DNA from: Moorella glycerini
Lineage (GTDB): Bacteria; Bacillota; DSM-521; Neomoorellales; Neomoorellaceae
Direction of reading: 5' to 3'
Assembly: GCF_009735625.1 (NCBI RefSeq)
Contig: NZ_CP046244.1
Span: 1,674,001-1,738,000 of the forward strand
DNA length: 64,000 nucleotides
In this document: positions 1 to 64,000 of the stretch, piece by piece
Layout of the letters: the number at the start of each line of letters is the position of its first letter
How positions within the stretch are numbered: position 1 is the stretch's first letter
Translations under genes and position numbers: made by a program
Notes under the pieces: generated by a model
What the model was told of the DNA's origin: nothing
Databases searched by the model: none
Seen by the model: only the letters and a program-made list of their open reading frames with translations

Positions 1-1
1 T

Positions 2-454
2 ATAAAAGCCCTGGAGTTGACCGACGAGGAAATCGACAATCTTCTGGAGAACCAATATGGTAAAAAATATACTTTTTCGGTGCTGGCCCTATTGTATCCC
101 AGCCTGAATTACCGCTACAGCTTCCATCAGGACCACATTCATCCCCGCAGTCTCTGTTCCAACCGCGATAAACTGAGAAGGGCCGGGATACCCGATAACG
201 AAATAGATTTCATCCTGCAGAACTACAACAAAATACCCAACCTGCAGCTTTTAGAAGGGGCTGAGAACATTAGTAAAAAAGACCGGCCCTTTGCGGAATG
301 GCTGGAGAAGACTTACCCGGATGCAGTCGCCCGGGAACAGTTTAAAGAGAGGCACTTCCTGACCGGTCTAGACCTTTCCTTGAATAACTTTAGAAGTTTT
401 TACGAAAACCGTAAAAAGGCCCTCAAGAATGCCTTGAAGCAGATGGTGTTATGA
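2..454 (+). CDS. C-terminal part of GmrSD/DUF262-type protein with DUF1524 HNH-like nuclease domain (5' end outside window)
   Basis: The reading frame is open to the left window edge, so only the last ~150 residues are present. They contain QDHIHPRS, which fits the HxxP-type catalytic core of DUF1524, the nuclease half of GmrSD-like type IV restriction enzymes. It is followed by the helical tail usual in DUF262/DUF1524 proteins (NYNKIPNLQLLEG). An internal TTG at 17 is probably not the start, because coding continues upstream. In this family the protein cuts modified foreign DNA, so a defence role is likely. The N-terminal DUF262 ParB-like domain cannot be seen. The family call rests on motif recognition only. 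Confidence 0.7.
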   Translation: MKALELTDEEIDNLLENQYGKKYTFSVLALLYPSLNYRYSFHQDHIHPRSLCSNRDKLRRAGIPDNEIDFILQNYNKIPNLQLLEGAENISKKDRPFAEWLEKTYPDAVAREQFKERHFLTGLDLSLNNFRSFYENRKKALKNALKQMVL

Positions 455-537
455 TGATTGAAATCCTTCCCTTGTTCCTGCGGAAATCTAATTCCAAAGC
501 CTCATGACATCCCCCCACTTTATGGTTACGCTGGAAC

Positions 538-578
538 CAAAGACCGGCTGAGGTTGATTAACCTGGCCGGTCTTTTAC
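538..578. terminator. Hairpin between converging nuclease gene and yvrJ
   Basis: An inverted repeat pairs AAAGACCGGC near 539 with GCCGGTCTTT near 566-576. The plus-strand arm runs into a T-rich tail. It lies between a plus-strand gene ending at 454 and a minus-strand gene ending at 575, so it can serve both. It overlaps the yvrJ stop codon. Confidence 0.55.
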
Positions 579-685
579 ATTTTCAGGCGGTGCCGTTCTA
601 TCACCGGCTCCAGCCGTACCAGGACGTAGATGACGATGACCATCGGGAAGCCGTAGTTGGCCGCCAGCTTCAGCATTTTCTCAAT
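575..685 (-). CDS. yvrJ: YvrJ family small membrane protein
   Basis: This short minus-strand gene encodes about 36 residues including LAANYGFPMVIVIYVLVRLE. That matches the YvrJ family signature: a short N-terminus, the GFP motif, then one hydrophobic segment ending in VRLE. The family has no established function. In related clostridia it is common beside DUF1659/DUF2922 genes and cell-wall amidases, as here. A GGGGGG ribosome-binding stretch (about 695-700) sits 9 nt before an ATT codon at 685. The first ATG is at 676, at poor spacing, so the exact start is uncertain. Confidence 0.65.
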   Translation of the reverse strand: MEKMLKLAANYGFPMVIVIYVLVRLEPVIERHRLKM

Positions 686-702
686 CGCGATCACCCCCCT
701 CG

Positions 703-729
703 GTTTAAAAAAGAGGGGCGAGCCCCTCT
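703..729 (-). terminator. Rho-independent terminator on the minus strand
   Basis: An 8-bp stem (AGAGGGGC with GCCCCTCT, 712-729) with a 2-nt spacer is followed on the minus strand by a run of six T residues. It lies directly downstream of the stop codon of the DUF2922-like remnant and upstream of yvrJ. Confidence 0.75.
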
Positions 730-794
730 CTACGCGGCGATAATGTCCGTGACATTCCTGGTAACGATGCGGGCCCCGGCGATGGCCGTCGGTG
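730..794 (-). pseudogene. 3' remnant of a DUF2922 family gene
   Basis: The minus strand, ending at a TAG at 730-732, reads AIAGARIVTRNVTDIIAA. That is the typical C-terminus of DUF2922 proteins, which end in a GARIV-x-R-x-V-T pattern. The frame loses resemblance near 790-800, where the plus-strand amidase sequence begins. Only about 20 codons survive, with no start codon or ribosome-binding site. Its position beside yvrJ fits the common DUF1659-DUF2922-YvrJ neighbourhood. The upstream part was probably lost in the rearrangement that joined it to the amidase. Confidence 0.5.
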
Positions 795-1466
795 CGGCGC
801 TACCATCTCTCCCTGGGCTGGCGGGATGTGGGCTACAACTACATAATCGAGGGGGACGGCCGGGTGGTTGCGGGCCGGAGCCTGGACGTACCCGGCGCCC
901 ACTGCCGGGACGCCGGGATGAACTTCAAGTCCGCCGGGGTGGCCGTCATCGGCAATCTCATGGACCACCCGCCCACCCTGGAGCAGCGGCGGGCCCTCAT
1001 CAGGCTGGTGCGGGACCTCTGCCGGCGCTACAACGTCCCGCCGGAGCGGGTTTTGGGCCACCGGGAGGTACCGGGCGCGGCCACAGTCTGCCCGGTGCGG
1101 TTTATGGACATGGGGCGGGTGAGGCGGGAAGTTGTAGTACCGGGTGAAACCAGTATTTCCGCTTCCGGTCAGGTAATCGCACACGAGGAAACGGTGGACT
1201 GGGGTGGCCCCGCTAATGTCACGGTCGGTGAAGCAGTCGCGCCCGGGGAAGCGATAGCCGGGGGTGTTACCGTTGATGTTGCGACTGAAGATGGGTTCGG
1301 AAGTGGGGAAGCATCCCAAGGCGGGCCCGCTGATGTCACGGGTGCCGGCGTCGGTGCCTGGACCAGGGAAGCGGCCCACGGCAGACCCGCTGACGACACG
1401 GCAGGCGCAGGGGACGAAAATAGTGATGCAGGTCCCGGCGAAGCAGGAGAAAACGCCGGGATGTAG
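792..1466 (+). pseudogene. 5'-truncated N-acetylmuramoyl-L-alanine amidase (Amidase_2/PGRP fold) with repetitive tail
   Basis: The first ~110 residues match the C-terminal half of Amidase_2 peptidoglycan hydrolases: RRYHLSLGWRDVGYNYII, then GHREVPGAATVCPVRFMD. The second segment carries the zinc-binding His and Cys. The first zinc His, normally in an IVIHHS-type strand before RRYHL, is absent, and the frame is closed by a stop at 762. The apparent GTG start at 792 has no ribosome-binding site. After residue ~115 the protein becomes a Gly/Ala/Glu-rich tail of 20-residue units. Without the first zinc ligand, activity is unlikely. The family is often prophage-linked or sporulation-linked. Confidence 0.7.
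1127..1440 (+). repeat. Degenerate 60-nt tandem repeat in the amidase tail
   Basis: The GGGAA-like phase marker recurs at about 1126, 1186, 1246, 1306 and 1366. That is an exact 60-nt period, equal to 20 codons. Units share a GGCCCGCTGATGTCACGG-like core, clearest near 1203, 1321 and 1381. The last unit is about 12 nt longer. Because the period is a multiple of three, the reading frame is kept on both strands, which explains long shadow frames here. Confidence 0.75.
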
Positions 1467-1588
1467 CGCGGAGAGCAGGCAGGGAAGGAGACGGCGGCCC
1501 CGGCCGCTCCCGTAATTGTAGTAGGGCATGACGCCGTTTTTGGGCTGCGGGCGCTTACGGCCTTCCGGCTGTCAGCCGTCGGCCGGTT

Positions 1589-1644
1589 CCCACCACGTGC
1601 CCTGGGGCGAGGCTGAGACCACAACCCTCCAGGCACGTGGTGGG
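1589..1644. repeat. Long near-perfect inverted repeat
   Basis: CCCACCACGTGCCCTGG at 1589-1605 pairs with CCAGGCACGTGGTGGG at 1629-1644, with one extra C in the left arm and a ~23-nt spacer. No T-run follows, so it is not an obvious terminator. The 1467-1740 stretch otherwise shows no supportable gene. A weak promoter-like TATAAT occurs near 1694. Confidence 0.6.
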
Positions 1645-1786
1645 TATGGTTGCAGGTTTAAGCGACGAACGCGGTGGATAATAATTCCAGGATATAATGA
1701 AACTGTGGTATACTTAAATCAGTGGAATTGCTGGAAAGAGAATGAGGGACGAAACTGACAGCGCTATTTTAGCAGGGGGGCTAAAT

Positions 1787-2170
1787 ATGGGTACCCAACC
1801 TGACGATCTGGCTGCTTATTACGCCAGGAAATATCCTTTAACTTATACCGATGATTCTTCGCAAACCGACCCATTCCTAACCGAGCGTTATAAGGAAGCC
1901 TGGCAAGTTGCTGCCAGAGCTGCTACTATCTTAAAAGAGAGATATGGTGCCCGAAAAGTGGTAGCCTTCGGCTCCCTTGTTGACCGTTCCTGCTTTACGC
2001 GCTGGTCCGATGTTGACCTGGCGGCGTGGGGCATCCCGGACGACCGGTTTTACGCCGCAGTAGGGGCGGTGACGGGTCTAAGTGAAAAGTTTAAAGTTGA
2101 CCTGGTTGATCCGGAAGCATGCCGGGAATCTTTACGCAGGGCCATCGAAAGCGAAGGGGTCGAATTGTGA
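1787..2170 (+). CDS. Nucleotidyltransferase-domain protein (MNT/pol-beta superfamily)
   Basis: The protein has the minimal nucleotidyltransferase signature: FGSLVDRSCFTRWSDVDLAAWG has the G-S-x(n)-S-D-x-D-L metal-binding Asp pair, and FKVDLVDPE supplies the third acidic strand. ATG at 1787 is preferred over the upstream in-frame ATG at 1742 because AGGGGGG lies 6 nt before it. At 127 residues it is slightly longer than many MNT antitoxins. Such proteins often pair with a HEPN protein. No intact HEPN gene follows, only a short frame ending near 2222. The substrate is unknown. Confidence 0.7.
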   Translation: MGTQPDDLAAYYARKYPLTYTDDSSQTDPFLTERYKEAWQVAARAATILKERYGARKVVAFGSLVDRSCFTRWSDVDLAAWGIPDDRFYAAVGAVTGLSEKFKVDLVDPEACRESLRRAIESEGVEL

Positions 2171-2275
2171 TTTTTATGCACTTGTTCGCGTTTTTAAAGA
2201 GCTATGACAGGTGGCTGTATTAGGAAGGAAACGTGATATATTAAACTAAAGTAACGTATCAGGGGGGAAGTACCA

Positions 2276-2500
2276 GTGGGCCTCGAGCAAAGGTTTAATG
2301 AGCTGGAAACAAGGGTAAATAACCTGGAAAGAAAATTTAATACCGAAATGGAAGTAGATCTCTTAAGAAAAGAATTATCTCAACCTGTAGATAGAAGTGC
2401 AGAGGATATAGAGCAGGCCTTAAAAATAATAGGTATGGGTGAAGGCCCGCGGAATATGGCGAAAAACTTGCGCCGTTATCTCTATGAGGGGAAACAATGA
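2276..2500 (+). CDS. Small coiled-coil protein, probable antitoxin partner of the adjacent PIN remnant
   Basis: This 74-residue protein starts with GTG behind AGGGGGGAAG. It begins with a heptad-like coiled coil (LEQRFNELETRVNNLERKF) and ends in a basic segment. Its stop overlaps the ATG of the PIN-domain fragment at 2497, the overlap typical of type II toxin-antitoxin operons. I do not recognise the family. The antitoxin role is inferred only from position and size. Confidence 0.55.
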   Translation: MGLEQRFNELETRVNNLERKFNTEMEVDLLRKELSQPVDRSAEDIEQALKIIGMGEGPRNMAKNLRRYLYEGKQ

Positions 2501-2598
2501 ATAGGGCCGTTTTTGTTGATGCCTCGGCTTGGATTAGCTCCACCAGAAAAGGAAAGATGCCGCATAAGGAAGCGCATTTTTTTACCACAGGAGAATAG
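2497..2598 (+). pseudogene. Truncated VapC-type PIN-domain toxin
   Basis: The 33-codon frame begins MNRAVFVDASAWIS and continues with K-x(4)-HKEAHFF. This is the N-terminus of a PIN nuclease: the first catalytic Asp, then the conserved helix with H-x-EA. A stop follows at 2596, and the rest of the ~130-residue domain, including the other acidic residues, is absent. SfsA begins 28 nt later, so a deletion probably joined the two. The toxin cannot be active as it stands. Confidence 0.7.
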
Positions 2599-2626
2599 CG
2601 GTATAGGTTCCGGGAGGAAGGATTTT

Positions 2627-3361
2627 ATGGTCAAGTTGCCTGAAAATCTGATCAAGGCTCGTTTCCTGATCCGGCCCAACCGCTTTACCGTGATAGCGGA
2701 AAAGGCCGGGCAACAGGTAAAGGCTTTCCTGGCCGACCCGGGGCGGCTGGCAGAATTGCTGTTGCCCGGAACCGAGCTTTACCTGGCCCCGGCGCAAGCC
2801 GGGGTAAAGCGGAAAACTGTCTACGACGTGGTCTTGTTACACCGGGACGGCACCTTTATTTCCCTGGACAGCCACCTGCCCAACCGCCTTTTTGCCGCTG
2901 CCTTCCACACCGGCGGGCTGGAGGCATTTCAGGGCTACCGGCAGCTTACGGCAGAAGTCCGCGCCGGCTCCAGCCGCCTGGATTTTTTATTGACGGTGGG
3001 AGGGGAGAAGGAGGCGGGACTACACGTAGAAGGGCTACCACCGTGTTATGTGGAGGTCAAGTCGGTGACCCTGGTAAACAGCGAAAAGGTGGCCCTTTTT
3101 CCCGATGCCCCCACCAGCCGCGGCAGCCGCCACCTGCAAGAGCTGATGGCTTTACGGTACAGGGGCTGCCGGGCGGCGGTGGTATTTATAATCCAGCGGG
3201 AAGATACCTCGAGCTTTGCCCCCAACGAAGCCACCGATCCCCTTTTTGCCTGGACTTTGCGAGAAACGGTCGCTGCCGGCGTCGAAGTTTATGCCTACCG
3301 CTGCCGCATCAGTCCGGTGGCGGCCTGCCTCAGCGACCCCGTACCTGTAAAGCTAACCTGA
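2627..3361 (+). CDS. sfsA: SfsA family protein (sugar fermentation stimulation protein)
   Basis: At 244 residues the length is normal for SfsA. Recognisable blocks are the N-terminal OB-like segment (RFLIRPNRFTVIA and FLADPGRLAELL) and the nuclease-like core (YVEVKSVTLV, FPDAPTSRGSRHLQEL). In that core, E-x-K resembles a PD-(D/E)XK site. ATG at 2627 has GGGAGGAAGG at good spacing, and the longer frame upstream overlaps the PIN fragment. SfsA binds DNA in enterobacteria, but its clostridial role is not established. Confidence 0.9.
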   Translation: MVKLPENLIKARFLIRPNRFTVIAEKAGQQVKAFLADPGRLAELLLPGTELYLAPAQAGVKRKTVYDVVLLHRDGTFISLDSHLPNRLFAAAFHTGGLEAFQGYRQLTAEVRAGSSRLDFLLTVGGEKEAGLHVEGLPPCYVEVKSVTLVNSEKVALFPDAPTSRGSRHLQELMALRYRGCRAAVVFIIQREDTSSFAPNEATDPLFAWTLRETVAAGVEVYAYRCRISPVAACLSDPVPVKLT

Positions 3362-3440
3362 GCGACCTTTGCTGCAGCCTGCGCCTGGATTAATGTACGA
3401 CAATGATAAGTATTTACTGGTAAAAATATCCCCGTTGAGG

Positions 3441-3473
3441 GCAGGAAATTTGCGGTTTACGTCGAATAACTAC
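3441..3473 (+). repeat. AGGAA...GTCGAAT interspersed element, copy 1
   Basis: AGGAA, a 13-nt spacer and GTCGAATAACTA lie about 20 nt upstream of the gene at 3491. Two further copies occur near 60245 and 61822, each also shortly upstream of a plus-strand gene. Function is unknown. Confidence 0.45.
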
Positions 3474-3490
3474 CACCAGGTGAAGAGAAA

Positions 3491-3970
3491 ATGAAAATTC
3501 CTTTTATAGCCTGGCTGTTGCAGGGGTTACCTGAGGCTATTGGCATTGCCGCCGTTATGTATGCAGTGGCAGGCTATGGTCTCCCCTGGCGCTCCATCTT
3601 GCCTACCGGTTTGATTTTTGGGGTCTTTTTTTACCTGATACGGTGGCTGCCTATCGCTTTTGGCATTAATACTCTCTTTAACTTCTTGTTTACTATCCTG
3701 GTATTTAAAAAAGTTACCTCCTGCAATTTAGCCGTGGCCATAAGAAGTGGAATAACAGCACTAGTAACTGTTGTTGCAGGAGAAATTTTATTCGTGCAGT
3801 TTGTTATTTTCGCTTCGGGTTTTAAATTGGAAGACATTTATAGCCATATCTGGATGCGCGTATTGGCGGGGTGGCCGAATGTAGTACTGCTTTTGCTGGT
3901 GGCAGTAGTTTCTAACAAGATTTTTAACAGGAGAATGGGTAAAGGGGCTGGACAGGCAGGTGAGTATTAA
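3491..3970 (+). CDS. Hypothetical multi-pass membrane protein of the agr-like operon
   Basis: This 159-residue protein has about four hydrophobic segments and no catalytic motif that I can identify. It has a good ribosome-binding site (AGGTGAAGAG). The next gene, agrB-like, starts inside its 3' end at 3960, so the two are translationally coupled. Similar small membrane proteins often precede AgrB in Moorella-type clostridia. A role in peptide export or sensing is possible but is inferred only from linkage. Confidence 0.65.
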   Translation: MKIPFIAWLLQGLPEAIGIAAVMYAVAGYGLPWRSILPTGLIFGVFFYLIRWLPIAFGINTLFNFLFTILVFKKVTSCNLAVAIRSGITALVTVVAGEILFVQFVIFASGFKLEDIYSHIWMRVLAGWPNVVLLLLVAVVSNKIFNRRMGKGAGQAGEY

Positions 3971-4568
3971 TAAGGCGTCAGGGAGCCTGGCCCGCTATCT
4001 GGTTGCTGAGCTAAAAACTACCGGGGTGCAGGAAGAAGTTCTGGCCTACGGGCTGGAGCTGCTCTTTTTAGGAGCGATCGGCTTAATAGCTGTCGCCCTG
4101 GGGGGCTTCCTGGTAGGGGCCCCTTCGGAAACCCTGTTTGCTTTGTTGTGTGCCACCCTGTTAAGGCTCCCCGGAGGAGGAATGCATTTAAGCTCGCCAG
4201 GTAAATGTTTATCTTTTACAGCGCTAATTTTTAGTATCATGGGCTTCCTGGCTCGCCGGCTGGGCGGATATTTATTTGTGCAGCAGCATATAACCTGGGT
4301 AGTTTTGGGCAGCGGCCTTTTAAGTTTGGCCATCAGCGCCTGGCTGGCCCCGGTAACAAGCCCGGCCAAACCGATAAATTCCCCTGTTTTACGGCGCAAG
4401 CTCCACCGGGTGGCCGTTGGCATTGCGGTAGTAGTGCCGGTAATTTTGTTTTTCATGCGCGGGCGGTGGCCCTCCCTGGCCCTGGCCGGGGCTGCCGGCC
4501 TGGCCTGGCAGGGTGCCATTATTTATCTTGCCAGCGTAAGCCAGAATAAGGAGGTGAAACCGGGATGA
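3960..4568 (+). CDS. agrB: AgrB family peptide-processing membrane endopeptidase
   Basis: AgrB cleaves and cyclises a propeptide to make a thiolactone autoinducer. This 202-residue protein has the expected layout of several membrane helices. It also has the catalytic His-Cys pair in RLPGGGMHLSSPGKC, matching the GGxHA...C block of AgrB. GTG at 3960 overlaps the upstream gene, and the stop (TGA at 4566-4568) overlaps the ATG of the propeptide gene, as expected for an enzyme-substrate pair. No AgrC kinase or AgrA regulator is adjacent. Confidence 0.85.
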   Translation: MSINKASGSLARYLVAELKTTGVQEEVLAYGLELLFLGAIGLIAVALGGFLVGAPSETLFALLCATLLRLPGGGMHLSSPGKCLSFTALIFSIMGFLARRLGGYLFVQQHITWVVLGSGLLSLAISAWLAPVTSPAKPINSPVLRRKLHRVAVGIAVVVPVILFFMRGRWPSLALAGAAGLAWQGAIIYLASVSQNKEVKPG

Positions 4569-4696
4569 AGCGCCTGGCGGTGGTCTTCCTGGCGGCAGTT
4601 GCTTTTATGGCTACATTCCTGGCCTATGTAAATGCTGCCTCAGCTTGTTATTTTGGATTTTACGAGCCTGAAGTTCCTCAAAGTTTAAGAAAGTAA
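4565..4696 (+). CDS. agrD: AgrD-like cyclic lactone autoinducer propeptide
   Basis: This 43-codon gene is ATGA-coupled to agrB. Its product has a hydrophobic leader of about 24 residues, then SACYFGFYEPEVPQSLRK. The Cys that would form the thiolactone is followed by the acidic, proline-containing C-terminal tail typical of AgrD recognition (YEPEVP). The mature ring is likely Cys plus the following few residues, such as CYFGF, but the cleavage sites cannot be fixed from sequence. A strong terminator follows at 4713. Confidence 0.85.
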   Translation: MKRLAVVFLAAVAFMATFLAYVNAASACYFGFYEPEVPQSLRK

Positions 4697-4712
4697 ACTC
4701 GGGATTAAAAAC

Positions 4713-4748
4713 TTAGAGAGGTGGGGTTCACCTCTCTAAAATTTATAG
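4713..4748 (+). terminator. Terminator of the agr-like operon
   Basis: TTAGAGAGGTG (4713-4723) pairs with CACCTCTCTAA (4729-4739) around a 5-nt loop, followed by an A/T-rich tail. It separates agrD from the GGDEF/HD-GYP gene. Confidence 0.75.
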
Positions 4749-4760
4749 GGAAGGTTTAGC

Positions 4761-6440
4761 ATGAAATGGAAGGAAGCGCGGAGCCGGAAGATAGCTGAAT
4801 ATGTCTTGTTTTTTTACTTGTGCGCTTTGACCGTAATGGGTATAGCTTTATTAAGTGCTATGGGCCTTCCTTTTAGTCCTATGGCGATGTATAACTATTA
4901 TCAACTCGGTATTGCTTTGGGTGCGTTTGCTTTAGCAGGAATAATTTATCTTACAAAAGATTATGTAACAGTTCTTACTTCAAGCGAACCATCACGCCCC
5001 ATTAGTTTGCTAATTAGCTTTCTTATCTGGGCCTTTACCATAGCTATCGTCTTTATTGCAGACTTCCATGGTAGTTCCTTTAAAGTCCTTTACTTTGTGC
5101 CGGTGATCTATGCAGCTATAAATCACGGGCAAAAATATGGCCTTATATTTTCTTGTTTATGTGTCATCCCTCTCATTATCAATGACTTGTTACATTATTC
5201 TCCTGACGGGGTCAATAAAGCTTTAGAAGCCGATCTGGTCCTCGGCCTGATTATCTTTATGGCCGCCTGGCTGATCGGGGGATTCCTGGATATAGAAAGG
5301 GATACCATAAAGAAACTGGCAGAACTGGCTAATCGAGACGACCTGACAGGCTTGTGGAATAAACGTTATTTTTATCACGCCTTGGAAGACCTGTTTGCCC
5401 GGGCTAAAAAGGAAAATTTAAACCTCTCCCTGGTTCTTGCCGATGTTGACTACTTTAAAACGTACAACGACGCTTTGGGCCATCTTGAGGGAGATAAGGT
5501 TTTAAAAAAAATTGGGGAGATTATTGGCCATGCAGTTACATCAGAGGCTGTAGCTGCCCGTTATGGAGGCGAAGAGTTTGCTGTACTGTTACCCGGGTAC
5601 TCCAGCCAGCAGGCACTTACTGTTGCTGAACAGATTCGTAAAGAGGTCGAGAATTACTCTTTCTTTGGCCAAGAGTACCAACCGGCCCAGAAGATCACCC
5701 TGTCGCTGGGTATTGCTACTTACCCCGTTCATGCTAATACATCCATAGAACTTATTCGCCGGGCCGATGATGCCCTCTTCCGGGCCAAATCGGTACGTAA
5801 GAACAGGACGGAGATCTATTTTTCCGTTTTAGACGAGCTTTGCACCTCATATAACAGTCCGGGTGAGGACCTGCTCCATACGTTGAAGACCCTGCTCAGT
5901 GTCATCCAGGCCAAGGATCGCTATACCCGCGGGCATTCCGAACGGGTTACAGAGTATGCAGTAGTTGTGGGCGAATATCTCAATTTAGCCGGAGAAGAGT
6001 TAAATACCCTGAGACTCAGCGCTTTTCTCCATGATATCGGTAAGATAGAGATAGAACGTGAACTTTTAAACAACCCGCTTCCTTTAAACGAGGAAGAGCG
6101 TTTGCTTTTTCAGCAACACCCGGTCTGGGGGGCCGAAATAGTTCGTTCCGTACCCCTGCTGGGCAAATGCACTCCCATAATTCTTGCCCATCACGAGAAT
6201 TTTGACGGCTCGGGTTACCCTTCTGGACTGAAAGGTGAGGCTATACCCCTTGGTGCCAGGATTTTACGAGTGGTGGACAGCTTTGATGCCATGGCAACCA
6301 ATAGACCCTATCGGCGGGCTTTAACTGTCAGCCGTTGCCTGGAAGAACTCCGGCGAGGGGCCGGAACCCTATATGATCCAGAAATTGTTACGGCCTTTCT
6401 CAATGTTTCGGATCGCATTTTCCGCTTGCTGGCAAGTTAG
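4761..6440 (+). CDS. Membrane diguanylate cyclase / HD-GYP phosphodiesterase
   Basis: The 559-residue protein has five or six membrane helices (about 14-175). A GGDEF domain follows (about 186-350) with the active-site motif RYGGEEF at 267-273. The HD-GYP domain (about 375-550) has HDIGKIE at 424-430 and HHENFDGSGYP at 477-487. It could therefore both make and break c-di-GMP. The RxxD inhibitory site normally just before GGDEF is not present, so product feedback inhibition is not expected. It follows the agr terminator, so co-regulation with the peptide is only a proximity argument. Confidence 0.9.
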   Translation: MKWKEARSRKIAEYVLFFYLCALTVMGIALLSAMGLPFSPMAMYNYYQLGIALGAFALAGIIYLTKDYVTVLTSSEPSRPISLLISFLIWAFTIAIVFIADFHGSSFKVLYFVPVIYAAINHGQKYGLIFSCLCVIPLIINDLLHYSPDGVNKALEADLVLGLIIFMAAWLIGGFLDIERDTIKKLAELANRDDLTGLWNKRYFYHALEDLFARAKKENLNLSLVLADVDYFKTYNDALGHLEGDKVLKKIGEIIGHAVTSEAVAARYGGEEFAVLLPGYSSQQALTVAEQIRKEVENYSFFGQEYQPAQKITLSLGIATYPVHANTSIELIRRADDALFRAKSVRKNRTEIYFSVLDELCTSYNSPGEDLLHTLKTLLSVIQAKDRYTRGHSERVTEYAVVVGEYLNLAGEELNTLRLSAFLHDIGKIEIERELLNNPLPLNEEERLLFQQHPVWGAEIVRSVPLLGKCTPIILAHHENFDGSGYPSGLKGEAIPLGARILRVVDSFDAMATNRPYRRALTVSRCLEELRRGAGTLYDPEIVTAFLNVSDRIFRLLAS

Positions 6441-6555
6441 CGGGGAGTTGCTGAGTTAGGTTCAAGGCGCGGGGAGGATTCCATGGCCCTGGGAGCGAAA
6501 CTTAATTTAAACTGAAATGCGTTATATATAAAAACATTAGGAAGCAGGAACTGGT

Positions 6556-6780
6556 ATGGCTGTTTACCGGCTGGATACATGCGGGGAAATGTGCCCGATA
6601 CCGATTGTGCGCACAAAGGTCAAGCTCAAGCAGCTGGCCCGCGGCGATGTACTTATCGTTACCAGTGACCACAGTTGCACCAGCCAGTCCCTGGCCGAGA
6701 CGGTACAAAAAATGGGGTACCGCGTCGAGGTCAGGGGGGTAGCCCACGGCATCTGGGAAGTTGTAATTGAGAAGGGGTAA
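6556..6780 (+). CDS. tusA: TusA/SirA-like sulfur carrier protein
   Basis: This 74-residue protein has the family signature GEMCPIPIVRTK, with the sulfur-carrying Cys in CPxP near residue 13, and the usual C-terminal block VRGVAHGIWEVVIEKG. TusA-type proteins carry persulfide sulfur in the cytoplasm. The YeeE/YedE-type transporter at 7786 and the thiosulfate/polysulfide-reductase-like genes beyond it suggest a role in thiosulfate or sulfane-sulfur uptake. A divergent LysR gene lies between, so it is not in the same transcript as the transporter. Confidence 0.9.
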   Translation: MAVYRLDTCGEMCPIPIVRTKVKLKQLARGDVLIVTSDHSCTSQSLAETVQKMGYRVEVRGVAHGIWEVVIEKG

Positions 6781-6812
6781 GGTAGAGAGATAGAGGAGGG
6801 CCGCCTGCAGGC

Positions 6813-7706
6813 TTAACAGAAAGCCTTCTTATTAGTCAACAGGAAACGAAAAAACTTCTTTTGCAAACTTGTGGCCGGTTTGCCGGCCGGGTAAACAATA
6901 TTAAAGGTGCTGCGAAAGGAAATGCCGTCCACCTGCAGGGCTTTTAAAGTGCCGGCCTGGATTTCCCGCCGGATGGCCAGGCGGGAGAGGAGGGAGACCC
7001 CGTGGCCGGCGGTAATGGCCGATTTAATGGCGTCGTTAGAATTTAACTCCAGGACAACATTCAGGTTGGCAATACTTAGACCCTGCCCGGCCAGGGCGCG
7101 GGCAATCACCCCGCGGGTACCGGAGCCCTCTTCCCGCAGGATTAAGGGTAGGCGGCAGAATTCTTCTAAAGTCACCCTTTCCTGGCCCTGCCAGCCGGGA
7201 GGTACAATTAAAAGGAGTTCATCTTCAGCTACACCCCGGGTGGCCAGGCCAGGCTGGTCGACAGGTCCTTCAATGAGGCCGATATCAATGGTTCTATCCA
7301 GCAACTTCTGGATGGTTTCTTCCCGGTTGCCGACCAGCAGCTTGATATTGGCATCGGGGTATCTTTCTTTAAAGCTATAAATGGTGCAGGGCAGGGCATA
7401 GCTGCCGATGCTGCTGCTGGCGCCGACAATAAGGCGTTCCTGGCCGCTTTTCCAGTTGTTGAGGTCGCGTTTCAGGTTCTCGGCGAGCTGGATAAAGGTC
7501 TGGCCGTATTCGTAAACGATTTCCCCCAGGGCCGTTAACTCCACCCCCCTGGTAGTGCGGGTAAAGAGTTCAACGTCCAGGTCATTTTCTAACAGCTGGA
7601 TTTGATAGCTCAGGGAAGACGGTGACATGTGCAGGAGGCGGGCTGCTTCAGAAATGGATTTTACCTGAGCTACCGTGCAAAAGGCCTGCAGGTGGTGGAG
7701 GTTCAT
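6813..7706 (-). CDS. LysR family transcriptional regulator (CysB/CbbR-like)
   Basis: The 297-residue protein has the N-terminal winged helix-turn-helix typical of LysR (HLQAFCTVAQVKSISEAARL, then SPSSLSYQIQLLE). A periplasmic-binding-like effector domain follows (about 90-295). It is transcribed divergently from the YeeE/YedE gene with only ~79 nt between starts, the standard arrangement for a LysR protein controlling its neighbour. The likely ligand is a sulfur compound or a metabolite of it, by context only. Confidence 0.88.
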   Translation of the reverse strand: MNLHHLQAFCTVAQVKSISEAARLLHMSPSSLSYQIQLLENDLDVELFTRTTRGVELTALGEIVYEYGQTFIQLAENLKRDLNNWKSGQERLIVGASSSIGSYALPCTIYSFKERYPDANIKLLVGNREETIQKLLDRTIDIGLIEGPVDQPGLATRGVAEDELLLIVPPGWQGQERVTLEEFCRLPLILREEGSGTRGVIARALAGQGLSIANLNVVLELNSNDAIKSAITAGHGVSLLSRLAIRREIQAGTLKALQVDGISFRSTFNIVYPAGKPATSLQKKFFRFLLTNKKAFC

Positions 7707-7725
7707 GCACCAGACCTCCCTGATG

Positions 7726-7762
7726 GATGGTTACGTTTTTATTATAACATATCACAACCATC
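7726..7762. promoter_or_regulatory. Candidate LysR operator and divergent promoter region
   Basis: GATGGTT at 7726-7732 is mirrored by AACCATC at 7756-7762. The symmetrical element has an AT-rich centre holding TATAAC on the plus strand (7743-7748) and TATAAT on the minus strand (7746-7741). Its place between the two starts suggests LysR binding over overlapping promoters. Confidence 0.45.
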
Positions 7763-7785
7763 TGGTGGATAAGGCGGTAAGCACC

Positions 7786-8985
7786 ATGGCAAAGGAGCTG
7801 CAAAAGGAGTTACAATTGGCTGAACAGGTTAAGGTTAACCTCAAGTCCCAGGAACCTTATGCCCTTGGTGCAGCCCTGCTTGCTGCCGGCATCTACTGGT
7901 GGCTGCAGGGACACGGGCCGGGCCTGGGCGAAGCCTGGCTTTTTGGCCTGGCCTTTGGCTTTGTCCTCCAGCGCAGCCGGTTTTGTTTTGTGGCCGCTTT
8001 CCGCGATCCCTTTATTACCGGTAACACCTCCGTGAGCCGGGCCGTGGTCATCGCCCTGGCGGCAGCCACCCCGGGGATGGCCCTGGTGGCCTGGAGGGGG
8101 GTTACCCTGGCGGATGTTCACCCGGCAGGCTGGCATACCCTGGCCGGCGGCCTCCTCTTCGGTATGGGGATGGTCCTGGCCGGCGGCTGCGCCAGCGGCA
8201 ATTTAATGCGGGTTGGCGAGGGGCACCTGCTGCAATGGCTGGTCCTGGGCGCCTTTATCGGCGGCTCCCTCTGGGGGGCCCATGATTTCGGCTGGTGGCA
8301 CCAAGTAAGCATCTGCCGCTCTCCCACCCTGTTTCTACCTAAAGTGCTGGGGTGGGGGCCGGCCCTTGTTATCCAGCTCCTGGCCCTGGGGCTGATTTAC
8401 CTGGGCTTAAGGTACCTGGAAAACCGGTCTTTTCCTGGTTCTACCCCCGCCTGGAGGCCGCGGCAGCCCTTTCGCCTGCGTTACCTGTGGTCCCGTCCCT
8501 GGCCTTACTGGACCGGGGGACTGGCCCTGGCGGTCCTGGATGTGGCTTTAATCTGGCGCGGCGGCCAGCCCTGGGGTATTACCACCGCCTTTAGCTACTG
8601 GGGCGCCTGGCTCTGGAAGGCTTTTACCGGGGCACCGCCGGGCTGGTACTATTATTCCCTGCCGGCCCACAGCCGGGCTTTGAGCCTGGGGTTCCTGGCC
8701 GAGCCCCGTACCCTTCTGGACCTGGGGCTCATCGGAGGGGCCTTTTTAGCCGCCCTGGCAGCTTCGGAATTTCGCCTGCACTGGCCGCGGCGCTGGCCCC
8801 TGGTACCGGCCGCCTTAACAGGCGGGCTGTTAATGGGCTACGGGGCCAGGATTGCCATGGGGTGCAATATTGGCGCCCTTTTCAACGGCATCGCTTCCTT
8901 CTCCCTCCACGGCTGGCTCTTCGGTTTGGGCCTGGCCGGCGGCGCTTACCTGGGGAGCAAGCTCCTGCTCCGTTTCCTGGTATAA
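7786..8985 (+). CDS. yedE: YeeE/YedE family transporter (thiosulfate or selenium/sulfur uptake)
   Basis: About 400 residues with roughly ten membrane helices in two pseudo-repeats. Each repeat has the conserved channel Cys: AGGCASGNLMRVGEG in the first half, MGCNIGALFNGI in the second. Those Cys residues relay thiosulfate in characterised YeeE/TsuA proteins. The longer open frame starts at 7675, but ATG at 7786 is chosen because upstream codons lie in the divergent promoter region. Linkage to TusA supports a TsuAB-like uptake pair. A YedE-type selenium role is the main alternative. Confidence 0.8.
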   Translation: MAKELQKELQLAEQVKVNLKSQEPYALGAALLAAGIYWWLQGHGPGLGEAWLFGLAFGFVLQRSRFCFVAAFRDPFITGNTSVSRAVVIALAAATPGMALVAWRGVTLADVHPAGWHTLAGGLLFGMGMVLAGGCASGNLMRVGEGHLLQWLVLGAFIGGSLWGAHDFGWWHQVSICRSPTLFLPKVLGWGPALVIQLLALGLIYLGLRYLENRSFPGSTPAWRPRQPFRLRYLWSRPWPYWTGGLALAVLDVALIWRGGQPWGITTAFSYWGAWLWKAFTGAPPGWYYYSLPAHSRALSLGFLAEPRTLLDLGLIGGAFLAALAASEFRLHWPRRWPLVPAALTGGLLMGYGARIAMGCNIGALFNGIASFSLHGWLFGLGLAGGAYLGSKLLLRFLV

Positions 8986-9078
8986 ATCTGCAACCTATCG
9001 AAAGGTCTGGTGGCCGTCGAAGATACCGTTAGACAATTACTGCACCAAAAGGCCGCCAGGCCGCATGATTCCTGGCCA

Positions 9079-9104
9079 AGGGGAGCTTTTGCAGCTCCCT
9101 TTTG
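9079..9104 (+). terminator. Terminator after the YeeE/YedE gene
   Basis: GGGAGC (9081-9086) and GCTCCC (9094-9099) form a stem with a ~7-nt loop, followed by TTTTGGC. The rest of the 8986-9251 gap shows no gene that I can support, only the ribosome-binding site GGAGG before 9252. Confidence 0.6.
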
Positions 9105-9251
9105 GCTTTACCGGGGTATTCCAGGGGGGGCAGGAGAAAGGGAGGTTGACTGGTAAAATATATTGTGAAAGTAACATTGAGGGCAAATGACAGGAGAGGT
9201 GAATGTGTTAGCGCCAACAGGAAACATTAATCCATTTTCGGAGGTGAGGGC

Positions 9252-11423
9252 ATGTTGGAACAAAGAATAAGCCGGCGAACCTTCCTGAAAGGCTCCCTGG
9301 TAGCCGGGGCCCTGGCCACCTTTGGCGGTAAGCTGGTGCCCCTGGAGCAGGCGGAGGCGGCAGAGGCAACATCCCCGGCAGCTTCCCAGGTCGTTCCCAC
9401 TATTTGCGAAATGTGCGGGGTCAAATGCGGTATTCTGGCCCATGTCCGGGAGGGCCGGGTATGGCGCCTTACCGGTAACCCCAGGGACCCCCAGAGCAGC
9501 GGCCGTTTATGTGCCCGGGGCAATGCCGGAACCAAAACTCTTTATGATCCCGACCGCCTGAAGGGTCCCATGAAAAGGGTGGGCGATGGGAAGTTCCAGC
9601 CCATCGGCTGGGAGCAGGCCTTTAAGGAAATTGGAGCCAAGCTCCAGGAATTGAAAGGCCGTTATGGCCCCCAGACCCTGGTCTGGCTGGCGCACCCGGA
9701 GCTTATTTCTCCCTTGGAGAAGCATTTCATGGCTGCCTTCGGTTCCCCCAATTATACCGGCCATGGGCCGACCTGTTACAGTAGCCGTAACGTGGCTTTT
9801 GAGCAAATGTACGGCGGTGTCCCGGGGGTTGACTACCGCAATGTCAGGTACTACATTGCCTTTGGCCGTAACCTCACAGGAGGTATTAAAAACCCTGATA
9901 TTCAAAAGATCGTTGCCGCCAGGGCAGAAGGCGCCCACCTGGTGGCCGTAGACCCGCGCCTGAGTGATTTTGCCTTCTTTGCCGATGAGTGGCTCCCCAT
10001 CAGGCCGGGTACCGATCTGGCCCTGGTCCTGGCCCTGATTAACGTTATCATTAATGAAAACCTCTATGATGCCGCCTTCGTGGCCGAACGCACGGTGGGC
10101 TTTGCTGAATTAAAAGCCGGGGTGGCTACTTATACCCCTGAATGGGCGGCTAAAATCACGGGAATTGACGCGGCGACCATCACCCGCCTTGCCCGGGAAC
10201 TGGCGGCGGCCAAACCGGCGGCAGCCGTCGATCCCGGCTGGCATGCCGTTACCGGTTCCCAGTATTACAACAGCGTCCAGGCGGCCCGGGCCGTAGCCGC
10301 CCTCAACGCCCTGCTGGGCAACCTGGGTGCCAGAGGCGGCCTGGCCTTCCCGCCCGGGATTAAACTGGGTGATCCATCCAGTATCATGGGCCCCAAACCG
10401 CCGGCGGCAGCAGGGCCACGCTGGGATGGGGCCGGCAGCGAGAAATGGCCCCTCAATAAGGCCCACGGCATGATCCAGGTTTTCCCTGAGAGGGTCAAGG
10501 AAGATAAACCCTACCCCCTCAAAGCGGTAGTGATCCAGCACCTGAACCCGGTACGCTCCAGTACGGATTCCGGGGCCTTTATTGAGGCGCTGAAGCAGCT
10601 GGAGCTGGTGGTGGCCATTGATATCCAGATGAACGATACGGCCTACTATGCCCATTATGTGTTGCCGGAAGCCACCTACCTGGAAAGGTACGACCCCCTG
10701 ATGACGGCGGGCAACAAAGTGGTGTTGCGCCAGCCGGCAGTAGAGCCCCTTTTTGATACCAGAGGTGCGGAAGAAATCATCGCCGGCCTGGCTAAAGCCG
10801 CGGGCCTAAGCGCGTACTTTAACTTTACCCTGGAGCAATATAACGACGCCCTGCTGGCTCCCCTGGGCCTGACCCAGGCGCAGCTGGCCCGGGTAGGGGT
10901 AGCCGAAGTAGAAGCCCAGCAACCCGATTACACCAAACTCAAGACGCCTTCCGGCAAAATTGAGCTGGCCTGCCAGGCCTTTGTCAAGGCCGGCAGCACC
11001 CTGACCCCGGCCTGGGAGCCGCCCCTGGTGGAACCGGGGGAAGACGAGTTCCGCTTCATCCAGGGCCATGTACCCATGCACACCCATACCACTACCGACA
11101 ACAACGCCTACCTGCACGCCATCATGCCGGAAAACGAGCTCTGGGTCCATCCCAGCCGCGCCGGCAAGCTGGGCATCAAGACGGGGGATCTGGTCGAAGT
11201 GGCTTCCCGGGTAGGCAAGGTCAAGGTGAAGGCCCGGGTGACGGAGGGCATCCATCCCGAGGCCGTTTTCCTGGCCCATGGCTTTGGCTGCGGTGTTCCT
11301 TTAAGAAAGCTGGCCTATAACAAAGGAGCCAATGATAGCGCTTTGATACCAGTTATTACGGCGCCTGTCTCCGGGGCGGCGGCCCAGTGCGAAACTCTGG
11401 TGACGGTACGGAAGGCAGGGTGA
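9252..11423 (+). CDS. Molybdopterin oxidoreductase catalytic subunit, thiosulfate/polysulfide reductase-like (PhsA/PsrA)
   Basis: The 723-residue protein starts with a twin-arginine signal (SRRTFLKG), so it should be exported folded. A [4Fe-4S] site follows (C52, C55, C59, C87). The next motif, GHGPTCYSSRN, puts a Cys (C175) at the usual molybdenum ligand position. The rest is a standard DMSO-reductase-family fold, ending in the molybdopterin-dinucleotide-binding domain. Family placement with PhsA/PsrA/SrrA-type reductases fits the adjacent TusA and YeeE genes. Arsenate or tetrathionate reductase activity cannot be excluded. It is first in a three-gene operon. Confidence 0.85.
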   Translation: MLEQRISRRTFLKGSLVAGALATFGGKLVPLEQAEAAEATSPAASQVVPTICEMCGVKCGILAHVREGRVWRLTGNPRDPQSSGRLCARGNAGTKTLYDPDRLKGPMKRVGDGKFQPIGWEQAFKEIGAKLQELKGRYGPQTLVWLAHPELISPLEKHFMAAFGSPNYTGHGPTCYSSRNVAFEQMYGGVPGVDYRNVRYYIAFGRNLTGGIKNPDIQKIVAARAEGAHLVAVDPRLSDFAFFADEWLPIRPGTDLALVLALINVIINENLYDAAFVAERTVGFAELKAGVATYTPEWAAKITGIDAATITRLARELAAAKPAAAVDPGWHAVTGSQYYNSVQAARAVAALNALLGNLGARGGLAFPPGIKLGDPSSIMGPKPPAAAGPRWDGAGSEKWPLNKAHGMIQVFPERVKEDKPYPLKAVVIQHLNPVRSSTDSGAFIEALKQLELVVAIDIQMNDTAYYAHYVLPEATYLERYDPLMTAGNKVVLRQPAVEPLFDTRGAEEIIAGLAKAAGLSAYFNFTLEQYNDALLAPLGLTQAQLARVGVAEVEAQQPDYTKLKTPSGKIELACQAFVKAGSTLTPAWEPPLVEPGEDEFRFIQGHVPMHTHTTTDNNAYLHAIMPENELWVHPSRAGKLGIKTGDLVEVASRVGKVKVKARVTEGIHPEAVFLAHGFGCGVPLRKLAYNKGANDSALIPVITAPVSGAAAQCETLVTVRKAG

Positions 11424-11429
11424 GTTTAG

Positions 11430-12125
11430 ATGGCCAGGTTTGGTATGCTTGTAGATCTAACGCGTTGTATAGGCTGCTACGGCTGTACCGTGGCCTGCCA
11501 GGCCAGGTGGGACTTATTACCCCAGGTGCAGTTTACTAAAGTCCACCGTTATGAGGTGGGTACTTTTCCCAGGGTCAAAGGCGGGGTGGTAACCACCCAG
11601 TGCATGCACTGTGACGATCCGCCCTGTGCCCGCGTCTGTCCTACCGGAGCTACCCGGAAACGTGCCGACGGTATTGTTGTAGTTGACGAGCAGGAGTGTA
11701 TCGGCTGCCGTTACTGCCAGTCGGCCTGCCCCTATGACGCCCGGAGCTTTAACCCGGAGCGGAATATCGTTCAGAAATGTTATTTCTGCTATGACTTTGT
11801 AGAGCAAGGGGAAAAACCGGCCTGTGTGGACACCTGTATGGCCGGGGCCAGGATTTTTGGCGACCTGGAAGATAAAGGGAGCGAGTTATCCCGGGCCATA
11901 ACAGCTAAAAAAGCCGTCCAGATCAAAGGAACTTCTATCTTTTACGTACCGCCGCGGAACCTGGATACCTCCGTCCTGCCCGCGGATTTCCAGGAACCCG
12001 GGGCGGTACGCATCTGGCAGGACATTGTCCATCCGGCCGGGAAAACCGTGATGGGCCTGGCCGCCGGCGCCGTAGTTGCCGGTTTAGTAGTTAACACTGT
12101 TAATAAAAGCAATAACCATAAATGA
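11430..12125 (+). CDS. Four-cluster ferredoxin-like electron transfer subunit with C-terminal membrane anchor
   Basis: The 231-residue protein carries Cys motifs for four [4Fe-4S] clusters (CIGCYGCTVAC, CMHCDDPPCARVCP, CIGCRYCQSACP, CYFCYDF...CVDTC), as in PsrB, DmsB and FdnH. It starts 6 nt after the catalytic gene. A hydrophobic segment near residues 203-221 (VMGLAAGAVVAGLVV) predicts a C-terminal anchor, which resembles FdnH rather than the soluble PsrB/PhsB subunits. It should pass electrons between the cytochrome b and the molybdenum subunit. Confidence 0.88.
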   Translation: MARFGMLVDLTRCIGCYGCTVACQARWDLLPQVQFTKVHRYEVGTFPRVKGGVVTTQCMHCDDPPCARVCPTGATRKRADGIVVVDEQECIGCRYCQSACPYDARSFNPERNIVQKCYFCYDFVEQGEKPACVDTCMAGARIFGDLEDKGSELSRAITAKKAVQIKGTSIFYVPPRNLDTSVLPADFQEPGAVRIWQDIVHPAGKTVMGLAAGAVVAGLVVNTVNKSNNHK

Positions 12126-12149
12126 AAGATTTTAAGGAGGCGGGTGACA

Positions 12150-12827
12150 ATGCCTGAAGAAAGAGTGGAGCGCTTCAACCTGGCTGAGCGCCTGGGTCAC
12201 TGGAGCCATGGCATCACTTTTGTCGTCCTGTTGCTGACGGGTTCAGCCCTGGTCTTCCGCGGTTATGCCGGCCTGATAGGGCCTGAGGGATTGCGCCTCT
12301 TTCGCAGCCTTCATCACTTGATGGCCTATCCCTTTACCTTCCTGACGGTAATTATCCTGCTGCTTGGCACGCCACGTACGGTCGGGCAATGGTTCAAGGA
12401 GTGCCTTACCTGGGGGCGGGACGACTTGCGCTTTATTGCCGCCTTCCCCAGAGAATTTTTCGGGCTGAAGGTGCAGTTACCCGAGCAGGGCAAGTTTAAC
12501 GCCGGCGAAAAGCTCAATTCCCTCCTGACCATTGCCGGCTCCATCTTAATGGTTGTTACCGGCTGGATCTTGCTCCTGCGGGATAGCGTTGCCCCTGCCC
12601 TGGTGGCCTGGGCCCTGCCCCTGCACTCGGCCGGGGCCCTGGTCATGGGCGGCGTCATCCTGGGCCATATTTACCTGGCCCTGGGTCACCCCAATTCCCG
12701 GGAGTCCATCAACGGCATGCTTTCAGGTAAGGTATCCGCCAGGTTTGCCCGCGAACATCATGCCCGCTGGTACCGGGAACTACAAGCCGGAGACTTTCAG
12801 GGGAAAAAACAACAAAAAATCGCTTAA
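12150..12827 (+). CDS. Formate-dehydrogenase-gamma-like cytochrome b membrane subunit
   Basis: About 225 residues with four membrane helices. Candidate haem ligands include His in RLGHWSHG, LHHLMA and the later LHSAGALVMGGVILGHIY, as in FdnI/PhsC cytochromes b. ATG at 12150 has AAGGAGG 9 nt upstream. GTG at 12144 is also open but too close. It should anchor the complex and exchange electrons with the quinone pool. It belongs to the cytochrome b class, not the NrfD class of PsrC. Confidence 0.82.
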   Translation: MPEERVERFNLAERLGHWSHGITFVVLLLTGSALVFRGYAGLIGPEGLRLFRSLHHLMAYPFTFLTVIILLLGTPRTVGQWFKECLTWGRDDLRFIAAFPREFFGLKVQLPEQGKFNAGEKLNSLLTIAGSILMVVTGWILLLRDSVAPALVAWALPLHSAGALVMGGVILGHIYLALGHPNSRESINGMLSGKVSARFAREHHARWYRELQAGDFQGKKQQKIA

Positions 12828-12842
12828 AGGTCCTGGCCGATG

Positions 12843-12867
12843 TTGCCCTGGAGCAATTCCAGGGCAA
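12843..12867 (+). terminator. Hairpin after the molybdoenzyme operon
   Basis: A perfect 10-bp stem (TTGCCCTGGA with TCCAGGGCAA) has a 5-nt loop. No clear T-run follows, so termination strength is uncertain. Confidence 0.5.
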
Positions 12868-12956
12868 TAATATTGTCAGGGGAAGGAAAAGTCTATTCTA
12901 TGGCGAAATAACTAGCAGCTGTGATCTAGCCAAGGCAGGTACAGGGGAGAAAAATA

Positions 12957-15068
12957 GTGACAGGTGCAGGATTCTATGCCAGGGGCGTCAGCGCCATTAT
13001 CCCGGCCTACAACGAGGCAGCTACGGTAGGTAAAGTAATTGATACTTTAAAAGAAGTGGCCAGCATCGTCGAAATCATCGTAGTCAGCGACGGTTCGCAA
13101 GATGCTACGGCCAGCGTTGCCCGCCGCCATGGTGCCCGGGTAATTGAGCTGGCTACCAATGGGGGTAAAGGGGCGGCCATGACCGTTGGTGCCCGTGCGG
13201 CCCGGGAGGAGATCCTGCTTTTCCTGGATGCCGACCTGGAGGGGTTGACGGCAGCCCATGTCGAAGCCCTGGTTGCTCCTTTACTGGCCGGCAGCGCCGA
13301 TATGACGGTAGGTATTTTCAGCCGGGGACGATCGCTCACGGACCTGGCCCAGGTAGTGGCTCCCCACCTTTCCGGCCAGCGCGCCATCCGTAAAGAATTG
13401 TTCCTGGCGGTGGGAGCAGAAAAAAGCCGTTTTGAGGTCGAAGTATTGCTTACCAGTGAAGCCCGCGCCCGGGGCTGGCGGGTGCAGAAAATACCCCTGG
13501 CCAATATGACCCATATCATGAAGGAAGAAAAGCGGGGGTTATACCGGGGCGTAGTCGCCCGGATGGGGATGTATAAAGACATCCTGGGCTACATCTTGCG
13601 CTTGACCAGGAAAAAGATCAAGGCGCGGCCGGTAGCCCTGTTGCTTTTACTGCTTATCCTGGCGGGAGCCTTGAATTATGATGTCCTGGCCCTGCGGTCG
13701 GCGGCAGCGGCAGCCGGGCGGATGCCTGATCTGGAACTCCCGGCCGGAGGCCACCGGATTCTGGTCATTTCGCCCCACCCTGATGACGAAACCCTGGGAG
13801 CCGGAGGCCTCATCGCTGAGGCCAGAGACCGGGGTGATGCCGTGAAGGTAGTTTTTATGACCAACGGCGATGGTTTCCGGCGGGGAGTGGAAAAGTTCAA
13901 CGGTCCTTTGCCGGCAGGGGCCAGCGACTTTTTGCAATACGGACGGGTACGGCAGCAGGAAGCTATCACTGCCCTGGGGGTCCTGGGAGTTAAATCTAGT
14001 GATATCATTTTTCTGGGTTATCCCGACGGCGGCCTGGCCCCCATCTGGCTGGGTTACTGGGGGGAAGACAGGCCCTATACCTCCATTTATACCCGCCAGG
14101 CGGCAGTACCCTATAAACTGGCCTTTGCTCCGGGTGAGCCCTATACTGCTCCGGCTTTATTGAATACTCTAGTAGCAATCCTCAAAGACTACCGGCCCAC
14201 CGATATTTATGTAACTGATACCAATGACAGCCACCCTGATCACTGGGCCACGGGGGCCTTCACCCTGGCGGCTGCAGGTAAAGTCAGGGAAGAAGATCCG
14301 TCCTTCAGGCCGAATCTTTATACGTTTGTTATTCACACCGGGACCTGGCAGATATTGCCTGTAATGGAGCGGAAGGCCAAACCCCTGCTGCCCCCCGGCT
14401 ATTTCCTCAGCCGGGGCACGCCCTGGTATAAATTGCCCCTCTCGCCGGAAGCCATGGACCGGAAAAAGAAGGCCATTGCCGCTTATAAAACCCAGGACCT
14501 GGTCATGCCGACTTTCCTGGCCAATTTTGAACGGCCCAACGAAGTTTTCTCTCACCTTGTAGACCAGCAGCTGGTACAGGCTGATAGCAGTGCCGGAGGA
14601 GACGGCGAGCCCGCTTACTGGCCGGAGTCAGCCCGGGTAGCTTTAGATCCGGCCGGCGATCAGCTGACCAGGAAACTGGAGAAGGGTGGCGATTTAAAGG
14701 CAGCTTACCTCCTGCAGGCTGGCAATACCACCTTTGTACGCCTGGATACCTGGGGCCGGCCCGGCTTTCCAGTAATATATACGGCCAGCATCTACCTGTT
14801 ACCCGGTAAACCTGCAGGCCAGGTCCAGCGCTTCATCTTGCAGGTAGCCCCCGGTGAAAGGCAAGCCAGGTGGCTGGCCCGGCCGACCGGTTATAACCCG
14901 GGGGCTGTGCGGGTAATCTACCGGGAGCACAGTGTTGAAATAGCACTACCCGGCCTGGTGCCGCCAGGAGAGCATCACCTGATGTTTGCCGCCGCCACCT
15001 CTATCAGTAAAATACCCCTGGACCGGATACCCTGGCGCCTTTTACAGGTAAACGGGGGCGATATATAA
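12957..15068 (+). CDS. Fusion of GT2 glycosyltransferase and PIG-L/LmbE-type deacetylase
   Basis: The 703-residue protein has three parts. Residues 10-210 form a family 2 glycosyltransferase (PAYNEAATVGKVI, SDGSQDAT, metal-binding DADL at 91-94). Residues ~225-240 are a membrane helix. Residues ~265-480 form a PIG-L zinc deacetylase with PHPDDETLG at 273-281 and a later HPDHWATGA. A further ~200-residue domain of unknown type follows. PIG-L enzymes remove acetyl from GlcNAc conjugates, so the fusion suggests transfer of an N-acetylated sugar followed by deacetylation. GTG start with GGGGAG upstream. It leads an operon of four genes. Confidence 0.85.
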   Translation: MTGAGFYARGVSAIIPAYNEAATVGKVIDTLKEVASIVEIIVVSDGSQDATASVARRHGARVIELATNGGKGAAMTVGARAAREEILLFLDADLEGLTAAHVEALVAPLLAGSADMTVGIFSRGRSLTDLAQVVAPHLSGQRAIRKELFLAVGAEKSRFEVEVLLTSEARARGWRVQKIPLANMTHIMKEEKRGLYRGVVARMGMYKDILGYILRLTRKKIKARPVALLLLLLILAGALNYDVLALRSAAAAAGRMPDLELPAGGHRILVISPHPDDETLGAGGLIAEARDRGDAVKVVFMTNGDGFRRGVEKFNGPLPAGASDFLQYGRVRQQEAITALGVLGVKSSDIIFLGYPDGGLAPIWLGYWGEDRPYTSIYTRQAAVPYKLAFAPGEPYTAPALLNTLVAILKDYRPTDIYVTDTNDSHPDHWATGAFTLAAAGKVREEDPSFRPNLYTFVIHTGTWQILPVMERKAKPLLPPGYFLSRGTPWYKLPLSPEAMDRKKKAIAAYKTQDLVMPTFLANFERPNEVFSHLVDQQLVQADSSAGGDGEPAYWPESARVALDPAGDQLTRKLEKGGDLKAAYLLQAGNTTFVRLDTWGRPGFPVIYTASIYLLPGKPAGQVQRFILQVAPGERQARWLARPTGYNPGAVRVIYREHSVEIALPGLVPPGEHHLMFAAATSISKIPLDRIPWRLLQVNGGDI

Positions 15069-16055
15069 ATGGCGCCCCTCCTCTTTGGCCTGGAAGAAGA
15101 AGTTTTCATTACCGAACCGGGCCGGCCTACCCTCCAGTCGTTGTATTACCTGGCCCGCCTCCTCTGGCGGGATCCGGCCGATTATTATACCCATACCGCC
15201 TGCAACTTTACCCGGGGCAAGGATTTACGTTTTGGCCTGATGAGCGGTATAGAGATTTCTACCGGGGCCTTTGCAGAAATCCCGGACCTGCTGGCCGATC
15301 TGGAACGTCGCCGCCGGGAGCTGGCGGCCGTCTGTTCCGGCCTGATCGTCCCGGTGGGACACCTCTTCGACCAGGAGGAGCCTACCAATATCTGCGGCAT
15401 GCACGTTCATATCAGCGGTTTCCCGGATCGCGACCGGGCCTACCGCAACCTGGTCTACTTTTTACCCCTGCTGGCCTTGCTGGTAATCAACTCTCCCGTT
15501 GCCGGCAACCGTTGTTACGGCCAGTCCTACCGCTGGGCCGAGGCCTTTGCCATCGGGCCTTTAAAGGAGGACAGGCGTTACCGTTTCCAGGACCTTATTG
15601 AATCCAAACGCCTGGGTACCCTGGAGATCCGGGTTTTTGACCCGGTGTGGGACCTGGCACGCATCCGGATTCTCCTGGAGTGTATCCAGGCCATCCTCCT
15701 GGCTGATGCAGATTATCCCGGTGATATAAAGGTTTATAATGGCCTGCGCCTGAAGGTAGCCAGAGAGGGTTACATAGAGGAATTACGCCCGGTTTACCGG
15801 GACTTAACCCGGCTCCTGCCGCTGCCGGAAGACCTGTTCCGCCGTACCCCTGCCGACACCGTTAAGGAAATCTGGCTCCGGGAGGGGACCCTGGCCACCT
15901 ATGCTGCCCTGGATAATGCCTACCGCAATGGGGTTTTAAAGCCCCGGCCCCTGCCACCGGCAAAGGTCAGCTGGCCCTTGATGCTGGCGGGCTTCTGCGG
16001 TTATTATTTACCCAGGATGCCCTATAATATCAAGAAAGTGTGGTCGGAATGGTGA
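15069..16055 (+). CDS. Glutamate-cysteine-ligase-like carboxylate-amine ligase (GCS2/YbdK family)
   Basis: This 328-residue protein begins FGLEEEVF, the Mg-ATP-binding motif of the GCS2 family. It also has NICGMHVHIS and a C-terminal LGTLEIRVFDP block, both conserved in YbdK and plant-type glutamate-cysteine ligases. Such enzymes join an amino group to a glutamate-like carboxylate using ATP. The true acceptor is unknown. The gene starts directly after the stop of the GT2-PIG-L fusion, so it should act on the same product or pathway. Confidence 0.8.
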   Translation: MAPLLFGLEEEVFITEPGRPTLQSLYYLARLLWRDPADYYTHTACNFTRGKDLRFGLMSGIEISTGAFAEIPDLLADLERRRRELAAVCSGLIVPVGHLFDQEEPTNICGMHVHISGFPDRDRAYRNLVYFLPLLALLVINSPVAGNRCYGQSYRWAEAFAIGPLKEDRRYRFQDLIESKRLGTLEIRVFDPVWDLARIRILLECIQAILLADADYPGDIKVYNGLRLKVAREGYIEELRPVYRDLTRLLPLPEDLFRRTPADTVKEIWLREGTLATYAALDNAYRNGVLKPRPLPPAKVSWPLMLAGFCGYYLPRMPYNIKKVWSEW

Positions 16056-16765
16056 CCTTTTTTGAAATCCTGGCCGCCCTTGCCGTCATCGGCGGGGGCA
16101 TCTTCTGGTACCTGAGGAAGGTATGGTTTTATCGCGACCCGGTGCGGGTAGCGCCGCAAGAAGAAGGGGCCATCCTGGCCCCGGCCGACGGCAGGGTGGT
16201 CTATATCAAGCCCTTTCGTCATGGCGAAGTGGCAGCGGAAAAACTGGGCCGCTCTATTCCCATTGAAGAAATAATGAAGGCCCCGGGCCTTGGCGAGAGG
16301 GGCTGGATCGTGGGTATCTACATGTCGCCCCTGGACGTCCATTTTAACTACGCTCCCATTGATGCCCGGGTGGAGCATATGGTCCATACCCGGGCCAGGG
16401 TTAATTTGCCCATGGTCGACCTGTGGGAATATATCCGCCTCACCTATCTCCGGCGGGCGGTAGATCTCTTCAGCCATCGCTATCGCCTGGTAAATGAACG
16501 GTTGACCATTTTTTTAAGGGGCCGGGACATGCAGCTGGCCATGGTCGAGATTGCCGACAAGTTTGTCAATAAGATTAACTGTTTTATTTCTCCCGGCCAG
16601 GCCGTTACCCGGGGCCAGAAGGTTTCCTTTATCGAACGGGGTTCCCAGGTAGACCTGGTTATCTTCAGGGAGGATGTCGAGTTTGCCGTCCGGGTGGGCC
16701 AGCAGGTTTACGGCGCCCGGACGGTGGTGGCCCGTTACCGGCCGGCAGGCGGGGTAGAGCAGTGA
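16049..16765 (+). CDS. psd: Phosphatidylserine decarboxylase-like proenzyme
   Basis: About 238 residues: one N-terminal membrane helix, then the family blocks PADGRVVYI and IYMSPLDVHFNYAPIDARV. Near the C-terminus, ERGSQVDLVIF matches the GS(x)VD self-cleavage site of short-form decarboxylases, where the Ser becomes the pyruvoyl group. ATG at 16049 overlaps the previous stop. The enzyme would decarboxylate a phosphatidylserine-like lipid to an amine. Its place between a ligase and a DedA gene rather than next to pssA leaves room for another aminolipid substrate. Confidence 0.85.
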   Translation: MVTFFEILAALAVIGGGIFWYLRKVWFYRDPVRVAPQEEGAILAPADGRVVYIKPFRHGEVAAEKLGRSIPIEEIMKAPGLGERGWIVGIYMSPLDVHFNYAPIDARVEHMVHTRARVNLPMVDLWEYIRLTYLRRAVDLFSHRYRLVNERLTIFLRGRDMQLAMVEIADKFVNKINCFISPGQAVTRGQKVSFIERGSQVDLVIFREDVEFAVRVGQQVYGARTVVARYRPAGGVEQ

Positions 16766-17367
16766 CAGCCGTTCACGTCTATGTGGTCCTCTTTGGCCTG
16801 CTGGTCATCGAAGGCACAGGTGTGCCGGGTATCCCCTTTGAACCGGCCTTCCTGGCCGCCGGTTATTTAATTGAACGCGGGGAGATGAGCTTCTGGGGGG
16901 CAGTAGTGGTTGGGACCGCCGGCAATCTCCTGGGCAACTTGCTGGGCTACTGGCTGGGGGCCAGGCCGGGGCGTGGTCTAATCGAGCGTTTTTTCCACCG
17001 GGGCCTGGGTCAGGATGGCCTGGCCTCAGCCCGTTACTGGCTGGGCCGCTATGGAGCGGCAGTGATTATTTTCGCCCGCTGGTTCGGTCCCATCAGGACG
17101 CCGACCATCCTGGCGGCGGGAGTCCTGGGGATGGAGGCCGGCATTTATACCCTTTATTCAGCCCTGGGGGCCTTTACCTGGACCCTGGCCTGGCAGTATG
17201 CCAGCTGGAAGGGGGCCCATTATCTCCTCAGGTGGTGGCACTTTTATCGCCGGTACGCCACCTGGTGGATGGATATCCTGCTGATCCTGGTACTGCTGGC
17301 CATTACCGCCGGTTCTATCTATTATTGCTGGCGATGCCGGCGTATGGGAAGAAATGGAAAAAAATAG
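16762..17367 (+). CDS. DedA family membrane protein (VTT domain)
   Basis: The 201-residue protein has several membrane helices and typical DedA blocks: IPFEPAFLAAGYL, GTAGNLLGNLLGYWLG and the arginine-bearing IIFARWFGPIRTP. Some DedA proteins are lipid flippases (undecaprenyl phosphate, phosphatidylethanolamine). The GTG start overlaps the decarboxylase stop by four bases, so translation is coupled. In this operon it is the best candidate for moving the modified lipid across the membrane. That role is inferred. Confidence 0.85.
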   Translation: MTAVHVYVVLFGLLVIEGTGVPGIPFEPAFLAAGYLIERGEMSFWGAVVVGTAGNLLGNLLGYWLGARPGRGLIERFFHRGLGQDGLASARYWLGRYGAAVIIFARWFGPIRTPTILAAGVLGMEAGIYTLYSALGAFTWTLAWQYASWKGAHYLLRWWHFYRRYATWWMDILLILVLLAITAGSIYYCWRCRRMGRNGKK

Positions 17368-17368
17368 G

Positions 17369-17398
17369 TTGACAAATCCCTGCGCCTTATGATAGAAT
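17369..17398 (+). promoter_or_regulatory. Sigma-A-type promoter for the riboswitch transcript
   Basis: TTGACA at 17369-17374 and TAGAAT at 17393-17398 are separated by 18 nt, just upstream of the riboswitch. The -35 overlaps the end of the DedA gene. Confidence 0.7.
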
Positions 17399-17407
17399 GA
17401 TTTAGAA

Positions 17408-17556
17408 CAACTTAATAAAGCGGGCGCTGAATCCCTTTGGAAAGGGAACGGGGGAACCAATTTTTGGGGTGAATCCTTGTACAAGGTAGGGTTAGCTTTC
17501 GACCCGAACCCGGCAGCTAACTTCGTAAGCGTGGAAAGTGAAAGAGGTAGACTACC
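17408..17556 (+). ncRNA. c-di-AMP riboswitch (ydaO/yuaA class)
   Basis: The leader holds the conserved blocks of this class in order: TTAATAAAGCGGGCGCTGAA, GGGGGAACCAA, TTTTTGGGGTGAATCC, AGGTAGGG, CTTTCGACCCGAACCCGGCA and GCTAACTTCGTAAGCGT. The pseudo-symmetric pair of binding regions is intact. A terminator follows at once, so ligand binding should turn transcription off. It precedes glutamate 2,3-aminomutase with no other gene between. Confidence 0.93.
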
Positions 17557-17575
17557 CCTTTATTTTGGTGTGCAG

Positions 17576-17606
17576 AAAACCCCGGTTCAGGCCGGGGTCT
17601 TTATAT
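17576..17606 (+). terminator. Riboswitch expression-platform terminator
   Basis: ACCCCGG and CCGGGGT (17579-17585 and 17592-17598) form a stem with a 6-nt loop, followed by CTTTATATTATTTT. It lies between the aptamer and the gene's ribosome-binding site. Confidence 0.8.
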
Positions 17607-17639
17607 TATTTTATCCATCAGGAAAGGAGGCAGCCTGTT

Positions 17640-18923
17640 GTGAGTGTTTATCTAAACAAAGGGAGGCTGATGGGTAGAGAAGTCAAGCGGGAAATGGCCC
17701 TGCAAAGGGCAGCTGAGTTGAAGGCCAGGATTATTGATTACCTTGATGCTAAGGATGCCATTCCCAGTGGTTTGGAAGCAGCAGCGGAGATTGAAGCCAG
17801 CCGGCAGCGGATTATGGCTTATTTTGGTGCCAGGGAGGCCGACTGGGAAGACTGGCGCTGGCAATTGCAGCACCGGATTACCTCGGTTGACGTCCTGGAG
17901 GAATTAGTTCCCTTAACTGAAACGGAAAAGAAAGCCATCAAGAAGGTTGAGCGTACCTATCGCTGGGCTGTTTCGCCCTATTACCTTTCCCTCATGGGCA
18001 AGGATGCCGCCTGCCCCATCCGGCGCCAGGCCTTCCCCAGTGCCGCCGAGCTGGAGGATAATACCGGGGTACTTGACCCCATGGATGAAGAGTTAACGTC
18101 ACCGGCACCGGCCATTACCCGCCGTTATCCCGACCGCTTGATTATTAACGTCACCAACCAGTGTGCCATGTACTGCCGGCACTGCCAGCGGCGCCGCAAT
18201 ATTGGGGAAGTTGACCGGGGCCGCAGCCGCCGGGAGTTAGAGCAGGCCCTGGAGTATATCCGCCGCAATGAAGAAATCCGTGATGTCCTGATTACCGGCG
18301 GTGATGCCTTGATGCTGAGTGATGCCATGATCGACTGGTTGTTAACGGAACTGGATCATATCCCTCATGTGGAAATCAAACGCCTGGGTACCCGGGTGCC
18401 GGTTACTTTACCCCAGCGTGTTACGCCGGCATTGTGCCGGGTACTGGCCAAGCACCCGCCAATTTACCTCAATACCCAGTTTAACCACCCGCGGGAGGTT
18501 ACGGCGGCAGCGAAAGCGGCCTGCGACCGCCTGGTGCAGGCCGGGGTGGTCCTGGGGAACCAGGCGGTTTTATTAAAGGGCGTCAATAACCATCCCTTTA
18601 TTATGAGGAAGCTCAACCAGGAACTGTTGAAAATCCGGGTACGGCCCTATTATATCTTCCACGCCAAGCCGGTTAAAGGGACGACCCACTTTATCACTTC
18701 CATTGAGGAAGGCGTGGAAATAATGGAGAAGCTGCGCGGCTATACCTCCGGGCTGGCCGTACCTACCTATATAATCAACGCTCCCCACGGCCTGGGCAAG
18801 ACGCCCATCTTACCCCAGTATGTGCTGGCCCACAATGACAACCAGGTCATCCTGCGCACCTGGGAGAAGCGGACCGTTTTTTACCCCAACACCGCTAACG
18901 ACGAGCAACCGGCCGGGGCTTGA
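17640..18923 (+). CDS. eam: Glutamate 2,3-aminomutase (radical SAM/PLP enzyme)
   Basis: The enzyme interconverts L-glutamate and beta-glutamate. The 427-residue protein has the radical SAM cluster CAMYCRHC (C175, C179, C182) and the PLP lysine near HGLGKTP. Lysine 2,3-aminomutase uses two Asp residues to bind the substrate amine. Here these are Lys (FHAKPVKG, K343) and Asn (IINAPHG, N380), the substitutions reported for clostridial glutamate 2,3-aminomutase. GTG at 17640 has AAAGGAGG 9 nt upstream. ATG at 17670 is an alternative. Beta-glutamate is a compatible solute, which fits control by c-di-AMP. Confidence 0.85.
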   Translation: MSVYLNKGRLMGREVKREMALQRAAELKARIIDYLDAKDAIPSGLEAAAEIEASRQRIMAYFGAREADWEDWRWQLQHRITSVDVLEELVPLTETEKKAIKKVERTYRWAVSPYYLSLMGKDAACPIRRQAFPSAAELEDNTGVLDPMDEELTSPAPAITRRYPDRLIINVTNQCAMYCRHCQRRRNIGEVDRGRSRRELEQALEYIRRNEEIRDVLITGGDALMLSDAMIDWLLTELDHIPHVEIKRLGTRVPVTLPQRVTPALCRVLAKHPPIYLNTQFNHPREVTAAAKAACDRLVQAGVVLGNQAVLLKGVNNHPFIMRKLNQELLKIRVRPYYIFHAKPVKGTTHFITSIEEGVEIMEKLRGYTSGLAVPTYIINAPHGLGKTPILPQYVLAHNDNQVILRTWEKRTVFYPNTANDEQPAGA

Positions 18924-18971
18924 GTTTTCCGCGGCAGGATTTATGGCTGCCACGGGATAAAGCCTGTACTT

Positions 18972-18998
18972 AAGGGGTTGGCGTATGCCAATCCCTTC
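18972..18998. terminator. Hairpin between converging aminomutase and motB genes
   Basis: AAGGGGTTGGC and GCCAATCCCTT form an 11-bp stem with one G-T pair and a GTAT loop. It sits between a plus-strand gene ending at 18923 and a minus-strand gene ending at 19035. Flanking T-runs are weak. Confidence 0.5.
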
Positions 18999-19034
18999 CT
19001 CGTTTCCGGCCTCCCACCTCCCACTTCCCATCTC

Positions 19035-19793
19035 TCATTTGTGCGGCTCGGTGATATTATAGGCTTCCTTGAGGACGACAATATCGACGCGCCGGTTGCG
19101 GGCCATATCGCCTTCATTGTCATTGGGGGCCACGGGGCGATATTCACCGTAGCCCGTGGCCGACAGGCGCTCGGGATTGATGCCGGCATCGTTCATTAGA
19201 ACTTTGACGACATTAATGGCCCGCGCCGTCGACAGCTCCCAGTTGGAAGGGAAGAGGGGAGTATGGATGGGTAAATTATCGGTATGGCCTTCTACCCGCA
19301 GGTAATTGGGGAGTCTGGCCAGGGCCTGGCCCACCTGCCGGATGAGGGCGTGAGCCGCTGGAGTTAGCTCGGCGGACCCCTTGGGAAAAAGGATGGCATC
19401 GGCCATGCTGACCACCAGGCCCCGCTCCTCGGTTTTTAAAGTTACCTGGTCCTGGAGGCCTTCCTGCTGGATATATTGCTGCAGTTCAACCTTGACCCTG
19501 GCCAGTTCTGTTCCTTCGACGCTCTGTCCTTCCGTACCCTGCCCGCCTGGCGCAGGAGCTACACCGGGAACGAGGGAGGGCAGGCCCCCGGCCTCAAACA
19601 GGCCCGGGGCCGGTGACCCTATGAAAGCCTGGGCCAGGGAACTGGCCAGGGCAGCCATTTTTTGAGCATTGATGTTACTGATGGAGTACATAACCACGAA
19701 AAAGATCATCAGCAAGGTAATCAAGTCAGAATAGGTTAAGAGCCAGCGCTCTTTATTATCATGACTAACCTTTTCGGCCTGGCGCCTGGGCAC
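19035..19793 (-). CDS. motB: Flagellar motor stator protein MotB
   Basis: The 252-residue protein has a short cytoplasmic N-terminus, one membrane helix with the proton-channel Asp (TYSDLITLLMIFFVVMY), a plug/linker region and a C-terminal OmpA-like peptidoglycan-binding domain (VEGHTDNLPI, NWELSTARA, GYGEYRPVAPN, RNRRVDIVV). It overlaps the end of motA by 29 nt, so the two are coupled. The Asp is followed by Leu as in proton-driven MotB. Sodium coupling cannot be ruled out from sequence alone. Confidence 0.93.
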   Translation of the reverse strand: MPRRQAEKVSHDNKERWLLTYSDLITLLMIFFVVMYSISNINAQKMAALASSLAQAFIGSPAPGLFEAGGLPSLVPGVAPAPGGQGTEGQSVEGTELARVKVELQQYIQQEGLQDQVTLKTEERGLVVSMADAILFPKGSAELTPAAHALIRQVGQALARLPNYLRVEGHTDNLPIHTPLFPSNWELSTARAINVVKVLMNDAGINPERLSATGYGEYRPVAPNDNEGDMARNRRVDIVVLKEAYNITEPHK

Positions 19794-20586
19794 CGGCGGC
19801 CACCCCCTTTGCTGTCGTCTCGCCCAGGATGGCCCGCTGTTTATCCGGAGACAGGAAAGCCATCAGGGTACTGCGGATCAGGGTGGGGTTCCTGCCGGCC
19901 TGGAGGGCCAGGACACCCTCTAGGATCATCTCCTGGTAGATGCGCTCCCTGTTAGCTTTATTCTTGAGCTTGGCGGCAATAGGCAGCCACAGGAGGTTGG
20001 CGGAAGAGACGCCGTAGAGGGTGGCGATAAAGGCCATGGCTATGGAAGGCCCCAGCTTTTCCGGGGAACTGAGATTGCTGAGGACGTGGACCAGGCCCAT
20101 GACGGTGCCAATAATGCCCATGGTGGGGGCATAACCGCCGGCGGCTTCAAAAATGCTGATGCCGGTGGCATGGCGCGTTTCGGCGGCGTAAATATGCTGT
20201 TCCAGGACATTGCGGGTCTGTTCGGGGTCGGTGCCGTCCACCACCAGCTGCAGGGCGGATCTTAGGAAGGCGTCATGGATGGTGTCCAGTTCCTTCTCCA
20301 GCCGGACAAAACCCTCCCTCCGGGCCATAATGGCGTAATTAACGATGGTTTCAATGGTCTGGTTTAAGTCAAAGGGCTTTTCCCGGAAGGCGATTTTCAG
20401 TAAACGCGGGACGTTAAGGATTTCTTCCCGGCTGAAGCCAATCATGGTGGCACCGATGGTGCCGCCGAAAACGATCATGGCTGCCGTAACGGCCAGCAGG
20501 GCGCCTGGCTCGCCCCCTTCCAGGATAAAGGCGGCAATCAAGGAACCAAAGCCGATAATTAAGCCCAGGATGACATTAAGATCCAA
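19765..20586 (-). CDS. motA: Flagellar motor stator protein MotA
   Basis: The 274-residue protein has four membrane helices and a large cytoplasmic loop with the charged face that contacts FliG. The last two helices carry the family Pro/Gly block (GGYAPTMGIIGTVMGLVHVL). The open frame extends to 20619. TTG at 20586 is preferred because GAGGAAAGGTGG lies just before it and the product then starts MDLNVILGL, as MotA proteins usually do. Downstream motB completes the stator. No other flagellar genes are in the window. Confidence 0.92.
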   Translation of the reverse strand: MDLNVILGLIIGFGSLIAAFILEGGEPGALLAVTAAMIVFGGTIGATMIGFSREEILNVPRLLKIAFREKPFDLNQTIETIVNYAIMARREGFVRLEKELDTIHDAFLRSALQLVVDGTDPEQTRNVLEQHIYAAETRHATGISIFEAAGGYAPTMGIIGTVMGLVHVLSNLSSPEKLGPSIAMAFIATLYGVSSANLLWLPIAAKLKNKANRERIYQEMILEGVLALQAGRNPTLIRSTLMAFLSPDKQRAILGETTAKGVAAGAQAPGRKG

Positions 20587-20754
20587 ATAAACATACCACC
20601 TTTCCTCACACCGGACCATGATTTACCAGAATCTCTAGCAATATTCGGCATGAAACAACAGAATCCTTGTCCATTGACCATTAAATTTTCCTGTGGTAGG
20701 ATTAAGATTAGGTTAAATATAAACCAATGTAATTATCAGGAAGGAAGAGAAAAA

Positions 20755-21978
20755 ATGAATGATCTGTTAATCAGGCGTGCGCGGCTCATGGATGAGCCGG
20801 GGACTGTGGATGTAGCCATTAAGGACGGGTATATTGTTGCCGCCGGGGGAGGGGTGGCCGGTTCGGCCCGGCAAATGGTAGATGCGGCAGGAAGACTCCT
20901 GATACCGGCCTTTGTCGATGCCCACACCCACCTGGACAAGGCCCTGACGGCGCCCCAGGAAGGCGCAGGCTCCCTGGCAGAGGCCGTTGAGGATTTCCAG
21001 CGGCGCAGCCGGAATATGGATAAAAACGATTTTATCGATCGCGGGCGCCGGGTGCTCTTAATGGCCCTGCGCCACGGCACGACAGTCATGCGCACCCATA
21101 TTACCGTTAACGAAAGCCTGGGACTGCGGGCTGTAGAAGCTGCTTTGACCCTTAAAGAAGAATTCGCCGGTAAAGTCGACCTCCAGGTATTTGCCATGGG
21201 CAGCGGTCTGGAACCGGCACCGACACCCCCTTTGCAGGAGCTTTTCGAAGAGGCCCTGCGCCTGGGGGTGGACGGCCTGGGCGGTGCCCCCCACCTGTCC
21301 GAAAGGATGCAGGAATGGGTAGATTATATCTTTGACCTGGCCGCGCGCTATAATGTCTTGATTGATTTCCACGTTGATGAGACTGACGCCCCTTCGGTTG
21401 CCTCCCTGGAGTATATAGCGGCTAAAACCATCCAGACCGGCTTCCAGGGCCGGGTAGTGGCCGGTCACTGCTGCGGCTTGGCGGCTGTGGACGAAGAGAA
21501 GGCCAGCCGGACCATTGCCGCCGTGAAAGAGGCAGGCATTAGCGTTATTACTTTACCGTCCTGCAATCTCTATCTCATGGGCCGCCGGGATAAGGGCCTG
21601 GTCCGGCGGGGGGTCACCAGGGTCCGGGAACTCCAGGCAGCGGGAGTAAATGTAGCCTATGCTTCCGACAACATCCGCGATGCCTTCCGCCCCTTTGGTA
21701 ACGCCAATATGCTGGAGGAGGCCCTGATAACCGCCCAGGTACTGCAAATGGGAACGCCCCTGGAGCTCAAAAACGTCATAAAAATGGGCACCTATAACGC
21801 CGCGGCCGCCATTGGACTTAAAGCTTACGGTGTTAAAGCCGGTAACCGGGCCGACCTGGTTCTCCTGGATGCTACCAGCCCGGCTGAAGCTATCATCGGG
21901 CAGGCTGAAAAGGTCTGTGTCATTAAGGGCGGCCGGGTAGCTGTGCGCAACGACAAAAAAAGCGACATCATTATTTAG
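20755..21978 (+). CDS. Cytosine-deaminase-like amidohydrolase (CodA/AtzC family)
   Basis: This 407-residue metal-dependent hydrolase has HTHLDK near the start, HVDETD, a GHC motif and SDNIRDAFRPFGN. The last is characteristic of the cytosine deaminase/N-isopropylammelide hydrolase group. ATG at 20755 has AGGAAGGAAG upstream. The earlier in-frame ATG at 20650 does not. Adenine deaminase lies nearby on the other strand, so purine/pyrimidine salvage is a sensible guess. Substrate range in this family is broad and cannot be read from sequence. Confidence 0.82.
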   Translation: MNDLLIRRARLMDEPGTVDVAIKDGYIVAAGGGVAGSARQMVDAAGRLLIPAFVDAHTHLDKALTAPQEGAGSLAEAVEDFQRRSRNMDKNDFIDRGRRVLLMALRHGTTVMRTHITVNESLGLRAVEAALTLKEEFAGKVDLQVFAMGSGLEPAPTPPLQELFEEALRLGVDGLGGAPHLSERMQEWVDYIFDLAARYNVLIDFHVDETDAPSVASLEYIAAKTIQTGFQGRVVAGHCCGLAAVDEEKASRTIAAVKEAGISVITLPSCNLYLMGRRDKGLVRRGVTRVRELQAAGVNVAYASDNIRDAFRPFGNANMLEEALITAQVLQMGTPLELKNVIKMGTYNAAAAIGLKAYGVKAGNRADLVLLDATSPAEAIIGQAEKVCVIKGGRVAVRNDKKSDIII

Positions 21979-22051
21979 CGGTTGCGTAAGGGAAAAGCAA
22001 CGGTTATACTACAAGTAGCAAGCACCATTTTTTTACTGTGGAGGAATGAAC

Positions 22052-22822
22052 TTGTTAGTAGATCTCAACCCAATTGCCTTTCAGCTGGGACCTATAGCGG
22101 TGCGCTGGTACGGCATCTTTATGGCCCTCTCTTTCCTGGTAGGTTCCTGGTACCTGTACCGGGAGGGCCTGAGGCGGGGCCTGGAAGAAGACTTCCTCCT
22201 CAACCTGGCCATTATTGTCATTATCTCCGGCGTTATCGGGGCACGGTTGATGTTTGTCCTGGCCAATTACCCCACCTGGTTCCTGACGGACCGTATCCAG
22301 ATTATTAAAATCTATGAAGGTGGCCTTTCCTGGCACGGTGGCCTTCTGGGAGGCTTCCTGGCCGGCTGGCTTTATGCCCGCTGGAAAAGAATTGATGTCA
22401 ACCAGCTGGCGGACCTGGTGGTGCCGGGCCTGGCCTTCGGCTATTTCCTGGTGCGTATCGCCAACATCTTTAATCAGGAAGTATTGGGCCGGCCCACGGA
22501 TTTCTGGTTTGGCCGCTGGCCGGCCCAGGTCATCGGTTCGGCCATTGGCCTGCTTCTCCTGGCCCGTTATTTTTACGTCCAGAGCAAAAATCCACCCCAT
22601 GGCTACCAGTTCTGGTCCTTTATCTTCTATCACCAGGTTTTACGGGCCGTTATCGAGGAAACAGTACGGGATAACCCGCTGGATGTGTGGGGTTATATTG
22701 TTCCCCACTGGGGCCTGGGCTTCTTTACCCTGACCCAGCTTACCACCCCTCCCGTCCTGCTCCTGGCTTATTACTTCATGTGGCGCTCGCGCCGGGCCGC
22801 CAGGGTCAGGTATCGCAGTTGA
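22052..22822 (+). CDS. lgt: Prolipoprotein diacylglyceryl transferase
   Basis: Lgt moves diacylglycerol from phosphatidylglycerol to the lipobox Cys of prelipoproteins. The ~256-residue membrane protein has the block YEGGLSWHGGLLGG and the downstream VRIANIFNQEVLGRPTD. The second normally reads RIGNFxNxE-xxGRPTD, so Gly is Ala here. GGAGG ends only 1 nt before ATG 22046, so TTG at 22052, at normal spacing, is the better start. Lipobox proteins elsewhere in the window (two PstS copies and the ABC binding protein) are likely clients. Confidence 0.92.
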   Translation: MLVDLNPIAFQLGPIAVRWYGIFMALSFLVGSWYLYREGLRRGLEEDFLLNLAIIVIISGVIGARLMFVLANYPTWFLTDRIQIIKIYEGGLSWHGGLLGGFLAGWLYARWKRIDVNQLADLVVPGLAFGYFLVRIANIFNQEVLGRPTDFWFGRWPAQVIGSAIGLLLLARYFYVQSKNPPHGYQFWSFIFYHQVLRAVIEETVRDNPLDVWGYIVPHWGLGFFTLTQLTTPPVLLLAYYFMWRSRRAARVRYRS

Positions 22823-22893
22823 AGGCAGCCGGCGGCAGGGGCTATCTTTCTTAAGGAGCAAGGCAATTTCTGGGCGGTCACTGCCGCTATATA

Positions 22894-22930
22894 AAGCCCC
22901 CGGTCTTGCAAACCGGGGGCTTAGTATTTT
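22894..22930. terminator. Bidirectional terminator between lgt and adenine deaminase
   Basis: AAGCCCCCGGT and ACCGGGGGCTT form an 11-bp stem with a 7-nt loop, followed by AGTATTTTT on the plus strand. The minus-strand gene ends at 22930. Confidence 0.8.
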
Positions 22931-24720
22931 TAACCGGCAATCAGGTCTACAAAGTCAAAGCGCAGTGTGTCTACCAGGCCGCGGTTGGTGAGGCGCAATT
23001 CCGGCAGCACCGGCAGGGAGAGGAGGGCCATGGTCATAAAGGGCGATACCAGCCGGCAGCCCAGCTCCTGCCAGGCCCGCTGGACGGCAGCAACCTGCCC
23101 GGCGACTTCTTCCACCGGCCGGTCCGACATGAGGCCGGCTATGGGCAGGGGCAGGAGGGCCAGGACCCTGCCGTCCCGGACGGCTACCATACCACCGCCG
23201 CATTGGGCCAGGGTATTACCGGCCAGGGCCATGTCGGCGTCGTTCATGCCGACAATGAGGAGATTGTGACTGTCGTGGGCGACTGTCGAAGCGACGGCTC
23301 CGCCCTGAAAGCCGAAGCCCCGGACAAAGCCCAGGCCAATGCGGCCATTGCCGCCGTGACGCTCCACGACGGCTACTTTAGCCAGGTCCCCGGCGGTGGT
23401 GGCCTTCAGCTGCCCGTCAACAACCGGCATGGTGGTGATGACGTGGCGGGTAATGACATTAGCCTCAATAATTTCCATCACCCGGACCTGGACCTGGCTC
23501 CTGCCTGCCGGGGCTGCCAGGCGGAAGTGGGCAGCCGCCAGGGGTTCCTTTAAGTGGACCGAATGACGCACCCGGTCAGGATAAGTGACGGCAGGGAGGT
23601 CAATTAACATCCGGCCGTCGGCAGCGACCACCCGGCCGTCGACCATGACCTTATCCACCTCCACGCCGGCCAGGTCCTTCAGGAAGAGGATATCGGCAAA
23701 GCGGCCGGGAGCAATGGCCCCCAGGTCCTGGGCGACACCAAAGCATTCGGCGGTATTAATAGTTACTGCCTGGATGGCCCGGACAGGATCCAGCCCTTCC
23801 TCTATGGCCCGTCGCACCACATGGTTTAAGTGCCCGGCCGAAAGCAGGGTTTCCGGGTGGGTATCATCGCTGACCAGGACGGCGCGGCGGCTGTCGATCC
23901 TGGTTTCCGTCAGGCTTTTAATCGTAGCCTTAATATCATGCCAGGCCGACCCTTCCCGCATCATGGCGTACATGCCCAGGCGCAGCCGGTTCAGGGCGTC
24001 TTCCCTGCAGGTAGATTCGTGGCAGGAGGAGATGCCGGCGGCAGTATAGGCGGCCAGACGCTGGAAATCACCCGGCAGGGCGAAGTGACCGGTAACGGGT
24101 TTGCTAGCCTTTAAGGTAGCCTCCAGTTCGCCGTGCACACCGGGATCGCCGGCCAGGACGCCGGGGAAGTTCATCATTTCCCCCAGGCCACAGATCCCGG
24201 GCCACCCCATGGCGCTGGCTACTTCCGCCGGGCCGAAGACGGCACCGGCATCCTCGAAGCCCGGGGCAGCGGGGACACAGGAGGGCATGGTGGCGAAAAC
24301 CTTTAAGGGGAGGTCGCGGCCTTCGTTTACCATTAACTTTACCCCTTCCAGCCCCAGGACATTGGCGATCTCATGGGGGTCCATGAATATCGCCGTTGTG
24401 CCGCCGGGAAGGACGGCCCGGGCAAACTGGGTTACCGTCACCATGCTGCTTTCCACATGAACATGGCCGTCCATAAAACCGGGACAGAGGTAGTAACCGG
24501 AGGCATCGATTATCTCCGTTGCCGGGCCGATGCTCCGGCTGACCTCACCGACGCTGGCTATCCGGCCATCCTTAATGGCAATATCCCAGGGCAGGATCTC
24601 GCCCGTAAAGACATTGACTACTTTACCGTTCTTAATGACGGTATCGGCCGGGATTTTTCCGGTAGCTGCAGCCACCAGTTCCCGGGTGACTTCAGCCAGG
24701 GGACGCCTGGAAGGGAACAC
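22930..24720 (-). CDS. ade: Adenine deaminase
   Basis: The 596-residue protein matches the AdeC-type deaminases (adenine to hypoxanthine plus ammonia) in length and motifs: GFMDGHVHVESS for metal binding, MDPHEIANVLG, VTGHFALPGD, VSDDTHPETLL and the C-terminal THDSHNLL-like block (VAHDSHNLLIVG). GTG at 24720 has AAGGAG 10 nt upstream. It would feed salvage of purines. Its own promoter must lie in the AT-rich ~80 nt upstream. Confidence 0.93.
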   Translation of the reverse strand: MFPSRRPLAEVTRELVAAATGKIPADTVIKNGKVVNVFTGEILPWDIAIKDGRIASVGEVSRSIGPATEIIDASGYYLCPGFMDGHVHVESSMVTVTQFARAVLPGGTTAIFMDPHEIANVLGLEGVKLMVNEGRDLPLKVFATMPSCVPAAPGFEDAGAVFGPAEVASAMGWPGICGLGEMMNFPGVLAGDPGVHGELEATLKASKPVTGHFALPGDFQRLAAYTAAGISSCHESTCREDALNRLRLGMYAMMREGSAWHDIKATIKSLTETRIDSRRAVLVSDDTHPETLLSAGHLNHVVRRAIEEGLDPVRAIQAVTINTAECFGVAQDLGAIAPGRFADILFLKDLAGVEVDKVMVDGRVVAADGRMLIDLPAVTYPDRVRHSVHLKEPLAAAHFRLAAPAGRSQVQVRVMEIIEANVITRHVITTMPVVDGQLKATTAGDLAKVAVVERHGGNGRIGLGFVRGFGFQGGAVASTVAHDSHNLLIVGMNDADMALAGNTLAQCGGGMVAVRDGRVLALLPLPIAGLMSDRPVEEVAGQVAAVQRAWQELGCRLVSPFMTMALLSLPVLPELRLTNRGLVDTLRFDFVDLIAG

Positions 24721-24801
24721 TGACAGCCATCTCCTTTATTCAGGATTTACTTCCAGTATAAAACTATACTGAAATAATAGCAAGATTTATATGACAACAC
24801 T

Positions 24802-25019
24802 TTACCGGGTCCTTTTGACCAGCATATCAATGAGGTCGGGATCATGCAGGAAATTAAGGCGGCTGGCAATCAGGTTGCCGTCACCGTTGACCCGGCCCAG
24901 GGTGGTATTACTTTTGGAACGGGCCTGCCAGCCCCGCACGGTATTTTCGCCGTAAAAGACGCCGGCATTATTTTTAACGCTGGCCAGATTAATCTTACCC
25001 AGGTATATTTCGTTTTCAT
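24802..25019 (-). pseudogene. Small Asn/Gly-rich protein gene, apparently frameshifted next to its start
   Basis: One minus-strand frame reads YLGKINLASVKNNAGVFYGE, then GWQARSKSN, and ends NFLHDPDLIDMLVKRTR. This resembles a family of 70-90-residue Bacillus/Clostridium proteins with a conserved NAGVF-x-GEN and a C-terminal DPD-x-ID. I do not know a confirmed function; a spore link is possible. That frame has no ATG, GTG or TTG start. A good site (AAAGGAG) precedes ATG at 25019, which lies in the neighbouring frame. One missing base in the A-rich codons after the ATG would join them. Either a recent frameshift or a sequence error fits. Confidence 0.55.
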
Positions 25020-25045
25020 ACTGGGACTCCTTTCTTACTCCAACA

Positions 25046-25429
25046 GTTTACGCAGGGAGGGTTCAGCCAGCCATTCATAACAATGATGTCCGGGTGGAAC
25101 TACAGGGAAACATTTTGCAGCTGGAAGGGGAAATTAAACCTGATCCCCAGTTGTTGCCGTCAATCATGGTGCACCAGCAGGAAAGGCGCCGGGGCAAATT
25201 CAGCGGTTCCCTTACCCTGCCGGCAGCAGTAAATATTAAAAGCGCCCGGGCTACCTACCAGCGCGGCATCCTGGAGATTCGCCTGGCTAAACTTCCCGGC
25301 CATCAGGGCGAAGCTTTAAGATTGATTTTCTTAAATAAACTTCTGGTAACTTTTTTAAGATATATCGGTTGCAACCAAATTGGTAGCAACCTTTTTGTTT
25401 TCTCAAGTACCCAATTTTAACCGTTATTT
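25046..25429 (+). pseudogene. 5'-truncated Hsp20/alpha-crystallin fragment
   Basis: The frame reads NNDVRVELQGNILQLEGEIK, then RRRGKFSGSLTLP and ARATYQRGILEIRLAKL. This is the C-terminal two thirds of an alpha-crystallin domain, with the Er-x-GxFxRxxxLP and GvLEIRLpK landmarks. The N-terminal arm and first strands are missing, and no start with a ribosome-binding site is present. GTG at 25094 is inside the domain. After about residue 85 the sequence drifts into terminator DNA before a stop. Confidence 0.65.
25367..25400 (+). terminator. Terminator overlapping the 3' end of the Hsp20 fragment
   Basis: GGTTGC (25367-25372) pairs with GCAACC (25386-25391). An inner ACCAAATTGGT extends the fold. 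CTTTTTGTTTT follows. Confidence 0.7.
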
Positions 25430-25457
25430 AAAAAAGATTTTAACTAACTTCAACCTC

Positions 25458-25528
25458 AAGTTTATCAGCTTTTAATATCTATTTGATAAACTTATTTCCG
25501 GGATATCCCGAAAAGGTTTTCGAAAACC
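25458..25528. promoter_or_regulatory. Three stacked palindromes upstream of the secreted-protein gene
   Basis: AAGTTTATCA at 25458-25467 mirrors TGATAAACTT at 25484-25493. CGGGATATCCCG (25499-25510) and GGTTTTCGAAAACC (25515-25528) are each perfect palindromes. The last, with a central CG, has the symmetry of a LacI-family operator. They fill the leader of the gene at 25563. Confidence 0.5.
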
Positions 25529-25562
25529 CTATTACTTAACCTGAGGAAAGAGAGGGGAGATA

Positions 25563-26903
25563 ATGTTTGTTCGCAAATGGCTTGGTGTTATTTTGGGCCT
25601 GACCCTGCTGGCTAGTCTCATTCCAGTTCACCCGGCTCGGGCTATCACCCATGCCGAACTGGCGGCCTATTGGGCGCCTGAGATCTATCAGGATACCAAT
25701 GCGACCTATGGCTATAAGGCCGATTACATCACCAACTTTGACTTCGACGGCGACTGGCGGGGCAACAACAACTGGGATAACCTCGACGTGTATCCCACCC
25801 CTGCATACATCTACTATTCGGTAACGGAAACAGAAACCCATTATTTTATCGGTTACTACTTTTTCCATCCACGTGATGACGGGCCTACGACTCTGGACAA
25901 GCACGAGAATGACCTGGAGGGCGTTCTGGTAGCGGTACGCAAAGACGGTAGCCTTTATGGTTCATTTCAGCTCATGGAAACGATGGCCCATGGCAACTGG
26001 TACCAATATACCAATGACCCGAACATTACTACGGGCCTGGATAATGTGGACGGCGGAGTACTGTTCAGCAGCTCACATCCGAAAGTATTTGTCCAGGCTA
26101 ACGGCCAGAGCCCCTGGGGTGGGCACGGCGTCTTTGCCTATGATGGTAGCGAGGCTCCTGGTGGAGATGGGATTGTTTATATCTACGGTGGTACGGCCCA
26201 GGTACCGGTCTCGGGAAGTGGCAACTACATCAACGTCTATAACTATGCCTTAAAGAGCATTGATGAGCTTTGGGACCGGCGCAACGACATCGGCGACGGA
26301 CGTACTTTTGGCAGGTGGGGTGCTTTCGACGGTGATAATTACAATGCCGACGCGGCGAGTGCCCCCTGGGGCTGGGACGATGGGGACGATGGTGCCACCT
26401 TCACTGGCGACAACTTTGCCGATCCGGCCCATATGGTGGATACCCACCTGAATGGTCTAGGCAACTTCGCTCACGTCTATGCTTATAATCCGTACTATAC
26501 CCACAAGGTTTCCGTGGAAAGCGTCACCAGCCGCGCCGACAGGGACCCTTTTGGCGGCAAAAGTGATATCTATGTCAAGGTAACGACCAACGGTGATAAA
26601 TACACCGATGATCGGCTTTGGAAGTATAACAATACGGCTATTGGTATCAGACGGTATGTTAACTGGGGATATGATGACGCCACGGATGGCTTCCAGTACT
26701 CCAGCGCCTACCACACCCGCTTTCTGGCCAAGCCCCCGGGCAGTACCATTACGATCGAGGTCCTGGACAGCGATATTGACGGCGATGACAGCATGGGGAG
26801 CCTCAGTGTAACGCCGGCTATTGGCCAGACCCAGACATGGACCGATGCGTACACTTTCAGCGGACAGGCCCAGGTAACCGCAACAGTGAGCGCGATCCGG
26901 TAA
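25563..26903 (+). CDS. Secreted protein of unknown function with C2-like acidic C-terminal domain
   Basis: The 446-residue protein has a signal peptide (about 1-27, ending PARA). A Trp/Tyr/Asp-rich domain follows (about 30-310) with KHENDLEGVLVAV, which recalls the HxxDxE segment of NPP1 or Vps62-like proteins. The C-terminal ~120 residues contain RDPFGGKSDIYVKV and DSDIDGDDSMGS, an Asp-rich pattern like calcium-binding C2 domains. It has a good ribosome-binding site (AGGGGAG). I cannot assign an activity. A role at the cell surface or in substrate capture for the importer downstream is possible. Confidence 0.6.
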   Translation: MFVRKWLGVILGLTLLASLIPVHPARAITHAELAAYWAPEIYQDTNATYGYKADYITNFDFDGDWRGNNNWDNLDVYPTPAYIYYSVTETETHYFIGYYFFHPRDDGPTTLDKHENDLEGVLVAVRKDGSLYGSFQLMETMAHGNWYQYTNDPNITTGLDNVDGGVLFSSSHPKVFVQANGQSPWGGHGVFAYDGSEAPGGDGIVYIYGGTAQVPVSGSGNYINVYNYALKSIDELWDRRNDIGDGRTFGRWGAFDGDNYNADAASAPWGWDDGDDGATFTGDNFADPAHMVDTHLNGLGNFAHVYAYNPYYTHKVSVESVTSRADRDPFGGKSDIYVKVTTNGDKYTDDRLWKYNNTAIGIRRYVNWGYDDATDGFQYSSAYHTRFLAKPPGSTITIEVLDSDIDGDDSMGSLSVTPAIGQTQTWTDAYTFSGQAQVTATVSAIR

Positions 26904-26995
26904 TCCTTGTACCTCACCCTCAAAAGATCCTGATATTTGCCTTATGAAGGCGGACCAACCCGCTTAACGATATAACGAGGAGGGTTTATTAAAAC

Positions 26996-28189
26996 ATGAA
27001 ATGGAAACTGTTGGCAGCAGCGCTGGTTGTGGTGCTGGCTATCGTCCTGCTGGCCGGGTGCGGCGGCAATGCGGATAAGGCCAAAGCAACCCCGGGAAAG
27101 GAACAGGGCAGCCAGGCGGTACCGAAGATTACCTTAAATGTTGCTACCGCTGGCGATACCAACATGGCCGACCTGCAGAAGGAGGCCGTCGCTCCAGGCT
27201 TCAAGGTAAAGTACCCCGACGTAGAGGTAAACGTTATCGGCACGGGCCCCGGCGATGCCGGCAGTAACGCCATCCTTACCAAGCTAAAGGCCCAGAAAGA
27301 CGCCGGCAGGGACAAGTGGGATATCGACGTGGCGGTGGTGCATCAGAGCGTGATGGAAAGCCTCATCAAGGAGGGACTGATTGACAAGTACGTCTCTCTT
27401 ACGGAAAACGGCAAGTATGTAGTCAGCTTCGACAGCAAGAACTCCCTGGGAACCAACGTAGAAGGGTACGTCATCCCCATGTTCCATAGCCAGACGGCCA
27501 TAGCCTATAATCCGGACCTGGTACCCAATCCACCCGCCACCTTTGACGAACTGGTGTCCTGGATCAAGGCTAATCCCAACAAGTTCGGCTACAACGGCGT
27601 CAAAGGCGGTATGAGCGGTGTGGCCTTCGTCACCGGCTATATTTACTGGAAGACCGGCAAATACGATAATTATGCAGTTACTGGCCCTTACGACAAGGCC
27701 CGTGAAGCAGATTGGCCGGCCATTATCAAGGAACTGAAATCCCTGCCCGTGACTATGACCCAGGGCAACAACGGCACCCTGGACATGCTCAACCGTGGCG
27801 AGATTGCCATGGGTCCGGTATGGGTGGATATGTTCATCCTCTGGAAGAACGAAGGGCGGATGGACCCAAAGATGCGGTTGAAGCTTATCCAGCCCGGCCT
27901 GCCGGGCCAGCCCATGTACCTGGTCGTACCGGCCAGGGCGGCGAATAAGGAAATGGCCATCAAGTATATTGACTACCTGGCATCCCCGGAGATACAGGCC
28001 AAGGTGATCGTGGAGCGCAACGGCTGGTACCCCGGGATTGATGCCAACAAGGTTTTACCCCTAGTTTCGCAGAAAGCAAAAGACCAGCTATTTAAAGACA
28101 TTGCTCCCGACGAGCTGAATAAGTACGGACTGACCTTCCCCCTGGCACCTTATCTTAAGGACATCCAGACTGCGTACGAGGAGAACTAG
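26996..28189 (+). CDS. ABC transporter extracellular solute-binding lipoprotein
   Basis: The 397-residue protein has a lipoprotein signal with lipobox LLAGC near residue 20, then a cluster B-type periplasmic-binding fold (PKITLNVATAGDTNM, DVAVVHQSVMESLIKEGLI, AMGPVWVDMFILW). It starts an operon with two permeases and an ATPase. The family covers sugars, polyamines, iron and phosphorylated compounds. The LacI regulator and HAD phosphatase downstream favour a carbohydrate or sugar phosphate. Confidence 0.82.
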   Translation: MKWKLLAAALVVVLAIVLLAGCGGNADKAKATPGKEQGSQAVPKITLNVATAGDTNMADLQKEAVAPGFKVKYPDVEVNVIGTGPGDAGSNAILTKLKAQKDAGRDKWDIDVAVVHQSVMESLIKEGLIDKYVSLTENGKYVVSFDSKNSLGTNVEGYVIPMFHSQTAIAYNPDLVPNPPATFDELVSWIKANPNKFGYNGVKGGMSGVAFVTGYIYWKTGKYDNYAVTGPYDKAREADWPAIIKELKSLPVTMTQGNNGTLDMLNRGEIAMGPVWVDMFILWKNEGRMDPKMRLKLIQPGLPGQPMYLVVPARAANKEMAIKYIDYLASPEIQAKVIVERNGWYPGIDANKVLPLVSQKAKDQLFKDIAPDELNKYGLTFPLAPYLKDIQTAYEEN

Positions 28190-28191
28190 CC

Positions 28192-29040
28192 GTGGCGGTG
28201 AAAGGGATTTCTCACCCGGACAGGGTGGAACGGTGGGCCGGAGTGGCGGTATCCGCTCCGGCCCTGGCCTTAGTTATAGCCTTATTTTGTATTCCTTTTC
28301 TCAATTCCTTTTTCATCAGTTTTCGGCGGGAGGCACAGTGGACCCTGGGCAACTATGCCACGGTGGGCAGGCTCTACCTGGGGGATATCCTCTTCACAGC
28401 AGGAGTTTCTTTGATCGCGCTGGTGGCGACCCTGCTGGTGGCTGTAGCCATCGGTGGGTATTTGCGCCTGCGGCCGAACCGGGTCGTGGAGTTCCTCTTC
28501 AAGATACCGCTTTTTATCCCCTTCGTGGTGGTGGGGCACGCCATGCGCGTTTTCCTGGCGCCCCACGGTCTCTTGAATTCTGCCCTGGCCCAGGTCGGCC
28601 TGGTAAACCTCGCCGCTCCACCCTCCATTGCTTTTTCCTGGCTGGGCATTGTTGTGGCCCTAACCTGGAAGAACATGGCCATGGCCTTGCTGCTGGTTTT
28701 GGGGGCTTTCCGTGGCGTAAGGGAAGAGTACCTGGAGTCCGCCAGAAACGTAGGGGCAGCAGAGTGGCGCCTGGTGAAGGACGTCCTCCTGCCCATGGCG
28801 GCTGGCTCTGTGGCCGTGGCGGCGGTGCTTATCTTCTCCTCCATGCTGGCCTCCTTTTCTATTCCCCTGATGATCGGTAGCGGCAAGGGAGCCCAGATGT
28901 TGATGATTGATATCTATTACCGGATTATTTACCAGCAGGACTATGGTGTAGCCAATGCCCTGGGAGTAATTTCCTACCTGGGGGCTACCGGGGCGGCTAT
29001 TTATTACCTGAGGACGGTGAGAAGCGGTGAACGGTCTTAA
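28192..29040 (+). CDS. ABC transporter permease, first subunit
   Basis: The 282-residue protein has six membrane helices. Its EAA loop (EYLESARNVGAAEWRLVKDVLLP) contacts the ATPase. The GTG start is 2 nt after the stop of the binding-protein gene. It resembles the binding-protein-dependent permeases of the MalF/PotB type. It pairs with the next gene, whose start overlaps this one. Confidence 0.85.
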   Translation: MAVKGISHPDRVERWAGVAVSAPALALVIALFCIPFLNSFFISFRREAQWTLGNYATVGRLYLGDILFTAGVSLIALVATLLVAVAIGGYLRLRPNRVVEFLFKIPLFIPFVVVGHAMRVFLAPHGLLNSALAQVGLVNLAAPPSIAFSWLGIVVALTWKNMAMALLLVLGAFRGVREEYLESARNVGAAEWRLVKDVLLPMAAGSVAVAAVLIFSSMLASFSIPLMIGSGKGAQMLMIDIYYRIIYQQDYGVANALGVISYLGATGAAIYYLRTVRSGERS

Positions 29041-29836
29041 AGTTTGGCAATTGACCGGGCGGGTTGCGGGCCTGGCCCTAGCTTTCTTTATCATCTTTGG
29101 CCCCCTGTCAGGGCTCATCATCTGGTCAGTGGCCGAGCGATGGTACTGGCCGGCGGCCCTGCCGCAAAAAGCCGGTTGGTTTTACTGGCAGCGGGTCCTG
29201 GGCGGGGACGTGTGGCAGAACTTTCTCCTGGGGGTGGAGATTGCTCTGCTGGTAACAGCCCTTGGTCTCCTGTTAACGGTTCCGCTGGCCTATGTCCTGG
29301 CCCGGTTCAAGATGCCTATGAAGCCGGTAATACTGATGCTCTTTCTCTTACCGCAGGCCTTTCCGCAACTACCTGTCTTCGCCAACACCGCGGTGCTCCT
29401 TTACCGCTGGAACCTGGCCGGAAAGGTGTCAGGGGTCGTGCTGATCCACCTGGTTGGCGCCCTGGTTTACGCCTTGTGGACCCTGGTAGCTGTCTATCAG
29501 TCCATTCCCCCGGAGCTGGAGGAAGCTGCCCGGAATCTGGGAGCTTCGCGGATAAAAACCTTTTTCACGGTGAGCCTGCCCCTGGCCCTGCCGGGCATTA
29601 TCGCCGGCGGTCTCCTCGTTTTTCTCTATTCACTGGATGAGTTTACCGGCACGCTTTTGGTGGGGGCGCCTTTTGTGGTCACCCTGCCGGTACTCATGTA
29701 CAATACCTCCATGGGTTACGAGTTACAAATTGCTTCTGTTACGGCCCTCCTGCTGATGCTCCCGGGACTCTTAATGCTATTGATGATGGAACGTTTCCTG
29801 AAGGCGGAATATCTTTCGGCCTTTGGCCGCATTTGA
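29027..29836 (+). CDS. ABC transporter permease, second subunit
   Basis: The 269-residue protein has six membrane helices and an EAA loop (ELEEAARNLGASRIKTFFTV). GTG at 29027 lies within the end of the first permease gene, so translation is coupled. It completes the membrane channel. Confidence 0.85.
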   Translation: MNGLKVWQLTGRVAGLALAFFIIFGPLSGLIIWSVAERWYWPAALPQKAGWFYWQRVLGGDVWQNFLLGVEIALLVTALGLLLTVPLAYVLARFKMPMKPVILMLFLLPQAFPQLPVFANTAVLLYRWNLAGKVSGVVLIHLVGALVYALWTLVAVYQSIPPELEEAARNLGASRIKTFFTVSLPLALPGIIAGGLLVFLYSLDEFTGTLLVGAPFVVTLPVLMYNTSMGYELQIASVTALLLMLPGLLMLLMMERFLKAEYLSAFGRI

Positions 29837-29851
29837 AAGGAGATAAGGTCC

Positions 29852-30907
29852 ATGACCGCAATTCGGGTAGAAAAGTTGGAGAAATGGTTCGGCAGGGTCC
29901 GTGCCCTGGATGGGATTTCCTTGGACATCCAACCGGGGACCTTGGTGGCCATCCTTGGGCCCAGCGGCTGTGGCAAGACGACCTTGCTGCGCTGTCTGGC
30001 CGGATTCACTGCAGTGGACGGCGGGCAAGTCCTTTTTGATGGCGAGGATGTCACCCACCTCCCGCCCCACCTGCGCCAGACAGCCCTGGTATTCCAGAAC
30101 TACGCCCTCTGGCCGCATATGACCATTTTTGACAACATCGCCTACGGGCTGCGGTTAAAGAAATTGCCGCGCCGGGAAGTCCAAAGCCGCGTAGAGGCTG
30201 CTTTGGCCCTGACAGAACTGAATGGGGACCCGGACCTACCGCGCCGCCGCCCCGCCGCCCTCTCCGGTGGCCAGCAGCAGCGGGTGGCCTTGGCGCGCGC
30301 CCTGGCGGTAGAGCCCAGGGTGCTCTTGCTTGATGAGCCCCTCAGCAACCTGGACGCCAGGGTACGGCAACGCCTGCGGGTGGAAATCCGCTGTCTACAG
30401 AAGAAACTGGGTATCACCACCGTGCATGTGACTCATGACCAGGAGGAGGCCTTATCTATGGCCGATACAGTAGTTATCATGAATGGCGGCCGGATAGAGC
30501 AGGTAGGCCGCCCGGCTGAAGTTTTCCAGCGTCCGGCCAGCGCCTTCGTGGCGGAGTTCCTGGGTAATAGTAATACTTTGCCCGGTCGAGTATTGCCCGG
30601 GGGAGCACTGGAGGTAGCCGGGCAGCGGCTCCCTGGCGGGCTAGCATTGCCGCCGGATGCCGCTACAGTGACGGTAGTCATCCGGGCGGGCGATATAACC
30701 CTGCGATCTCCCGGTACTTCCCCTGCCGAGGGACAGGTGGTCCTTGCGGGAGTGGTGGAAGATGTGCTGTTTCAGGGCAACTTGTACCGCCACACTGTAG
30801 TTGTGGGTAGACAAACCATCGTTGCCGATGCAACTACCCCTTCAAGGAGAGGGCCGGTCCTGGCCGTGATCCCCGCGGTAAAAGTGTTTGTCTTCCCTGT
30901 CCCTTAG
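29852..30907 (+). CDS. ABC transporter ATP-binding protein (CUT1/PotA-like with TOBE domain)
   Basis: The 351-residue protein has Walker A GPSGCGKTT, Q-loop FQNYALWPH, signature [15 protein letters not shown], Walker B VLLLDEPLSNLD and the switch His (VTHDQEEAL). A C-terminal TOBE domain (about 250-350) is typical of importers for sugars, polyamines or ferric ion. ATG follows AAAGGAG at good spacing. It is the last gene of the transporter group before a 117-nt gap. Confidence 0.9.
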   Translation: MTAIRVEKLEKWFGRVRALDGISLDIQPGTLVAILGPSGCGKTTLLRCLAGFTAVDGGQVLFDGEDVTHLPPHLRQTALVFQNYALWPHMTIFDNIAYGLRLKKLPRREVQSRVEAALALTELNGDPDLPRRRPAALSGGQQQRVALARALAVEPRVLLLDEPLSNLDARVRQRLRVEIRCLQKKLGITTVHVTHDQEEALSMADTVVIMNGGRIEQVGRPAEVFQRPASAFVAEFLGNSNTLPGRVLPGGALEVAGQRLPGGLALPPDAATVTVVIRAGDITLRSPGTSPAEGQVVLAGVVEDVLFQGNLYRHTVVVGRQTIVADATTPSRRGPVLAVIPAVKVFVFPVP

Positions 30908-31023
30908 CTGGAAGAGCTACACTCCTGCAAGTCGATGAAAAGCTGTTGGAGAGAACGTCCGTGCGGTTAACTTTTTAGCTGCCGGGGTACGAGAAGATAG
31001 CGAGTTAGGAGAGGGAGAGGGTA

Positions 31024-32031
31024 TTGGAACCGACCATCAAGGCCATCGCCGCGGAATTAGGTATTTCCGTAGCCACAGTTTCTAAAGCACTGAATGGCTA
31101 CAACGATGTAAGTGACGAAACCAGGGAGCGGGTGCTGGCCCTGGCCAGGAAGCAAGGGTATGTGCCCAACGCCCTGGCCAGGGGTTTGTTACGCAAGCGC
31201 TCGCAGACTATAGGGCTGATCCTTCCCGATATTCGCGACCCCTTTTTCCCGGAGGTGGCCCGTGGCGTGGAGGACGCTGCCAATGAGCGGGGCTACCGCG
31301 TCATCTACTGTAATACCGACCGGGATCAGGAAAAGGAACTCGCAGCCGTGCGGAACCTCCTGGAAAAGCGGGTGGACGGGTTCATTTTAAATGGGAATTA
31401 TCTGCAGAGCGGTTACCTGGAATGGCTGCGGGCACGGGAGGTACCATTTGTCCTCCTGCGCCGGCGGCTGGCGGCAACGGAAATCTCCTTTGTGGACGTA
31501 GATAACATATCTGGTGCCTACATGGCCACCACGCACCTTATCCGCCTGGGGCATCGGCAAATTGGATTTATCAACCTGCCCGTCACTTCTTATGCCCATG
31601 CCCCGCGGGGGGAGGGGTTCCAGAAGGCTATGGCGGACTACGGCCTGGAGGTAAATGACCGGTGGGTCCGGGAAGGGGATTATACTACCCCGGGAGGCTG
31701 TCGCCTGGCGCTGGATATACTCGGCTCTATGGAGCGTCCCACAGCCATTTTCGCCGCAAATGACCGCATGGCCCTGGGGATCCTGGAAGCTGCCGGGCAG
31801 TTGGGACTAAAGGTCCCAGGGGACCTGGCAGTGATTGGCTATGACGGGCTGGAAATAGGAGAACTCTCCTTTATCGGCCTTTCAACTGTTTCCCAGCCGC
31901 GCTATGAAATGGGTTATCTCTCCCTGGAATTGCTGGCGAATATGATCGAGGGCCAGGAGACCCCAGGGCGACAGGTGATTTTACCGGTGCAAATGACTGT
32001 GCGCCGCACTTGTGGAGGCGGGGCGTCATGA
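31024..32031 (+). CDS. LacI family transcriptional regulator
   Basis: The 335-residue protein has an N-terminal LacI helix-turn-helix and hinge (IKAIAAELGISVATVSKALN, YVPNALARGL). A sugar-binding-like effector domain follows (IGLILPDIRDPFFPEVARGV, AIFAANDRMALGIL, AVIGYDGLEIGE). It starts at TTG with GGAGAGGGAG upstream. It is transcribed with the HAD phosphatase and follows the ABC importer, so it probably senses the imported sugar. The palindrome GGTTTTCGAAAACC at 25515 is a candidate operator by symmetry only. Confidence 0.9.
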   Translation: MEPTIKAIAAELGISVATVSKALNGYNDVSDETRERVLALARKQGYVPNALARGLLRKRSQTIGLILPDIRDPFFPEVARGVEDAANERGYRVIYCNTDRDQEKELAAVRNLLEKRVDGFILNGNYLQSGYLEWLRAREVPFVLLRRRLAATEISFVDVDNISGAYMATTHLIRLGHRQIGFINLPVTSYAHAPRGEGFQKAMADYGLEVNDRWVREGDYTTPGGCRLALDILGSMERPTAIFAANDRMALGILEAAGQLGLKVPGDLAVIGYDGLEIGELSFIGLSTVSQPRYEMGYLSLELLANMIEGQETPGRQVILPVQMTVRRTCGGGAS

Positions 32032-32828
32032 ATCTCGCCTGTCGCTTGCTGGTAGCCGATCTGGACGGCACTCTAACGGAAGGTGGAGAGCCGGTGGCAG
32101 AGCAAGTTGTTGCTGCCGTACGGGAGTTTTGCCGGCGGGGCGGCCTTTTCACCCTGGCTACCGGCCGGGGACCGCTGTCTGCCAGGTGTTACCTGGATCA
32201 GTTGGCCGTGACCATCCCGGCCATTTTATTTAATGGTGCCTGGCTCTACGACCCTGTATCCGGCTGCCCCATCCGGGAAAAGGTTTTGCCTCCTGATTTT
32301 GTGATCCCTTTTCTCGATTGGCTGACGTCCTTTACGGGTGATGTAGTTGTCTACCGGGGTGAGGAGGTGCTGATACCAGGCTTAAGTTCCCGCCTGGAGC
32401 GGCACTTCCAAAAAGACGGCGGCCGTTATCGATCCGTACCGGGGTGGGCGGGATTGACTTCTTTCGGTATTAATAAGATCCTGGTAATCGCCCCCTCCGG
32501 GCCATACAGATCCTTTGCGGCGCGCTTTCCGCGGGAAGCAGCTATGGTCAATTGGATCCAGTCCGAGAATGACTACTGGGAAATCATGCCGGCTGATGTT
32601 TCTAAAGGGTCGGGTTTACTGGAACTGATAGCCCATCTGGGCATTTCCTGGCAAGAAGTAATAGCTATTGGTAACCACCTCAACGACCTGGAGATGCTGG
32701 CAGTGGCTGGCCTGGGGGTAGCTGTCCGGAACGCTCACCCGGTGCTCAGGCGAACAGCGCAGTATGTCACTAGCGGCTGTTCGTGGAAAGGCGTCATGGA
32801 GATCTTGAGAAAATTAACTCTACTTTAA
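32028..32828 (+). CDS. Cof-type HAD superfamily phosphatase
   Basis: The ~266-residue protein has HAD motif I LVADLDGTLTEGG, motif II TLATGRGP, and the C-terminal pair DVSKGSGLLEL and AIGNHLNDLEML. The Cof-type cap lies between motifs II and III. In motif IV the usual GD-x-x-ND is GNHLND, so the first Asp is Asn. The ATG overlaps the lacI stop (ATGA), with GGAGG upstream. It may dephosphorylate the sugar phosphate handled by this locus. Confidence 0.88.
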   Translation: MNLACRLLVADLDGTLTEGGEPVAEQVVAAVREFCRRGGLFTLATGRGPLSARCYLDQLAVTIPAILFNGAWLYDPVSGCPIREKVLPPDFVIPFLDWLTSFTGDVVVYRGEEVLIPGLSSRLERHFQKDGGRYRSVPGWAGLTSFGINKILVIAPSGPYRSFAARFPREAAMVNWIQSENDYWEIMPADVSKGSGLLELIAHLGISWQEVIAIGNHLNDLEMLAVAGLGVAVRNAHPVLRRTAQYVTSGCSWKGVMEILRKLTLL

Positions 32829-32861
32829 TTTTATCTTACCTTACCGTGACTAGCTTCAAAA

Positions 32862-33725
32862 TTAATTCCGGCGGCGGTCGCGCACGTAGATGCTGCCCGG
32901 CTGAAGTTTGGCATATTGTTTAAGTTCGGCCGCCACCGCCGCCATTTCCAGGTGATTTTTAAAAGTGCGCTGGCGGCTGTCCACAAGGGCCAGGGAGACG
33001 GTCATCAGGGGGAAACACTGCTTTTTTCCCTGGCGGTCGAAGGAGCAGATACAGCCCTGGGAGCGGTCGGCAGGGTCATAAAGATAAGGAGTGTGCCGGT
33101 CGAAGTTGGCGATTATCTCCTGGCAGACGGCGTCCGCCCGGCCGGGAACGGTAATAATGACAAAGTCATCCCCGCCGATATGGCCCGTAAAATCCCCGGG
33201 AGCTCCATGCCGGGTTACAGCCTGGGTAATAATGTCTGCCAGCAGGCGGATTGCTTGATCGCCCTTTTCGAACCCGTATTTATCATTAAAGGCCTTGAAG
33301 TTATCGATATCGACGTAGATTAAGGTAAAGTCCTCGCCGTCTTGCAGGCGGGCGTTAATTTCTTCTTCAATGCGCCTGTTTCCCGGCAGGCCGGTGAGGG
33401 GGTTGGCACCCCTGGCCAGCTCGATTTGCGTTTGCGTGATGGTATCCAGGAGCCGCTGGATGGAGATGATGCCGGCGTATTTTTTATCCTGGACCACGAT
33501 GATATCGTCATAAAGGCGTTGCATGGGACGATGCATGGCGAGTTGTGAGACGTTTTCCAGGGGCAGGTCGACATCTACGATAAGAGGATTGGCATCAATG
33601 ACGGCCGTGAGCGGGCGCCCCAGGTAGAGGGCGACGCCGTAATGGGAACCCAGGTGATAGTAGAGCCTGTCCCGAGTTAAAAGGCCAACAGGCCTGCCGG
33701 CGTCGACAACGACTACGCTACGCAC
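32862..33725 (-). CDS. CBS-GGDEF half of a split EAL-CBS-GGDEF protein
   Basis: The 287-residue frame begins inside a CBS domain (VVVVDAGRPVGLLTRDRLYY), completes the CBS pair (about 1-110), then carries a GGDEF domain with HIGGDDF. GGDDF differs from GGDEF at one residue, and activity is uncertain. The apparent GTG start overlaps the stop of the upstream EAL gene by 13 nt and has no good ribosome-binding site. Adding one base near 33727 would fuse the frames into an EAL-CBS-GGDEF protein, a known architecture. I read this as the 3' half of one gene. Confidence 0.75.
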   Translation of the reverse strand: MRSVVVVDAGRPVGLLTRDRLYYHLGSHYGVALYLGRPLTAVIDANPLIVDVDLPLENVSQLAMHRPMQRLYDDIIVVQDKKYAGIISIQRLLDTITQTQIELARGANPLTGLPGNRRIEEEINARLQDGEDFTLIYVDIDNFKAFNDKYGFEKGDQAIRLLADIITQAVTRHGAPGDFTGHIGGDDFVIITVPGRADAVCQEIIANFDRHTPYLYDPADRSQGCICSFDRQGKKQCFPLMTVSLALVDSRQRTFKNHLEMAAVAAELKQYAKLQPGSIYVRDRRRN

Positions 33726-35191
33726 GTGTTCATTAGTAAGGCATCAACTTCATGGGTTAAAGTCCCAGAGGTAAAGGTAATGCCGCGCTCCATAATTTGC
33801 CTGGCCACGTTTACTCCCCTGGGCAGGCGGCGAAGTTCCTTACGCTCGCGTAAAACGGCCTGGACCTTAATGTTGATTGTTGGGGCCGGATAGGACGGGC
33901 GGGCGATAAAGAAACCCTGGCCGTAGGGCACGCCGAGTTCTGCAAGGGTAGCCAGTTCGGCTTCGGTCTCGATACCCTCGGCGATAATACTGGCCCCTAT
34001 TTTATTGGCAAAAATCAGGAAAGTTTCTACCAGTGCCCTTTTGATGGGGGAAAGGTGGATGTTCTTTACCAGGGAAAGATCGATTTTGATAAAATCCGGT
34101 TGTAGCTCGGCCACCGCCTGGAGGCTGGAATATCCCGCCCCGGCGTCGTCGATGGCAATGAGGTAACCCTGGCTGCGGTAATGGTCTAAGGTTTTGGCGA
34201 AGCTAGAAAAGTTTTCAATTGAGGTGCGCTCGGTGAGCTCAAAAACGATCTGCTGGGGCGATAAACCCAGGGAGGTTAAAAGTTTTATGGTCTCGCCCCG
34301 GCGGAAGAGGGGGTCGTCAATGACACTGGGATTGATATTTAAGAAAAGGCGGCCGTGGGATGGCAATATGGGGGCGTTCTGGATGGCAAGTTGCCGGGCA
34401 ATCCTTTCCAAAAGGTAGAGGGAGCCATTTTTCACGGCGAAGTTAAATAAATTGAGGGGGGAAGCGAAGTAACTTCCTTCCGGGCCGCGAGTCAAGGCTT
34501 CATAGCCGAAAACTTCTCCCGTTGGTAAATAAACGACGGGTTGATATACTGTTGCCAGGCGGCCATGCTGTAAAATGGCTTGAAATTCTTCTAAAAGCTC
34601 CAGCCTCTCCAGTTCCGGCGCATCTTTAGCAAATTGCATCGCCTCCTTAATGGCTGCATAAATCCGGCTTTCAACTTCCTGGCCAGGATCTAGGGCGAGT
34701 TGAGTAGAGCCGGCGTGAAGTTTAATTTTTACCTCCCGGAATCTCAGGTTCAGTACTTCCTGGGCGTTGTCGCGAAAGGCCCGCGTTATTTGCAAAAGTT
34801 CGCGTCCCCGGGGGCTTTTATTTTCAGGTAAAGAGAAATAGAGGATAAAATCGTCGCCGCCTAAAGATTCCATCCCCAGCAGCGGGCCTATAGAGAAATT
34901 TCCGGCTGCTTCCTTCAGGACAGCAGGGAGGAGGCGTAAGATGCGGCTACAGGTCTGGGGGCCATAAATAGACTCCACTTCATTGAATTTAACGATGTCT
35001 ATATAGATTAAGCAGATCCTTTCACCATTTCTCAAACGGCCGGCAATCTGGCGGAATAAAGGGTTGTCCCTTCGCCAGAGAGTTTGGCCGTCAAAATTCT
35101 TGCTGGCATGGGGGTATACTTTTTCGCCCAGCCGGTGCAGGCAGTCAGCAAAAGTACAAATTTGAGCAGCTAAATACTGGCGCCAGGACAA
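33713..35191 (-). CDS. EAL-domain c-di-GMP phosphodiesterase half of a split gene
   Basis: The ~492-residue product has an N-terminal degenerate GGDEF (about 75-200, SLGGDDF). An EAL domain follows (about 215-450) that keeps its catalytic set: YEALTRG, NINPSV, ELTER, IDDAGAGYSS, FIKIDLSL and AEGIETE. It should hydrolyse c-di-GMP. It ends with the first strand of a CBS domain (RQIMERGITFTSGTLTHEVD) and then stops out of frame. TTG at 35191 has GGGAGGG at good spacing. GTG at 35206 is also open. Confidence 0.8.
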   Translation of the reverse strand: MSWRQYLAAQICTFADCLHRLGEKVYPHASKNFDGQTLWRRDNPLFRQIAGRLRNGERICLIYIDIVKFNEVESIYGPQTCSRILRLLPAVLKEAAGNFSIGPLLGMESLGGDDFILYFSLPENKSPRGRELLQITRAFRDNAQEVLNLRFREVKIKLHAGSTQLALDPGQEVESRIYAAIKEAMQFAKDAPELERLELLEEFQAILQHGRLATVYQPVVYLPTGEVFGYEALTRGPEGSYFASPLNLFNFAVKNGSLYLLERIARQLAIQNAPILPSHGRLFLNINPSVIDDPLFRRGETIKLLTSLGLSPQQIVFELTERTSIENFSSFAKTLDHYRSQGYLIAIDDAGAGYSSLQAVAELQPDFIKIDLSLVKNIHLSPIKRALVETFLIFANKIGASIIAEGIETEAELATLAELGVPYGQGFFIARPSYPAPTINIKVQAVLRERKELRRLPRGVNVARQIMERGITFTSGTLTHEVDALLMNTCVA

Positions 35192-35330
35192 AGCCTTCCC
35201 TCCCACGGGAGTATTGCAACTCTATTTTAAATAGACAATTTTAGCTAGAAGTTAAGCTCAACTTATTTTAAGGTTAAAATTGGCGGTTCCAGGTTTTGAT
35301 GTTTTAGCAAGAGAGGTGATATTTCAAAAA

Positions 35331-35380
35331 TTTAACAGTAATTTAACTAGGCCTTAGCTGTAAGTTTATAAAACTATAGT
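35331..35380 (+). promoter_or_regulatory. Possible weak Pho box upstream of the isomerase remnant
   Basis: TTTAACA (35331) and TTTAACT (35342) are 11 bp apart. A weaker CTTAGCT follows at 35353. TATAGT at 35375 could be a -10. The spacing to the -10 differs from the four clear Pho promoters at 38.9-43 kb, so this is a low-confidence call. The rest of 35210-35445 shows no gene. Confidence 0.3.
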
Positions 35381-35445
35381 AAAATAAAAGTCAGAGGAAG
35401 ATAGAATTTATAAGCAACCGGTACTTTAAAAAGGGGAGTGTAGCC

Positions 35446-35715
35446 GTGGAAGAGGAGAATTATGTTAGCCTTTTCCGGGAAATCGACGGTATTGTTGCCC
35501 TCCTGGACATCGGCCACACTTACCTTAACGGTTGGGATATTCCCCGGGTGATATGGCAGCTGGGCGAAAAACTGGCATCTCCGTGATAACCATGGGGGGA
35601 AGGATGAGCATTTACCCATTGGTATGGGGGCATCAATTGGCGGCTTGTGCGAGAAGCCTTAGCCTTCTTACCTTCGCCGCCGGCCCTGATCCTCGAGTAT
35701 AACGAGGAAATTTAA
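35446..35715 (+). pseudogene. Decayed sugar phosphate isomerase/epimerase (xylose-isomerase-like TIM barrel), two frameshifts
   Basis: Three frames carry consecutive pieces of one protein: REIDGIVALLDIGHTYLNGW (35476-35535), then WHLRDNHGGKDEHLPIGMG (35566-35622), then GINWRLVREALAFLPSPPAL ending LEYNEEI at the TAA of 35713. Together they match the C-terminal third of the family (LDxGH, DNHG-x-x-DEHLPIG, LEY). The second shift lies in a run of five G where six would restore the frame. The N-terminal half is missing. The first piece, from GTG at 35446 with AGGGGAG upstream, could still be translated as 46 residues. Confidence 0.75.
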
Positions 35716-35749
35716 GGTAAGAAATGTGAATGACGAAAGGATGGTTTAG

Positions 35750-36904
35750 ATGAAACACAAAAGATACCTGCTGCTTCTAGTATTGCTGGCAATCTCCCTG
35801 GTGGCCGGTCCAGCCCGGGCTGAGGAAGGTGAGAGGGTCACCTTGGGACGCGGGCAGGCGGTAAGGGATGATTTTTACGCCGCTGGCCGAATGGTGGAAG
35901 TGCTGGGGAATATAACTGGGGACCTGATGGCTGCCGGTGATAGCGTGACCAGTGAGGGCGATATCGGTGGCGACGTGCTGGTGGCGAGCCGTACCCTTAA
36001 CATCAGCGGCACCGTGGGTGGTGACGTCCGGGCTGCTGGGCAGAACATTTCCTTAGACGGCCAGGTGGGCCGGGCGGTGACAGTCTTTGGCCAACAACTA
36101 GCTGTCAAGCCTGGCGCTAACGTCGGTCGCAATCTGATGTTCGGCGGGGAACGGTTGGAACTGGCGGGAGCAGTAGGCGGTAACGTACGCGCTTGGGTAG
36201 ATACTGTCACCGTATCAGGACGTGTTGACGGTAACCTGGAGATTGAAGCCGATCACCTAGAGCTGCTGCCAGGGGCGCAGGTAAAAGGCGATATTATGGT
36301 GAAAGGAGCTAATCCTCCTCTGATCAGTGAGGGGGCGGAAATCAAAGGCCGGGTAAATTATATACCACTAGCTACCGAAGCAGCTAAGAGGATGTCCTGG
36401 TGGCAAATCCTAGGGCGCCAACTATTGTCCCTGGCCAAACTCTTAGGGCTGGCACTGTTAATGGCTCTCCTGGCGGCCCCGTTCCTCCGGGCTGAGGTAG
36501 AGGAATTGCGGGCCAAACCCTGGACCGGCTTGGGGGTGGGGCTGGGCTGGCTAGTCCTGGCTCCCCTTGCCATCATCCTTTTAGTGATCCTGGTGGTGGG
36601 CCAGGCAGCAGCCTGGGTGCTGGGCATTGTCTATGTAGGGCTGATTTTTGCCGCCGGCTTATTGTTCAAACCAGTCCTGGGGGCCTTCCTCGGCCAGTGG
36701 TTGTTGGCCAGGTTTGGCGACCGGGAGTTCTCGCTGGTATGGGAAACGCTGTTAGGGGCAATGCTGCTGTGGCTACTAGGACTCATTCCCGTAGTGGGCG
36801 GTATCATCACGGTAGTGGGCGTCATTATTACCCTGGGAAGCTGGCTGGTCCTGCTGGCTCGCTACGGATTGGCCTGGCCTAGGCGGATCAGGAGGGTAGA
36901 ATAG
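35750..36904 (+). CDS. Bactofilin-like beta-helical membrane protein
   Basis: The 384-residue protein has a signal peptide (about 1-25, ending ARA). Short repeating strands follow (about 45-205, for example GDIGGDVLVA, GTVGGDVRAAG, GRVDGNLEIEA), the pattern of a polymer-forming bactofilin-type beta helix. The C-terminal half has four to five membrane helices (about 225-375). Such surface proteins are common in Firmicutes but their role is not defined. It precedes a chemoreceptor gene by 18 nt and may be co-transcribed with it. Confidence 0.75.
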   Translation: MKHKRYLLLLVLLAISLVAGPARAEEGERVTLGRGQAVRDDFYAAGRMVEVLGNITGDLMAAGDSVTSEGDIGGDVLVASRTLNISGTVGGDVRAAGQNISLDGQVGRAVTVFGQQLAVKPGANVGRNLMFGGERLELAGAVGGNVRAWVDTVTVSGRVDGNLEIEADHLELLPGAQVKGDIMVKGANPPLISEGAEIKGRVNYIPLATEAAKRMSWWQILGRQLLSLAKLLGLALLMALLAAPFLRAEVEELRAKPWTGLGVGLGWLVLAPLAIILLVILVVGQAAAWVLGIVYVGLIFAAGLLFKPVLGAFLGQWLLARFGDREFSLVWETLLGAMLLWLLGLIPVVGGIITVVGVIITLGSWLVLLARYGLAWPRRIRRVE

Positions 36905-36922
36905 GTAAGGGGAGGACCCGAG

Positions 36923-38863
36923 TTGAGGCATAGTTTAAAGCAAAGGTTAATATTTTTATTTTTATTGCTCTCCTTGCTGCCGCTGGGCCTGTTGGGAACC
37001 GTAGTTGTTTATATATTCAGCTCCGCCCGCGCCGCCGAAGTGCAGCAGGAGCTGCAGGGCACAGCAGTTGTTCTCCGGCGGCAATTGGAGATGGAAATTC
37101 AGTCCTGGGTGGGTGAAATCAGGGAACTCGTCGTTTCACAGAATGTACGCTCTCTGGATCCCCGGGGAGCGAAAGACGTTTTGCTATATAAAAAGTCGGT
37201 CACCCCGGTCCAGGAGGCCCTGACCCTGGTAGGGGGCGATGGTTCGATTATAGCGGCCACAGACGCTAATGATGGGGCCAGCCTGGCGGGTAGAGAAGAG
37301 GTAGAACAGGCGTTAAATGGGGAAACGGTTATCAAGGAAACGACCGTTGGCGGGACAACTTTCCTCACTATTGCCGTACCCGTTAACCCTGACGGTATGA
37401 AGATAAAGGGTGTACTTCTGGGCAACTTTGCCCTCAAGACGCTGGAAGACGTGTTGAAGAGCGCTCATACTGGTATAACTTCGGTCTACCTTTTAAACGG
37501 ACAAGGGAAGTTATTGATCTCCGGCCAGGAGGAGGCAGATACCAGTTTCCAAACCCTTGCCGCTCGTGAAATTGCCGCCGGTAGAGGTGGGACGGGAAGG
37601 TACCGCGATTACAAGGGGCAGGAAGTGTTTGGCGCCTTTTTACCCCTGCAAGAAATCGGCTGGGGTGTGGTGGTAGAAAGAAAGGTAGCGGAAGCTATGG
37701 CTGCTGCCAAGGGTATAAGCATTTTTCTGGGGAGTGCGATAGGTTTAATTGCTATTTTTGCCTTCTTGCTGGCCAGGAGCCTGGCCGGCAGGCTAATGCG
37801 CCCCCTGGAAAACCTGGTGGAAGTTTCGAGCCGGATAGCCCGGGGAGAACTAAATGTCGAGGTTAAAAGCAGGGGGCAAGACGAGATCGGGAGACTCAGT
37901 TCTACTTTTGCCCTGATGGTTGGAGGTTTAAAAGAGATTGTTGGGAAAATTACCGACAGTGTCGCTGAGGTAACCGGTGTGGCACGGACACTGGCCAGCG
38001 GCGCAGCGACGGTCCAAAAGGCAAGTGGTGAAGTGAGAGCGGCTCTGTCCGAGGTTGCAGCAGGAGCAGAGAAGCAGGCTGAAGGTGTAAACGTAGTTGT
38101 AGAGACTTTAAATCAAATTGCCGCCGGCATGGAGCAGATTGCCGGCCGCGCCCTGGCCATAGCAGGGGAAGGTTCGCGGATGGGTGATATTGCTGCCTGG
38201 GGAGCAAGGAGCATGAACCAGGTAACCATCCAGATGGATGCCATCCAGGCGCAGCAGGACAACCTGGAGCAATTTATCACCAGCCTGACGGGCAGGGTGG
38301 AAGAGATCAGTCATTTAGTCGGCGTGGTTGGCAGTATTGCCGAACAGACCAATCTCCTGGCCCTGAACGCCGCCATTGAAGCAGCACGGGCAGGAGAACT
38401 GGGCCGGGGTTTCGCCGTGGTGGCCGCAGAAGTAAAGAAGCTGGCCGAGGAAGCGGGGCAGGCAGCCCAGGATATTACGCGTAAGGTCCAGGTAATCGAG
38501 GAGGAATCTGGTAATACGGTAAATGCCATGGCGGCAGTCAGGCGGCAGGTGGAAATTGGTGGCAAGGTAGTGCGGCAGGCAGAAATTGATTTTACCAACA
38601 TTCGTTCCGCCCTGGGAGGAATCCTGCAGCAGGTAGAAGATATATCGGCTTCCATCCAGGAGATTTCGGCCGGCAGCCAGGAATTAAAACAGGCAGTGCA
38701 AGAAATAGCCGCCATCTCCCGGCGAACAGCCGGGTTAACTGCCGGCGTAATGGGGGCTCTGGAACATCAAGAAGAGGCTGTACGCCATTTACATACTGAA
38801 ACCAGTACCCTTGAGGAAATGTCCGCCGGACTGCAACAGGCGGTAGCCTCCTTTAAAACCTAA
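36923..38863 (+). CDS. Methyl-accepting chemotaxis protein
   Basis: The 646-residue receptor has an N-terminal membrane helix (about 9-32), an extracellular dCache-like sensor (about 35-260), a second helix (about 265-287), a HAMP domain (to about 340) and a long cytoplasmic coiled coil. The signalling hairpin tip is [20 protein letters not shown]. It starts with TTG behind GGGGAGGA. The ligand is unknown. With motAB elsewhere in the window, it indicates a motile organism. Confidence 0.92.
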
Positions 38864-38934
38864 GCTATATTTTTCCCCGGCCTGTCCTATATGAGGGTGT
38901 CAGTTTTAACCCGCAAGCTGGCTGCTAGGCTGGC

Positions 38935-39012
38935 AATTAACAAATATTTTACTTTATTTTAAAAACGGGATAACCGCGGCTTTACTTCATTTTAAACACT
39001 CTTTGCTATGAT
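38935..39012 (+). promoter_or_regulatory. Pho box array (six 7-mers, 11-bp period) and promoter of phoA
   Basis: 7-mers begin at 38935 (AATTAAC), 38946 (ATTTTAC), 38957 (TTTTAAA), 38968 (GGATAAC), 38979 (GCTTTAC) and 38990 (TTTTAAA), exactly 11 bp apart. TATGAT at 39007 sits 10 nt after the last box. This matches the TT(A/T/C)ACA-N5 direct repeats bound by PhoP in Bacillus. Confidence 0.8.
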
Positions 39013-39047
39013 AGAGACATCAAATCTTAACAGGGAGGTTTTTGTCA

Positions 39048-40697
39048 ATGCCCTTTTTCAGCTCACGGGTTACCCATAGTGGTTACCAGAGATTGTTATC
39101 CCTGGTCCTGGTAGTTACCTTGCTTGCTGCTGCTTTCCTGCCCCTGGTGCCGGCTGAAGCAGCGGCAACGGCCAAAAACGTTATTATCCTGGTTGGGGAC
39201 GGCATGGGTGCCAGCCATACGACCCTGGCCCGCTGGTACAAGGGTGGTCCCCTGGCCCTTGATGAGATGGTCAGCGGTGCGGTCCGTACTTATTCAGCGG
39301 AATCTCTTATAACCGACTCCGCCCCGGCAGCCACTGCCTTTGCCACCGGCTATAAGTCAAACGACAAATTTATCGGTATTGCCGCCGCGAGTGTTACCGT
39401 CCCGGGAGCGGCCTCCTTCAACGCCGGCGACCAGTACAGGCCGCTGGCTACCGTCCTGGAGGGAGCCAAACTCCTGGGCAAAGCGACCGGTCTAATTGCC
39501 ACCTCCAACCTGCAGCATGCCACACCGGCAGCTTTCTCTTCCCACTGGCACAGCCGCAGTAATTACGAGGAAATTGGGAAACAGCAGGTTTACGAACAGA
39601 TAGATGTTGCTTTTGGTGGCGGTAAAAAGTACCTTTTACCTAAAGAGCAGGGCGGTACGCGCAAAGATGGTTTAAACTTGTTAGATGAGCTGAAAAATAT
39701 GGGTTACACCATTGTCATCAATACCCAGGAACTACTACAAACTAAGGCCACTAAGGTGTGGGGCCTCTTTGCCGACGATGCCATGGCCTATGACTTTGAC
39801 CGCGACCCGGCTAAAGAGCCCAGCCTGGCCCAGATGACCCGCAAGGCAATCGAAATTTTGTCCCAGGATCCCGAAGGTTTCTTCCTCTTTGTCGAAGGTA
39901 GTGAAATCGACTGGGCCTCCCATGCCAATGATCCTGTTGGCGTCATCAGCGAAACCCTGGCCTTTGATGCCGCCGTGAAGGAAGCCCTGGACTTTGCCAA
40001 AAAAGACGGCCAGACCCTGGTGGTGGCCTTTACCGACCACGGTAACGGCGGGATGAGTATTGGTAATAAAGCCAGCGATAATACCTATTCCAAGCTTAGC
40101 TTTGAGCAGGTCATCGAACCCCTGCGTAAAGCCCGCCTGACTGGCCAGGGAGTGGAGGCCAGGGTGAATGCTGATCGGAGCAATATTGTGGAAGTCATGG
40201 CCCGGTACTACGGGATAACTGATTTAACAGAGGAAGAGATTGCTGCCATCCGCCAGGCCAAGCCCGGTTCTTTGAACTACGTAATCGGCCCTATGATCAG
40301 CAAGAGGGCCTACATGGGGTGGACTACCAATGGCCATACCGGCGAAGATGTCTTCCTCTACTCCTACGGGCCGGGGAAATTAACCGGTACGGTTGAAAAC
40401 GCAGAAATCGCCCGGAAAGTGGCCGCAGCCATGGGGCTGGATCTAACCTGGCTGAACAAGGAATTATTCATACCGGTGCGCCAGGCCTTTAAAGATGCTA
40501 TCATCACCTGGGACACCAGCAACCCCAACCTGCCCAAAGTAATCGTTGAGAAGGGCGGGAAAAAGGCCGAGTTGCCGGTAGGAACGAACCTGATGCTCAT
40601 TAATGGCCAGAAGCATTACCTGCCCGGGGTGATAGTTTATAGTGAGCCGCAGGGCGTTACCTATATCCCCGGGGCGGCAACGGAACTGTTAAACTAG
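39048..40697 (+). CDS. phoA: Alkaline phosphatase (PhoA family), secreted
   Basis: The ~549-residue protein has a signal peptide (about 1-37). The alkaline phosphatase core follows: NVIILVGDGMGASH for metal binding, TDSAPAATAFATG with the nucleophile Ser, FLFVEGSEIDWASHAND and a later TDHGNGG. A C-terminal ~70 residues (LPVGTNLMLINGQKHYLPGV) resemble a copper-amine-oxidase N-terminal-like domain, an add-on seen in secreted clostridial proteins. ATG at 39048 has GGGAGG 9 nt upstream. TTG at 39042 is too close. Six Pho boxes precede it. Confidence 0.92.
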   Translation: MPFFSSRVTHSGYQRLLSLVLVVTLLAAAFLPLVPAEAAATAKNVIILVGDGMGASHTTLARWYKGGPLALDEMVSGAVRTYSAESLITDSAPAATAFATGYKSNDKFIGIAAASVTVPGAASFNAGDQYRPLATVLEGAKLLGKATGLIATSNLQHATPAAFSSHWHSRSNYEEIGKQQVYEQIDVAFGGGKKYLLPKEQGGTRKDGLNLLDELKNMGYTIVINTQELLQTKATKVWGLFADDAMAYDFDRDPAKEPSLAQMTRKAIEILSQDPEGFFLFVEGSEIDWASHANDPVGVISETLAFDAAVKEALDFAKKDGQTLVVAFTDHGNGGMSIGNKASDNTYSKLSFEQVIEPLRKARLTGQGVEARVNADRSNIVEVMARYYGITDLTEEEIAAIRQAKPGSLNYVIGPMISKRAYMGWTTNGHTGEDVFLYSYGPGKLTGTVENAEIARKVAAAMGLDLTWLNKELFIPVRQAFKDAIITWDTSNPNLPKVIVEKGGKKAELPVGTNLMLINGQKHYLPGVIVYSEPQGVTYIPGAATELLN

Positions 40698-40715
40698 GAT
40701 TTCCTGATATAATAC

Positions 40716-40748
40716 GGCCGGGGTTATTTTCGCCCCGGCTATTTTAAT
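40716..40748 (+). terminator. Terminator of phoA
   Basis: GGCCGGGG and CCCCGGC form the stem around TTATTTTCG, followed by TATTTTAATTT. Confidence 0.75.
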
Positions 40749-40780
40749 TTGAGCTTCCAGCTGGTGCCGGTCAGAAGGAG

Positions 40781-40836
40781 TTTTAACGAAATTTTAAGTC
40801 AAAGCTAACGTTATTTTAACCCTGAGATTGTAAAAT
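40781..40836 (+). promoter_or_regulatory. Pho box array (four 7-mers, 11-bp period) upstream of the response regulator
   Basis: TTTTAAC at 40781, TTTTAAG at 40792, AGCTAAC at 40803 and TTTTAAC at 40814 keep an exact 11-bp step. TAAAAT at 40831 is the likely -10, 10 nt after the last box. This implies autoregulation. Confidence 0.8.
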
Positions 40837-40869
40837 TTTCTTAAAAGCACTGGTAGCGAGGGGATATTA

Positions 40870-41568
40870 ATGGCTAGAATTCTAGTGGTGGATGATGAAG
40901 TGGCGATTCAGGAACTGGTACGCTATAACCTGGAACGATCGGGGTTTGAAGTACTGACGGCCCCGGATGGGCCTGCAGCCCTGGCTAAAGTTGAACAAAC
41001 GCCACCGGATCTCATTATCCTGGACTTGATGCTACCGGGTATCGACGGCCTGGAAGTATGCCGCCGTCTTAAGGCCAACAAGGCGATGGCAGCAATACCA
41101 ATTATTATCTTGTCAGCTAAAAAAGATGAAATGGATAAGGTCCTGGGACTGGAACTGGGGGCCGATGATTATGTTACTAAACCCTTTAGCCCCCGGGAGT
41201 TATTGGCCCGGGTTAAGGTATGCTTACGGCGGTTAACTTTACCTGGCAGCATTGACCAGCCCCGGCTGCAATTAGGACCTTTCTTAATGGAGGTTCAGGA
41301 ATATCGCTTTTATATCGACAATATGGCTATCAAATTAGCACCCAAGGAATTTGAACTGATGCATTACTTTCTCCTTAATGTAGGTAAAGTCCTGCGCCGG
41401 GAGCTGTTACTGCAAAAAATTTGGGGTTACGATTACGCTGCAGATACCCGGACGGTAGATGTCCACGTCCACCATTTGCGGGAAAAAATAGAGCCGGATC
41501 CAGCCAACCCCATCTATATAGAAACCATTCGCCGGGTAGGGTATCGTTTCCGGGAAATTGTTGATTAA
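40870..41568 (+). CDS. phoP: PhoP/PhoB-type response regulator (OmpR family)
   Basis: The 232-residue protein has a receiver domain with the acidic pocket (VVDDE), phospho-acceptor Asp in LIILDLMLPGIDG (about residue 54) and Lys in DDYVTKPF. An OmpR-type winged helix follows (about 130-230; TRTVDVHVHHLREKI, RRVGYRF). Pho boxes at its own promoter and at phoA and pstS identify it as the phosphate-starvation activator by context. No sensor kinase gene is adjacent, so the PhoR partner must lie elsewhere. Confidence 0.88.
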   Translation: MARILVVDDEVAIQELVRYNLERSGFEVLTAPDGPAALAKVEQTPPDLIILDLMLPGIDGLEVCRRLKANKAMAAIPIIILSAKKDEMDKVLGLELGADDYVTKPFSPRELLARVKVCLRRLTLPGSIDQPRLQLGPFLMEVQEYRFYIDNMAIKLAPKEFELMHYFLLNVGKVLRRELLLQKIWGYDYAADTRTVDVHVHHLREKIEPDPANPIYIETIRRVGYRFREIVD

Positions 41569-41592
41569 AAGTTTACGATTATTTTATAAATC

Positions 41593-41647
41593 CTTAACTA
41601 GGGATTAATTAAGGGATAATTTAGCCATAACATCAACCTTTTATAAT
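41593..41647 (+). promoter_or_regulatory. Pho box array (four 7-mers, 11-bp period) and promoter of pstS copy 1
   Basis: CTTAACT at 41593, ATTAATT at 41604, GATAATT at 41615 and CATAACA at 41626 keep an 11-bp step. TATAAT at 41642 is the -10, 10 positions after the last box ends. Confidence 0.8.
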
Positions 41648-41704
41648 TATATTAGCCTGGTAGTTACCTGCTGGCCATCTTAATTCAAAGGAGGAGAATA
41701 CTTA

Positions 41705-42823
41705 GTGCTAAGTAAAAAGAGCAAGTGGGTAGTCCTGCTGGTAATGGCCCTGGTAATGGTACTGGTAGTGGCTGGTTGTAACAGCGGTAAGGGCGATGCT
41801 GGTAAGACGCAGGGAAGTGCTGACAACAAGCAGACCCAGGAAACTAAAACCATAACCTTGAATGGTGCCGGCGCGTCTTTCCCATATCCCCTTTACAGCA
41901 AGTGGATTGCCGAGTATCGCAAGGTGGCTCCCAGTGTAACCATCGACTACCAGTCCATCGGCAGCGGGGGTGGCATCAAGGGTATTACCGAGCAGACAGT
42001 TGATTTCGCCGGCAGTGATGCCCCTATGAAAGACGACCAGCTGGCCAGGGCCCCGGGGCAGATCTTCCACATTCCCACGGTTATGGGTGCCGTCGTAATT
42101 ACTTACAACCTGGAAGGCGTTAAGACAGGCCTCAAGCTGACCCCGGAAGTCATCAGTGACATCTTCCTGGGTAAAATTAAGAAGTGGAACGATAAGGCCA
42201 TCATTTCTCTAAACCCGGATTTAAAACTGCCTGATAAAGACATCACAGTTGTTCACCGTTCCGATGGCAGTGGCACTACCAACATTTTCACCGATTACCT
42301 GAGCAACGTCAGCAAGGAATGGAAAGAAAAAGTAGGGAAGGGTACTTCTGTCGAATGGCCTGTTGGCATTGGGGCCAAGGGTAATGAAGGCGTGGCCGGT
42401 ACCGTTAAGCAGACGCCGGGCGGGATTGGCTATGTAGAGCTCGCCTATGCCGTCCAGAACCAGCTGCCTTACGCTTTCATCAAGAACCAGGCCGGTAAAT
42501 TTGTTGAGCCTACCCTGGAAACCACGACGGCGGCTGCTGCCGGTGCCGCCGCCAATATGCCTGAAGATATGCGGGTATCCATTGTCAATGCCCCCGGGGA
42601 AAACTCCTATCCCATTGCCGGGTACACTTACCTGCTGGTGTATAAAGACCAGAAGGATAAGGACAAGGGTACGGAACTGGTGAAGTTCCTGTGGTGGGCC
42701 ATTCACGATGGTGAAAAATATGCCAAAGACCTTCTCTATGCGCCGCTGCCCGATAACGTCGTGAAACTGGCGGAAGCCAGGATCAAGCAGATTAACTACC
42801 AGGGTCAACCTCTTTATAAGTAA
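41705..42823 (+). CDS. pstS: Phosphate-binding lipoprotein PstS, copy 1
   Basis: The 372-residue protein has a lipoprotein signal with lipobox VVAGC near residue 25 and a Gly/Lys-rich linker. The PstS fold follows: LNGAGASFPYPLYSKWIAEY, SIGSGGGIKGI, DFAGSDAPM and HRSDGSGTTNIFTDYL, which build the phosphate site. GTG start with AAAGGAGG upstream. A second copy follows at 43052 with near-identical central and C-terminal sequence. Each copy has its own Pho promoter. Confidence 0.93.
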   Translation: MLSKKSKWVVLLVMALVMVLVVAGCNSGKGDAGKTQGSADNKQTQETKTITLNGAGASFPYPLYSKWIAEYRKVAPSVTIDYQSIGSGGGIKGITEQTVDFAGSDAPMKDDQLARAPGQIFHIPTVMGAVVITYNLEGVKTGLKLTPEVISDIFLGKIKKWNDKAIISLNPDLKLPDKDITVVHRSDGSGTTNIFTDYLSNVSKEWKEKVGKGTSVEWPVGIGAKGNEGVAGTVKQTPGGIGYVELAYAVQNQLPYAFIKNQAGKFVEPTLETTTAAAAGAAANMPEDMRVSIVNAPGENSYPIAGYTYLLVYKDQKDKDKGTELVKFLWWAIHDGEKYAKDLLYAPLPDNVVKLAEARIKQINYQGQPLYK

Positions 42824-42905
42824 ATCCTCAGGCAATATTGCCGGGGATAAATTGCAGTAATTACTGGCCGGGCTGGAAGCGGAAACTTGATCCATACCAG
42901 TTGGA

Positions 42906-42932
42906 AAAAGCCGCGCGTGGCGCGGCTTTCAT
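42906..42932 (+). terminator. Terminator between the two pstS copies
   Basis: AAAGCCGCG and CGCGGCTTT form a 9-bp stem with a short loop, directly before the Pho boxes of copy 2. Confidence 0.75.
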
Positions 42933-42936
42933 AATC

Positions 42937-42991
42937 CTTAACATGATATTAACCTGGGGCTAATTTAAACATAACACCAGTTTTTTATAAT
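42937..42991 (+). promoter_or_regulatory. Pho box array (four 7-mers, 11-bp period) and promoter of pstS copy 2
   Basis: CTTAACA at 42937, ATTAACC at 42948, GCTAATT at 42959 and CATAACA at 42970 keep an 11-bp step. TATAAT at 42986 sits 10 positions after the last box, as at copy 1. Confidence 0.8.
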
Positions 42992-43051
42992 ATCCTATGG
43001 ACAGGCAGTTAGCTGCCGGCCACATTATTGTAAATGGGAGGAGAAACTTAA

Positions 43052-44158
43052 GTGCCCAGGAAGAAAAGCAAGTGGGTAGTCCTGCTGGTACTGGCGCTGG
43101 CGCTGGTAATGATGGTAGCCGCCTGCGGCAAGAGCAGGGAATCCAGCCAAGCGCCGGCGGGTAGTACCGACAGCAAGACTAAAACCGTAGCTTTGAATGG
43201 TGCCGGCGCGTCTTTCCCCTATCCCCTTTACAGCAAGTGGATTGCCGAGTATCGCAAGGTGGCTCCCAGTGTAACCATCGACTACCAGTCCATCGGCAGC
43301 GGGGGTGGCATCAAGGGAATTACCGAGGAAACGGTTGATTTCGCCGGCAGTGACGCCCCCATGAAAGACGACCAGCTGGCCAGGGCGCCGGAACAGATCT
43401 TCCACATTCCTACGGTTATGGGTGCCGTCGTAATTACTTACAACCTGGCAGGCGTTAAGACGGGCCTCAAGCTGACTCCGGAAGTTATAAGCGGTATCTA
43501 TTTAGGCAATATTAAAAAATGGAATGACCCGGCTATAACTTCCATCAACCCGGATGTCAAGCTACCTGAGCAAGAGATCACTGTCGTCCATCGCTCGGAT
43601 GGCAGCGGTACCACCAACATTTTCACCGATTACCTGAGCAACGTCAGCAAGGAGTGGAAAGAAAAAGTAGGGAAGGGTACTTCCGTCGAATGGCCTGTTG
43701 GCATTGGGGCCAAGGGTAATGAAGGCGTGGCCGGTACCGTTAAGCAGACGCCGGGCGGGATTGGTTATGTAGAACTCGCCTATGCCGTCCAGAACCAGTT
43801 GCCTTATGCTTTCCTTAAGAACCAGGCCGGTAAATTTGTTGAGCCGACCCTTGACACTACCACTGCTGCTGCGGCTGGCTCCGCTGCCAATATGCCCGAA
43901 GATATGCGGGTTTCCATCGTCAATGCCCCCGGGGAAAACTCCTATCCCATTGCCGGGTACACTTACCTGCTGGTGTATAAAGACCAGAAGGATAAGGACA
44001 AGGGTACGGAACTGGTGAAGTTCCTGTGGTGGGCCATTCACGATGGTGAAAAATATGCCAAAGACCTGCTCTATGCGCCGCTGCCCGACAACGTTGTGAA
44101 ACTGGCGGAAGCCAGGATCAAGCAGATCAATTACCAGGGCGAATCCCTTTATAAGTAA
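43052..44158 (+). CDS. pstS: Phosphate-binding lipoprotein PstS, copy 2
   Basis: The 368-residue protein has lipobox MVAAC and the same phosphate-binding blocks as copy 1. The two differ mainly in the signal/linker and around residues 150-180 (SGIYLGNIKKWNDPAITSIN here versus SDIFLGKIKKWNDKAIISLN in copy 1). Long stretches are identical at the nucleotide level, which suggests a recent tandem duplication or gene conversion. It is followed by a strong hairpin and then pstCAB. Confidence 0.93.
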   Translation: MPRKKSKWVVLLVLALALVMMVAACGKSRESSQAPAGSTDSKTKTVALNGAGASFPYPLYSKWIAEYRKVAPSVTIDYQSIGSGGGIKGITEETVDFAGSDAPMKDDQLARAPEQIFHIPTVMGAVVITYNLAGVKTGLKLTPEVISGIYLGNIKKWNDPAITSINPDVKLPEQEITVVHRSDGSGTTNIFTDYLSNVSKEWKEKVGKGTSVEWPVGIGAKGNEGVAGTVKQTPGGIGYVELAYAVQNQLPYAFLKNQAGKFVEPTLDTTTAAAAGSAANMPEDMRVSIVNAPGENSYPIAGYTYLLVYKDQKDKDKGTELVKFLWWAIHDGEKYAKDLLYAPLPDNVVKLAEARIKQINYQGESLYK

Positions 44159-44207
44159 TTTCCTGATTGTTTTTTAAGGGGAAGGACACCCTGGAGAACA
44201 GGCAGCA

Positions 44208-44240
44208 GGGGAAATCATGAGCCTGGCTCATGATTTCCCC
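44208..44240 (+). other. Perfect 16-bp hairpin between pstS copy 2 and pstC
   Basis: GGGGAAATCATGAGCC and GGCTCATGATTTCCCC are perfect complements around a single T. No long T-run follows (TATCTTTGC), so partial termination or 3'-end protection of the pstS mRNA is more likely than full termination. The rest of the 44160-44376 gap shows no gene. Confidence 0.75.
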
Positions 44241-44376
44241 TATCTTTGCTTGCGGCAAGAATTTACCCTGGCAACATGTTTAATTTAGAGGAATTCAGAC
44301 GGTAAACAGCGAATATCAACATGATTTACATGGGGTTTCCATTGGTATTATCTAGAAAGTTGGCGGAGGATTATAA

Positions 44377-45321
44377 ATGCAAATGCCAAGCCCTCAAAGC
44401 AGGCGGTGGGGAGACAGTCTCTTTCGCGGCCTTACCTTCCTGGCGGCCCTGGGAATGATAGGCCTGATGACGGTTATTGCCGTACAATTAATCAGAGGAT
44501 CCCAGCTCGCTTTTACGCGCTTTGGGCTGGGGTTCGTCACCGGTTCCAGGTGGGACCCGGTCCACGGCGCCTTCGGGTCTTTACCTCTGGTTTACGGCAC
44601 AATAGTCTCCTCCTTAATTGCCCTGCTCATTGCTGTACCCTTGAGCCTGGGCATTGCCATTTACCTCGCTGAACTGGCCCCCCACCGGGTGCGCACCCCC
44701 GTTTCTTTCCTGGTCGAGCTCCTGGCAGCCATTCCCAGCGTTGTCTACGGCTTATGGGGCGTATTTGTCCTGGTACCCTGGGTACGGACAGCCTTAGAGC
44801 CATTTTTGCAAAAAACACTGGGCTGGCTGCCCTTTTTTCAAGGCACTTATTATGGTTTCGGCATGCTGGCGGCTGGCATTATCCTGGCCATCATGATTAT
44901 CCCTACTATTTCTGCAGTTTCCCGGGAAGTTTTGCTGGCAGTGCCTAACTCCCAGCGGGAAGCTATGCTGGCTTTAGGTGCCACCCGCTGGGAGACGATT
45001 AAGATGGCCGTCCTTCCCTATGGCCGTTCAGGAATCCTGGGGGCCGTGATTCTCGGGCTGGGACGAGCCATCGGCGAGACCATGGCCGTGACGATGGTCA
45101 TCGGCAACCGGCCGCAGATTTCCCCCTCGGTTTTCGAACTGGCCCAGACCATTGCCAGTATTATCGCCAATGAGTTCAGCGAGGCCTTTGACGAACTGCA
45201 CCTGTCGGCCCTGGTGATGGCCGGGCTGGTCCTCTTTGCCGTTACCCTGCTGCTGAATATCCTGGCCCGCCTGCTGGTCTGGCGTGTGGCCAGGGTACCG
45301 GAAGGGGTGACCAGGGAATGA
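44377..45321 (+). CDS. pstC: Phosphate ABC transporter permease PstC
   Basis: The 314-residue protein has six membrane helices and PstC landmarks: AELAPHRVRTPVSFLVELLAAIPS, the EAA loop REAMLALGATRWETIKMAVLP and GLGRAIGETMAV. ATG has GGAGG 7 nt upstream. It overlaps pstA by 4 nt. No Pho box was found directly upstream, so it is probably read through from pstS copy 2. Confidence 0.93.
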   Translation: MQMPSPQSRRWGDSLFRGLTFLAALGMIGLMTVIAVQLIRGSQLAFTRFGLGFVTGSRWDPVHGAFGSLPLVYGTIVSSLIALLIAVPLSLGIAIYLAELAPHRVRTPVSFLVELLAAIPSVVYGLWGVFVLVPWVRTALEPFLQKTLGWLPFFQGTYYGFGMLAAGIILAIMIIPTISAVSREVLLAVPNSQREAMLALGATRWETIKMAVLPYGRSGILGAVILGLGRAIGETMAVTMVIGNRPQISPSVFELAQTIASIIANEFSEAFDELHLSALVMAGLVLFAVTLLLNILARLLVWRVARVPEGVTRE

Positions 45322-46166
45322 TTGCCGGGCGCGATCAGCGGCGCAGGTTTAGCAACAAGCTGATGTTGGTGCTGGCCGCAGCTGCCACCGTACTGGCCCT
45401 CCTCCCCCTGGGCAGCATTCTGCTTTATGTAGCCACCAAAGGCCTGCTGGCCCTCAACTGGGACTTCTTTACCCAGCTTCCTAAACCTGTAGGAGAACCC
45501 GGCGGCGGCCTGGCCAATGCCATTGTCGGCACCTTAATTTTAGTTGGACTGGCCTCTGTAATGGGGATTCCCCTGGGCATCCTGACAGGTATTTACCTGG
45601 CGGAGTTCGGCAGGGGACGGCTGGCCTGGCTGGTACGGTTCACCTGTGACGTGATGACGGGTATACCTTCGATCATCGTGGGTATCGTCGTTTACGGGAC
45701 CATTGTCGTGGCCATGAAACGTTTTTCCGCCATTGCCGGTGGGGTGGCCCTGGCCATAATTATGCTACCCCTGGTAACCAGGACGACGGAAGAAATGCTT
45801 AAACTGGTGCCCAACAGCCTGCGCGAGGCCTCCCTGGCCCTGGGGGCCTCCCAGTGGCGCACCACCTACAGCATTGTCCTGCGCAGCGCCATGGGGGGGA
45901 TAATCACCGGTTCTCTCCTGGCGGTGGCCCGGGTTGCCGGCGAAACGGCGCCCCTGCTGTTTACGGCCTTGAGCAGCCGCTACTGGCACACCGGCCTGGA
46001 CCAGCGGATTGCCTCCCTGCCGGTGTATATCTACACCTATGCCACCACTCCCTACGAGGAAATGCACCGGCTGGCCTGGGGGGCCGCCCTGGTACTGGTG
46101 GCCATGGTCCTGGTGACCAGCATCGCCGCCCGGCTGGCAGGTCGCCGGGCCGGTGGAGGGAGGTAG
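45318..46166 (+). CDS. pstA: Phosphate ABC transporter permease PstA
   Basis: The 282-residue protein has six membrane helices and the blocks GIPLGILTGIYLAEFG, TGIPSIIVGIVVYG and REASLALGASQWRTTYSIVL, typical of PstA. The ATG overlaps the pstC stop (ATGA). Confidence 0.93.
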   Translation: MIAGRDQRRRFSNKLMLVLAAAATVLALLPLGSILLYVATKGLLALNWDFFTQLPKPVGEPGGGLANAIVGTLILVGLASVMGIPLGILTGIYLAEFGRGRLAWLVRFTCDVMTGIPSIIVGIVVYGTIVVAMKRFSAIAGGVALAIIMLPLVTRTTEEMLKLVPNSLREASLALGASQWRTTYSIVLRSAMGGIITGSLLAVARVAGETAPLLFTALSSRYWHTGLDQRIASLPVYIYTYATTPYEEMHRLAWGAALVLVAMVLVTSIAARLAGRRAGGGR

Positions 46167-46173
46167 TTAGCAT

Positions 46174-46932
46174 ATGGATACCAGGTTACTGGTGGAGGAT
46201 TTCAGCGCCTGGTATGGCCAGACCCAGGCGGTAAAAAACGTTACCCTGCCGGTATATGCCAGCCAGGTGACCGCCATTATCGGGCCCTCGGGATGCGGGA
46301 AGTCTACCTTTATTCGTTGCCTGAATCGCTTGCACGAGGTAATCCCGGGAACCCGTACCAGGGGCAGGGTACTTCTGGACGGCCAGAATATTTATGATGA
46401 TAGAGTGGATGCGGCGGAAATCCGCCGGCGGGTGGGCATGGTCTTCCAGAAACCCAACCCCTTCCCGACCATGTCCATCTTTGATAATGTAGCGGCGGGG
46501 TTGCGGGTGCACGGCCTGCCTCCCGGGACTACCGCTGAGGAAGTGGTGGAAAGGTGCCTGAAAATGGTAGGGCTGTGGGACGAGGTTGCGGACCGCCTCC
46601 GGGATTCGGGCGTCAGCCTGTCCGGGGGCCAGCAGCAGCGCCTGTGCATCGCCAGGGCCCTGGCCGTGGAACCGGAAGTCCTGCTCATGGATGAACCGTG
46701 CTCGGCCCTGGACCCTGTTTCCACCCTGAAAATAGAAGAATTGATTAAAGGCCTGAAAGAAAAATATACAATTGTAATTGTAACTCATAATATGCACCAG
46801 GCTGCGCGGGTAGCCGATTATACCGCCTTTTTTCTTAACGGCCAGCTGATAGAGTACGGTGTCACTTCGGATATTTTCACCAACCCCAGGGACCAGCGAA
46901 CCGAGGACTATATAACCGGCCGCTTTGGTTAA
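46174..46932 (+). CDS. pstB: Phosphate ABC transporter ATPase PstB
   Basis: The 252-residue protein has Walker [19 protein letters not shown]-loop [17 protein letters not shown], signature [15 protein letters not shown], Walker [14 protein letters not shown] and the switch [14 protein letters not shown], all diagnostic of PstB. It has GGAGGGAGG upstream. No phoU gene follows; a toxin-antitoxin pair does. Confidence 0.95.
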
Positions 46933-46961
46933 ACACCCGGTCGCTCTTTAATGAACAACGG

Positions 46962-47001
46962 TTGCTTTCCACGTAAAAACGTGATATGCTAATTTACGTG
47001 G
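46962..47001 (+). promoter_or_regulatory. vapBC promoter with palindromic operator over the -10
   Basis: TTGCTT (46962) and TATGCT (46984) are spaced 16 nt. CCACGTAAA (46969-46977) and TTTACGTGG (46993-47001) form a perfect 9-bp inverted repeat flanking the -10. Its right half touches the ribosome-binding site. This is the usual geometry for antitoxin autorepression. Confidence 0.65.
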
Positions 47002-47012
47002 AGGCGGTTGTC

Positions 47013-47252
47013 ATGGAAAATCAAAACGTTACTATATCACTGCCTAAAAATCTGCTGCGTCAGGCAAAGCACCTGGCTATTGAGCAGGGCATTTCCCTGT
47101 CCGGCCTTCTTGTACAATTATTGGAAGAAGCAACAAGGAAGGATGACGAATACAAAAAAGCCAGGGAGCGTCATCTAGCCTTGCTGGATACCCTGGACCT
47201 CGGTAGCATGGGAAAAGCGCAGTGGAGCAGGAGCGAACTGCATGAGCGTTAG
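47013..47252 (+). CDS. vapB: Antitoxin of a VapBC-type pair (ribbon-helix-helix-like)
   Basis: The 79-residue protein starts with VTISLPKNLLRQAKHLAIEQ, a ribbon-helix-helix pattern of a short strand then two helices (GISLSGLLVQLLEEATR). Its charged C-terminus is typical of antitoxins. ATG at 47013 has GGAGGCGG upstream. The longer frame has no site. It overlaps the toxin gene by 11 nt and follows a palindromic operator. Confidence 0.8.
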   Translation: MENQNVTISLPKNLLRQAKHLAIEQGISLSGLLVQLLEEATRKDDEYKKARERHLALLDTLDLGSMGKAQWSRSELHER

Positions 47253-47676
47253 CCGGGAAAAACAGTTCGTTGATACGAATATACTGGTTTACGCCCATGA
47301 CATTTCCGCCGGCATCAAACATGAAAAGGCCAGGGCCTTGCTTACTGAGCTCTGGAATTGTGGTAATGGGTGCTTAAGTATCCAGGTGCTGCAGGAGTTT
47401 TATGTTACGATAACCCAGAAGGTTTCCCGGCCGCTGGCGCCGGAAACGGCCGCAAGCATCATCAGGGACCTTGCCTGCTGGCAGGTCCACACGCCTAAGC
47501 CGCCAGACGTCCTGGAAGCGATTGAAATCCAGATGCACCATAAAGTATCCTTCTGGGATGCCATGATTTTACGCAGTGCCCAGGCCCTTGACTGCAGCAC
47601 CCTCTGGTCCGAAGATTTAAACCCGGGGCAGCAGTACGGTGCGACACGGGTGTTGAATCCCTTTTTAGAGCAATAG
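47242..47676 (+). CDS. vapC: VapC-type PIN-domain toxin
   Basis: The 144-residue PIN protein has the acidic residues of the ribonuclease site: FVDTNILVYAHD (first Asp), a conserved Glu in VLQEFYV, and FWDAMILRSAQ with a later LWSEDL (last Asp pair). Unlike the VapC remnant at 2497 it is complete. VapC enzymes cut tRNA or rRNA. The target here is unknown. Confidence 0.88.
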   Translation: MSVSREKQFVDTNILVYAHDISAGIKHEKARALLTELWNCGNGCLSIQVLQEFYVTITQKVSRPLAPETAASIIRDLACWQVHTPKPPDVLEAIEIQMHHKVSFWDAMILRSAQALDCSTLWSEDLNPGQQYGATRVLNPFLEQ

Positions 47677-47717
47677 TGTAGCCCGGGTTTTTAACCCGGC
47701 CGCCAAAATTGTAATAG

Positions 47718-47742
47718 GCCGCCTATCGGGCGGCTTTTTTGC
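47718..47742 (+). terminator. Terminator after vapBC
   Basis: GCCGCC and GGGCGGC form the stem around TATC, followed by six T residues. Confidence 0.85.
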
Positions 47743-47853
47743 TACGCGCATCTCAACGTGCCGTTTTTGCAGGAATTCCAGCCCTGGCGGCGAAAAGGGA
47801 TATAGCGTATTGGGGTGCAAAAGCCATTTCGCATTTAAATGGAGGTGGCGCTG

Positions 47854-48990
47854 TTGTTCAGGGTGTTGCACCTGGCGGACCTGCACCTGGGATACCGGCC
47901 TGACCTGCCGGCACCGGTCCAGGAGGAGGTTTACCGGGAGCGCAACGGGGTTTTGCAGGCGGCCGTGGACCTGGCCCTGGATCCCCGCCGGGGAATCAAC
48001 CTTGTCCTCATCGCCGGCGATCTCTTTGATAACCACCGGCCGCAGGCTTCCCTGGTGGAGGAAACCATCCGCGAACTGGGCCGGCTGGAAGCCGCCGGCA
48101 TCCAGGTGATAACGGTGCCGGGGAATCATGACGAGATTACATATAACGATTCGGTTTACCGCCGCGAGGCCAGCCGCTGGCCGGGCCTCCTGGTTACTGA
48201 GCCCATGCCGGCGAAAGTGGCTACCTTAAAGATCAATGGTGATGCCTGTCACCTGGTGGCCATGGCCTACACGGGCGGCGTCAGCCGGGTCGACGGCCCG
48301 TTAAAGAATTTCCCCCCAGCTGAGGGGGGAGGGGTGAACCTGGCGGTATTCCACGGCTCCCTTGACTGGGACGGCGGGGAAAGGAGCCTGCCCCTCGATG
48401 GAGAAGCCCTGTCTGCCGCCGGCTACGACTATATAGCCCTGGGCCACATTCACCGCAGGGGACAAAGGCAGCTGGGCAGGGGCCTGGCCTGCTATGCCGG
48501 TATGGTGGCCGGCAAAGGTTTTGCCGATCCCGGCACCGGCTCCTGGACCATAGTTACCCTGGGGGACGGCCCGGCGCGGGTGGAGCAGGTACCGGCAGCG
48601 GTGCGGCCCTGGCGGGTAGTTGACGTCGATGTTACGGCTTTTCATGCTCCGGAGGAACTCGAGGCGGCAATCAGGGAATTAATCGACCCCGGTGCCCTGG
48701 TGCAGGTGCGCCTGGCAGGTACTATCGCCTTTGATCTGGACCTGGAAGGTTTGCAGGCCCGCCTGGATCATCTCTGTTCTTACCTGGACCTGGTGAACGA
48801 TACGGAAGGGTGGGCACAGGAACTCCTGGAGAGTTTTGCCGCCGAACCAACCATCAGGGGTCTTTTTGTCCGCCGCCTGCAAGCAAAGCTTGCCGGCGCT
48901 GCGGGACCTGGGGAAGCAGCAGTGATCCGCCGTGCCCTCTGGCGCGGGCTCCTGGCCCTGAAGGGAGGTTGTGGGCCATGCCGGCTGTAA
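47854..48990 (+). CDS. SbcD/YhaO-like DNA repair exonuclease (metallophosphoesterase)
   Basis: The ~378-residue protein has the metallophosphoesterase motifs LHLADLHLGYR, IAGDLFDNHRP, PGNHDEI, VFHGSLDW and ALGHIHRRG. TTG at 47854 is chosen because GGAGGTG precedes it by ~6 nt; ATG at 47839 has no site of its own. The gene overlaps the ATPase gene that follows. Because that partner is YhaN-like, this subunit is better compared with YhaO than with classical SbcD. It would process DNA ends. Confidence 0.85.
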   Translation: MFRVLHLADLHLGYRPDLPAPVQEEVYRERNGVLQAAVDLALDPRRGINLVLIAGDLFDNHRPQASLVEETIRELGRLEAAGIQVITVPGNHDEITYNDSVYRREASRWPGLLVTEPMPAKVATLKINGDACHLVAMAYTGGVSRVDGPLKNFPPAEGGGVNLAVFHGSLDWDGGERSLPLDGEALSAAGYDYIALGHIHRRGQRQLGRGLACYAGMVAGKGFADPGTGSWTIVTLGDGPARVEQVPAAVRPWRVVDVDVTAFHAPEELEAAIRELIDPGALVQVRLAGTIAFDLDLEGLQARLDHLCSYLDLVNDTEGWAQELLESFAAEPTIRGLFVRRLQAKLAGAAGPGEAAVIRRALWRGLLALKGGCGPCRL

Positions 48991-51900
48991 CCTGGCAGCG
49001 CCTGAGCCTGGTCGGTTTTGGCTGCTACCGGGAGCGGGTAACTGTTACTTTCCAGGAAGGCCTCAATGTCCTGGTGGCCCCCAATGAAAAGGGTAAGTCA
49101 ACCCTGATTGCCGGCCTGGAGGCCGTCCTTTTCGGACTCCCCAACACCAGCAACCCGGAAGCCTTTGGCAGCGCCCGTTTTGCCAACCGGGAAGAGCCGG
49201 ACCAGTTTGAAGGGGAAGTAGAATTCCGGGTTGACGGCCGGGCCTACGCCTTAAGGCGCCAATTTAATACTAACCGGGTGACCATCAGGACCAGGGGTGA
49301 TCACGGTTGGGAAGAGGTCTGGCGGGGCAGCCACAACCCCGGCGCCCACAAGAAAATCCCAGCTTATCTCGAACACCTTACTGCCTTTCTGGGCATAACC
49401 TCCCGGGAACTCTTTGAAGCCACCTTCTGCCTGGGCCAGCCCCTGCCGGAAGGGAGGGCTTTAAGCAATGAGGTACAAAAGCTCCTTTCCGGTAGCGGTG
49501 GCCACTACCAGGAAGCCCTAAAAATGCTGGCTGACGACCTGAGAGCCCTGACCCGTTATTGCGGTGACCGGGGCGTGGGCAATAACGGCCGCAAGGACGC
49601 CCGGCTGGAAGAGCTGCAAGCGGAAATTGCGATTTTGCGGCAACAGCAGCAGGCCACCAGCACCACCATTGACCAGCTGACCACCGTGCGCTCCCGGCTC
49701 CAGGAACTGGCGGTAGAGATTAAGTCGGTCCGGGCGCAACTGAAAAAAAAGCAGGACCTCCGGGCAGCCTGGGATGGCTGGCGCGCCCTGCAGGTAAGAT
49801 ACAACAGCGCCCTGCACGAACAGCAGCAGGCCGGGGCGGTCCAGGAAAGGGCCCGGGAGCTAGAGCAGAAGATCCGCCTGCACCAGGAGCAGGCGACCCG
49901 GTCGTATCCCGAGTGGGCCAGCGCTCCGGCAGGTACCGCCCGCAAACTCGACCGCCTGGTGGAGCTGGAGCAGGAAATGGCCCGCTTAAAGGGCGAGATG
50001 GCAAACTGGGAGGCGCACCTCCGGGATTTAAATAAGGAGCAGGAAGCATTAACGGCCAGGCTGCAGGGAGAACTGGCAGCGGTGGCCAATCACCCGGATA
50101 TCCTGCGGGACCTGGAGGACCTGCGTAGCCTGGTGGCTGCGCGGCAGGAGCTGGCCAGGGAGGTGAAGGACCTGGCGGCGCGGGCGGCAGAAACGGCTGC
50201 TGAACTGGCCGCCCTGCCTGATTTCAGCGTGCTGGGAAACAGCCCGGCCACGGCCCTGGAGGGTTTACAGGTAGCGGCGCGCCAGCTCCTGGAGGACTGG
50301 GGCCGCTTTCAAGAGCAGCAAAACCGCTGTAAGGAACTGGAAGCGGAACTGGCGGGGGATCTGAGCTGCTTTGCCGGGCTGCCGCCGGAAAAGGAAGCCC
50401 TGGTGGCCAGTTACGCGACCACCAGGCTCACCCTGGCAAGGGAAGAAGAGGCGGCCCGGGAAGCCTGCCGGCGCCTGGAGGAACAAAAGGCCACCTACCG
50501 GCGCCGTGAGGAAGATTTCCAGCGAGAATTTGGCGACCTGGCCTCTTTAGGGGAGGAAGCCTTCCAGGCGGCGACAGATAAACCTCGCTTGCTGGCGGAC
50601 CTGCAGGCAAAGGAAGCAGCCCGAAAGGCGGCCCTGGAGGCCGGCAGGCGCAAGAGGCTGGGTATAGTTCTCGCCCTGACCGGCGCCGGCCTGGTTACGG
50701 GCCTGGTAGCCGGCCTGGCCACCGGCAACTGGCTTGTCGCCCTGGTGGTAGCCCTGGTCCTGGCCGGCCTGGGCTATGGCGCCGGATCTTACCTGGGCCG
50801 AGAGGGGAAAGACAGCCTCGAGCTGGCCGGCGAGATTGCCACCCTGCGGGAGCACCTGGAGCAGCTGGATGCCGTGCTGGGCCCCTGGGCGGGGGCCACG
50901 GCGGCGGAACTGGGCGAACTCCGCCAGCGCCTGCGGGAGCGGGAGCGGGCGCGGGTGGAGCTGGCAACCCTGGCCGCTTCTTTGCCCGGCACGGCAGAGG
51001 AAGAAGCGGCCCGGCTGGCCCTGGAGGCAGCAACCAGGGCCAGCCAGGATTTCCTTGCTGCCACGGCAGAAATCAGCGCCCGGTTTACCGATGTAACGGC
51101 AGCCTACCGCCGTTACCTGGCCACCAGGGAAGAGTGGGAGCGCCTGGCAGCCGAGATAGAAGCCTTTACCATGAAGGCCGTGGGAGCACCGCCGCTAACG
51201 GCTTTAACGATACCCCTCGCCGGCCTGGCCGCTCCCTGGCCGGGCCTTACCTCCCTGGCGCGGCTGGCCGGGCAGGCCCCGGCCACAGTGGGCGAGCTTT
51301 TAACCTGGTTAAAGGAACTAGATCAAGCCGCCTGGGAAGATTTCCTGGCCCGGGCCCGGCGGTGGGAAGAATTGACGGCCCTTAACCGGCAGGTGCAAGA
51401 AAAACAGGAACAGCTCTTGCAGCCGGACGAAGAGGGGCAGACGGCCCTGGAACGCCTGGCGGCCAGGATCGCTGCCCTGGAAGGGCACGTGGCCCCCTTC
51501 ACGGCGGCTACCGAAGCCGGGGAGATTGCTCCCCTGCTGGAGGAGGCGGCGAGGATAAAAGAACGCCTGGGCCAGGTGGCCGGCCGGCAGCAGGCTGCCG
51601 GGAGCCGGGTTAAGGATTTACGGGGGCAAATCCAGGAGCTGGAGCCTGAGGCAGCAAAGCTGCGGGAAGATCTGGCCGTCATCCTGGCGCCAGCCGGCGG
51701 GGAGGCCGGTAAAGCCCTGGAGCGCTGGCAAGCCTATGAGCAGCTGGCCCGGGAGTGGCAGGGCTGGCAGAAGCAGATGGCCGGCCTCCTGGGTGAAGGC
51801 GACCTGGACGACCTGGCCGCCGCCTGCCTGGATGCCGCCAACCGGGCCGCGGCTATCCTGAAGGAATGGCAGGACCTGGTCCGGGAGCACCCGGGGCTGC

Positions 51901-52562
51901 CTGAACCCGGGCGGGAAACAAAAGGGGAGGAGTTGGAAGAACAGTACAGGGCCCTCCGGGCAGGGATAAGGGAGCTAGAAAACCGCCTGGAAGGGCTGGA
52001 GGGTGAAGAGCGAGAGCTATTGCGCCGCCAGTCCCAGCTAGAAGGCTACCAGGCCGTCAACATGGCCATTGTTGCCGAGACCCTGGTGGCCAGGGAAAAG
52101 GAACTGGAGCGCCTGGAACTAGAGGCCGGTGCCCTGGCCCTGGCCTACCGGGAGCTTGTGGCCGCAGCACGGGATTACAGCCAGAACTACCGCCGCGAAC
52201 TGGCCCTGGCTGCCAGCCGCTATTTTAACCTTTTTACGGGCCGGCAGGAGCGCCAGGTAGATATCACTGAAGATTTCCAGGTGGAGGTGAGGGAAGGCGG
52301 GGCAGCTATTGCTCTGGCCCAGCTCAGCCGCGGTGCCCAGGACCAGCTGTACCTGGCCTTGCGCCTGGCTATTGGCGACCTCCTGAGCGCTGATCTTACT
52401 TTACCCTTTATCTTTGACGACTGCTTTGTCAACTGTGACGGCGAGCGCCGCGAGCGCATCCGGGAGAGCCTGGCGGCCCTGGCCCCGCGGCGGCAGTTAA
52501 TTCTGTTATCCCATGACCCGGATTTTGCCGCCTGGGGGACCCTGGTGAAGATCGAAAGGTAA
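48978..52562 (+). CDS. YhaN/SbcC-like SMC-type ATPase with membrane hairpin
   Basis: The 1194-residue protein has an N-terminal Walker A (VLVAPNEKGKSTLIAGLEAV), two long coiled coils, and a C-terminal ABC signature with Walker B (QLSRGAQDQLYLALRLAIGD, LPFIFDDCFVNCDG). In the middle (about residues 557-605, nt 50650-50800) lie two hydrophobic helices (LGIVLALTGAGLVTGLVAGL, then LVALVVALVLAGLG) where SbcC has its zinc hook. No CxxC hook was seen. This layout is that of Bacillus YhaN. ATG at 48978 overlaps the nuclease gene by 13 nt. Confidence 0.85.
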   Translation: MPAVTWQRLSLVGFGCYRERVTVTFQEGLNVLVAPNEKGKSTLIAGLEAVLFGLPNTSNPEAFGSARFANREEPDQFEGEVEFRVDGRAYALRRQFNTNRVTIRTRGDHGWEEVWRGSHNPGAHKKIPAYLEHLTAFLGITSRELFEATFCLGQPLPEGRALSNEVQKLLSGSGGHYQEALKMLADDLRALTRYCGDRGVGNNGRKDARLEELQAEIAILRQQQQATSTTIDQLTTVRSRLQELAVEIKSVRAQLKKKQDLRAAWDGWRALQVRYNSALHEQQQAGAVQERARELEQKIRLHQEQATRSYPEWASAPAGTARKLDRLVELEQEMARLKGEMANWEAHLRDLNKEQEALTARLQGELAAVANHPDILRDLEDLRSLVAARQELAREVKDLAARAAETAAELAALPDFSVLGNSPATALEGLQVAARQLLEDWGRFQEQQNRCKELEAELAGDLSCFAGLPPEKEALVASYATTRLTLAREEEAAREACRRLEEQKATYRRREEDFQREFGDLASLGEEAFQAATDKPRLLADLQAKEAARKAALEAGRRKRLGIVLALTGAGLVTGLVAGLATGNWLVALVVALVLAGLGYGAGSYLGREGKDSLELAGEIATLREHLEQLDAVLGPWAGATAAELGELRQRLRERERARVELATLAASLPGTAEEEAARLALEAATRASQDFLAATAEISARFTDVTAAYRRYLATREEWERLAAEIEAFTMKAVGAPPLTALTIPLAGLAAPWPGLTSLARLAGQAPATVGELLTWLKELDQAAWEDFLARARRWEELTALNRQVQEKQEQLLQPDEEGQTALERLAARIAALEGHVAPFTAATEAGEIAPLLEEAARIKERLGQVAGRQQAAGSRVKDLRGQIQELEPEAAKLREDLAVILAPAGGEAGKALERWQAYEQLAREWQGWQKQMAGLLGEGDLDDLAAACLDAANRAAAILKEWQDLVREHPGLPEPGRETKGEELEEQYRALRAGIRELENRLEGLEGEERELLRRQSQLEGYQAVNMAIVAETLVAREKELERLELEAGALALAYRELVAAARDYSQNYRRELALAASRYFNLFTGRQERQVDITEDFQVEVREGGAAIALAQLSRGAQDQLYLALRLAIGDLLSADLTLPFIFDDCFVNCDGERRERIRESLAALAPRRQLILLSHDPDFAAWGTLVKIER

Positions 52563-52699
52563 GGGCAACCTGTTAAGTTCTACTTTATGATCCTTTTGTT
52601 CATAAAACGGAGTGGGTACGGCGATGGTAGGGAGTGAAGGCGGCGATGCCCTTTAATAAGATTTAAACAGGTATTTTGGGTACAGGCAGGTGTTGACCC

Positions 52700-55600
52700 T
52701 TGGCTTTACGTCTGGTCCTCGGCCGCGCCGGGTCGGGCAAGACGCGCCTTTGTCTCGAAGAAATCAAGGCTGCCCTTGCTGAGGGGCCGGCAGGCCCGGC
52801 CCTCATTATCCTCACCCCGGAGCAGGCCACCCTGCAGATGGAACTGGATTTACATAGAGCCGTCCCCTGCCCGGGCTTCAGCCGTGCCCAGGTCTTGAGT
52901 TTTCGCCGCCTGGGCTGGCGGGTTTTCCAGGAGGCCGGCGGTGCGGCCCGGCCGCACCTGGGGGAGATGGGCAAGCGCATGGCCTTGCGGGCCATTGTCA
53001 ATGCCCGCCAGGGTGATTTGACCCTTTTTGCCTCCCTGGCCGGTCGCACCGGGTTTATTGAACAGCTTGCCCATACCATCGCTGAACTGAAGCTTTACCG
53101 GGTGGAGCCCGGCGACCTCCGGCGGGTAGCAGAGCATTACCGGGAGACCGGCCGGGGGGAAACCATTCTGGGCCGCAAGCTCCACGACCTGGCCCTGATT
53201 TACAGCGACCTGGAGACTTACCTGGCCGGGCGCTACCTGGATCCCGACGATTACCTGGCCTTACTCGCCCGGCGGCTGCCGGAAACGAGCTTTGTTAAAG
53301 GAGCTTGCGTCTGGGTCGATGGCTTCAACGGTTTCACCCCCCAGGAAGAGGCCGTTCTCCAGGCTTTGATGGCTGCGGCCGCCCGGGTAACGGTCACCCT
53401 CTGCCTGGACCCGGCCTTAAGGCACCGGCAGCTGGGCGAGACGGAACTCTTCCACCCCACCGGCGACACCTACCACCGCCTGCAGCGCCTGGCCCGGGCC
53501 GCCGGGGTTAATATCGAGGCCGACGTTTTACTTACGGGCACCCCGCCCCGTTTCCAGGCAGCCCCGGCCCTGGCCCACCTGGAGGCCCATTTTGGCCGCT
53601 GGCCCCTGAAACCTTTTAAAGGCTCGCCGGACGGTATCAGGTTGGTGGCAGCAGCCAGCCGCCGCCTGGAAGTCGAGGCGGCAGCCAGGGAGATTTTGCG
53701 CCTGGCCCGGGAAGAGAACTTGCGCTTCCGGGAAATGGCTGTCCTGGTGCGCGACCTGGAGCCCTATCACGACCTCATTGTCAATACCTTCCGCGACTAT
53801 AACATCCCCTTTTTTATCGACCGCCGCCGGCCGGTAGGTCACCACCCCCTCATCGAGCTGGTGCGGGCGGCCCTGGAAACCGTCCTGGAAAACTGGGCCT
53901 ACGATCCCGTCTTCCGCTACCTGAAGAGCGACCTGGTGCCCGTCTCCCGTAAAGAAGTCGACCTGCTGGAGAATTACGTCCTGGCCCACGGTATCCGCGG
54001 CCGCCAGTGGCTGGAGGACCGTCCCTGGCAGTTTAAAAACCGCCGCGACCTGGAGGACCCCCCGGATGCAGGAAGCGATGCTGCCGCCGTGGCAGCCGTC
54101 AACATGGCCCGGGAACAAGCCAGCCGGCACCTGCGGCGCTTTTACCAGGTCGTCCAGGGCCGTACCCTGACGATACAAGAGATCACGGCCGCCATCTTTG
54201 ACTTGCTGCAGGAACTCCAGGTCAACCGGCAACTGGAAGCGTGGCACCGGCAGGCCCTGGCCGCCGGGGACCTCGACGCCGCCCAGGAACACGAGCAGGT
54301 CTGGGAAGGCCTCATGGACCTCCTGGACGAGCTGGTCACGGCCCTGGGGGATACTCCCATGGAGCTGGCGGAGTATGCCGCCATCCTGGATACCGGTATG
54401 GAAAGCCTGAAGCTCAGGCTCATCCCCCCGGCCCTGGACCAGGTGGTGGTGGGTACCCTGGACCGTTCCCGCCAGCCGGAACTCCAGGCCGCCCTGGTCC
54501 TGGGAGTGGGGGAAGGGGTGCTGCCGGCGCGGCTGCCGGAAGACGCCACCTTCAGCGACCGGGAAAGGGAGGAGCTGCAGGCGGCCGGGATTGAGCTGGC
54601 ACCGGCCGGTTCTTTAAGGCTTTTCCACGAAGAATACCTGGCCTACCTGGCCCTGACCCGCTCCCGGCGTTTCCTCTGGCTCAGTTACCCCCTGGCCGAC
54701 GCCGAGGGCAGGGCCCTGGCGCCTTCCCCACTGATCCGGCGGCTGCGCCAGCTGCTGCCGGGACTCCAGGAAGAGAACGCCGGCCCGGATCTCCCGGAGG
54801 GCGAAGCCGGCCTCGACTACCTGACGGCACCGCGCCAGGCGGCCGGCCACCTGGCCCGTATTTTAAGCCAGAAACGTTCCCTGCCCCCCCTGTGGCAGGA
54901 GGTTTACCTCTGGCTGGAGCAGGACCGGGACAGGGAGAGGTGGCTGGCCCTCCTGGGCGGTATCAATTACCGCAACCAGGTCGAGCCCCTGGAGGCGCCA
55001 CTTGTTGACAAACTTTACCCCGGGCCTTTACGCAGCAGCATCTCCCGCCTGGAAACCTTTGCTGCCTGCCCCTTCCGCTACTTCCTGGCCTATGGGCTTA
55101 AACTCCAGGAAAGGCAGCTGTACCAGGTGGACCCGGCGGGCATGGGCCAGTTTTACCACGCCGCTTTGAAGCTCTTTGTGGAGGAATTAAAGCGCAGCGG
55201 CCGCGACTGGAGTGAGGTGAGCGACGAGGAGGCGGCGGCCATCCTCAGCCGGGTAGTGGAAGAGCTGGCCCCGGCCCTCCAGCATGAGATTTTAAGCAGC
55301 AGCGCCCGCTACAGTTACCTCCGCAAAAAGCTCGAGCAGACCCTGCAGCGGGTCCTGGAGGTCCTTAACGAACACGCCCGGCGGGGAGAGTTTCGCCCCT
55401 TTATGGTAGAAGCCTCTTTTAGCCGGCGGGGGGACCTGCCGCCCCTGGTACTGGAAGCCGGTCCCGGCCGGCAGGTCATCCTGGAAGGCAGGGTGGACCG
55501 CATCGATGTCGCCCGTTACCAGGGCCGGGCCTACCTGCGGGTCATCGACTACAAGAGCAGCCAGACCGGCCTGGAACTGGACAGGGTCTACCACGGTCTT

Positions 55601-56161
55601 TCCCTGCAGCTACCCCTCTACCTGCAGGCGGCCCTGGCAGCGGCGCCGCAGGTTTTAGGTGAACCTGCCGAACCGGCCGGTATCCTCTATTTTGCCGTCA
55701 GGAATCCTACTCTAAGGCAGAGGGCGCCGGTCCGGGAGGCCGCTGAGGTGGCCAGACTACGCCGCCAGGCCCTGAAAATGCGCGGCCTGCTCCTGGCAGA
55801 GCCGGAGATTATCAAGCTCATGGATAAGGCAGTGGAATCGACGCCGGACCTGCTGCCGGTACGGTTGAATAAAGACGGCAGCCTGCGCCGGGGCGCGCCG
55901 GCAGCCACCCGCGAGCAAATGGCTCTCCTCCTGGCCCTGGCCCGGGTTAGGGCTGCCGGCCTGGCAGGGGACATCCTGTCCGGCCGGGTGGAGATCAGCC
56001 CCTACCGCCTGGATAAGGCTACCGGTTGCGATTCCTGCCCCTACCGGCCCGTATGTGGCTTTGACCTCCAGGTACCCGGCACCGCCTACCGCCGCCTGCC
56101 CCGCATCGATAGCCATAATTTCTGGGAGGTAGCAGCCCGGCAATGTTCGAAAAGCAGATAG
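52700..56161 (+). CDS. addB: ATP-dependent helicase/deoxyribonuclease subunit B (AddB)
   Basis: The 1153-residue protein has Walker A GRAGSGKT at residues 8-15, degenerate helicase motifs, and a C-terminal nuclease (LEGRVDRIDVARY, LRVIDYKSS). The [4Fe-4S] cysteines flank the nuclease: one in AACPFRYF (about 789) and three in CDSCPYRPVC (about 1110-1119). It starts with TTG. With AddA it resects double-strand breaks and loads RecA. The genes are 12 nt apart. Confidence 0.95.
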   Translation: MALRLVLGRAGSGKTRLCLEEIKAALAEGPAGPALIILTPEQATLQMELDLHRAVPCPGFSRAQVLSFRRLGWRVFQEAGGAARPHLGEMGKRMALRAIVNARQGDLTLFASLAGRTGFIEQLAHTIAELKLYRVEPGDLRRVAEHYRETGRGETILGRKLHDLALIYSDLETYLAGRYLDPDDYLALLARRLPETSFVKGACVWVDGFNGFTPQEEAVLQALMAAAARVTVTLCLDPALRHRQLGETELFHPTGDTYHRLQRLARAAGVNIEADVLLTGTPPRFQAAPALAHLEAHFGRWPLKPFKGSPDGIRLVAAASRRLEVEAAAREILRLAREENLRFREMAVLVRDLEPYHDLIVNTFRDYNIPFFIDRRRPVGHHPLIELVRAALETVLENWAYDPVFRYLKSDLVPVSRKEVDLLENYVLAHGIRGRQWLEDRPWQFKNRRDLEDPPDAGSDAAAVAAVNMAREQASRHLRRFYQVVQGRTLTIQEITAAIFDLLQELQVNRQLEAWHRQALAAGDLDAAQEHEQVWEGLMDLLDELVTALGDTPMELAEYAAILDTGMESLKLRLIPPALDQVVVGTLDRSRQPELQAALVLGVGEGVLPARLPEDATFSDREREELQAAGIELAPAGSLRLFHEEYLAYLALTRSRRFLWLSYPLADAEGRALAPSPLIRRLRQLLPGLQEENAGPDLPEGEAGLDYLTAPRQAAGHLARILSQKRSLPPLWQEVYLWLEQDRDRERWLALLGGINYRNQVEPLEAPLVDKLYPGPLRSSISRLETFAACPFRYFLAYGLKLQERQLYQVDPAGMGQFYHAALKLFVEELKRSGRDWSEVSDEEAAAILSRVVEELAPALQHEILSSSARYSYLRKKLEQTLQRVLEVLNEHARRGEFRPFMVEASFSRRGDLPPLVLEAGPGRQVILEGRVDRIDVARYQGRAYLRVIDYKSSQTGLELDRVYHGLSLQLPLYLQAALAAAPQVLGEPAEPAGILYFAVRNPTLRQRAPVREAAEVARLRRQALKMRGLLLAEPEIIKLMDKAVESTPDLLPVRLNKDGSLRRGAPAATREQMALLLALARVRAAGLAGDILSGRVEISPYRLDKATGCDSCPYRPVCGFDLQVPGTAYRRLPRIDSHNFWEVAARQCSKSR

Positions 56162-56173
56162 AAGGTGAACCTG

Positions 56174-59100
56174 ATGACCAGTGCAGGCGAGAAGCGCCGC
56201 TGGACGGAGGAACAGCTGGCCGCCATCCGGGCGCGCCGGGCCAACCTCCTGGTGGCTGCCGCCGCCGGGGCCGGCAAGACGGCCGTCCTGGTGGAACGCA
56301 TTATCCAGCGCCTGACGGATCCGGAAGCACCCGTCAGCCTGGAAAACCTGCTGGTGGTAACCTTTACCGAGGCCGCCGCTGCCGAGATGCGCCAGCGGAT
56401 AGGGGCCGCCCTGGAAGCGGCCGTCGCCCGGCAGCCGGAAAATGAGGCCCTGCGGCGCCAGCTCCTGCTGTTGAACCGCGCCCATATCAGCACCATCCAC
56501 TCCTTTTGCCTCTGGGTCGTGCGTACCTATTTTTACCGCCTGGACCTCGACCCGGGCTTCCGGGTCATGGACCCGGCCGAGGCCGACCTCCTGCAGTTGG
56601 AGGTAATGGACCAGGTACTGGAAGAATGCTTTGCCGCTGAGCCCGGGGGTGGACCCATTACCGGCCTGGCCGATAGTTTAGGCGGCCGCGGCGATGCCAA
56701 CCTGGTGGAGCTGGTGTTAAAGGTCTGGGAGTTTACCAGGAGCCTCCCCTGGCCGGAGGCCTGGCTGGAGGAAGCGGTGGCAGCCTATCGTGTGCCTGCC
56801 GGTACTCCCCTGGAATCTCTCCCCTGGTACCGGGAAATCAAAGAAGTAATTGCCTTGCGGCTGCAGGAAACGGCCTTTTACCTCCGTGAGGCCATGAGGT
56901 TGTCCGCCAGCCCCAGCGGCCCGGCCATCTACCTGGACAACCTGGAAAGGGAGGAAAGCCAGGTGGCCGGCCTCCTGGCCGGGCTGGACTGCCTTACATG
57001 GAACCAGGTGTGTGAGCGCCTGACGGCCTTTAGTTTCGGCAGGCTGAAGGCCGTCCGGGGCGGGAGCGTGGATGAAAGGCTGAAGGAAAAGGCCACCGGG
57101 TACCGGGACCAGGCGAAAAAGCTGCTCAAAGAGTTGCAGGAAGAATTCTGCCGTGATGAAGCTGCCATCAGGGCCGAACTGGATCGTGTAAGGGAACTGG
57201 TGACGGCCCTGGTGGAGGTGGTCCGCCGCTTTGACGCGGCCTTCAGGGAGTTGAAACGCCGCCGCGGCCTGGTGGACTTCGGCGACCTGGAGCACCTGTG
57301 CCTGCAGGTCCTCCTGGACCCGGAAGCCCGGCCCGGCGAGCTGCGGCCTTCGGCATTAGCCCTGGAACTGCGCCAGCGTTTTGAAGAGGTACTGGTGGAT
57401 GAGTACCAGGACATAAACAGCATCCAGGACGCCATCCTGGCCCTGGTTTCCCGCCAGGAAGTAATCTCCCCCTGTGACGGCCCTGGCCAGGCTTCCGGCC
57501 AGGGGACAGCCCTGCCGGTTGCCGGGGCCCCCAATCTCTTCATGGTAGGCGATGTCAAGCAGAGCATTTACCGCTTCCGCCTGGCCAACCCGGAGCTTTT
57601 CCTGGCTAAATACCGCCAGTACCAGGAAAGGGAAGGGGAGTTAAATCGCCGCATCCTCCTTAAGGCCAATTTCCGCAGCCGCCAGGGGATAATTGACGGG
57701 GTAAACTTTATCTTCCGCCAGGTCTTTTCTCCTTTGGTGGGGGAACTGGATTATGACGCCGCTGCGGCCTTAGTTAGCCGGGCCGGCTACCCGGAGCACC
57801 CGGCGGCCGCAACGCCGGCGATAGAAGTTTACCTCCAGGAGAGACAGCTGGAAGGAGAGGCCGGGGCAGACCCTGAAGAGGATACGGCTGGCGCCGGGGA
57901 AGGGGCGGTGGAACCGGCAGGTGCGGCGGCCGGGCAAATGGACCCGGAAGATTTAACGGCCCTGGAGCGGGAGGCGTGGCTCGTGGCCCGGCGCATCCGG
58001 CAGCTGGTCCAGGGAACACCGGAACGGCCCGGGCCGGAATGCCAGGTCTGGGACCCGGAAAGGCAGGCCTACCGGGATGTAACCTATCGGGATATAGTCA
58101 TCCTGCTGCGGGCCACGCAGGACCGGGCGCCGGTATTTATAGAAGCCCTGCAGCAGTATGATATACCGGCCTACGCCGACCTGGGCAGCGGTTACTTTGC
58201 CGCCACGGAAGTTGAAACCATCCTCTCCCTGCTGCGTGTGATCGACAACCCTCACCAGGATATCCCCCTGGCGGCTGTGCTGCGTTCCCCCCTGGTGGGA
58301 CTGACGGCCGGGGAACTGGCCCGCATCCGCCTGGCGACCCCGGGGGAAGATTTCTTTACCGCCGTCATGAACGCCGCCGGGGTTGGGGAGGAGCAGCGTG
58401 TGACGGCTGGTGACTGCTCTGGAGATTCTGGCCTGGGTTCAGGGGCTATTTCTCCGTATGCCAGCGAATTGCCCGGCCGGAACTCCTGTTCCCCGGCAGG
58501 TGGTGTCCAGCCTCCCTGTACCTCAGCAGGAGGGGACCTGCCTCCTTCTTCCAGGGCAGAAAGGGAAGAGGGAGATGCCGCCCGGGAAAAGGACCTGGCC
58601 GCCCGCCTGCGCGGCTTTTTAGCCCGCCTGGACAGGTGGCGGACCATGGCCCGCCGCCAGCCCCTGGGGGATCTCGTCTGGCAGCTGTACCGGGAAACGG
58701 GGTACCTGGAGTTTGCCGGCGGCCTGCCGGGAGGCGCCCAGCGCCAGGCGAACTTGCGCGCCCTCCTGGACAGGGCGCGCCAGTTTGAGGGCTTTGCCCG
58801 CCACGGCCTGTTTCGCTTTTTGCGTTTTATCGAACGGCTGCAGCAGAATGAAGGCGACCTGGGTACGGCCCGCCCCCTGGGAGAAAATGAAGACGTCGTC
58901 CGGGTCATGAGCATTCATAAAGCCAAGGGGCTGGAGTTCCCGGTGGTGATTGTGGCTGACCTGGGTAAAGGCTTTAACTTCCAGGATCTTTCCGGGGATG
59001 TTCTCCTCCACGGCAAGCTGGGCCTGGCGCCTCTCTACCTGGATGCTGCCGCCGGCATTAAGTATCCGACTTTGCCCTACCTGGCGGCAGCCCACCGCCT

Positions 59101-60244
59101 GCGCCTGGAAGCCTTAAGCGAAGAGGTCCGCATCCTCTATGTCGCCATGACCAGGGCGCGGGAGAAACTCATCCTGGTGGGTTCGGCCCGGGATTTGCCC
59201 AAACAGGCAGAAAACTGGTGCGCCGGTTTGTTTGTTGATGAAGAACAGCTTCCTCCCATGCTCACGGCCCGGGCGAGAAGCCCCCTGGACTGGCTGGCTG
59301 CCGCCCTGGCCCGTCATACCCACGGCGCGCCTCTGCGGCAGCTGGCGGGGATAGAGGAAGGCTGTCTCCTGGATGACCCGTCTTGCTGGCAGGTAGAAGT
59401 GGTAAAGGCACCGGCCCTCCCTGCCGTTACGGGCGAGGTACCTTGGGAACCTGCCGCAGTTCCAGGATACAGCCCGGGAAATTCTCCCGGCATGGATGAG
59501 CAAGCACCCGGGGGAGAAGCTGACCACGCCCGGCTGCGGCAGGAGGTAGACCGGCGCCTTTCCTGGGTATACCCGTGGCAGCCCATGACAGCCCTGCCGG
59601 TTAAACTGGCCGTCACCGACCTGAAGCGGCGCTTTGATGTCTTTAATGAGGGCGATACCCCCGTACGACCTGGCGGCAACGGCTTTACCCGCCGGCCCCT
59701 TTTCCTCCAGGCCAGCCAGGGCCTGACGGCAGCCGAGCGTGGCACCGCCACCCACCTGGTCCTGCAGCACGTCGACTTGAGCAAACCGGTAACGGGGGAA
59801 AGCCTGGCCGGGTTGTTGCAGGAAATGGTAGGGCGGGAGATCCTGACGCCGGAGCAGGCGGCCGCCGTCGATACCAGCGCCATTGTCACCTTTTTTGCCG
59901 GTCCCCTGGGCCGGCGCCTCCTGGCACGCCCGGAGAAGGTAAAGCGGGAACTGCCCTTTTCCCTGGCCGTGCCCGCCGCCGGGCTCTACCCCGGCCTACC
60001 GGCGGAAGCGGCTGCAGACGAAATCATCCTGGTCCAGGGCATCATCGACTGCCTGGTCGACGAGGAAGACGGCTTTTTGCTCCTGGACTTCAAGACGGGC
60101 CGGATCCCCCCCGACCCCCTGGCCGCCTACCGGGAGCAGGTGCAATTGTACGCCCGGGCAGTATCAATTATCTTTAAACGTGATGTCAAGGAAGCCTACC
60201 TTTATTTCCTTGATGGAGGTGTAGAATTTAAGGTAATCGGGTAG
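56174..60244 (+). CDS. addA: ATP-dependent helicase/nuclease subunit A (AddA)
   Basis: The 1356-residue UvrD-type helicase has Walker A AAAGAGKTAVLVERI (about 28-42), Walker B VDEYQDINSIQD (about 408), RVMSIHKAKGLEFPVVIV, and a C-terminal RecB-type nuclease (LVQGIIDCLVD, LLLDFKTGRIP). ATG at 56174 has AAGGTG upstream. GTG at 56165 is open but less likely. Three Gly/Pro/Ser/Glu-rich insertions (near nt 57465-57525, 57840-57960 and 58395-58590) are longer than I expect for the family and look unstructured. Confidence 0.95.
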   Translation: MTSAGEKRRWTEEQLAAIRARRANLLVAAAAGAGKTAVLVERIIQRLTDPEAPVSLENLLVVTFTEAAAAEMRQRIGAALEAAVARQPENEALRRQLLLLNRAHISTIHSFCLWVVRTYFYRLDLDPGFRVMDPAEADLLQLEVMDQVLEECFAAEPGGGPITGLADSLGGRGDANLVELVLKVWEFTRSLPWPEAWLEEAVAAYRVPAGTPLESLPWYREIKEVIALRLQETAFYLREAMRLSASPSGPAIYLDNLEREESQVAGLLAGLDCLTWNQVCERLTAFSFGRLKAVRGGSVDERLKEKATGYRDQAKKLLKELQEEFCRDEAAIRAELDRVRELVTALVEVVRRFDAAFRELKRRRGLVDFGDLEHLCLQVLLDPEARPGELRPSALALELRQRFEEVLVDEYQDINSIQDAILALVSRQEVISPCDGPGQASGQGTALPVAGAPNLFMVGDVKQSIYRFRLANPELFLAKYRQYQEREGELNRRILLKANFRSRQGIIDGVNFIFRQVFSPLVGELDYDAAAALVSRAGYPEHPAAATPAIEVYLQERQLEGEAGADPEEDTAGAGEGAVEPAGAAAGQMDPEDLTALEREAWLVARRIRQLVQGTPERPGPECQVWDPERQAYRDVTYRDIVILLRATQDRAPVFIEALQQYDIPAYADLGSGYFAATEVETILSLLRVIDNPHQDIPLAAVLRSPLVGLTAGELARIRLATPGEDFFTAVMNAAGVGEEQRVTAGDCSGDSGLGSGAISPYASELPGRNSCSPAGGVQPPCTSAGGDLPPSSRAEREEGDAAREKDLAARLRGFLARLDRWRTMARRQPLGDLVWQLYRETGYLEFAGGLPGGAQRQANLRALLDRARQFEGFARHGLFRFLRFIERLQQNEGDLGTARPLGENEDVVRVMSIHKAKGLEFPVVIVADLGKGFNFQDLSGDVLLHGKLGLAPLYLDAAAGIKYPTLPYLAAAHRLRLEALSEEVRILYVAMTRAREKLILVGSARDLPKQAENWCAGLFVDEEQLPPMLTARARSPLDWLAAALARHTHGAPLRQLAGIEEGCLLDDPSCWQVEVVKAPALPAVTGEVPWEPAAVPGYSPGNSPGMDEQAPGGEADHARLRQEVDRRLSWVYPWQPMTALPVKLAVTDLKRRFDVFNEGDTPVRPGGNGFTRRPLFLQASQGLTAAERGTATHLVLQHVDLSKPVTGESLAGLLQEMVGREILTPEQAAAVDTSAIVTFFAGPLGRRLLARPEKVKRELPFSLAVPAAGLYPGLPAEAAADEIILVQGIIDCLVDEEDGFLLLDFKTGRIPPDPLAAYREQVQLYARAVSIIFKRDVKEAYLYFLDGGVEFKVIG

Positions 60245-60245
60245 G

Positions 60246-60278
60246 AATTTTGCCTGCTGGCGTCGAATACTCGCTTTA
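60246..60278 (+). repeat. AGGAA...GTCGAAT interspersed element, copy 2
   Basis: AGGAATTTTGCC, then GTCGAATACTCG, with 14 nt between AGGAA and GTCGAAT. It fills the whole gap between addA and the next gene, where no ordinary ribosome-binding site is visible. Confidence 0.45.
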
Positions 60279-60280
60279 CT

Positions 60281-61699
60281 ATGAGCAAGCAAATATCCAG
60301 GCGCCAGTTTTTATTAGGTACCGGTTCCCTGATGGCCCTGGGCTACCTATCCTGGCTGGGGTTGATACCAGGGGCAATGCCGGCTACTGGCAATAAACCT
60401 CAGCCCGCGGAGCCAGCCCCGACCGGGCAGGCCCCGCCTTTACCGGAGCCAGTAGTCTGCGATTATGTTTTCCGCCACGGCCTGATCATCGATGGCAGCG
60501 GAGATAAAGCCTACCCCGGCGATCTTGGTATCAAAGGCAAGCAAATCGCGGCCGTGGGGGATTTCCAGGCCGCACCAGGGGCGGTAGAAATAGATGCCCG
60601 GGGGCTGGTCCTTAGCCCCGGCTTTATTGATCTCCATACCCATACAGAAGCTTATCTGGGCAGCGGGGGTAGGGGAGAAATGTTCCTTCTCCAGGGGGTA
60701 ACGACCCACCTGGGCGGCAACTGCGGCACTTCGGTGGCCAGGGTCGGCGACTTTCTGGCCGGTATTAACAAGCTGGCCCTTAACCTGGGGATCCTGGCGG
60801 GGTACAAAAACTTGAGCCAGGCAACAGTAGCCAGGGAAGGGCGGCCCGCCAGGGCCAGAGAAGTGGCAGCAATGCAGCAAAAACTGGCTACGGCCCTGCA
60901 GGAAGGAGCCTTTGGCCTGTCAGTGGGTCTGGAATACTGGCCCCAGTCCCTGGCCACGACGCAGGAGCTAATTGACCTGTGCCAGGTGCTGAAGGAATAC
61001 GGCGGTTTTTATGCCACCCATATTCGCAGCGAAGGGGACCAGGTCTTCAAAGCTGTAGAAGAAGCAATAGAGATCGGGCAGCAAGCAGGTATACCGGTAC
61101 AGTATTCCCATATCAAAACTGCCGGCCGGCGCAACTGGGGTAAAATGAAACAGGTCTTAAGCCTGCTAGATGGTGCCCGGCAGGGAGGCCTGGATATTAC
61201 CGCTGATGTATATGGCTATACCTTTTCCAGCTGGGATGTGGGCAGCAGCCGAAATTCTATCCATGAAGAAGACCTGCTGCTGGCCTTGCAGCACCCATCG
61301 GTAATGATTGGCAGCGACAGCGGGCTGGATCCCCGGGGGCGGGCCATCCACCCGCGGGCATACGGCAACTACTCGCATATCCTGCGGCACTACTGTTTAG
61401 AGAAGGGAGTTATCACACTGGAAGAAGCTATCCACAAAATGACCCTCATGCCGGCCCGGCGTATGGGTCTAAAGGACCGCGGCCTACTGGCACCCGGCTA
61501 CAAAGCCGATGTGGTAGCCTTCGACGCGGGAACCATTGCCTCCCGGGCCACTCGGGCTAACCCCAACCAGCTGGCTACCGGGGTACGCTGGGTTCTGGTA
61601 AACGGCCAGGTAGCAGTAAAAGATGGACAGGCTACAGGGTGTTTAGCGGGTGAGGTATTGAGGCGGCAGGTCAGGAACCAAGCTCTGGGGGTGGCTTGA
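60281..61699 (+). CDS. Tat-exported D-aminoacylase/N-acyl-D-amino-acid deacylase
   Basis: The 472-residue amidohydrolase starts with a twin-arginine signal (ISRRQFLLGTGSLMAL) and a Pro-rich linker, so it probably acts outside the membrane. Family blocks are GFIDLHTHTEAYL, GGNCGTSVARVG, GLEYWPQS, YATHIRSEGDQ, QYSHIKTAG, MIGSDSGLDPRG and KMTLMPARRMGLKDRG. The metal motif is HTHTE where most members have HTHxD. Tat export is unusual for this mostly cytoplasmic family. A role in releasing D-amino acids from wall or lipid fragments is plausible. Confidence 0.82.
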   Translation: MSKQISRRQFLLGTGSLMALGYLSWLGLIPGAMPATGNKPQPAEPAPTGQAPPLPEPVVCDYVFRHGLIIDGSGDKAYPGDLGIKGKQIAAVGDFQAAPGAVEIDARGLVLSPGFIDLHTHTEAYLGSGGRGEMFLLQGVTTHLGGNCGTSVARVGDFLAGINKLALNLGILAGYKNLSQATVAREGRPARAREVAAMQQKLATALQEGAFGLSVGLEYWPQSLATTQELIDLCQVLKEYGGFYATHIRSEGDQVFKAVEEAIEIGQQAGIPVQYSHIKTAGRRNWGKMKQVLSLLDGARQGGLDITADVYGYTFSSWDVGSSRNSIHEEDLLLALQHPSVMIGSDSGLDPRGRAIHPRAYGNYSHILRHYCLEKGVITLEEAIHKMTLMPARRMGLKDRGLLAPGYKADVVAFDAGTIASRATRANPNQLATGVRWVLVNGQVAVKDGQATGCLAGEVLRRQVRNQALGVA

Positions 61700-61820
61700 G
61701 TTGCAAGGATGTGTAACCTGCTGGCTCGGTTTAAACTGGATATTGATTTGGCACATGATTAAACATGTTGTCGGGGGCATTACCTGCCCCCCATTTTATA
61801 AGTAAAATTTCCCATACGGG

Positions 61821-61855
61821 TAGGAATTATTTCCCTTGGTGTCGAATTACTATTT
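61821..61855 (+). repeat. AGGAA...GTCGAAT interspersed element, copy 3
   Basis: AGGAATTATTTCCC, then GTCGAATTACTA, with 14 nt between AGGAA and GTCGAAT. It lies in the leader of the Cas operon. The rest of 61700-62023 is AT-rich with no clear gene and probably holds the operon promoter. Confidence 0.45.
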
Positions 61856-62023
61856 TACCACGACCATACAGGCACACCTAATTTCCGTTATTCCAGAAAA
61901 ATGAATTTACTAGGGAGACTTTTTTAGTGTGGCAATAAAAATTTTAAAAATGAACATATGTACCGACAGTATTTTGCGGTCGAGGGTAGGAAAATAAAGA
62001 TCAAGGACGGGCGGGGTGATATT

Positions 62024-62779
62024 TTGCGATTGCAAGTGACTTTAGCACCACAACATGGTAGCATAACTGAAGTTATGCCCAACTATAACCATTTTTTACA
62101 ATCGGCTATTTATGCTAACTTATCGCCGGCCCTGGCCAATTACTTGCATACACGCGGCTTTCGCCACGGGGAGAGGGCATTTAAGCTTTTTACCTTTTCA
62201 CGTCTCATGGGAAAAAGGCTGAAAGGATTGGATAATGGCAAGTTAGTTTTTGAAGGGAAATTAAATTTAGTTATATCATCTCCTATAGATGAGTTTATCA
62301 GTGACCTGGGGTTTAATTTGCTTTGCAATGGTAAATTAAAGCTCGGGACAATTGATCTGGCTATCGAGGGGATAGAAGCCAGGCAAGAAGAAATTAAAGG
62401 CAAGGAATTAATAGTACATACTTTATCTCCAGTTGTTACTTGTAGTACCTTAATTAAGCCTGGTGGAGGGAAATATACCTGCTATTACCAGCCCGGTGAA
62501 GGGGAATTTCTCCAGCAAATTACAATGAATTTGCTGAAAAAATACTATCTATGGCAAGGTGATGTCATTAATCCAAAAGAAGCCAACCTTGAAATCAAGG
62601 CGATGGGCCCATCACGGCAGATTATTACTACTTTTAAAGGCATAATCATTAAAGGTTACATGTGCCGATTAAGGATAAAGGGTCCTATTAATTTGCTTCA
62701 TTTAGCTATAGATGCAGGTTTGGGGGCAAAAAACAGTATGGGATTTGGTTGCCTGGAGGTGGAAAGGAACTGGAGGTAA
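62024..62779 (+). CDS. cas6: CRISPR-associated endoribonuclease Cas6
   Basis: Cas6 cuts pre-crRNA within the repeat. The 251-residue protein starts LRLQVTLAP and continues YNHFLQSAIYANLSP, the usual Cas6 N-terminus with the candidate catalytic His in YNHFLQ. It ends with the Gly-rich loop GLGAKNSMGFGCLEV of the RAMP fold. TTG at 62024 is preferred because GGGGTG lies 5 nt before it and the product then begins like other Cas6 proteins. ATG at 61958 gives 22 extra residues without a site. The gene is AT-richer than its neighbours. Confidence 0.9.
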   Translation: MRLQVTLAPQHGSITEVMPNYNHFLQSAIYANLSPALANYLHTRGFRHGERAFKLFTFSRLMGKRLKGLDNGKLVFEGKLNLVISSPIDEFISDLGFNLLCNGKLKLGTIDLAIEGIEARQEEIKGKELIVHTLSPVVTCSTLIKPGGGKYTCYYQPGEGEFLQQITMNLLKKYYLWQGDVINPKEANLEIKAMGPSRQIITTFKGIIIKGYMCRLRIKGPINLLHLAIDAGLGAKNSMGFGCLEVERNWR

Positions 62780-62822
62780 CTGAAGTAAATTCCTGAAATC
62801 CTTTGAGTGGGAGGTGAATTAT

Positions 62823-64000
62823 TTGTTTATAGAAAGGCTTGTAGCCCAGGGACGGCCTTTTTTAAACTGCGATCTTAAACCTTCTGAAACTTTAAGGTTA
62901 ATTTCTGATGTAGCCGGAGAAAGCCGTTGTTTAGAAAATATCATTATAATTGAGGCGGAAAAGGAAGATGATTTTAAAGCTGTTTTATTACCTCTTCAGA
63001 CTTGGGGGGATTATATAGAAGAAGGTGATAGTAATAAAAGAAAGAAGAAAATTACCTTTATCCCGGATATAGAACGGGGTCTGGGTTTACCTTTTATTAA
63101 ACCCGGTACTGGTAACCCTACAGCACCCCAGGGTAAGTACGGTGTTCCTGTGTACCTTATATTCCCCAAACAAGTATCAGAGTTCATAACAAATGAAAGC
63201 AAAGTCAAGGCCTTCTGGCGCGGGCGCCTGGAAAGAACTCTGGCTTTACCATGGCAACTTTCTGATACAGATGTCTTTATCCTTGGTAATCTTTTAAAAG
63301 TAGCGGCGGGACAAGTAGAAGCAAGGATTAAAGAGAAGCAAAGCCAGGGCTATGGGTTAGTGAGTCTGGTTTTTCCTAATACCAGTGGTCCCTATCGTTA
63401 TAGTGATAAGAGACCGGTGAAAGGTGATCCTGACCATATCTTGGTAGGAGAAAGTGTTCTGAAACCAGGCAAGTTTATTGTAGCCCATTTACCAACGGTA
63501 GCAGAATTATTTTGGTTTTCCAAGATAGAGGAAGGTGCGGAAGAAGGAAAAAGAACAAAATGTAGTTTTTGCGGGAAAAATGGGGAAGCAGTTTCCGTTT
63601 ATAGTAAGGCCTGGTCATGGCTTGCCTACACCTGGGATTGCCCACTCTCTGAAGAACTAAAAACAAAAAAAAGAGAGATTAACCTCGCTCAAGCTATTGG
63701 CGCTCTATGTCCTGATTGTTATCGAGCCCTTATCGTTGGAGCAGGTATATTTAATGAACTGGCTGGTTCCCTGGCCCCGCAGTTAACTAAAGAAATTTTT
63801 TTACCTGTTGCTTCAGCGGGAGGAAGAGAGGAAAAAGCTAAATCAAAAGTACGTTTGCCGGATATTCGTGGAGTAGCCCTGGTCTTACCTTTACTCGAAG
63901 AAGATGAAGAGGCGCCTGAATATTTTACTGAGGCATTAACAACTTTGAGACAAAAAAATGTTCGTCAAGGGAAAAAGGATAGATTTCTCAAAGCTATAAC
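62823..64000 (+). CDS. Type I CRISPR-Cas large-subunit candidate (Cas8-like, zinc finger), 3' end outside window
   Basis: The frame is open from TTG at 62823 (GGGAGGTGA upstream) to the window edge: 392 complete codons. The protein begins MFIERLVAQGRPFLNCDLKP. It carries a paired-Cys motif, CSFCGKNG near residues 244-251 and CPDC near 294-297, followed by LPLLEEDEE. A CxxC...CxxC zinc finger in a ~500-600-residue protein just after cas6 is typical of Cas8b/Cst1/Csh1-type Cascade large subunits. I cannot assign the subtype, and the sequence does not clearly match one that I know. Confidence 0.65.
   Translation, partial: MFIERLVAQGRPFLNCDLKPSETLRLISDVAGESRCLENIIIIEAEKEDDFKAVLLPLQTWGDYIEEGDSNKRKKKITFIPDIERGLGLPFIKPGTGNPTAPQGKYGVPVYLIFPKQVSEFITNESKVKAFWRGRLERTLALPWQLSDTDVFILGNLLKVAAGQVEARIKEKQSQGYGLVSLVFPNTSGPYRYSDKRPVKGDPDHILVGESVLKPGKFIVAHLPTVAELFWFSKIEEGAEEGKRTKCSFCGKNGEAVSVYSKAWSWLAYTWDCPLSEELKTKKREINLAQAIGALCPDCYRALIVGAGIFNELAGSLAPQLTKEIFLPVASAGGREEKAKSKVRLPDIRGVALVLPLLEEDEEAPEYFTEALTTLRQKNVRQGKKDRFLKAI

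Follow-up and report, generated by a model that had tools for sequence, protein, structure and literature searches.

A conserved ligase-decarboxylase gene pair of Moorella and other bacteria as a candidate membrane-lipid head-group module

The results showed that two genes, encoding a GCS2-like ligase and a decarboxylase resembling phosphatidylserine decarboxylase (Psd), are the invariant core, outside Moorellia, of a cassette that we analysed in a stretch of 64,000 nucleotides of Moorella glycerini DNA (the window). The reading that we favour, at a probability of roughly 0.4, is that this core forms a two-enzyme lipid head-group module which would replace the PssA-Psd pathway, and whose lipid in Moorella would be further decorated and exported by a glycosyltransferase (GT2), a DedA protein and a PIG-L deacetylase.

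The initial annotation had described four abutting or overlapping genes, and their open reading frames were recovered in that arrangement (Table 1), with the catalytic residues intact in all four proteins. The identical gene order was found in 14 of 22 Moorellia genomes, one of them with an apparent 1.39-kb deletion in the locus (G009); in G015 a contig ends inside the decarboxylase gene, and in G016 the cassette is split across contigs. The order is kept despite differing flanks, and the four-gene set is far beyond chance. Statements on whole genomes, here and below, are based on profile searches.

Table 1. Features of the cassette; nucleotide positions refer to the window, aa positions to the respective protein.
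Feature	Position	Strand	Remarks
GT2-PIG-L fusion	12957..15068	+	ORF, 703 aa
GT2 domain, predicted cytoplasmic	aa 8-220 of fusion	+	Pfam GT2 6e-24; DAD motif
Transmembrane linker helix between GT2 and PIG-L	13617..13673, aa 221-239	+	Hydropathy and charge, 24 of 25 homologues
PIG-L deacetylase domain	aa 262-535 of fusion	+	Pfam PIG-L 7.5e-32
Beta-rich C-terminal domain of fusion	aa 560-703	+	Present in only some relatives
Ligase ORF	15069..16055	+	Begins one base past the fusion stop
C-terminal amphipathic helix of ligase (AGxxGYYxPKLPYxxxKxxxEW)	15972..16049	+	Conserved; YbdK is without this helix
Decarboxylase ORF	16040..16765	+	16-nt overlap with ligase ORF
N-terminal transmembrane helix of decarboxylase	aa 4-22	+	Pyruvoyl-dependent Psd-like protein
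Insert NLPMVDLWEYIRLTYLRR in decarboxylase, apparently cassette-specific	16403..16456	+	Alignment with short classical Psd and 33 cassette members
Self-cleavage site Gly-Ser (RGSQVD), source of the pyruvoyl group	16640..16645	+	G201-S202 invariant
DedA ORF	16762..17367	+	4-nt overlap with decarboxylase ORF

Confinement of the genes to the Moorella lineage had been set beforehand as the observation that would speak against a conserved pathway; the pair was found across several phyla. In 44 of 46 genomes, belonging to Bacillota, Actinomycetota, Coprothermobacter, Aminicenantes and others, the ligase and decarboxylase genes are immediate neighbours. PIG-L and DedA accompany them in about 27 of the 46, and the GT2 fusion is present in 19. 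Moorella and several other Bacillota encode the complete set of four activities, and in Actinomycetota and others the pair occurs with neither PIG-L nor GT2. Cultured carriers of the cassette include Moorella thermoacetica, which is genetically tractable, M. stamsii and Coprothermobacter platensis, and one Moorella species (G012) is without it. Distant PIG-L homologues hidden before the actinomycetotal ligase were ruled out, the neighbours there being ScpB, amidase, RpiB, endonuclease V and similar proteins. In different lineages the neighbours of the pair are again of membrane-lipid types. The distances among the GCS2 proteins are correlated with those among the Psd proteins (Mantel r 0.88 for 30 loci, with 0 of 2000 permutations as high), which is expected for co-inherited neighbours and is thus supportive only.

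The ligase reached 11.9 bits against the Pfam GCS2 model (PF04107), under its 21-bit cut-off, and a relative (L050) reached 30 bits. Its assignment to the GCS2/YbdK fold was confirmed by the predicted structure (AF2, pLDDT 91), for which the best PDB matches in Foldseek were two YbdK-family structures (1tt4, 8e-11; 1r8g, 9.5e-11). With the YbdK/GCS2 carboxylate-amine ligases (PF04107, TIGR02050) it has in common the fold and the metal ligands; residue conservation was read from a 34-sequence alignment, and the metal and phosphate ligands E9, E11, D52, E62, H114, E186 and R188 align with those of E. coli YbdK. It differs from YbdK, to which it is about 22% identical in the alignment, by an extra N-terminal stretch and by the C-terminal amphipathic helix, which probably makes a membrane or partner contact. 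The cassette ligases score 380 to 510 bits in comparison to 18 to 28 bits for other actinobacterial matches, with the gap between them empty. The ligase profile found no significant match among PDB sequences. Kinship with E. coli GshA was also considered and rejected, since profile comparison gave no meaningful alignment, whereas YbdK aligns.

The decarboxylase matched the PS_Dcarbxylase model (PF02666) at 4.3e-36, with 124.9 bits in comparison to a cut-off of 22, and it is the sole PF02666 protein that the profile search found in the window's genome. Among 33 cassette decarboxylases, D50, D99, H101, G201 and S202 are invariant, and hydropathy indicated the N-terminal transmembrane helix in 31. 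The counterparts of D50/D99-H101-S202 in E. coli Psd are D90/D142-H144-S254 (PMC7952604). In a tree with classical Psd, the cassette decarboxylases form their own clade (support 96/93), and the identity of the decarboxylase to true Psd is about 30%. Of the regions compared, only the insert listed in Table 1 looks cassette-specific; the region before the catalytic His was dropped because a comparable segment is present in type I Psd. The decarboxylase profile, run against PDB sequences, gave just one marginal match, to E. coli Psd.

The initial annotation had allowed that the decarboxylase might be the only Psd of the cell and simply make phosphatidylethanolamine (PE). The first part stood, and the second met with the absence of the enzyme that supplies the substrate: profile searches found PssA in none of the 41 cassette genomes tested, in comparison to 32 of 32 tested genomes with classical Psd, where pssA is a common neighbour of psd. 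In the window's genome the sole PF01066 type is a PgsA-type protein that reaches 24 bits with the PssA profile, while true PssA proteins score 181 to 256 bits in leave-one-out runs, and several cassette genomes are without any CDP-alcohol phosphatidyltransferase. A PLD-type PssA was rejected as the source of phosphatidylserine (PS), since PF13091 went unmatched in the window's genome and was seldom matched in cassette genomes. The cassette resembles the PssA-Psd pathway in its transmembrane-anchored pyruvoyl enzyme with D-H-S residues, and in both systems the decarboxylase is often encoded beside the maker of its substrate, presumptive in the case of the cassette; it differs in that a YbdK-fold ligase stands in place of PssA and that the decarboxylase belongs to a separate clade with an insert.

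The main rival to the head-group module, which we consider unlikely while ranking it first among the alternatives, is a new route to ordinary PE, in which PS or a close analogue would come from the ligase-fold protein, or from some other enzyme not yet recognised, and the decarboxylase would act as a plain Psd. A PssA of an unrecognised family may be compatible with an absence that is based on profiles, and PssA is gone exactly where the pair occurs. CdsA, whose product is CDP-diacylglycerol, was present in 40 of the 41 genomes searched for it (cassette carriers and comparison genomes combined), even in genomes without PF01066 or PF13091 proteins, so that some unrecognised enzyme must use CDP-diacylglycerol there. 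On the other hand, the ligase retains every metal- and phosphate-binding residue that activation of a carboxyl group by ATP would be expected to require, and the insert and low identity of the decarboxylase set it apart from true Psd. To our knowledge, no phosphatidyl transfer by a YbdK/GCS2 fold has been described.

The fusion protein bears on whether the four genes act as one chain. Its GT2 domain (PF00535) scored 85.3 bits in comparison to a cut-off of 23.3, with D91-A-D93 invariant, and its PIG-L domain (PF02585) scored 111 bits, with H274, D276, D277, D428 and H429 invariant in 25 sequences. The AF2 model (pLDDT 83) matched GpgS (2e-13), also GtrB, and MshB (1e-11) in Foldseek. The GT2 domain is akin to GpgS and the polyprenyl-phosphate GT2 enzymes, from which it differs in being fused through a transmembrane helix to PIG-L. 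The PIG-L domain shares the fold and HPDDE residues of the MshB/BshB deacetylases, from which it differs by a predicted extracytoplasmic, membrane-anchored location and by having neither a GT4 nor a cysteine ligase partner; neither MshC nor BshC is present among the cassette proteins. The likeness to mycothiol and bacillithiol synthesis that had been drawn at first did not survive at family level, as the GT2 is GpgS/DPM-like and not GT4, and the equivalog cut-offs were widely missed (BshB1, 44.5 of 182.5 bits; MshB, 35.1 of 224 bits). The flank of the linker helix towards GT2 carries a net charge of +4 and the flank towards PIG-L a net charge of 0, so that by the positive-inside rule PIG-L is predicted to lie outside the membrane, opposite to where the ATP-dependent ligase is expected. 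The DedA protein carries a VTT domain (PF09335; 3.8e-16, 60.1 bits in comparison to a cut-off of 33.9), which it shares with the UptA/DedA undecaprenyl-phosphate translocases; UptA (NF052604) is its nearest NCBIfam model, at 67.5 bits under an equivalog cut-off of 250.

A single linear chain, as was originally proposed, would have GT2 make a GlcNAc-lipid, PIG-L free its amine, the ligase add an amino acid, the decarboxylase trim it and DedA flip the product. Such a chain would suit the joint occurrence of the four activities, and PIG-L would yield a free amine usable by a carboxylate-amine ligase. We nevertheless regard it as improbable, given that the two proteins are expected on opposite sides of the membrane, PIG-L outside and the ligase inside, and that the conserved unit is the ligase with the decarboxylase, GT2 and PIG-L being often absent. 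Slightly less credible still is that the two enzymes share a locus and act independently, the decarboxylase making PE from imported or unknown PS and the ligase serving another pathway: one genome has a second, orphan decarboxylase without an adjoining ligase (G008) and an incomplete one has the ligase with no decarboxylase detected (G416), against which stands the adjacency of the pair across phyla with otherwise different flanks. Least credible is a soluble conjugate (a thiol, polyamine or gamma-glutamyl amine) with unrelated membrane proteins nearby, since the closest fold relatives, YbdK and glutamate-cysteine ligase, do use soluble substrates but the decarboxylase helix, the amphipathic ligase helix and the membrane-lipid-type neighbours across lineages speak against it.

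For the head-group module we infer the topology, step order, acceptor and amino acid as follows. At the cytoplasmic face, the YbdK-fold ligase would couple an amino acid to a membrane-bound acceptor at the expense of ATP. The most probable substrate would be an acidic amino acid joined by its side-chain carboxyl, as known GCS and Psd chemistry suggests, so that the alpha-amino and alpha-carboxyl groups would remain unmodified, like those of phosphatidylserine. The membrane-anchored Psd-type enzyme encoded next to the ligase would then remove the alpha-carboxyl through its pyruvoyl group, giving an amine-ended polar lipid, e.g., a 4-aminobutyryl or beta-alanyl lipid. In Moorella and some relatives, GT2, DedA and PIG-L may act further on this lipid or on a partner of it: GT2 would add an N-acetylhexosamine on the inner side, the DedA protein would translocate either the lipid or the polyprenyl phosphate that carries it, and the outward PIG-L domain would deacetylate the sugar outside to give a cationic surface lipid. 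Because GT2 and PIG-L are missing from many cassette genomes, these genomes may not all share one pathway. A literature search for lipids of Moorella or Coprothermobacter, or for the ligase-decarboxylase pair, returned no paper and no biochemical or lipid data. The original suggestion of a conserved, apparently undescribed, membrane-linked pathway is supported.

Moorella are heat-loving, industrial gas-fermenting acetogens. Genome annotation of the decarboxylase as phosphatidylserine decarboxylase leads to a prediction of PE, even though the cassette genomes have no recognisable PS synthase. We see a nearly even chance that the pair is a new general route to an amine-ended membrane lipid in several phyla, replacing PssA-Psd and providing a main polar head group, either an aminoacyl-derived lipid or PE made via a new PS synthase, where CDP-alcohol phosphatidyltransferases are absent. 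If the product is PE, there is a new family of PS synthases; if it is not, the polar lipids now predicted for Moorella, Coprothermobacter and deep-subsurface Actinomycetota are wrong, and the pair would point to a new class of lipid or lipid enzyme.

In the window, which lies in a 3.56-Mb Moorella genome, the four open reading frames were confirmed at the positions proposed in the initial annotation, abutting or overlapping one another, and Pfam agreed with its reading of GT2 and PIG-L together in a single 703-aa protein, of a Psd-family decarboxylase and of a VTT/DedA protein. The second gene, which had been called a GCS2 ligase, scored under the Pfam GCS2 cut-off; the call held at the level of fold, with the AlphaFold model (pLDDT 91) matching best two YbdK-family structures (1tt4, 8e-11; 1r8g, 9.5e-11), followed by glutamate-cysteine ligases and other superfamily members. 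Residues E9, E11, D52, E62, H114, E186 and R188, which do not vary among 34 homologues and are also present in E. coli YbdK, correspond to the metal and phosphate ligands of this fold (two Glu on the first strand, Asp/Glu in the next segment, the His of the HxH region, and Glu-x-Arg near the end). The ligase also carries a conserved amphipathic C-terminal helix. The closest named relative among the loci is M. stamsii (ligase identity 95%).

Positions of the cassette genes and of other features in the window and in related loci
Feature	Position	Remarks
Molybdopterin oxidoreductase set	window 9252-12827	Tat-exported, nearest PhsA/thiosulfate reductase; with four-cluster Fe-S subunit and cytochrome b
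GT2-PIG-L fusion	window 12957-15068 (+)	
Ligase	window 15069-16055 (+)	
Decarboxylase	window 16040-16765 (+)	insert at 16403-16456
DedA	window 16762-17367 (+)	
Promoter-like site	window 17369-17398	strong; upstream of riboswitch
c-di-AMP riboswitch	window 17415-17545	RF00379, 104.5 bits
Glutamate 2,3-aminomutase gene	window 17538-18923	TIGR04368, 717 bits; preceded by riboswitch
Pair with other partners	L049 (Aminicenantes) 6170-11287	
1.39-kb deletion	L025 (genome G009) about 9000-9071	
Orphan decarboxylase	L199 (genome G008) 7513-8283	

The ligase was present in 14 of 22 genomes of the class Moorellia; the GT2-PIG-L gene precedes it in all 14, with differing outer flanks, and decarboxylase and DedA follow it wherever the contig extends far enough. 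A wider survey, combining a 398-genome sample of the Bacillota with a named-genome scan, extended the family to further Bacillota, Coprothermobacter platensis, Actinomycetota including Coriobacteriia, Aminicenantes, 'Ca. Psychracetigena' and 'Ca. Lithacetigena'. The boundary of the family is sharp, since a search of 296 Actinomycetota returned 9 genomes at 380-510 bits and all remaining hits at 18-28 bits. By our own tallies from the locus tables, over a sample with many drafts or MAGs and non-independent lineages, the ligase directly adjoins the decarboxylase in 44 of 46 distinct genomes; the two genes lie at the ends of different contigs in G406, and in the incomplete genome G416 the ligase is present and the decarboxylase was not detected. 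This adjacency recurs in several phyla, bearing out the co-occurrence outside the lineage on which the initial annotation had staked its proposal. PIG-L (usually fused to a TM segment, with the GT2 fusion in 19) and DedA each lie near the pair in about 27 of the 46 genomes, and in Actinomycetota the pair stands without the other cassette genes, amid housekeeping genes. Because of this constant adjacency and these patchy partners, the invariant unit is ligase plus decarboxylase, and GT2, PIG-L and DedA are additions.

Several individual loci differ. At L049 the pair has a different set of membrane-lipid partners, namely a PIG-L without a TM segment, together with an amidase and a flippase-like protein of the LPG_synthase_TM type. 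At L025 the deletion joins about aa 322 of PIG-L to about aa 83 of the ligase in a different reading frame; either the genome has lost both enzymes naturally or its assembly is wrong at this point. The molybdopterin oxidoreductase set is immediately upstream of the cassette in most, not all, Moorella genomes, and the aminomutase gene comes after it in most Moorella-type loci as a separate unit, whose riboswitch suggests that the osmolyte beta-glutamate is under c-di-AMP control.

The cassette decarboxylases form a distinct clade (support 96/93; 98% of bootstrap trees), whose sister group is short classical Psd, at about 30% identity. The E. coli Psd residues D90/D142-H144-S254 (PMC7952604) have kept equivalents in D50, D99, H101 and G201-S202, the cassette-specific insert NLPMVDLWEYIRLTYLRR is flanked by two conserved blocks, and nearly every member has a TM helix ahead of the catalytic domain. 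These sequence features indicate an active, membrane-bound enzyme, and together with the clade they suggest that its head-group specificity is probably altered. The decarboxylase was found in 40 of 41 cassette genomes in a 48-genome search, which found no Psd of any kind in the seven Moorellia genomes without the cassette. It is the sole PF02666 protein in its genome, except in G008, where a second, orphan copy of cassette type, without an adjoining ligase, adjoins a MOSC-like and a radical-SAM gene (named by eye).

The initial annotation had allowed that the decarboxylase may be the only Psd of the cell and simply make phosphatidylethanolamine (PE); the first part stood, apart from G008, and the second is opposed by the absence of a PssA-like protein among the PF01066 matches of the 41 cassette genomes. 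The single PF01066 protein of the window's genome scored 270 bits with the PgsA profile, a figure inflated by its own membership of that profile, and 24 bits with the PssA profile, on which true PssA scored 181-256 bits in leave-one-out; its relative in genome G013 is located in a pgsA-recA neighbourhood. As a control, 32 of 32 classical-Psd genomes tested gave a match of PssA type, at about 65-90 bits to PF01066, and in about half of them the gene directly adjoins psd. No PLD-type enzymes were found in the window's genome. CdsA was found in 40 of 41 genomes searched, a set of both cassette and comparison genomes, and several complete cassette genomes have CdsA and no PF01066 protein; CdsA without any CDP-alcohol phosphatidyltransferase (no PgsA, no PssA) was seen in the complete or near-complete genomes G004, G005, G006, G009, G016, G017 and others with the cassette, and a second search with PgsA itself as query gave the same absence of PF01066 within the class. 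These absences come from six-frame profile searches with a loose first look, using small profiles (8 PgsA and 7 PssA sequences). Since no PssA-like protein was found in the cassette genomes and no PLD-type enzyme in the window's genome, against PssA in every control, the profiles used exclude, as far as their sensitivity goes, phosphatidylserine supply by a known route. The pair may be part of PE synthesis through a route not yet known.

A linear order, in which GT2 makes a GlcNAc-lipid, PIG-L frees its amine, the ligase adds an amino acid and the decarboxylase trims it, had also been proposed. In 24 of 25 PIG-L homologues one TM segment precedes PIG-L and its N-terminal side is more positively charged, so that GT2 is predicted inside and PIG-L outside by the positive-inside rule. 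The ligase should be on the cytoplasmic side, because it depends on ATP and lacks TM segments; a hexosamine freed outside is an unlikely substrate for it, and the linear scheme is therefore weakened. Psd-type enzymes require an amino acid that is held via its side chain and whose alpha-amino and alpha-carboxyl groups are both free, and GCS-type ligases join such a side-chain carboxyl to an amine; the two chemistries are thus compatible with successive reactions on a membrane acceptor. The ligase, brought to the membrane by its amphipathic helix, would join an amino acid through the side-chain carboxyl to the acceptor, and the decarboxylase would next remove the alpha-carboxyl, giving an amine-ended head group. 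In Moorella, GT2 would add a sugar, DedA would export the product, and the outward PIG-L would deacetylate the sugar. The acceptor, the amino acid and the order of steps are our inference. The nearest structures to the Moorella fusion are GpgS, and also GtrB, for GT2 and MshB and its relatives for PIG-L, and the nearest model to the DedA protein is UptA.

Every cassette enzyme is assignable to a known superfamily, and our literature search found no paper on the ligase-decarboxylase pair. In our judgement, what is new in the pathway is that this pair stands where PssA-Psd would be and recurs across phyla, and, depending on its product, the pathway could turn out to be categorically new.
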